From the IMG/VR virus record IMGVR_UViG_3300005663_000211, positions 1 through 22,338 of that record: 22,338 nt of DNA. One strand, written 5' to 3'. The DNA is from a virus. Below, one piece after another: positions 1 to 22,338 of the stretch; within the stretch, counting starts at the first letter, position 1, and each line of letters starts with the position of its first letter. The position numbers were made by a program, and so were the translations under genes. Below the pieces are notes generated by a model. It saw only the letters and a list, made by a program, of their open reading frames with translations. It had not been told where the DNA came from and searched no databases.

Positions 1-159
1 AGCCAAGTAAGATTTCCAGTGGGTAGCCGAAGTTACAGACACAGAACTCATAACAGTTGACTCCGCCGTATCACAAGTTACATCAACAGCAAAAGACGTG
101 AGTTCAAAAGTCAGGCTGGTAAAAGTCGCCTTTCCTTTTTTGCCATGAAGAGCCGCCAT
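1..159 (-). CDS. Second tail-tube-like protein, N-terminal part (cut by window edge)
   Basis: The reading frame starts at an ATG at 157-159 behind an AATAAGGAG ribosome site and stays open to base 1, so only about 53 residues are visible. It begins MAALHGKKG and continues with TSLTFELTSFAVDVTCD and SATHWKSYLA. This matches the start of the gene immediately upstream (173-553) nearly position for position, including the MAALHG start and the SATHWKSYLAG segment. The two are therefore tandem paralogues. By position after the tail terminator, and by the small beta-rich sequence, both are probably tail tube (major tail) proteins. That role is inferred, not shown by a diagnostic motif. The paralogy itself is plain from the sequence; what lies beyond the edge is unknown. 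Confidence 0.85.
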   Translation of the reverse strand, partial: MAALHGKKGKATFTSLTFELTSFAVDVTCDTAESTVMSSVSVTSATHWKSYLA

Positions 160-172
160 AATATTCTCCTTA

Positions 173-553
173 TTAAGAGGCTGTAAGTGCCGCTATTCCT
201 TGAAACGCAAAAGTTGCCCTGGCTACATCATCCGTTCCGTTAGACATCGAAACGCCGGTACAAATAGCATTACCGGCCCAATCAAGTCCGTCCGTCGTAT
301 CAAGGCCAAGGGCTGCTGTAGTCCCGAGCGCAGCCAAGCCGGCACCCGCTACCGGAAGTACGGCCTCAACCGTTGCTGTCCAGTCTTTGTACCCGGCTAA
401 ATAAGACTTCCAATGCGTTGCGGAGGTTACGGCTGCCGAGTTCAAAATCGTACTTTCCGCCGTGTCAGCCGTTGCGTCTACCGTGAAGGACGTGATCTCG
501 AAAGTTAGACCTGTAAAATCCACAATTCCACGTCGCCCGTGAAGAGCTGCCAT
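173..553 (-). CDS. Small tail-tube-like (major tail) protein
   Basis: A 126-aa protein, ATG start at 551-553 with a TTAAGGAG ribosome site. It is rich in Thr, Ala and Ser with alternating beta-type segments such as GLTFEITSFTVDATAD and ARATFAFQGIAAL, and has no transmembrane segment or Cys cluster. It follows the tail terminator gene directly, which is where the tail tube protein sits in HK97- and lambda-like siphophages. Small tube proteins of the TP901-1 type have a comparable length and strand-rich make-up. A paralogous copy starts 14 bases downstream (1-159). The assignment rests on position, length and composition; a decoration protein or domain of the tail tube is an alternative. Confidence 0.7.
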   Translation of the reverse strand: MAALHGRRGIVDFTGLTFEITSFTVDATADTAESTILNSAAVTSATHWKSYLAGYKDWTATVEAVLPVAGAGLAALGTTAALGLDTTDGLDWAGNAICTGVSMSNGTDDVARATFAFQGIAALTAS

Positions 554-574
554 AATAAAACTCCTTAAAGAAAA

Positions 575-982
575 TTAACTTTGAAAACTTAGTTCGTAAG
601 TAATTGACACCTGCCAAATTTCATCCACATACAAAACAGGCATAATCGCCTGTCTCTGCATTTTTATTCTGCTGTAACCGTCAACGTGAATCTCGGCCCA
701 GTGATAAGCGTTATCTAATATCTCCGATACCGAAGCTATGGACGCCCCGCCGTCCTGGGAGTCAGTAAATATATTAAACTGCAAATCCACGTCTATAATG
801 CTGTTCTTGAAAGTCGCATCCATAATCTCCTCATGGGATGCACCTATAAAATAGAATACCGCATAGGGAAAAGAAACATCCTGGGGAGCCTGCTGAAAGA
901 ACAACCCGCCCGCCAACGCATCTTTAAGCGTAGTCGATTTGTTATAATGCTGCGTTATAGCTCTTGCAACGGGGGCTATCAT
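575..982 (-). CDS. Tail terminator / tail completion protein (DUF3168, HK97 gp11-like)
   Basis: A 135-aa protein of the size and pattern of the DUF3168 tail-terminator family. An N-terminal helix (MIAPVARAITQHYN) precedes a segment AVFYFIGASHEEIMD, followed by alternating strands DVDLQFNIFTD and WQVSITYELSF near the C-terminus, which is the usual ending of this family. Such proteins cap the tail tube and form the ring that joins tail to head. The ATG overlaps the stop of the gp10-like gene in an ATGA, so the two are translationally coupled. The tail-tube-like genes follow. Position between gp10-like and tube genes matches the HK97/lambda order, which supports the call. Confidence 0.8.
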   Translation of the reverse strand: MIAPVARAITQHYNKSTTLKDALAGGLFFQQAPQDVSFPYAVFYFIGASHEEIMDATFKNSIIDVDLQFNIFTDSQDGGASIASVSEILDNAYHWAEIHVDGYSRIKMQRQAIMPVLYVDEIWQVSITYELSFQS

Positions 983-1398
983 TTATTCGCTTCCTTAAAT
1001 ATCTTGACTACTTTTTTGCGCGTTCTATGTAACGCTGGTCTTAAAAACGGCCTCGGCTGCATCTTGCTCGTTCCCATCTCTAAGTAAAAACCATACTCCA
1101 CATTAGTGCCCACCGGGGCCTTGGCCGCGATATGCTCTACGTCCGGGCCAACCTTCCCCGTTACATTCGTGCCAGACTTTACAACCTCAGACATCATCGA
1201 CGCCCGCAAAACCCCTGTGTCTATCGCAGGCGGTTCGCCTGGCCTGCTGGCCGTATGCTTGCCGTATTGCCTGCCCTGGCCCTGCAATGTAAAGTTCTGC
1301 TTTACATCGGATTCGACCAATAAAGCAGCCTTGTGCATAGCCGTCACATTGGCCTCGGTCGCCAGCGTAAAAACACGATTTCCAAACCATTTAATCAT
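979..1398 (-). CDS. HK97 gp10-family head-tail joining protein
   Basis: A 139-aa protein with the hallmark C-terminal signature of the HK97 gp10 family: VGTNVEYGFYLEMGTSKMQ followed by PRPFLRPAL, close to the family pattern Y..ylE.GT....aRPFLrPA. A long N-terminal helix and a basic C-terminal tail (HRTRKKVVKIFKEANK) are also typical. The protein belongs to the neck module that joins the head to the tail. The start is ATG at 1396-1398, with only a weak upstream GGTG as ribosome site. The stop overlaps the start of the tail terminator gene by 4 bases. Confidence 0.88.
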   Translation of the reverse strand: MIKWFGNRVFTLATEANVTAMHKAALLVESDVKQNFTLQGQGRQYGKHTASRPGEPPAIDTGVLRASMMSEVVKSGTNVTGKVGPDVEHIAAKAPVGTNVEYGFYLEMGTSKMQPRPFLRPALHRTRKKVVKIFKEANK

Positions 1399-1449
1399 CT
1401 AAAACACACCATAACAAAATCAACAACAACGCAATTATTGCCAGTTTCG

Positions 1450-1797
1450 TTAAACTATCTCCAACATTTCAATTCTTAAATGCCTGTCAAGTAAACCGGG
1501 GTTGTCAATTCCTTTGACCTGAAACGTCCTCGTCCCTAAAGTTACCCTATCGCTTGCCTCAATAGCCTTATTGGTGCTCGAAGCATCGCAATACAATACT
1601 AAACCCTGTCGTAACGTCATTTTCCCAAACTCGTTAGACTCGGCGTAAGCCGACCGCCGCCTAATGTCCATAGAAGTAACCCTGCAAAGCAGTGAAGTAA
1701 TCCTCGTGGAATACGAGCGCGATACGCCGCCCATCGAGTTCTTGCTCTGGCTCTCTTGCGTAACTGCTACGGTCGAGTTGTAAAAGTCCTGAATCAA
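1450..1797 (-). CDS. Head closure / head-tail adaptor protein
   Basis: A 115-aa protein starting MIQDFYNSTVAVTQ, with a polar middle SKNSMGGVSRSYSTR and ending LDRHLRIEMLEIV. Length, beta-barrel-like pattern and position between the gp6-like connector and gp10-like gene match the phage head-tail adaptor family (SPP1 gp16-like, Phage_H_T_join). In that family the protein closes the connector channel. The start appears to be TTG at 1795-1797: an AAGGAA ribosome site lies about 9 bases upstream, the frame has a stop just before it, and the nearby ATG is out of frame and terminates after two codons. The non-ATG start is unusual but well constrained. Confidence 0.78.
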   Translation of the reverse strand: MIQDFYNSTVAVTQESQSKNSMGGVSRSYSTRITSLLCRVTSMDIRRRSAYAESNEFGKMTLRQGLVLYCDASSTNKAIEASDRVTLGTRTFQVKGIDNPGLLDRHLRIEMLEIV

Positions 1798-1820
1798 GTC
1801 ATTTGTTCCTTTTTTTTAAA

Positions 1821-2951
1821 TTAGCACGCAAGTCGCCACTTCATATATGGTGCCAGCCTCTTGGCGATATGTGTCGGTAAATCACGTGCCCCACCGCCGC
1901 CTTCTTTGGAATATTTAACATAGTGGTCGCCCAGCTTTTCGGCCTCAACTGTCGAGTCTGTTGTCCGGCTCTTATAATATACGTTTACTAAATCAAGGCA
2001 AATTTGAATCAAGTCGTCAGGCATTGTTGAATAGCCCGCTGCGTAACTGACGATTATATTCTGATAGCCGATAGGAAATCCGGTTGCTAAATATATCCCG
2101 CCCCTTTTCGTATAAACTTTAAAGTCATACTCCGGCTCGTCCGGGGCCTGCACGTAAGCATAGCTGTCGTGGGCCTCAAGCCCGGAGCATGGCAAGAGTT
2201 CCTCAGCATTCCATACGCCATAGGCAGATAATTGCAAAGTTGCTGTCCAGCCCGTCAGGGCTTCTATGGCCGCCACCAGAGTCGTCAATGTATAATCTGT
2301 CAAGGTAATGGTGTTTGAGCCATCGTCCGTTCCGCCTTTGATTGTTAGGATCATGGACGTACTATTCACCCGCACGTAAGCATTGTAAGCGTCCGTGCTG
2401 GTATTTTTCAACTGGACAACATCCGTGGAACCGATGGACAGCATCTTGATTTCGGTTATGGGGGATTGATTTAAATACAATTCCGTGTCTCCAGGCCCAT
2501 CGTATCTCTCGCGGTATGTATCATGCTGAAATTTGCGGCCACAATAACTCTCCATAGCCGACGTTGCCCTCAAAACAAGCTGGTCTAATAAAGCGTCGTC
2601 AGTTGTCCCTGAAATGCCTGCGTAGGTTTTATAGGCCGTCTTTGTAGTGATAGCCGCAGAGCCGCCCGCAATTGTGTGGTAGTCGTAATAGGTCGTACTA
2701 TCATAAACCCATTCAATCCAGTAGCCATAAGTATAGCTATTCGGTGATTCGGTAAATGAATAAGTATATGTGCCAGTAGCACTTTTGGTTAAGGCTGTAT
2801 CGGCAACAACAACAACCGTAGAATCCTGCAAGCGGATAATGCCACTGGCGGTAGTGTTCTCGTCTGTAAATGCGGGAACAGCATCCAAGTCAGTCAATAC
2901 ATCATCGACCTTAAACGTCTCTGTAATTACTATAGTTCTAAGTTCTGCCAT
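1821..2951 (-). CDS. gp6-like head-tail connector with an N-terminal beta domain
   Basis: A 376-aa protein. From about residue 110 it shows the phage gp6-like connector signature: KTYAGISGTTDDALLDQLV, ATSAMESYCGRKF, YRERYDGPGDTELYL, then SYAAGYSTMPDDLIQICLDL and a helical C-terminus. This domain forms the ring below the portal. The first 100 residues are an additional beta-rich domain (SATGTYTYSFTESPNSYTYG), and a beta insert follows the SPITEI strand. Typical gp6-like proteins are 100-200 residues, so this one is enlarged. The chosen start is ATG at 2949-2951, one codon inside a longer TTG option. It overlaps the upstream stop in TGATG and has AGGA at good spacing. Confidence 0.85.
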   Translation of the reverse strand: MAELRTIVITETFKVDDVLTDLDAVPAFTDENTTASGIIRLQDSTVVVVADTALTKSATGTYTYSFTESPNSYTYGYWIEWVYDSTTYYDYHTIAGGSAAITTKTAYKTYAGISGTTDDALLDQLVLRATSAMESYCGRKFQHDTYRERYDGPGDTELYLNQSPITEIKMLSIGSTDVVQLKNTSTDAYNAYVRVNSTSMILTIKGGTDDGSNTITLTDYTLTTLVAAIEALTGWTATLQLSAYGVWNAEELLPCSGLEAHDSYAYVQAPDEPEYDFKVYTKRGGIYLATGFPIGYQNIIVSYAAGYSTMPDDLIQICLDLVNVYYKSRTTDSTVEAEKLGDHYVKYSKEGGGGARDLPTHIAKRLAPYMKWRLAC

Positions 2952-3211
2952 CAATCGTTCCTGACAATCTTTATCGAATCATGCGTCATTGTCTTGCCGT
3001 TATATTCGCCATGCCCAACTACTACCGAACCTTCCTTTACGACAACTTGATTACCCTTTGATATTGCCGTAGGTGTCCCCAAATACAAACCTGAGCTTGC
3101 GGGCGTTTCCGTTAAAGACGTGCCCAACTCACGCTCCACTCCTGCCGACGTATAAATGCCATACGTCAAAGTCGCTCCAGTGGGGTATCCGAAATTAACT
3201 TCGTTAGCCAT
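2951..3211 (-). CDS. Small beta-rich protein, unknown function
   Basis: An 86-aa protein, ATG at 3209-3211, AAGGGA ribosome site. Segments such as TGATLTYGIYTSAG, SGLYLGTPTAISKGNQ and VVVGHGEYNGKT suggest a single beta-sandwich. The layout (strand, polar turn, S-G-x-Y strand) resembles the N-terminal beta domain of the connector gene that follows, and may be related to it. Its start overlaps the stop of the coiled-coil gene by 8 bases, and its stop overlaps the connector start by one base, so the three genes are coupled. A virion role is likely from context, but no function can be assigned. Confidence 0.75.
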   Translation of the reverse strand: MANEVNFGYPTGATLTYGIYTSAGVERELGTSLTETPASSGLYLGTPTAISKGNQVVVKEGSVVVGHGEYNGKTMTHDSIKIVRND

Positions 3212-3377
3212 TCAATCCCTTCAACAGTCCGCCTATTTCGTTACTCCGCTTGGCCCTTTTGTTCTGTTCTTCTCTAAGCTCGGCCATCTCAAAAGTCAGC
3301 CTTCCAAGTTCCTGCTCCAATTTTGCCCTTTTTGCAGGAGTCTCTACATCCTTTGCTTTGTTTTCACCTAGTTTCAT
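3204..3377 (-). CDS. 57-aa charged coiled-coil protein
   Basis: ATG at 3375-3377 with a near-ideal GCAAAGGAG ribosome site; the frame encodes 57 residues and ends in TAA at 3204-3206, overlapping the next start by 8 bases. The sequence is strongly helical and charged (KLEQELGRLTFEMAELREEQ), with heptad-like Leu spacing, so a short coiled coil is likely. It begins the connector group of genes. No family is recognised. It could be an assembly chaperone or a small neck component, which is conjecture. The strong ribosome site and the tight overlap are the reasons for calling it a gene. Confidence 0.75.
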   Translation of the reverse strand: MKLGENKAKDVETPAKRAKLEQELGRLTFEMAELREEQNKRAKRSNEIGGLLKGLNG

Positions 3378-3390
3378 TGTTTCTCCTTTG

Positions 3391-3873
3391 CTACTTCTCT
3401 GTCTGTTTTAACCGGCCTTCCTGCCAAATTAACACCTTATCGGGCCGTACAATTTCTTCACCCAGCCCCCTTAACCTTTTTGCAAACTCGTAATCTTCTG
3501 TTATATCGAGATAGATATAATCAAACTTCTCTTTCGTGGTTTTCAGGAAATCCTCAATGTCTTTTATGACAATGTTACATTTACCTCGAAGTTCCAGGAA
3601 ACCCCAGACCAGCTCTTTAACTTCCGGAGATATTTCAACAACCGTCTCTTTTGTTACTTGTGGCTTCTTGACTAATTCCTCAACGATATAGCCCAAGCCC
3701 AGGCCGCCTACAAGAACATAGCCTTCACATTTATCTATCGCAAATTGTTGTTTGGCTTTTTCTAATTCTCCAGTATTCATCCATTCGTAGCCATGCATAT
3801 CTCCATGTTCTAATAGACGGAGTCTCCCCCCTTCAAATTTTACTTCAAAATTGCCTATTCTTTGGTGCTTCAT
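3391..3873 (-). CDS. Class I SAM-methyltransferase-like (spermidine-synthase-like) protein
   Basis: A 160-aa protein with a Rossmann-type core. A glycine loop GYVLVGGLGLGYIVEEL lies at residues 51-67, the acidic end of strand 2 in VVEISPEVKEL at 78-88, then NIVIKDIEDFL at 100-110 and DYIYLDI at 118-124. This order is that of class I SAM-dependent methyltransferases, with most resemblance to the spermidine-synthase-like subgroup (gG.GlG.....Ve.sp.v). At 160 residues it is shorter than typical enzymes and has little substrate domain, so it may be a minimal or inactive fold. It is odd to find such a gene between a fibre-like gene and the connector genes. ATG start with AGGT upstream. Substrate unknown. 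Confidence 0.75.
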   Translation of the reverse strand: MKHQRIGNFEVKFEGGRLRLLEHGDMHGYEWMNTGELEKAKQQFAIDKCEGYVLVGGLGLGYIVEELVKKPQVTKETVVEISPEVKELVWGFLELRGKCNIVIKDIEDFLKTTKEKFDYIYLDITEDYEFAKRLRGLGEEIVRPDKVLIWQEGRLKQTEK

Positions 3874-3938
3874 GTATGGTACCTATTTTAATTTAATATC
3901 TCAACGAACGCTATTTCGCTTGTAATTGTGTTCCCTGT

Positions 3939-6458
3939 CTATAATCTTACTAAAACAATCGTCAGGTTTCTAACAGTCAAATTCGCTGCACTATCTTCAT
4001 TGCTTATAGCAAGTGACATTTTGTCTCCATTGGCAATAGATACTACTCCGCATCCAGACATCGAACCAAAATCCCCGCCTGCTCCAAATTTTCTTCTTAT
4101 CTTTGACCCCGTAATAGCAGTTGCCTCTTTGTATAACTGAAAGTCAAAGGTTTCATTGTTACCTACTGGAGTTCCAGAGAGACAATAGACAAAACTGTAA
4201 ACTCCCGCTGCAACCGCATCAGCTTCTAATGTTGCGGCTTGGTCCATAGTCCCTGTGCCCGTCGCAGTATATGACGCAGTGACGGTGTATGTCGTTGTTG
4301 TTGGAACAGTCAGCACATCAAACACACCAACATAAGCGGCATCAGCAAGATTTGTCTGACTGATAATATCCCCAACTGCTAATCCGTGTGCATCTCCTGT
4401 GGTAACAATTATATCACTTCCAGATTGAACTATTCCTGTAATTGCGTGGCTTGTCCCTGCCCCGCCGGCATCAAATGTCCAGTCGGCTAAATCACCCGCT
4501 GCAAGACCGTTTGTATGATAAGAATGAAAATCTCCACCTGCGTCATTAATAACGAAGGCATTAGTGTTGTCCTCATCGTGTATTTCTGCGTGGATAATCT
4601 CAGTCGTGGATTCCTTCGCCCAGTTATCGTTATCGTAAGCTACAAACTTAACACGTTCATTGGCTTCTAATTCCTCGGCAGTGTCCGCTCCAAGACCTAA
4701 ATCATCCCCCGAAGCTGGGAATATCTGAAGCGTCTCTGCTCCATTATTGATAATTTCTATCTCTATGCCTGTTACAGCGGCAGGAAGTGTTACGGTATCA
4801 TCATTATTTGCGACTGTAGATATTTCATTTATCTGAGCAGTTAATGCTCCATTACCTTGAGTTCGAGTGGTGGAGGCAGTAATCCCTGCATTTGTATCAA
4901 GAGCGAAGAGGTCATCATCTCCCATTTGGAGTGTTGTTGTTGGTGATGCTGTTCCAATACCGACTCTGTCATTCGTCCCATCAGTACAAATCAAATTCGT
5001 ATCACTATTGCCCTCAACCCTAAACCGTGTCCCTGCATTTGCACTTTCATTTATAACAACTTCATTACTCCGGCCGCCATTCAAACGGAGCATATCTATA
5101 CTATTTGCCTGGAAGAAGACGAGGTTCGTACCAAAAATTAGTCCTGTGGTTGTACCTCCTATCTGGTAAAAATAAGTTCCATTAAACACGCCGCCACTCA
5201 CTTCCTGTGAAAATACCACGTCACCATCAGCTTCAATTTGAATAGCATCCGGGTCGGAAGCAGAGCCAATAAACTTGGCATCGCCGATAATGATGTCTTC
5301 ATTTACTTTAAGGTCTTGAATAAAAGTGGTTTTGCCATCAGAGGCAATCGTTAGTGCTGTTACATTATTTGTGCTGAAGTGCATTGCTGCATTTTGGCGG
5401 TTAATAAAAGCAATGTCATTATGTGAACTTGATGATGTATTTCCGAGATACCAAAGCTGTGTATTTGTATTATAGGCATTATGTCCTGTAATAACTGCAC
5501 TATAAAATTCATCAGTAACTGAGCCAGTAACTTGAAGCTGACCACCCTGCCACCCACCTACCTCTCCTGGCTTAACACCTTTAACTTCTAATGGAGCGTT
5601 TGGAGCATTTGCCCCTGTCCCAATGCCAACTTTGCCATCCTGTAATATTGTTAATTTAGGAGTTCCCAGTATTGAGCCTGTTGAAATTATAAATTCATCA
5701 TTTGAGGCATCATTTCCAAAAGTCCATTTACTACTCGCACCGTTTCTTAATCTTATTGTTGCATCTGTAGTTGCTAATGATTGCAGAAGCAACTCCACAG
5801 AACCTGTTGAATCTTTAATATGAAGTTCTACTTCTGGACTACTCGTCCCAATCCCAACTCTCTCGTTCGTAGTATCGATATTTAAAATTGTGTTGGCATC
5901 TTGGTCGAGAACTTGAAAGAAAGTTGTCGAATCTGCGCTGGGTTGGAATACCGCCGAATCGCTGCCAAGGACAGAGTTGTTATTAATAGTCAACGTCCCG
6001 CTCATATCTATCGAATTATCCGTGTTCAGGACTAACTGAGTAGTATTTACACCGGTATAGATACGTATGGGCCGTACCGTGCCGGTGCCGCCAGCCTCAG
6101 AATGAATCTCAAAGATTGTGCCGGCTACTACATAGGCAATATCAAAAGTCTCTCTGTCGGTAATGTCTGAAGGCGAGCCTTTAGCAAATAACTTATAATA
6201 CAAGCCAGCAGTTCCATTGCCGTCAAAAGTAAATAACTCCATAACGGCAGGCTGGATAGAAGTCTGGCCTTGTATTGCAAGATGAACACCCCCTCTGGTC
6301 GTAAAGAGCCAGTCCTGGGTAGCAAAGTTAAGAGTAAGACTCCCGAGAGTGCCCGAACCTGTAGTCACAAGATTATCGGTGGCACTCGTCCAGTCTATAT
6401 GCTCGTTAGCCACAAAGCCCGACAAGCTATCGTGTGGAATTATTGGGTAAATATCCAT
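3939..6458 (-). CDS. Large fibre/spike-like virion protein with VGIGT repeats
   Basis: An 839-aa protein with no signal peptide. The start (SLSGFVANEHIDWTSAT) resembles an N-terminal module common in phage fibres. The middle carries at least three copies of a RVGIGT..P motif: ERVGIGTSSPEVELHIKD near residue 200, KVGIGTGANAPNAPLEVKG near 275 and RVGIGTASPTTTLQ near 500. These repeats are typical of trimeric beta-helical fibre shafts. The last 110 residues (GVYSFVYCLSGT, FDFQLYKEAT, CGVVSIANGDKMSLAISN) look like a C1q/TNF-type jelly roll that could trimerise or bind receptor. No S74 chaperone is seen. It lies in the capsid-to-connector interval, not after the tape measure, so a head fibre is as likely as a tail fibre. 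The ribosome site is weak; a -10 box lies just upstream. Confidence 0.8.
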   Translation of the reverse strand: MDIYPIIPHDSLSGFVANEHIDWTSATDNLVTTGSGTLGSLTLNFATQDWLFTTRGGVHLAIQGQTSIQPAVMELFTFDGNGTAGLYYKLFAKGSPSDITDRETFDIAYVVAGTIFEIHSEAGGTGTVRPIRIYTGVNTTQLVLNTDNSIDMSGTLTINNNSVLGSDSAVFQPSADSTTFFQVLDQDANTILNIDTTNERVGIGTSSPEVELHIKDSTGSVELLLQSLATTDATIRLRNGASSKWTFGNDASNDEFIISTGSILGTPKLTILQDGKVGIGTGANAPNAPLEVKGVKPGEVGGWQGGQLQVTGSVTDEFYSAVITGHNAYNTNTQLWYLGNTSSSSHNDIAFINRQNAAMHFSTNNVTALTIASDGKTTFIQDLKVNEDIIIGDAKFIGSASDPDAIQIEADGDVVFSQEVSGGVFNGTYFYQIGGTTTGLIFGTNLVFFQANSIDMLRLNGGRSNEVVINESANAGTRFRVEGNSDTNLICTDGTNDRVGIGTASPTTTLQMGDDDLFALDTNAGITASTTRTQGNGALTAQINEISTVANNDDTVTLPAAVTGIEIEIINNGAETLQIFPASGDDLGLGADTAEELEANERVKFVAYDNDNWAKESTTEIIHAEIHDEDNTNAFVINDAGGDFHSYHTNGLAAGDLADWTFDAGGAGTSHAITGIVQSGSDIIVTTGDAHGLAVGDIISQTNLADAAYVGVFDVLTVPTTTTYTVTASYTATGTGTMDQAATLEADAVAAGVYSFVYCLSGTPVGNNETFDFQLYKEATAITGSKIRRKFGAGGDFGSMSGCGVVSIANGDKMSLAISNEDSAANLTVRNLTIVLVRL

Positions 6459-6484
6459 AAGAAAACCCGATACACAATAAATGT

Positions 6485-6490
6485 ATTATA
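6485..6490 (-). promoter_or_regulatory. Candidate -10 box for the fibre gene
   Basis: The minus strand reads a perfect TATAAT here, about 27 bases before the fibre start codon and just after a terminator-like hairpin. No good -35 hexamer lies 16-18 bases upstream and there is no TGn extension, so the promoter is only a candidate. Its placement between a terminator and the weakly translated fibre gene is what makes it worth noting. Confidence 0.35.
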
Positions 6491-6523
6491 GAAAAGTAAA
6501 GTAGGGACGGGCCATCCCGCCCC
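6491..6523 (-). terminator. Rho-independent-like terminator upstream of the fibre gene
   Basis: On the minus-strand RNA an 8-bp stem GGGGCGGG / CCCGTCCC closes a 4-base loop (6504-6523) and is followed by a U-rich run, TACTTTACTTTTC. One pair is G-U in this strand and would be an A-C mismatch in the other, so the structure belongs to the transcribed strand. It lies just after the stop of the 6530-7093 gene. The U-tract is interrupted, so termination may be partial. Confidence 0.6.
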
Positions 6524-6529
6524 ATTGTC

Positions 6530-7093
6530 TTATGTGTCGATGAAATAACCGATAAAGGTACACTCAAAAACAAGCATTTCTGCAATACCGTCGATACTGC
6601 ATATACCATTTGTGCCAAGAACAATACTATCGTTAGTCAGGAAATCGATTGGGAATATGTCGGCAGTAGCTTCGTTAGTATGTAACGTAGCGACTATCGT
6701 TCCTTGCGAGATACCGTCATCGTCAGTATATGCTTCTGCGTCCGCTGCTTTACTTGACGTGCTATTCAAATTAACCCCCGTAACCACTGTGCCGGTTGCG
6801 AAAGCAGTCGTACTTGTTTGAATATGAATATCCAAGGCTGACGGAACATCCACCCACGCATATATCCTGTTGATGACTAACGGCCGGGTCTGCGATAAGT
6901 TCCTAACCGTCAAAAGCACATCAGTAGCGTCAATATTAGCAGATACAGAGTTCCACGCATAAGCGTCGCCGTTTAAGGTAGCTTCGTGCAAAGCAGTCAC
7001 GACCGTACTTCTACACGACAATTGATTATTGGCAGTTACTTCGGCCATTATACTGGCATCGCCCATTGCCGTATTTATAATTTGCAAATCCAT
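6530..7093 (-). CDS. Probable virion protein, paralogue 2 of a tandem pair (about 190 aa)
   Basis: A 187-aa protein, start ATG at 7091-7093 in CGCATAAGGAG context; an upstream ATG-like start at 7162 would run back into the previous gene and is not needed. It is a clear paralogue of the 7104-7679 product: both share NNQL, GDAYAWN, a DIHI strand, LHTNE and a final F.CT..GYFID. The fold is probably a beta-sandwich of about 180 residues. No known family is recognised. The gene lies between other duplicated virion-like genes and the fibre gene, so a capsid decoration or fibre accessory role is plausible. It is followed by a terminator-like hairpin. Confidence 0.75.
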   Translation of the reverse strand: MDLQIINTAMGDASIMAEVTANNQLSCRSTVVTALHEATLNGDAYAWNSVSANIDATDVLLTVRNLSQTRPLVINRIYAWVDVPSALDIHIQTSTTAFATGTVVTGVNLNSTSSKAADAEAYTDDDGISQGTIVATLHTNEATADIFPIDFLTNDSIVLGTNGICSIDGIAEMLVFECTFIGYFIDT

Positions 7094-7103
7094 AATTGTC
7101 TCC

Positions 7104-7679
7104 TTATGCGTCGATAAAGTAACCAACAATAGTACACTCAAAAGCAGCACCCTCGGCAACATCGTCTACACCGACACAGCCGTACTGACCAAGAACGATT
7201 TCGTCATTGGTCTGGTAATCAATCGCAAATTGGTCCGTTGCTAATTCGTTAGTATGCAGCGTTTTAATTATCGTGCCCTGCACAACACCTATATCATCAG
7301 AATAACCGCCCGCATCAGCGGCCCTTGTGAACGCCGTATTGAGGGGCACACCCACAACAGCAGCACCTGCACCGCCAGCAGAGAAAGCGGTAGCGTCTGT
7401 TGTTATATGAATATCTATCGCCGTTGCAACGTCTACCCAAACGTAGATTCTGTTGATGACCAATAGCTTTGTGGCCGATAAATTTCTAACCATCAACATA
7501 CAGTCAGTTGTATTTATATCGGCGGATATAGCGTTCCATGCGTAAGCGTCACCACGAAGTGCCGCATCGAGAATACCCGACACCAATACCGAACGTGTAT
7601 GTAATTGGTTATTAGAATTGACCTTGGCCTTATAGCCATTGCCTGTCCCATCTTCGATTCCGACTCTTTCTAAACTCAT
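7104..7679 (-). CDS. Probable virion protein, paralogue 1 of a tandem pair (191 aa)
   Basis: A 191-aa protein with ATG at 7677-7679 and AGGAG seven bases upstream. It begins MSLERVGIEDGTGNGYKAKV, a start common in phage appendage proteins that describe a per-position property, and then shares its whole length with the next gene (GDAYAWNAISADI, LLVINRIYVWVDV, DIHITTDATAF, LHTNE, ECTIVGYFIDA). Mostly beta by pattern. Its TAA stop runs into the ribosome site of the next gene (TAAGGAG), so the pair is translated in series. Function unknown; position in the capsid-to-connector block suggests a structural role. Confidence 0.75.
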   Translation of the reverse strand: MSLERVGIEDGTGNGYKAKVNSNNQLHTRSVLVSGILDAALRGDAYAWNAISADINTTDCMLMVRNLSATKLLVINRIYVWVDVATAIDIHITTDATAFSAGGAGAAVVGVPLNTAFTRAADAGGYSDDIGVVQGTIIKTLHTNELATDQFAIDYQTNDEIVLGQYGCVGVDDVAEGAAFECTIVGYFIDA

Positions 7680-7706
7680 TACATTACTCCTATTCTTAAA
7701 CTTAAA

Positions 7707-8504
7707 TTATCTTAATTGAACGCAGCGAACCCAGTCTATCACAAGCAACGGGTCGTTAGTTGCATCCGTCTGGCAAACAAAAACCGGCGACAGCGCGTCA
7801 GTTGTAGGTATGCCCGTGTAAACTACATTCGTTAAAGTCTGCTCATCGCCGTCAACAAAAGCGTGGATGCCGGTTGTGCCGTCAACATGAAAGCCGAACC
7901 GCATCCAGTCAGCTTCCGGCAATGTTCCAGTTGTACCCATCGAGTCTTTTAATTCGGCAGTGTCCTTGCATATATAAAAAGAAGTTACGCCCGCCAGAGT
8001 TGTTTCGACGCCGAAGCCAACGTAGTCAGAGCCGGTATCCAAATCACCGTCGTTTTTCATTAGTGTTGTATCGAGTTTTGCTAAGCCGGCGAAGAATTGA
8101 ATCTTATCGAAAGTGTCTGTTACCCGCACCCGGCACTCGTACCACAAATCCTTATTGGCGGCCAACTTGAAAGGGGCTACCGCTAACTGTGCGTGCATTC
8201 CTTCATGTTGTGTAGTTGATTCGCAGTCAATCTCCAAAAGGCCGCCAGCGCCTGCCAGTATCGCAGCGCCGCCATTAGTATTAGCGCCTTGCGTCCATGT
8301 CCACGAGGCAGAGGTGGGAGGGTTAGCGTCTGTGATTGTCTCGAAAGCCAAAAAATCTTCCATATATACATAGGCCAGAGATGGGTCAGCCTCAATAGCT
8401 AACAATGGGCAATCAGCCCACACACCTGTCCGATAGTCAGAGTTATTGTCTTCATCAAAGAAGCCCATAACTCCGTTTTTCCAGAATGACCTTGTTTGTG
8501 CCAT
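7707..8504 (-). CDS. Probable virion protein, paralogue B of a tandem pair (265 aa)
   Basis: A 265-aa protein, ATG at 8502-8504. The ribosome site is formed by the preceding stop (TAAGGAG). It is paralogous to the 8514-9290 product: both open with RSFWKN/RSYWKN, carry Y.TG.WA.CP....D..LA.VYM.DF, and close with DWVRCVQLR / NWIKCVQLR. The middle has repeated beta strands (LWYECRVRVTDTFDKIQFFAGL, DWMRFGFHVDGTTGIHAFVDG), a pattern like that of a concanavalin/LamG-type jelly roll. That fold is inferred from pattern only. No known name applies. A surface decoration or carbohydrate-contacting virion protein is a reasonable hypothesis. Confidence 0.78.
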   Translation of the reverse strand: MAQTRSFWKNGVMGFFDEDNNSDYRTGVWADCPLLAIEADPSLAYVYMEDFLAFETITDANPPTSASWTWTQGANTNGGAAILAGAGGLLEIDCESTTQHEGMHAQLAVAPFKLAANKDLWYECRVRVTDTFDKIQFFAGLAKLDTTLMKNDGDLDTGSDYVGFGVETTLAGVTSFYICKDTAELKDSMGTTGTLPEADWMRFGFHVDGTTGIHAFVDGDEQTLTNVVYTGIPTTDALSPVFVCQTDATNDPLLVIDWVRCVQLR

Positions 8505-8513
8505 GATTACTCC

Positions 8514-9290
8514 TTATCTTAGTTGAACACATTTAATCCAATTCACTTCTAAATGCTCCTCGCCGCCGCCGCCGCACTTAACACCATAAAACAAGTTCAT
8601 TACCGCAAGGCCAGAGTTGGTAATGTTCTGGGCAGTCTTGGCAACGCCGTTTATGTAAGGCGTGATAACGCCGGTCGTGGCAGCACCGTTGTAATAAAAA
8701 CCCAACCGATATTCCGTACCGGAAACGTTGGTCGTTTTCATTGTTGTCGCTGTCGCTTGAGTCGTATCGTTACTTGTCTCGCAGTAGATATTCATAGTGC
8801 CATCCACTTTGTAAAAGACAGCACCATCATAAGTAGCGGCAGGGCCACCAGCACCATCCGTCAGCATATTCTCGCCAGCGGCATCGGCCAGCCCAATAAT
8901 GTAACCAGCTTTATTCGTAGACGCCTCGGTGAGAAGGAAGCTACACTCAAACCACAACGGCTTGCCTTCGGCAAACAACCAGCCGTCACTTCCGTTTACG
9001 GCATAAGCCTCATCATTGTCATCGCCGTCAGAGTATAAATGAGTCCAACCGCCTATCCCCGCAGTTATACCATTAGTACCAGCCGCCGCACCTGCCGGAT
9101 AAACGGCAAGAGTAAAATCGTCATTAGCGGCAAAGAAATCTTGCATATAGACGTGCGCCAGGGTCGGGTCGCACTGTATGGATTGAACTGGGCAATTGGC
9201 CCACAAGCCGTACCGAAACGAAGGATGTCCCTTGTGGTCGTAAAAGTTCTGTACAAAATTCTTCCAATATGACCTTAATTTAGAAGCCAT
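8514..9290 (-). CDS. Probable virion protein, paralogue A of a tandem pair (258 aa)
   Basis: A 258-aa protein starting at ATG 9288-9290 with AAAGGAG upstream. It opens MASKLRSYWKNFVQNFYDHK, followed by RYGLWANCPVQSIQCDPTLA and HVYMQDFF, and ends LEVNWIKCVQLR, matching the next gene at both ends. The interior has strands of the form PLWFECSFLLTEAST, YRLGFYYNGAATTGVITPYI and LFYGVKCGGGGEEHLEV, as in jelly-roll proteins. A predicted stable hairpin (9324-9370) separates it from the preceding structural gene and may set its expression level relative to the capsid gene. Function is not recognised; the two copies have diverged much more in the middle than at the ends. Confidence 0.78.
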   Translation of the reverse strand: MASKLRSYWKNFVQNFYDHKGHPSFRYGLWANCPVQSIQCDPTLAHVYMQDFFAANDDFTLAVYPAGAAAGTNGITAGIGGWTHLYSDGDDNDEAYAVNGSDGWLFAEGKPLWFECSFLLTEASTNKAGYIIGLADAAGENMLTDGAGGPAATYDGAVFYKVDGTMNIYCETSNDTTQATATTMKTTNVSGTEYRLGFYYNGAATTGVITPYINGVAKTAQNITNSGLAVMNLFYGVKCGGGGEEHLEVNWIKCVQLR

Positions 9291-9323
9291 AGTAAACTCC
9301 TTTCAAAAAGTTTAATGGAACCC

Positions 9324-9370
9324 CCTTGAGCCGACCACCGCCGAAAGGTTAAGCAGTGGCCAGCCGAAGG
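9324..9370 (-). other. Long RNA hairpin between two virion genes
   Basis: In the minus-strand RNA, GCTGGCCACTGC (9364-9353) pairs with GCGGTGGTCGGC (9341-9330) over 12 bp around an 11-base loop; CCTT/AAGG adds 4 bp outside a 2x2 internal loop. Three of the pairs are G-U, which would be A-C mismatches on the plus strand, so the fold belongs to the transcribed strand. No U-tract follows, which argues against a classical terminator. An attenuator, processing site or 3'-end stabiliser for the capsid-side transcript is possible. Confidence 0.6.
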
Positions 9371-9380
9371 AGGAAAATTA

Positions 9381-9881
9381 TTAACCCGTTACAGTGTCAG
9401 AGACGTCCTCTGCAATTCTCGGCTCGTCCATGACGATTATGATCCCGCCGAGCTTAGCACCGTTGACCAATTCAGTTGACAGCAACTTGACGTACTCGTA
9501 CTTCACACCGCTTACCAGGGGCACGTCGGCGGCGCTGACTTCGATTATTACCAACCCACTAACAATTGCCGTTGTAGCATAAGTCGAGGCTGCAACCCAT
9601 GCCCCGTTAGTGTCGGGCGTAGTACAGAGTTTGTACCGGAACGGAATAGCAGTCGTAGTGTTGGACGGGTCCTTGTCATCGCAGGGAACGACCGTCAATG
9701 TTTCTGTCCCGGCCGTACCGGCATTAGTTCCCCAATAGTAGAGGAAATAGCACTTGTTATACTTCGCCATACTGACAATATCCGAGGATATAGCTGTGTC
9801 GAACTGGTCCGCCAGTGGCGTTCCGGCAGTCACGCCATCGTTCGTAGTTATTTGACAAAAATGTGCATCTTTCAAACTCAT
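9381..9881 (-). CDS. Probable capsid-associated structural protein (166 aa)
   Basis: A 166-aa protein starting at ATG 9879-9881 with TTAGGAG upstream. Composition is high in Thr, Ala and Val with strands such as AKYNKCYFLYYWGTNAG, ETLTVVPCDD and KYEYVKLLSTELVNG. The C-terminal motif K..GGIIIV.D is seen in small phage head proteins of unknown function. It is the first gene after the major capsid protein, where decoration (cement) proteins are commonly encoded. That position is the main argument for the role; no diagnostic motif is visible. It ends just before the hairpin at 9324-9370. Confidence 0.7.
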   Translation of the reverse strand: MSLKDAHFCQITTNDGVTAGTPLADQFDTAISSDIVSMAKYNKCYFLYYWGTNAGTAGTETLTVVPCDDKDPSNTTTAIPFRYKLCTTPDTNGAWVAASTYATTAIVSGLVIIEVSAADVPLVSGVKYEYVKLLSTELVNGAKLGGIIIVMDEPRIAEDVSDTVTG

Positions 9882-9916
9882 AACAAATCTCCTAAATCAT
9901 GTTTTACGCTCTTGGT

Positions 9917-11212
9917 TTAATCTCTTGAGCCGAGAGCAACGAACGGCGAAACGGTACTTGAGCCGTGTTTCGGAGTTCTCGCCGTTGCCCACCAGGGCGC
10001 TCCGTCAAACCTTACGACAAAGCGGAACGCAGTCTCGTCCTCAAGGAATTTCAAGTGGATACTGGTTGCCACATCCATGCTCTTGCCAATCTTTCCGATG
10101 GTTATGTACTGACTGAAATCGGCGAGGATAATATCGCCTGTCGTACCTACCGTCTGGCAATGCGGACTCCAGATAATCGGCCTGCCTAACAGGCTCGACC
10201 CTAACGGATTTTTAATGTCCGCTATAAATACGGGTGCTCCGCCTGTGCCGACAACTAAAGCCAGAGTTCCAATCTGGGGCATAGAGTCCTGAGATATAAG
10301 CCACACAGAGTTACGGTACGAAGGGGCGTACATTCTCGACGCCATTTTCAGTACATTCTCGGTGACGATTGTGTCGGCGGGCTGGTCCGTTTCTTTGGTG
10401 ACGCTAACCAGGCAAGGCGCGTTCATAAGGCCCTGCGCTTCTCCGGCACCGGAACCGTTGATAATATCCTCGTCTTTTGTTAATGCCATTTCGGTCGATA
10501 CCATAGTTGTCAGGAATGTCTCAAGGGCAACCGGGCTATCACTTAAAAGCTCGTCGGTCGTATAAACAACAGCGGTCATCTTGTGCAAGTGTAGTTCTTG
10601 CTTTGCGAACTGGGGCAGGGATGCTGTCTTGGTTACACCCTCGGCAGGCTTATAAACAAGAACGCCGCCCGTCCAGCTTGTCGCCTGTGTGGTAATGTTT
10701 ACAAACGGCAAGGAGAGGTTGTTGTTTACGGGGAAGTCTCTGCACTTAGGGGCAAGCTCCCCGGCCTGCGCCATGGCGTCCAACAGAGCAGTGCTGAACT
10801 CCGGGGGGATCAGGAAGCCGCCGTCGGCGTTTATGGCAATGTTCATGCCCGTGCTTTTGCAATACGAATTAAGCTGCGGGTCGGAAAGCCCCTGCATGGC
10901 AGCTTTGGCAAAATGACCCATGCTCTCAAAGCCGGAACCTTCCTTTTTGGGTACGGCGAACAACTTTTCACCCTCGGTCTTGAACTCCGCCTTGATTTGC
11001 TCATAGACCGTCTTGGCTATGGTGTCGGCGTCAACAACCTGGCCATCGTCCTCGTTGCCGTCGTCGTCTGTGCCGTCAGCGTGTTTGGTTATTTCAACCT
11101 TGAGCTTGGCGATACCGTCAGCAATAAGGCTCTCGACGTCTTCATCTTTTACATCAACCTCGTCGCCTTTTTTGAGGCCACTATAGTCTTGAAGTAAAAC
11201 TAATGTTTTCAT
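9917..11212 (-). CDS. Major capsid protein, HK97 fold
   Basis: A 431-aa capsid protein of the HK97 family. Residues 1-40 form a small module (KGDEVDVKDEDVESLIADGI) of a type fused to several phage capsid proteins; residues 45-85 are acidic and helical and resemble the delta (scaffold) domain. The mature part shows GGFLIPPEFSTALLDAMA, MTAVVYTTDELLSDS, then KDEDIINGSGAGEAQGLMNA, the strongest family signature, and ends with FRFVVRFDGAPWWATARTP. It would assemble the icosahedral shell, with the N-terminal part probably removed by the protease encoded next to it. ATG start at 11210-11212 with TTAGGAG upstream. Confidence 0.93.
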   Translation of the reverse strand: MKTLVLLQDYSGLKKGDEVDVKDEDVESLIADGIAKLKVEITKHADGTDDDGNEDDGQVVDADTIAKTVYEQIKAEFKTEGEKLFAVPKKEGSGFESMGHFAKAAMQGLSDPQLNSYCKSTGMNIAINADGGFLIPPEFSTALLDAMAQAGELAPKCRDFPVNNNLSLPFVNITTQATSWTGGVLVYKPAEGVTKTASLPQFAKQELHLHKMTAVVYTTDELLSDSPVALETFLTTMVSTEMALTKDEDIINGSGAGEAQGLMNAPCLVSVTKETDQPADTIVTENVLKMASRMYAPSYRNSVWLISQDSMPQIGTLALVVGTGGAPVFIADIKNPLGSSLLGRPIIWSPHCQTVGTTGDIILADFSQYITIGKIGKSMDVATSIHLKFLEDETAFRFVVRFDGAPWWATARTPKHGSSTVSPFVALGSRD

Positions 11213-11233
11213 AAGAAAACTCCTAAAATTCGT

Positions 11234-11308
11234 TTAGTATCCGCCTGCAATCTCCACGACTAACATCTCTGCTTTCGCTAATGTCTCTTCCGCTAATTGC
11301 TTTGGCAT
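11234..11308 (-). CDS. Possible 24-aa peptide filling the protease-capsid gap
   Basis: The 104 bases between the protease and capsid genes hold one ATG frame, MPKQLAEETLAKAEMLVVEI and four more residues, ending TAA at 11234-11236. The sequence is amphipathic and helical. There is no clear ribosome site, so translation would depend on coupling to the protease gene. It may be a real small peptide or only a chance frame. Confidence 0.28.
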   Translation of the reverse strand: MPKQLAEETLAKAEMLVVEIAGGY

Positions 11309-11316
11309 CGTTTAAC

Positions 11317-12066
11317 TTACATATAAATTTTTCCTTTTAGTCTATTAATTGCCATTACCGTCACCTGCCTCGGGTCAATCCTTCGCCTCATAACTCTGTG
11401 CGGACTGATAACTCTGTGGGCCGTGACAATAATCGGTGACGCCTCCACTTTTTCCGGGACATGTTTTGTGATTTCTACGAGAGGCTTATCGCCATCAATG
11501 TCGTCAGCGTAGGTAGTCACGACTTCCTTTTCCTCGACCTCTTCAATACCCAATTCCTTTTGTGTGGCCTCGGATATTTTTAGCTCTTTAACCGCCGCAA
11601 CCAAAGCGTCAGGGTTGGCCGGGACAGGAACGATAGAAAACTCCAGCAATTCCCATTCATCTATAATCCGGTAAACGTTCGCCCAATCCGGCTTTTTCTT
11701 TATTTCGTCCGGCGTAGGCTCGTGCGACTTCTTTGATATGAACCCAACGCTAATCGCACTTAAAAAGCCGCCGTCCCAAAGCTGTTTAATCTCCTGAGCC
11801 TTATCTGTCTCCGCCCATTCCCATTTGGCCTTGATATACTTTCGGCCCTGTTTTACCCATTGGGCCTTGCCTACCGGCGTGCCGCTATAATCATGCGCCC
11901 ATAGCACGACGGGGTTCTTGTTAAAACTATCGAAGTCAACACCTTTAGGCAGCAATACCTCTTTGTCTCGATCTATCGAATCGGTGCTTATCCATGCAAT
12001 CGCCGAATTATCTTCTTCAGCCTTTTGTTTTTCAGCTATGCACTCTCTAAACTGTTTTGGTTTCAT
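11317..12066 (-). CDS. Prohead serine protease, HK97 gp4-like (peptidase S78)
   Basis: A 249-aa protein of the phage prohead protease family. It shows DSIDRDKEVLLPKGVDFDSF, PVVLWAHDYSGTPVGKA with the catalytic His at residue 58, GFLSAISVGF with the probable nucleophile Ser at 106, and WELLEFSIVPVPANPDAL near 137-155, which is characteristic of the family. The enzyme acts inside the prohead, cutting the capsid delta domain and itself during maturation. The C-terminal 80 residues are a charged tail of the kind that targets the protease to the scaffold. ATG at 12064-12066 overlaps the upstream zinc-ribbon gene by 20 bases; AAAGGTG serves as ribosome site. Confidence 0.92.
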   Translation of the reverse strand: MKPKQFRECIAEKQKAEEDNSAIAWISTDSIDRDKEVLLPKGVDFDSFNKNPVVLWAHDYSGTPVGKAQWVKQGRKYIKAKWEWAETDKAQEIKQLWDGGFLSAISVGFISKKSHEPTPDEIKKKPDWANVYRIIDEWELLEFSIVPVPANPDALVAAVKELKISEATQKELGIEEVEEKEVVTTYADDIDGDKPLVEITKHVPEKVEASPIIVTAHRVISPHRVMRRRIDPRQVTVMAINRLKGKIYM

Positions 12067-12265
12067 TTTTCACCTTTTCGCAATTACAAGTCCCTTGGCT
12101 GGCATCGCAGCGGTCACAACTAACCCTGCCGCATTTCGAGCATCGGCATATCCGGTTAAAGTTGGTCCGTTCGCACTTAGGGCATTGCTTTTCGTTTCCC
12201 GGTTCCGGGGCGTCGTCTTTTTTTTTGGGCTTCTTTATGGCCTTGTTTTTGGCTTCGGTTATCAT
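12047..12265 (-). CDS. Small zinc-ribbon-like protein (72 aa)
   Basis: A 72-aa protein with a lysine-rich N-terminus (KNKAIKKPKKKDD) and a dense Cys cluster: CPKC, then ICRCSKCGRVSCDRCD and TCNC. This can form one or two zinc ribbons. ATG at 12263-12265, GAGGA upstream, just behind the stop of the next zinc-ribbon gene. The two neighbouring proteins share the layout basic N-terminus plus Cys-rich C-terminus. The function is not known; between portal and protease such proteins might bind DNA or act in prohead assembly, which is inference. Confidence 0.75.
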   Translation of the reverse strand: MITEAKNKAIKKPKKKDDAPEPGNEKQCPKCERTNFNRICRCSKCGRVSCDRCDASQGTCNCEKVKNETKTV

Positions 12266-12266
12266 T

Positions 12267-12641
12267 TCAGTCCTCGTTAGGATCTAATTTCTTCCCGCAC
12301 TTATGGCAAGTTTTCGCCTTTGCACAGGCTGGGCAGAAAACCAAACTTCGGGGGCATATCAAACACGGCGTTACCGTTGACGAATCAACAGTCGCCTTGC
12401 AGCCCGAACAGGTTACAGGTACGGACGGAGGCAAGGGTTCCGTCACATCCGCATTGGCCTGTTGGTTGTCGATTACCGGGGTCTCGGAAAGTTCCGGCGT
12501 GGCATCTTCCTCCGATATAATCTCTCCCATATCGTCAAGACCGTCCTGCGTTAGAGCAAATGGGTCAGGTACGACGACCTTTTCTTCCGGCGTTAATTCT
12601 ATCTTCGGCGTTGTCTTCTTCTTTTTACGTTTCTTTGTCAT
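12267..12641 (-). CDS. Acidic protein with basic N-terminus and C-terminal zinc ribbon (124 aa)
   Basis: A 124-aa protein in three parts: a basic start MTKKRKKKKTTPK, an acidic and probably disordered middle (residues 25-75, LDDMGEIISEEDATPELSET), and a C-terminal Cys cluster CSGC..., CLIC, CPAC and CHKCGKK that should bind two zinc ions. ATG at 12639-12641 with TTAAGGAG. A highly polar segment next to the protease and capsid genes is reminiscent of scaffold-type proteins, but zinc ribbons are unusual there. No family is recognised. Confidence 0.75.
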   Translation of the reverse strand: MTKKRKKKKTTPKIELTPEEKVVVPDPFALTQDGLDDMGEIISEEDATPELSETPVIDNQQANADVTEPLPPSVPVTCSGCKATVDSSTVTPCLICPRSLVFCPACAKAKTCHKCGKKLDPNED

Positions 12642-12670
12642 GATTACTCCTTAATTAGCCTAAACTCCTT

Positions 12671-12835
12671 CTAACTTACACTGAGACGTACGCCATAATC
12701 TTCGGCTCGCACTTGCCATTCCAACGTCTCTCGTTTAGAAGCTCGCGTTTCACCAAAAGCACCTATTGTTCTGTTTGGTGGGGGTAGCGGTGGTTCGTTT
12801 ATGTCCCACGCCTGTAAATAATATTTCCATTTCAT
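12671..12835 (-). CDS. 54-aa hypothetical protein with a proline-rich start
   Basis: ATG at 12833-12835 with a strong AGAAGGAG seven bases upstream; the frame encodes 54 residues and stops TAG at 12671-12673. It starts MKWKYYLQAWDINEPPLPPP and continues with basic and acidic residues (ETRASKRETLEWQVRAED). It is not membrane-bound and has no Cys. It lies between a small membrane protein and the zinc-ribbon genes, with similar spacing and ribosome site to its neighbours. Nothing in it suggests a function. Confidence 0.7.
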   Translation of the reverse strand: MKWKYYLQAWDINEPPLPPPNRTIGAFGETRASKRETLEWQVRAEDYGVRLSVS

Positions 12836-12837
12836 TT

Positions 12838-12999
12838 CTAAACTCCTTCTCTGGGGGGTTTCACTGACGGCATAGGTGGATAATCCTCTTTTGTGAATCC
12901 CCTTGAATTACCCCGCCACATTTCAGTTCCGTCTGTGGGGCATAGTATTGATAAGACTATTGCCAAAACTATTGTTCCTAAAATATAAACAATTACCAT
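12838..12999 (-). CDS. Small single-span membrane protein (53 aa)
   Basis: Start ATG at 12997-12999 with AGAAGGAG seven bases upstream; a longer in-frame version beginning at 13035 would overlap the portal gene and lacks a ribosome site. The first 20 residues (MVIVYILGTIVLAIVLSILC) form a transmembrane segment or signal anchor, followed by a polar, proline-rich tail (KEDYPPMPSVKPPREGV). It comes immediately after the portal-MuF gene. Function unknown. Confidence 0.72.
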   Translation of the reverse strand: MVIVYILGTIVLAIVLSILCPTDGTEMWRGNSRGFTKEDYPPMPSVKPPREGV

Positions 13000-13001
13000 T
13001 T

Positions 13002-15971
13002 TCAAACTCCTTCTAATATTGGCACGATAGTACAACGGCAGTTATGACTTGCAATCCCGTTGCTAATGTAGTACGATTCAGTTGTTTGAAAATTGTAAAC
13101 ATAGTCTTCATAAGAAAGGGTTTTGGTATGTATAATTCTATCTCGGAAAAAACTATTAGAACGATTGCCAAATTGTACCGAACTGGATGGTCTGAAAACC
13201 GAATCGCTAAGCACTTCGGGTTCAGCCGTAATTGTATCAGGAAAAGATTGCTCGATTCCAGCATAGTTCCCCGCACTCAAAGCGAAGCCGAAATCCTCAA
13301 ATGGTCGCAAATGCCTGATAACTTGCGTAAGAGACAAGTCGAAGCGGCTCATCAGGCTTCGAAGGGAAGTAAAAAGTCTTGGGAATCGAAGTGCAATCGC
13401 GCTCAGACTATCGAACAGCGACCTTCCGGATTCTCTCGTCTCGAATTGAGACTCCAGCAAATGCTTAAAATTCGCGGCATTGATACTATTCACCAAAAAG
13501 CTATCGGTCCCTACAATTGCGACCTTGCTGCCGAGGCCGTCGCCATGGAAGTCTGGGGCGGTCATTGGCACTTCTTCGGTAACCACGCCCGGATTTGCGA
13601 AGAACGTTTCCGCTATATCCTTAGCCAAGGCTGGTTTATTTACGTCTGCCCAATCACTAAATCTTCGCCCCTTACTGACGCTGTCGCTAACTACATAGTC
13701 TCCTATATCAAGAGCATCCGCAGGAACAAACCCGTTATCCCCGAGTATCGGGTGGTTTGGGGTGGAGATAAATTCTCTGTTAGTGGCCGTCTTGATAATA
13801 TGAACTTTCCCATTGTACCACCTTTTACTTGCCGCCGTAATCCGGCCAACGGGCAATACGAGACTATCGCCAGATAAACACATACAATGAATAGGCGGGT
13901 GGTCTACCTTTTCGTAGGTGAAATCCAATTCCCGCCCGTTCACTTCGTAAGTATCGCCCTTGTCAAAAAAACTCGTATCTATTCCGATTATTGCACCGTC
14001 CATATCCAAACACCAATCGCAGGTACGCTGGTCGCCGGACGAAATCCATTGCAGCTTTTCAACTATTCCTGATTGCTTATAGCCCTGCCTGGCCCCTTCG
14101 TTCCACGCCCATATCGTCTCGGTCCGGGCAACCCGCTCGGCCCCAAACCTTGACAGGCCCTCGAAGACCTCTGAAACCCTCTTGCGTAAATCCGGTATCC
14201 CCTCGCCCTCGGCCATGCCCGCTGATAATTTCTCTCGCAGGTTCTTAACGATTGTGGAATTGACCGAATTAATACTACCGTATCTGTGTTCTGACAGTGC
14301 CCTCACCACGCCCGGGTTCATGGGGTCGAACTGTGTTACCGAGGTTAATTGTCGCAAGTGCTGCTCGCCGCCGGCCATCATAGTAAACCTGATAAAAGGC
14401 TCGCTTGTAGTCCATAGCTCGCCGTTCCATTTTTGCATATCGAACCAGGCTGTCATGTAATCGTCTGCAGACGATTTTACGGCTTTTGCCAAGTCTCGGT
14501 CGAATCCCTCCAGGACCACATCGGCTACGCGGTTGTAATAATCACGGATCGCTTTAACAAAAGGCTCGTCAATGAAATTGGTCGGGTGATTCAACGACGG
14601 TAAGCCCCGGGGGGCCTTTATCCCCTTTTCCGGCTTCGGTGCCATAAGTTGCGGTGTAGGCAACTCTGTACTCAGCGGCCTCATGTTCATAGGCATAATC
14701 GGCTCGTCGCCCCATTCAACCTCGTCAAGGCCGTCCTGTTGACGCTCCTCGTTAATGCTGGTCATACCCGTCGTTAATCGGTCTTTGATTTCCTTCAACC
14801 GATACTCTTTATCTTCCGGTACGGGATTGTCAAACGCGCAAAACAAACGTGTGTCGTACATCGGCAATAGCTTTTCGTTCATCTTCTGCTCGGCCCTGCG
14901 TGTCCTGGGCAGGATAGTATTTTTCATATATGAATACTCGCCCGTCTCTGCATTGGCCCTGTTTACGCTTTCGGTAGTCAGCATGGACAAAGGCACGCCA
15001 AATATAGCCGCTATTTCTTCACGCGTAGCCTTGCGGCCCTGCAAAAACGACATCTCTTTCGGGGTAAGTGATATGGGCTTCAATTCGGCCCCGCCGGTTA
15101 AGACTGCCAGCTTGCCGGTGTTCTTGACGCCCCGGAACTTCTGAAACCATTTCTTCTCGATACGCTTTATCTCGTCTGCAGGTGGCGCTGCTGCCTCCGG
15201 GGGCAATATCAACGCCATGTCCGGCCTTGCCCTGTTAGCGAACAGCGTAGACTCGAACGTATTCATGTTGTTACTCAAATCAGCAGCTACGACCGCCGCC
15301 TGCAAAGGCCCTATACCGTAAAACGCGTCTTGCGGGTTGATATACTTGAAGTGGACTATATTTGCTGGGTCTATGATATGCTTCTCTGCCTCTGTAATTA
15401 CAAACTCGTACTTGGCTATGAACCGCCTTTTGTCGGGTATTATCCTGACATACTGCGAGTACAGCGGCCAAATCTCGTTAGGCACACCCAGCTTATTGTC
15501 CCTGCTGATGTGCCAGTAGGCATTGCCGCAAAGCTCCTGAAACAAGAACATCAACTCCAAAAGGTCGAACTGGTTGGTAAAATCGTTGACGCTTTTGAGC
15601 AGATTCAAAAAAGGGTGCTCGACAACTTCCTCGATTTCCTCTGCTTTCCTGACGTAATTGAAAGTTGAAGGTGATTTCGCCAGATACGCTAATCGTTTCG
15701 GTTCTACCCTGCGAGTCGGGAACAACGCCTTTGTCTTGCGGGCTGGCTTGGCCGCATACAGCCGCAAAGGTATCTGGGCACAGCTAATCGCGTTTTTCGA
15801 GGCACAGGTGTAAACCCATGAACTATACCGCTTGACAAGCTCCTTGTACGATACATCGGGGTAATAAGCCTTGCCGGACTGGTAGTTGGTGATATTCCAG
15901 CCGCCCACCTTGGCCATCTTCGCTATGAACTTGTCAATGAGCCTATCTTCAAGCCGGGTAATGAGACCCAC
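13002..15971 (-). CDS. Portal protein fused to MuF/SPP1 gp7-like head morphogenesis domain, interrupted by an intein
   Basis: A 989-aa precursor. Residues 1 to about 430 are an HK97-type portal: KRYSSWVYTCASKNAISCAQ, GNAYWHISRDNKLGVPNEIW, VHFKYINPQDAFYGIGPLQA, EIAAIFGVPLSMLTTES. From about 470 to 697 is a MuF domain: GAERVARTETIWAWNEGARQ, WISSGDQRTCDWCLDMDG, then HPPIHCM. An intein occupies residues 698-977. The last 12 residues, CRCTIVPILEGV, complete the MuF motif HPPIHCM-CRCTIVP. Spliced length is 709 aa. The portal is the dodecameric DNA gate and MuF-type proteins enter with the DNA or aid head assembly; they are usually separate genes. The start is GTG at 15969-15971 with AAGGAG six bases away. 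Cys 651/654, His 691/695 and the CMCRC cysteines look like a zinc site that is completed only after splicing. Confidence 0.93.
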   Translation of the reverse strand: MGLITRLEDRLIDKFIAKMAKVGGWNITNYQSGKAYYPDVSYKELVKRYSSWVYTCASKNAISCAQIPLRLYAAKPARKTKALFPTRRVEPKRLAYLAKSPSTFNYVRKAEEIEEVVEHPFLNLLKSVNDFTNQFDLLELMFLFQELCGNAYWHISRDNKLGVPNEIWPLYSQYVRIIPDKRRFIAKYEFVITEAEKHIIDPANIVHFKYINPQDAFYGIGPLQAAVVAADLSNNMNTFESTLFANRARPDMALILPPEAAAPPADEIKRIEKKWFQKFRGVKNTGKLAVLTGGAELKPISLTPKEMSFLQGRKATREEIAAIFGVPLSMLTTESVNRANAETGEYSYMKNTILPRTRRAEQKMNEKLLPMYDTRLFCAFDNPVPEDKEYRLKEIKDRLTTGMTSINEERQQDGLDEVEWGDEPIMPMNMRPLSTELPTPQLMAPKPEKGIKAPRGLPSLNHPTNFIDEPFVKAIRDYYNRVADVVLEGFDRDLAKAVKSSADDYMTAWFDMQKWNGELWTTSEPFIRFTMMAGGEQHLRQLTSVTQFDPMNPGVVRALSEHRYGSINSVNSTIVKNLREKLSAGMAEGEGIPDLRKRVSEVFEGLSRFGAERVARTETIWAWNEGARQGYKQSGIVEKLQWISSGDQRTCDWCLDMDGAIIGIDTSFFDKGDTYEVNGRELDFTYEKVDHPPIHCMCLSGDSLVLPVGRITAASKRWYNGKVHIIKTATNREFISTPNHPILGDNGFVPADALDIGDYVVSDSVSKGRRFSDWADVNKPALAKDIAETFFANPGVVTEEVPMTAPDFHGDGLGSKVAIVGTDSFLVNSINAANFKHLLESQFETRESGRSLFDSLSAIALRFPRLFTSLRSLMSRFDLSLTQVIRHLRPFEDFGFALSAGNYAGIEQSFPDTITAEPEVLSDSVFRPSSSVQFGNRSNSFFRDRIIHTKTLSYEDYVYNFQTTESYYISNGIASHNCRCTIVPILEGV
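13112..13120 (+). promoter_or_regulatory. Ribosome binding site of the antisense endonuclease gene
   Basis: AAGAAAGGG lies seven bases before ATG 13128 on the plus strand, a good Shine-Dalgarno match in the only plus-strand gene. On the other strand these bases are codons of the intein's TLSYED segment next to block F. It decides the start at 13128 over the in-frame ATG at 13044, which has no such site. Confidence 0.7.
13128..13877 (+). CDS. Vsr/EDxHD-like homing endonuclease, antisense inside the intein
   Basis: A 249-aa protein on the plus strand, the only such gene here. Residues 5-45 form a helix-turn-helix (WSENRIAKHFGFSRNCIRKR). A basic linker leads to a nuclease core at about 100-175: RLELRLQQML (Glu106), IHQKAIGPYNCDLA (Asp132), AMEVWGGHWHFFG (Glu141, His146, His148), then RFRYILSQGWFIYVC. 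The D...E-V-x-G-G-x-W-H layout is that of Vsr-type PD-(D/E)XK nucleases, the fold of the EDxHD homing endonucleases of phage introns and split inteins. The C-terminus has EYRVVWGG. The frame is in codon register with the intein: residue n lies opposite intein residue 252-n, and the TAA stop opposite intein Leu2. The protein would cut intein-less portal genes and promote copying of the element. No convincing own promoter is seen. Confidence 0.88.
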   Translation: MYNSISEKTIRTIAKLYRTGWSENRIAKHFGFSRNCIRKRLLDSSIVPRTQSEAEILKWSQMPDNLRKRQVEAAHQASKGSKKSWESKCNRAQTIEQRPSGFSRLELRLQQMLKIRGIDTIHQKAIGPYNCDLAAEAVAMEVWGGHWHFFGNHARICEERFRYILSQGWFIYVCPITKSSPLTDAVANYIVSYIKSIRRNKPVIPEYRVVWGGDKFSVSGRLDNMNFPIVPPFTCRRNPANGQYETIAR

Positions 15972-16024
15972 GATTAGCTCCTTAGAAAAAAGAGTTCTCT
16001 TTACTTATAGGGGCAAACGGTAAG

Positions 16025-16246
16025 TTAAAACTTGTCTGTGATTTGAGAATCGAGGCCGATATGGTAACGCATTGTTGCTATATGGCCGTTTTGGGGAAAT
16101 AAATGAGGATTTGTTTTTTTTAATCGGTTTACCAAATAATTCACGTTTCGGCGAGTACAGCCCATAAGTTTAGCCGCCTCGCTATACGAGCATTGGTGGA
16201 TAAATACGAATCGGTAAGCGTCAATCTGTTGAGGTGTGGGTTTCAT
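16025..16246 (-). CDS. Small helix-turn-helix protein (73 aa)
   Basis: A 73-aa protein dominated by an HTH: TPQQIDAYRFVFIHQCSYSE, then AAKLMGCTRRNVNYLVNRLK, which resembles sigma-70 region 4 or YlxM-type DNA-binding helices. The recognition helix would be CTRRNVNYLVNRL. ATG at 16244-16246 with GCGGAG upstream; it overlaps the end of the ParB-methyltransferase gene by 26 bases, so the two are coupled. A 54-base gap separates it from the portal GTG. It could regulate late genes or act as an additional packaging HTH; the sequence does not decide. Confidence 0.72.
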   Translation of the reverse strand: MKPTPQQIDAYRFVFIHQCSYSEAAKLMGCTRRNVNYLVNRLKKTNPHLFPQNGHIATMRYHIGLDSQITDKF

Positions 16247-17465
16247 CTAACTCCGCTTTTTTACCTGTGTAATCCTTCCACCGCTTGATTATTACATCGC
16301 AATAGTGCTCGTCTATCTCCATGCCGTAACATCGGCGGTTTAACTTCTCGCAGGCTATTAGGGTTGTGCCGGAACCGAGGAAGAAATCGAGAACGGTCTG
16401 ATTCCTTTTGCTTGAATTTCCTATGCCTTTAGCACATAAAGCAATTGGTTTCATTGTTGGATGTTCTTTGCTTTGTTTGGGTCTTGGTATTTCCCAAACA
16501 GTATCTTGTGTATGGTCATCAGTGAAATAATGAGCCGCACCAATCTTCCATCCATAAATAATCGGCTCATGCCTCCAGTGGTAATCTTGTCTTCCGAACG
16601 CAAATTGGTCTTTTGCCCAGATTATTATCTCTGCTGGTTTGAATCCTGATTCTGCAAAAGCAGTTCTGAAAATCACATCCATGCCGAGTCCCTCGGCATG
16701 GCATACATATATAACCGCTCCAGCTTTAATATTGTTATAGTATAAGCCAAAAACAGTAAGAAGAAATATTCTTAATTTTTCACCTACCAAATCATCATTC
16801 TGGACAATTTTGCCATCTGTCCTTCTATTCCTCTTTTTCAAATCTTCTTTAGTTCCCTGATTAACAGCCACCCCATACGGCGGGTCAGTAAACACCATAT
16901 CTGCCTTCACACCGCCCATCAGTCGCTCCACGTTGGCCTGTAGCCTGCAATCGCTACATAATAGCCTATGATTGCCGAGAATCCACAAATCGCCCTCTTT
17001 GCAGACAGGTGGCGGAGATTCGGGGATTACATCGTCATCGTCTCGCTGCGGCTGCCCAAACGTCTCCGGGGCAATCTCCTCAATCTCGTCCAACGAGAAG
17101 CCCGTCAAGTCCAAATCCACGTTAAGCTGGTCGAACTCTACCAGTAAATCAGCCAGCTTCGGGAAGTCCCACTCGGCGTTCTCTACGCTCTTGTTATCAA
17201 ATATCGAATATACCCTCGCGTCCGTCTCGTCAAGGTCAAGGAATATTACCGGGGCTTTCTTCTTGCCCATCTTTAATAATGCCTTCACCCGTGTATGGCC
17301 TGCGATAATCTCATTGTTGGCCCGGCGGGCAAGGATAGGGTTGGTATAGCCAAACGCCTCGATGCTCTTGATTACGGCGTCCACGCTCTCGTCGTTCTTG
17401 CGGGGATTGCCCTCGAATGGTTTTAGTTGCCCTATCGGCACGTACTCGATTTTAAGTTGGCTCAT
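16221..17465 (-). CDS. ParB-like domain fused to a DNA N6-adenine/N4-cytosine methyltransferase
   Basis: A 414-aa protein in two parts. Residues 1 to about 120 are a ParB/Srx nuclease-like domain (VPIGQLKPFEGNPRKN, SIEAFGYTNPILARR, EIIAGHTRVKALLKMG). The rest is a DNA amino-methyltransferase: GDLWILGNHRLLCSD, VFTDPPYGVAV with the DPPY catalytic motif at 194-197, and LDFFLGSGTTLIACEKLNRR with the SAM loop at 361-368. The order DPPY before the SAM loop marks the beta class. Such fusions are common in phages and probably protect phage DNA from restriction. The start chosen is ATG 17463-17465 in an ATGA overlap with the upstream gene; a GTG at 17486 is an alternative. No cognate restriction enzyme is seen. 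Confidence 0.9.
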   Translation of the reverse strand: MSQLKIEYVPIGQLKPFEGNPRKNDESVDAVIKSIEAFGYTNPILARRANNEIIAGHTRVKALLKMGKKKAPVIFLDLDETDARVYSIFDNKSVENAEWDFPKLADLLVEFDQLNVDLDLTGFSLDEIEEIAPETFGQPQRDDDDVIPESPPPVCKEGDLWILGNHRLLCSDCRLQANVERLMGGVKADMVFTDPPYGVAVNQGTKEDLKKRNRRTDGKIVQNDDLVGEKLRIFLLTVFGLYYNNIKAGAVIYVCHAEGLGMDVIFRTAFAESGFKPAEIIIWAKDQFAFGRQDYHWRHEPIIYGWKIGAAHYFTDDHTQDTVWEIPRPKQSKEHPTMKPIALCAKGIGNSSKRNQTVLDFFLGSGTTLIACEKLNRRCYGMEIDEHYCDVIIKRWKDYTGKKAELDETHTSTD

Positions 17466-17986
17466 TCCTTTACCCCCGTAGCCCACATATTAGTATCATC
17501 ACCGTCACAGGTGACGTTTGCAAATCCTGCCGCCTGCATCTTGCCCATCAACGTCCCCGGCGTAAAACCCGTCTTATGCACCTGGTGGGGATTATCCTTA
17601 GTGAATTTACGCAGGCCGAAGATGCAATCTATCGCAGCGATAGGCCCAGCCGGTGATTCGTACAGTGTATCCTCAAGATTGCCTTTTGCAACTTCAGCCG
17701 CTACTGTCTGCAAGTTGGGCGCGCCGATACATAACAACCCGCCGGGCTTGAGCACTCGGTAAAACTCAGACAAAGCCTTCGGTACTTCAAAATCAAATAG
17801 GTGCTCAAGGTTATGGTTGGAATATACCGAGTCTACCGATTCTGTCAGGACCACGGGCATGTCCCGAATATCGCCGACAATATCAGGCTTAACGCAGGGG
17901 TCTATGTCCAGGCGGATTTCCTTCCAACCTGCGTATTGCTGGTGTATAGGGACGCCGCCGGAACCTACGTTAAGGACGGTTTTCAT
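17462..17986 (-). CDS. Class I SAM-dependent methyltransferase (Methyltransf_11 type)
   Basis: A 174-aa protein with a full SAM-binding core: VLNVGSGG (residues 4-11), KEIRLDIDPCVKPDIVGDIR, SVYSNHNLEHLFDFEV (about 53-68) and EFYRVLKPGGLLCIGAPN, the classic post-motif of the family. The C-terminus has KTGFTPGTLMGKMQAAGF. Enzymes of this kind methylate small molecules, lipids, sugars or nucleotides; the substrate cannot be inferred. It is coupled by ATGA overlaps both to the basic peptide gene before it and to the ParB-methyltransferase after it, so the three are translated together. ATG 17984-17986 with GGGGA upstream. Confidence 0.85.
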   Translation of the reverse strand: MKTVLNVGSGGVPIHQQYAGWKEIRLDIDPCVKPDIVGDIRDMPVVLTESVDSVYSNHNLEHLFDFEVPKALSEFYRVLKPGGLLCIGAPNLQTVAAEVAKGNLEDTLYESPAGPIAAIDCIFGLRKFTKDNPHQVHKTGFTPGTLMGKMQAAGFANVTCDGDDTNMWATGVKE

Positions 17987-18168
17987 TTCTTCTTCCCCAA
18001 ATACCGCCTAACTCTTTTCTGCTTGCCCGTTGCAAGTCTGTGGTTATCGGCCAATAGCAGACACGTCTGTTTCTTCTGATGGGCCAACGCCTTCAACGCC
18101 GCGTCCTTGACAACAGCCTCGAACGTGGCCTCACGCATAATATAGATGTTAAGTATGGGGATTTTCAT
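17983..18168 (-). CDS. Small basic protein (61 aa), unknown
   Basis: ATG at 18166-18168 with AAGG six bases upstream. It starts hydrophobic (MKIPILNIYIM), continues with a helical segment EATFEAVVKDAALKALAHQK and ends strongly basic (GKQKRVRRYLGKKK). It overlaps the methyltransferase gene in ATGA and the gene before it by 20 bases. A nucleic-acid-binding role is suggested only by the charge. No family is recognised. Confidence 0.65.
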   Translation of the reverse strand: MKIPILNIYIMREATFEAVVKDAALKALAHQKKQTCLLLADNHRLATGKQKRVRRYLGKKK

Positions 18169-18364
18169 TGTTTGCCTTCATGGCCTCGTCAAGTGCATCG
18201 GCCACGCTACTGCTAACGAGTATGTAGTTTTCTGGCAGTACCGAGCTTTTAATTATCTCAATAGGCATTGTAAACAGTCTGGGCGTTTCTGGCATTTCTG
18301 TTATTAGATTCATCAATGCAGATATTGATACTTTTGACTGTTCGCTACCATCGGGCCTGCTCAA
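18149..18364 (-). CDS. Hypothetical protein (up to 71 aa, start uncertain)
   Basis: The frame opens at TTG 18362-18364, inside the previous gene, and ends TGA or similar at 18149. Visible segments are VSISALMNLITEMPETPRLF and NYILVSSSVADALDEAMKAN; the second has helix-forming character. No good ribosome site precedes the TTG; an in-frame ATG at 18311-18313 would give a protein of 54 residues. Overlaps with both neighbours suggest a real gene in a tightly packed cluster. Function unknown. Confidence 0.55.
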   Translation of the reverse strand: MSRPDGSEQSKVSISALMNLITEMPETPRLFTMPIEIIKSSVLPENYILVSSSVADALDEAMKANNENPHT

Positions 18365-18617
18365 AACTACAAATACAATGCCATGCTTCCGGGTATTCTT
18401 TCGCTACACATTCCTGGCTGTGGCAACCATAAAACAACAAGTCTTTCCGCAACCGCTTGTTGTCGCCTTTGATTTTGTCATACGCACACCTAAAACACAA
18501 GCCGTAGCAAGGGTCGTTTATTATTAGTATTTCGGCCTTATTCATACATTCCGAACTTCGGAACCGTTTGTTTGGCAAATCGATTGTTTCTTTGAAACTA
18601 CACTTTATCATCTTCAT
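18345..18617 (-). CDS. Cys-rich small protein (90 aa), possible zinc binder
   Basis: A 90-aa protein starting one base after the TerL stop, ATG 18615-18617, with CAGGAG just upstream inside the end of the TerL gene. It holds eight Cys, including CYGLCFRCAYDK and CHSQECVAKEY, followed by WHCICSF, enough for one or two metal sites. The basic middle (KIKGDNKRLRKDL) could contact nucleic acid. It is not a known family. Its position directly after TerL suggests co-expression with the packaging genes. Confidence 0.65.
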   Translation of the reverse strand: MKMIKCSFKETIDLPNKRFRSSECMNKAEILIINDPCYGLCFRCAYDKIKGDNKRLRKDLLFYGCHSQECVAKEYPEAWHCICSFEQARW

Positions 18618-19895
18618 TTACTCCTGCGTATCCCACATTTCCTCGTCCGGGTCTTCACCTTCGTCAACATCCGGGTCCGTCATAACCAGCCCGGCCTTGA
18701 CCTTGCGCACCAACGAGTCCAGGGCGTACCGCTCGGCGTCCTGTGTGTGATTCTCGAAATCAACGGGCTTCGGCGGTTGTTTAATCTTATCGTCCTTATC
18801 GGTCTGCCATTTATAGCCGGACTTCTCTTTAATCATATTCACACTTGATTCGAGCAGGTGCGTCTTAAACTGCCTAACAGAGTTTATACCATATTTTACC
18901 GAGTCCGGGCCTTTAGATGCCGGGAATACGTTTAGCCCTGCGTTGACAAGCTCCTGTATGGATTTAGGCTCGGCACTGTCGGCGATAATCCTCTCGCTCT
19001 CGCCTACAATAGCTTTTGTCTTTGCCGCTAATTGGGGATTAGTCAGCCCCGTCTGATAGATATGCTCCTGCTCCCAGGATTCCTTGCCTATGATCCTGCA
19101 CTCAACTAACGCCGCAGGGTTGACATATCCAAAGTCAAGCCCCCATATCCGCCGCTCGTATTCTTTAGGCATTGATTGTACCACGTCCCAGTTATCATAT
19201 ATCTGGCCCGTTAAGACCGCCCACTGGCCCAGCTTGTAGACTTTATTGTATTGCGAATCTGTCTTTGCTATAGTCTCGATTACTCGCCTCGCTGCTACCG
19301 ACAGGAACGGATTGGCCTCGTAGTTGATATGGTATAGCTGCGAGTCTTCGGTATCGCCCCGCTTTGTAATATTCTCAATCCACTGGTTTCTTAGCTGATC
19401 GCAAGGATTAAAGGACGCAAAGACCTGGTTGGGCCGATTTGGATTCTCCGGCGCTCGGGCGTAAGTTGAAAGTAGGTCGAACTCTCGCTTGCTTATCTCT
19501 GTATCGCTTGACAGACCCGCCAATTCTTCTACCCATATAAAGTTCAGCCCCTCCATTGATTTCTTTTTGGCAATGTTATCAAGGCCATCAAACTTAATCC
19601 ACGAGCCGTTGGTCCCGGTAATCTTCAACTCAGACAGGTTTGACTTATATGATATGCCCGCCTTGTCCAGATAACCCGTAACCAACTCCCAGCAGCTATC
19701 CTTGACCGCCGGCCGGGTCTTGCGGACAACAAGTATGCCTACGTTGTCCAACTTGGCAAATAGCTCGTAGGCTATGAACTGCGCTATCGTATGCGACTTA
19801 GAGGACGAAGCACTGCCCCACATGAAGCAGCGGGGCTTCCTACTGGCTCTTAGCCATTGGTACGGCTTACGATTTACTTGGATGGGGTCTGGCAT
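18618..19895 (-). CDS. terL: Terminase large subunit (TerL)
   Basis: A 425-aa packaging motor. The ATPase domain has a Walker A loop CFMWGSASSSKSHT at about 23-36, an adenine/arginine-type segment VVRKTRPAVKDS, and Walker B NFIWVEELAG near 118-127 with the catalytic Glu pair. The C-terminal RNase-H-like nuclease has WGLDFGYVNPAALVE, IADSAEPKSIQEL and HTQDAERYALD supplying the metal-binding acidic residues. This is the Terminase_3/PBSX-like group. The protein cuts concatemeric DNA and drives it through the portal. The Walker A loop is Ser-rich where most relatives have Gly. ATG 19893-19895 with AGAGGA; overlaps the previous gene by 22 bases. Confidence 0.93.
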   Translation of the reverse strand: MPDPIQVNRKPYQWLRASRKPRCFMWGSASSSKSHTIAQFIAYELFAKLDNVGILVVRKTRPAVKDSCWELVTGYLDKAGISYKSNLSELKITGTNGSWIKFDGLDNIAKKKSMEGLNFIWVEELAGLSSDTEISKREFDLLSTYARAPENPNRPNQVFASFNPCDQLRNQWIENITKRGDTEDSQLYHINYEANPFLSVAARRVIETIAKTDSQYNKVYKLGQWAVLTGQIYDNWDVVQSMPKEYERRIWGLDFGYVNPAALVECRIIGKESWEQEHIYQTGLTNPQLAAKTKAIVGESERIIADSAEPKSIQELVNAGLNVFPASKGPDSVKYGINSVRQFKTHLLESSVNMIKEKSGYKWQTDKDDKIKQPPKPVDFENHTQDAERYALDSLVRKVKAGLVMTDPDVDEGEDPDEEMWDTQE

Positions 19896-20110
19896 TCTTC
19901 CTCTTTTGCTTTGGCAAGGGAAGTATTAAGCAAACAATTTATCATACCCACCGCCCTAAACGACACAAACGTCATCTTGTGATTAACAAATTCACAGCCA
20001 TCCCAACCCCCACTAAACCGCTCAACAGCTTGCCCTAACCGAAATATGTCCCAGTCGCTTTCTGGTATATATTTTATGTTGCCCTTTTTTTTGTCAAACT
20101 CAACCTTCAT
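19874..20110 (-). CDS. Hypothetical protein between TerS and TerL (78 aa)
   Basis: A 78-aa protein starting at ATG 20108-20110 behind an ideal TAAGGAG. It contains ESDWDIFRLGQAVERFSGGW and HKMTFVSFRAVGMINCLL, and is soluble by pattern. No recognised family. It overlaps the TerL start by 22 bases and follows a small membrane protein, so it belongs to the packaging transcription unit. The strong ribosome site supports it being real. Confidence 0.68.
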   Translation of the reverse strand: MKVEFDKKKGNIKYIPESDWDIFRLGQAVERFSGGWDGCEFVNHKMTFVSFRAVGMINCLLNTSLAKAKEEECQTPSK

Positions 20111-20121
20111 TCTCTATCTCC

Positions 20122-20313
20122 TTAACTAAATAAAAGCAATCCGCCAACGAATATCGTTACTATGCCAACTATAAAGCCGATACAAGTAAAGCATTCGATT
20201 AAACCTATAACACACAGGACAAGACCTAACGCCTTGCGGGTAGGTTTGCAGGCCATAGCCAATATTAGCAGGATAACGCTGACAAAAAGTAAAAAGATTA
20301 AATTATCAAACAT
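20122..20313 (-). CDS. Small membrane protein with two hydrophobic segments (63 aa)
   Basis: A 63-aa protein whose start (ATG 20311-20313) overlaps the TerS stop by 8 bases. Two transmembrane segments are visible: LIFLLFVSVILLILAMAC (5-22) and, after a short basic loop CKPTRKAL, LVLCVIGLIECFTCIGFIVG with a further hydrophobic end. A positively charged loop between spans indicates an N-out/C-out or hairpin topology. Two-span proteins of this size may be pinholin-like or superinfection proteins, but the sequence gives no family. Confidence 0.65.
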   Translation of the reverse strand: MFDNLIFLLFVSVILLILAMACKPTRKALGLVLCVIGLIECFTCIGFIVGIVTIFVGGLLLFS

Positions 20314-20794
20314 TCTCTACAACCTCACTTTCCACCGGCCTGGCCCTCGGCACAGGGTCGCGGTACTCGATTATTAGTTTGTTTTCCGGCCTACTGTCGG
20401 CTTCCCCGGACAATAACTGCTCAAGCCTTATCGCTGCGTCCTGGGCCTTTATGAGCGTGCCTAAATCCTTCGCTGAATCAGCCTTCAGTACTTGGTCTTT
20501 GACTTTCTTCGCTACTAAGGCCAACGCTCCACGTATCAGGCTGAGGCTTTCCTGTACTTCTTTGTGGTAATCGGATTTGGTCTTGAGGATTGTTTTGTCG
20601 GTTTTGGCTTGCAGCTTCAAAGCGTTTTTTTTGTCTCGTTCAGCAATGCGGCTACGCCACTTAAACCGCGTCGACCACCGCTTAGCCGTCGCCTCCGCCA
20701 CTCCAGCCTTTTGTGATACCAGAAGTAGCCTTCGAGTATCACCTAATGAATAGTAGTAATCGAACGCCTCCTGATGCCTTAAAGTTTCTTTCAT
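20306..20794 (-). CDS. Terminase small subunit-like protein (TerS)
   Basis: A 162-aa protein with an N-terminal helix-turn-helix: FDYYYSLGDTRRLLLVSQKA, then GVAEATAKRWSTRFKWRSRI, whose W...F.WR.R ending is typical of phage small terminase DNA-binding domains. A long helical region follows (about 60-130), as in TerS oligomerisation domains, and the C-terminus is basic and Pro-rich (YRDPVPRARPVE). It lies three genes before TerL. It would recognise packaging sites on phage DNA and recruit TerL. ATG 20792-20794 with AGAAGGAG. The role is assigned from HTH plus position. Confidence 0.75.
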   Translation of the reverse strand: MKETLRHQEAFDYYYSLGDTRRLLLVSQKAGVAEATAKRWSTRFKWRSRIAERDKKNALKLQAKTDKTILKTKSDYHKEVQESLSLIRGALALVAKKVKDQVLKADSAKDLGTLIKAQDAAIRLEQLLSGEADSRPENKLIIEYRDPVPRARPVESEVVENV

Positions 20795-20809
20795 TTACTC
20801 CTTCTGTCA

Positions 20810-21013
20810 TTACTCAAACACCTCTTGCATCTTAGCTATATCCACTTCTTGGAACAGTTTCAGTCCTTCTATGGCGTTTTCCTTGACTATTGCTTGCTTA
20901 GAGGATTTACTCGCGATATTCTGTTCTGGCTCGATCTTCTTTATATGCCCACTTACCTGATGTAATAGCCCTTGAATCATATTTACGTGGTATATGTTGG
21001 TGTTATTTTCCAT
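20810..21013 (-). CDS. Hypothetical helical protein (67 aa)
   Basis: The frame from ATG 21011-21013 encodes MENNTNIYHVNMIQGLLHQV, then a polar, helical remainder ending DIAKMQEVFE. It overlaps the end of the holin-like gene by 11 bases. A longer version starting with GTG at 21034 is possible; neither start has an ideal ribosome site, so translational coupling is likely. No membrane segment. Unknown function; next to the lysis-type genes and TerS. Confidence 0.6.
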   Translation of the reverse strand: MENNTNIYHVNMIQGLLHQVSGHIKKIEPEQNIASKSSKQAIVKENAIEGLKLFQEVDIAKMQEVFE

Positions 21014-21254
21014 TGTTCGCAATTGCCTTAACACTTGAATACGCTCCAGACGCCATTAGGCCCATTACTATCGCAGGCATTATCTGTAAGCTCTGTGTCT
21101 GTGCATAAACTACGCCAACACTTGTCGCTATAGCCAAGAACGGCATGAACTCCTTGATTCTTTCTATTATCGGTACTCGCTTAAGCACTTCAAGTAAAGC
21201 GGCCACTAACGGTACTAACATTAATAACTCAGGTGATAATTCTATATTCTGCAT
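21003..21254 (-). CDS. Holin-like membrane protein (83 aa)
   Basis: An 83-aa protein with hydrophobic segments ELLMLVPLVAALLEVL (8-23), FMPFLAIATSVGVVYA (36-51) and IMPAIVMGLMASGAYSSVK (58-76), split by a basic stretch KRVPIIERIKE. The final GL.A.GAYS..K pattern and the overall size match phage holins of the type that begin with P.V.ALVEVIKR. Holins form the inner-membrane hole at lysis. ATG at 21252-21254 with GAGGT six bases before; the TAATG overlap ties it to the membrane peptide gene upstream. No endolysin is present in the window, so the lysis role is probable, not proven. Confidence 0.68.
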   Translation of the reverse strand: MQNIELSPELLMLVPLVAALLEVLKRVPIIERIKEFMPFLAIATSVGVVYAQTQSLQIMPAIVMGLMASGAYSSVKAIANNGK

Positions 21255-21409
21255 TATTTTACCTCTATTGAAAAAAGATAATCATTTGTTGTGTTGTCCT
21301 GTATCCATTCACTATTCTTTTCTGGCTCATACGCAGTTGCTAATAAATATACGGTAACACCGAACATCCCAATAATTATTACGCCAAACATAGCGAAAAC
21401 GTATACCAT
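21254..21409 (-). CDS. 51-aa single-span membrane peptide
   Basis: ATG at 21407-21409 with AGAGGA upstream, 51 residues, stop TAA at 21254-21256. Both ends use TAATG junctions: its ATG overlaps the lipoprotein stop and its stop overlaps the holin-like start. A single transmembrane segment (VYVFAMFGVIIIGMFGVTVY) is followed by a polar tail EPEKNSEWIQDNTTND. The sandwiched position between a lipoprotein and a holin-like gene suggests a lysis-type accessory membrane protein, such as an Rz-like or antiholin role, which is inference. Confidence 0.68.
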   Translation of the reverse strand: MVYVFAMFGVIIIGMFGVTVYLLATAYEPEKNSEWIQDNTTNDYLFSIEVK

Positions 21410-21672
21410 TATTTTTTCCTCTTTAGATATGAACCGCCTAATATAGTTATAATCGCTCCAGCTAAAATACTACCACCAATCAAAACAGGATTGCCTGTAG
21501 CTGCGCCAATCGTTCCGCCTGTTTTCGCTATGCCCTGGCCTGTCTCAAATATAGCTGTGCCCTTGTTAGGGTCGACAAAGCCCAGCGGATTGTCCTCTGA
21601 TATACTCTGTGAGCTTAATAGTCCACATCCAGCCATAAATAACAACGCTATGCTTACAATCCATTTTCTCAT
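21409..21672 (-). CDS. Small lipoprotein with a C-terminal membrane segment (87 aa)
   Basis: An 87-aa protein with a lipoprotein signal: MRKWIVSIALLFMAGCGLLS, where LFMAGC is the lipobox and Cys16 the lipidated residue. After a polar stretch (SISEDNPLGFVDPNKGTAIF) a glycine-rich hydrophobic segment VLIGGSILAGAIITILGGSY ends in KRKK. It would be an inner-membrane or outer-membrane anchored protein of the lysogen or lysis module. ATG 21670-21672 with AGGAG. A structured leader precedes it. The lipobox means the host uses the bacterial lipoprotein pathway. Confidence 0.72.
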   Translation of the reverse strand: MRKWIVSIALLFMAGCGLLSSQSISEDNPLGFVDPNKGTAIFETGQGIAKTGGTIGAATGNPVLIGGSILAGAIITILGGSYLKRKK

Positions 21673-21711
21673 GTTCTTATTCTCCTGTTGTTCAATGAGC
21701 TAAACTCTATC

Positions 21712-21787
21712 TTCCGATTTTATCGGAAAGTTGATTTTGTCCCAGGGGCGACCTAAGACCTGAATCGTTCCCCTGGATGCGTCAGGT
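21712..21787 (-). promoter_or_regulatory. Structured RNA leader of the lipoprotein/holin-like genes
   Basis: In the minus-strand RNA, CCAGGGG pairs with CCCCTGG (21776-21770 with 21748-21742), extended by CGA/TCG after a 2-base bulge; the loop contains TCAGGT, which is complementary to ACCTGA at 21787-21782 just upstream, giving a possible 6-bp pseudoknot. A second hairpin, TTCCGAT-AAA-ATCGGAA (21728-21712), follows. The structures lie 40-115 bases before the lipoprotein start, in a gene-free 135-base gap. No U-tract follows either hairpin. It may be an RNA regulatory element; no known riboswitch is recognised. Confidence 0.45.
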
Positions 21788-21794
21788 TCGCACT

Positions 21795-21823
21795 TATATA
21801 AGCTAATCTATCCTACCTGTCTC
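21795..21823 (-). promoter_or_regulatory. Weak sigma-70-like promoter candidate before the leader
   Basis: On the minus strand GAGACA (21823-21818) and TATATA (21800-21795) are separated by 17 bases, with four of six -35 matches. The -10 lies within a 10-base palindrome CTTATATAAG. It would start transcription just before the structured leader. The match is moderate and the -35 overlaps the end of the preceding gene. Confidence 0.3.
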
Positions 21824-21984
21824 TCTTTTAACTCCATTCTTGCATTATCTGCAATCATACCTAAATGTTCCAATACATAAGCCATTGCATGATTGCCCTT
21901 ATCTTGTTGTTCTCTTCGTAAATCCCATAAATGTATCTTGAGGTGGGTTAGCTTGTCTTCAACGGTCTCTAAACTATATTGCAT
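21808..21984 (-). CDS. 58-aa hypothetical protein
   Basis: ATG at 21982-21984 with GGGGA five bases upstream; 58 residues, stop TAG at 21808-21810. The sequence MQYSLETVEDKLTHLKIHLW continues with DLRREQQDKGNHAMAYVLEH and is entirely helical and charged, probably a coiled coil. It overlaps the end of the upstream gene by 16 bases. No family is recognised. Good helix-forming content and a ribosome site make it likely to be real. Confidence 0.65.
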   Translation of the reverse strand: MQYSLETVEDKLTHLKIHLWDLRREQQDKGNHAMAYVLEHLGMIADNARMELKERQVG

Positions 21985-22304
21985 CTAATCCCCATTTTTA
22001 GCCACGGGTTTTTCTTGTGTATCATTGCCAACCATCTTTCCCGATTGCCTTTATTTACGCCTTCAGTTATCCACGGATACTTAGGATTATACTTTAAGAC
22101 AACAGGAGGCCTTTTTGCTCTTTGTTCAGCTTTCTTGGCTTGCCTGCGCTCAATATATTCAGTTCTTTCTTCCTCTGTTAAGTTCTTCCACCATTCCTGT
22201 CTTTGGGCTTTAGTCTTCTTCTTCCAATGCCTTATCTTAGGCTCATCATTCTTTGCAGACTTTAAGCCCTTAGGTATATTACAGTCATATAATGAATTAA
22301 TCAT
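21969..22304 (-). CDS. Basic hypothetical protein, perhaps 5'-incomplete (about 111 aa)
   Basis: The frame encodes a basic protein with HWKKKTKAQRQEWWKNLTEE, RRQAKKAEQRAKRPP and KYPWITEGVNKGNRERWLAM; the Trp-rich helical motifs suggest nucleic-acid binding, but no HNH or other catalytic motif is present. ATG at 22302-22304 is the first good start seen, with a poor ribosome site; a TTG at 22316 is possible and the frame remains open to the window edge, so the true start may lie outside. Function unknown. Confidence 0.6.
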   Translation of the reverse strand: MINSLYDCNIPKGLKSAKNDEPKIRHWKKKTKAQRQEWWKNLTEEERTEYIERRQAKKAEQRAKRPPVVLKYNPKYPWITEGVNKGNRERWLAMIHKKNPWLKMGIRCNIV

Positions 22305-22338
22305 AGCTTTAACCAACTTGTTTGTGCAGATTGTAGGA

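Follow-up and report, generated by a model that had tools for sequence, protein, structure and literature searches.

A phage intein inserted in a capsid gene was found to carry, on the opposite strand of the same codons, a gene for a nuclease related to a known homing endonuclease. The window (the whole stretch analysed, 22,338 nucleotides) is a 22-kb virus record whose minus strand carries the head-gene cluster. The layout is not peculiar to this phage but belongs to a widespread family, with the nested pair present in about 140 distinct lineages from Salmonella to Gordonia phages, and both frames are under selection. Judging from the sequence comparisons presented here, it is very probable that the pair constitutes a mobile (homing) intein with its endonuclease encoded antisense within it. 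The features are as follows.

13002..15971, minus strand: host gene, fused portal-MuF with intein, 989 aa (Pfam Phage_portal 3.5e-59, Phage_Mu_F 4.4e-12)
13041..13880, minus strand: intein, 280 aa, from Cys1 to His279-Asn280, with Cys+1 at 13038-13040 (Intein_splicing 4.2e-9; aligned with 27 relatives)
13677..13880, minus strand: Hint N-terminal part, intein residues 1-68, facing the nuclease C-terminal tail (model pLDDT about 90)
13749..13763, minus strand: block B, TPNHP, antisense of nuclease RVVWG (sequence, alignment)
13539..13553, minus strand: motif DFHGD, intein residues 110-114, antisense of nuclease V-A-M-E-V around putative catalytic Glu141 (Phe codon TTC in 27/27)
13161..13487, minus strand: intein middle, residues 132-240, predicted disordered, a near-pure shadow of the nuclease (pLDDT under 50 over most of it)
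13083..13106, minus strand: block F, DYVYNFQT (codon analysis)
13041..13067, minus strand: block G, ISNGIASHN (sequence, alignment)
13128..13877, plus strand: nested nuclease gene, 249 aa, ATG at 13128, stop TAA at 13875-13877 (3R3P 6.3e-6; AlphaFold pLDDT 89)
13112..13120, plus strand: weak ribosome-binding-like site AAGAAAGGG before ATG 13128 (sequence)
13146..13256, plus strand: predicted helix-turn-helix, nuclease residues 7-43 (HTH_23 5.2e-4; model helices; GcrA/Tc3 HTH matches)
13428..13727, plus strand: predicted catalytic domain, nuclease residues 101-200, Vsr/I-Bth0305I fold (structure comparison)
13443-13445, 13521-13523 and 13548-13550, plus strand: putative catalytic acids Glu106, Asp132 and Glu141, respectively (conservation in 141 nonredundant sequences)

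The intein occupies residues 698-977 of the host protein and is followed by a C-extein of 12 residues; the whole minus-strand ORF (13002-15971) also matches Intein_splicing among the Pfam profiles (4.1e-8). The window, L001 and L002 have portal and MuF in a single fused ORF, and the two are separate genes in most of the intein-bearing isolate phages examined. Adjoining the terminase and head genes is a DNA methyltransferase with an N-terminal ParB-like domain (16221-17486, minus strand).

In the register used, intein codons read as their reverse complements give the nuclease codons one for one, so that codon position 1 lies opposite position 3. The earliest ATG of the plus-strand ORF is at 13044 and the likely start at 13128, which leaves the last 29 intein codons (13041-13127) upstream of the gene. 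Its TAA stop is the antisense of intein Leu2, which puts the end of the nuclease gene at the border of the mobile unit, with the whole reading frame inside it. The sequence-only reading had the two genes sharing every base; the nesting was borne out, while the nuclease gene (750 bp including the stop) covers 89% of the 840-bp intein.

By sequence and predicted structure, the plus-strand protein has a Vsr/EDxHD fold with acidic catalytic residues. The family profile matches the homing endonuclease I-Bth0305I (3R3P, 6.3e-6), and among 28 members Pfam MTES_1575 was matched by 20 (best 1.7e-10), DUF559 by eight and Vsr by five. The AlphaFold model (mean pLDDT 89) retrieved I-Bth0305I as its top Foldseek match (probability 1.00), and structural comparison gave Z 11.7 with Vsr (112 residues, 2.3 A) and Z 10.3 with I-Bth0305I, the matches spanning about 100 residues. 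Among 141 nonredundant nucleases, Glu106 is kept in 135, Asp132 in 138 and Glu141 in 137. The His of the WH that follows the nuclease core is present in only 81 of the 141, and for the strict EDxHD class the comparison covered the match to the 3R3P profile. A 249-residue Vsr/EDxHD-like nuclease with a helix-turn-helix and this core motif had been proposed from the window alone, and the nuclease homologues whose absence would have spoken against it (I-Bth0305I, MTES_1575 and Vsr-fold proteins) were all found. In one locus (L072, 2501-3178) the antisense frame is open, with the catalytic Asp replaced by Pro and Glu by Gln; this is probably a decaying nuclease, a natural dead copy.

The minus-strand product is an intein by sequence and by predicted fold. 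Intein_splicing was matched by 27 of the 28 family members, the window's own match (4.2e-9) exceeding the profile cutoff, and the family profile matched solved intein structures (1.5e-10). The AlphaFold model shows two confident Hint halves separated by a disordered middle, and inteins were its top Foldseek matches. Between the intein blocks, where disorder is predicted, no nuclease family among the Pfam profiles was matched by the intein polypeptide. By its residues the window's copy also belongs with the inteins, as Cys1, TPNH, the terminal His-Asn and Cys+1 are present and the insert is in frame with the host gene. The intact intein first noticed at 13041-13880 (Cys1, T-x-x-H, His-Asn, Cys+1) was thus confirmed by the profile match, and the structure predictions that had been called for returned a Vsr-type nuclease fold on one strand and confident Hint halves on the other. 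With the splicing residues intact, the portal-MuF precursor would be expected to undergo protein splicing.

Long antisense frames must be interpreted with caution. The register is prone to them, and the nuclease ORF could in principle be a chance shadow of the intein and no gene at all. In a control, ordinary Hint proteins at high GC often had open in-register antisense frames by chance, and openness alone is thus no evidence for the GC-rich relatives. Given host codon use, an antisense frame free of stops had a probability of 10^-6.3 in the window and, taken over 26 loci together, of 10^-111. A count of antisense stops gave none, against about 210 expected. More discriminating was a resampling approach in which one protein was held fixed and codons were redrawn from host-gene usage, a procedure that ignores dinucleotide effects. 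For pairs under 30% identity, antisense nuclease identity was 0.259 with the intein fixed, against 0.153 expected (z 76), and intein identity was 0.222 with the nuclease fixed, against 0.154 expected (z 48). Both frames depart from expectation by tens of standard deviations.

Individual residues and codons tell the same story. Asn130 and Tyr129 of the nuclease are conserved at 1.00 and 0.95, far above the levels of 0.25 and 0.16 that the intein would impose. The Phe codon of DFHGD is TTC, which provides the catalytic Glu on the other strand, in 27 of 27 members (expected 15.1, P 7e-9). Block F reads GHVYNLQT in many relatives, and its antisense there is the nuclease Shine-Dalgarno sequence and ATG. 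In 22/24 the His of block F is encoded by CAT, which gives the nuclease ATG (P 4e-8), and in 20/23 the Leu of this block by CTC, which gives GAG of the ribosome site (P 8e-13). These choices at block F and DFHGD are explained only by an antisense gene. Substitutions also track the nuclease frame: in close pairs, extein changes fall mostly at codon position 3 and intein changes mostly at position 1, which is nuclease position 3. Counts at positions 1/2/3 for the pair L015/L016 were 14/1/6 in the intein and 23/8/112 in the extein, and for the intein middle region 276/67/131. Together with the nuclease homology in sequence and fold, and with an Acinetobacter phage that carries the nuclease without an intein, these observations leave the chance reading a negligible probability; a chance open frame was rejected by the codon tests.

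The window's own ribosome site AAGAAAGGG, which the sequence-only reading had listed, is weak and no better than codon-resampled controls (P 0.31). Support for such a site comes from the relatives, many of which carry GGAGGT directly 5' of the nuclease ATG, and from the codon choice in block F. A search for an antisense promoter gave nothing convincing, with three promoter-like matches against 2.4 expected.

It could conversely be argued that only the nuclease is a genuine gene, the intein being a degenerate shadow that has lost splicing. This has some appeal for the middle of the intein, which is close to a pure shadow and is modelled by AlphaFold with low confidence: over residues 131-240, opposite the helix-turn-helix and the helical part of the nuclease, intein identity was 0.165 against 0.156 with the nuclease fixed. 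It does not hold for the ends. Hint-N, opposite the variable nuclease tail, showed an identity of 0.355 against 0.175, and under nuclease-fixed resampling the conservation of Hint-N (z 54) and of Hint-C (z 34) stood well above expectation. As Cys1, TxxH and the terminal Asn-Cys are retained in nearly all family members, the Hint halves are confidently modelled and the insert lies in frame within a capsid gene, we regard a degenerate intein as very improbable. Both frames are under selection, and the two proteins can share DNA because their essential parts are mostly staggered. The conserved nuclease core and helix-turn-helix face an intein linker predicted to be disordered, Hint-N, which is conserved, faces the variable tail of the nuclease, and block F lies across from the nuclease start or close to it. 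In the DFHGD segment, which pairs with the catalytic strand, both frames are constrained. The intein is conserved there beyond what the nuclease requires (z 19), and disorder is predicted for the region; this excess is not accounted for by the antisense-homing model.

How far the arrangement extends was apparent from database searches. Two near-identical IMG/VR contigs conserve the antisense layout at 65% nuclease and 52% intein identity to the window. Searches by tblastn with either protein returned about 120 phage records each, and at the fetched loci, from phages of Salmonella, E. coli, Klebsiella, Pseudomonas, Vibrio, Haemophilus, Edwardsiella, Gordonia, Mycobacterium and Rhodococcus, the intein and nuclease matches coincide on opposite strands. 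Annotation at these loci consists of the MuF gene alone, except in Acinetobacter phage IME285, whose annotation includes the nuclease ORF. An alignment of 27 diverse nucleases proved too varied for database scans and narrower alignments were used. Scans with the nuclease only gave about 200 loci, and in the last test set an in-register intein was found opposite the nuclease in 161 of 161. The nuclease-ascertained relatives are thus repeatedly antisense within inteins, the point that the sequence-only reading had proposed to check, and homologous inteins in other phages carry the same nuclease instead of antisense frames filled with stops. Clustering at 70% identity gave 141 distinct nucleases, counting IME285 and the HNH protein L074; the lineage counts derive mostly from IMG/VR contigs and are not phylogenetically independent in a strict sense.

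The host gene, assigned from junction sequences and annotation, is MuF nearly everywhere, with insertion at Cys sites. A second host gene, dCMP deaminase, is occupied at its PCxxC motif in two large phages (L030, 2501-3385, and L103, 2315-3634 on the minus strand, from records of 197 kb and 177 kb). A profile scan of genome contigs gave a single locus, in Aggregatibacter, and an intein-profile search of 369 genomes of the same class gave generic Hint matches and one true member. When 398 genomes from the phylum were searched with the nuclease profile, the matches were DUF559/Vsr-type proteins without antisense inteins, indicating that the fold exists independently, and one further nested case (L265). 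Matches of L019 and L074 to the intein profile were rejected as inteins, being shadows. L074 is an HNH endonuclease whose only resemblance to the nuclease family is the SEAExLKWSQM helix-turn-helix region, which may be a swapped DNA-binding module.

Presence and absence of the element vary among close relatives. Between the E. coli phages Snoke and fEg-Eco06 the MuF exteins are 95% and the inteins 27% identical; the family members of these phages sit at two different MuF sites, each of which is empty in the other phage. In Gordonia phages Angelicage and Keitabear, a single site with exteins 99% identical holds inteins 35% identical. A continuous empty site, defined as joined extein flanks giving one unbroken match across 80% or more of their length, was found in 345 of 406 Salmonella/E. 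coli-type records and in 81 of 104 Gordonia records. That close relatives have the site empty indicates mobility, and the combination of such empty sites with a patchy distribution, two MuF sites and a second host gene is the signature of homing.

Phage IME285 (L019) is the sole exception to the association of nuclease family members with antisense inteins. It has an intact intein-less MuF (455-1348, plus strand) and, directly downstream, a convergent free-standing nuclease (1342-2055, minus strand) that overlaps the MuF end. This state may be ancestral, a relic of the route by which the nuclease gene entered, or a later escape. It shows that the nuclease can exist without an intein, and enzymes combining a helix-turn-helix with a nuclease have many roles; both genes might then work while the nuclease serves a purpose other than homing, such as packaging or the exclusion of competing phages, with the nesting reflecting compactness only. 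We consider this unlikely, as the nuclease is otherwise found only inside inteins, the inteins are patchy, with empty alleles in close relatives and insertions at two positions in MuF as well as in dCMP deaminase, and intronless homing would likewise fit a free-standing enzyme next to an empty site.

Under the antisense-homing model, the minus strand would be translated into a portal-MuF precursor from which the Hint domain would excise itself, allowing the capsid gene to tolerate the insert. The plus strand would provide the helix-turn-helix protein with its Vsr/EDxHD-type nuclease. In a mixed infection this enzyme would cut MuF alleles that lack the intein, acting at the conserved Cys-containing site, and repair of the cut would copy intein and nuclease together.

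Large bifunctional inteins combine a Hint domain with an in-frame LAGLIDADG or HNH endonuclease domain. The present elements resemble them in having a Hint domain, an endonuclease coding sequence between blocks B and F, a patchy distribution and empty alleles, but differ in that the endonuclease is a separate polypeptide, on the opposite strand, overlapping the Hint-N codons too. With I-Bth0305I, an EDxHD homing endonuclease deposited as a "mobile intron protein" (3R3P), they share the catalytic fold; that enzyme, however, is intron-encoded and has no overlap with a splicing protein. The fractured genes of phages (Dassa et al., 2009, as cited in PMC12350094) also pair an EDxHD/Vsr-type nuclease with an intein, but there the nuclease gene lies between split-intein halves. 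Such a split layout is absent here, where a continuous intein ORF with a nested antisense gene is found in the window and in its relatives. The ShiLan domain, a "hidden" out-of-frame HNH endonuclease in a phage methylase (PMC11855218), is likewise a homing endonuclease concealed in an alternative frame of an in-frame insert. It differs in its shifted frame, its GTG start inside the host transcript, its HNH type and an insert without a splicing domain, and the elements described here, with the opposite strand, a Vsr fold and an intein, do not belong to that type. An antisense endonuclease within an intein was not found in the literature compared, which leaves aside the survey of actinobacteriophage inteins by Gosselin et al. 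(2025; bioRxiv 10.1101/2025.01.02.630785, "non-canonical architecture"), cited in PMC11855218 for overlapping reading frames in actinobacteriophages; with that exception, we found no earlier description of such double use of DNA.

The new and compact type of selfish element proposed at the outset is upheld by these results, and its layout is widespread. It is likely that we are dealing with an ancient class of mobile inteins, undescribed to date, in which Hint and a Vsr-fold endonuclease, known folds that are unrelated and have separate jobs, would be encoded on two strands of the same codons, with the start, active site and stop of the nuclease fitted into block F, DFHGD and intein codon 2. 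Sense-antisense transcription would perhaps time nuclease expression against the late capsid transcript.

To our knowledge, it is very rare for the two products of a nested antisense pair each to have a recognised fold and a known type of activity, and reports of such pairs are easily dismissed as shadows. Here, the about 140 distinct lineages made strict tests possible, and both frames pass them. Among the carriers of the element are phages whose bacterial hosts are well studied (Salmonella Jersey-type, E. coli Kagunavirus, Gordonia and Pseudomonas phages) and in which the nuclease is unannotated. A selfish element can in this manner carry an endonuclease at almost no cost in DNA, and old questions about the evolution of opposite-strand proteins, the gain of endonucleases by homing inteins and antisense transcription in phages become testable.
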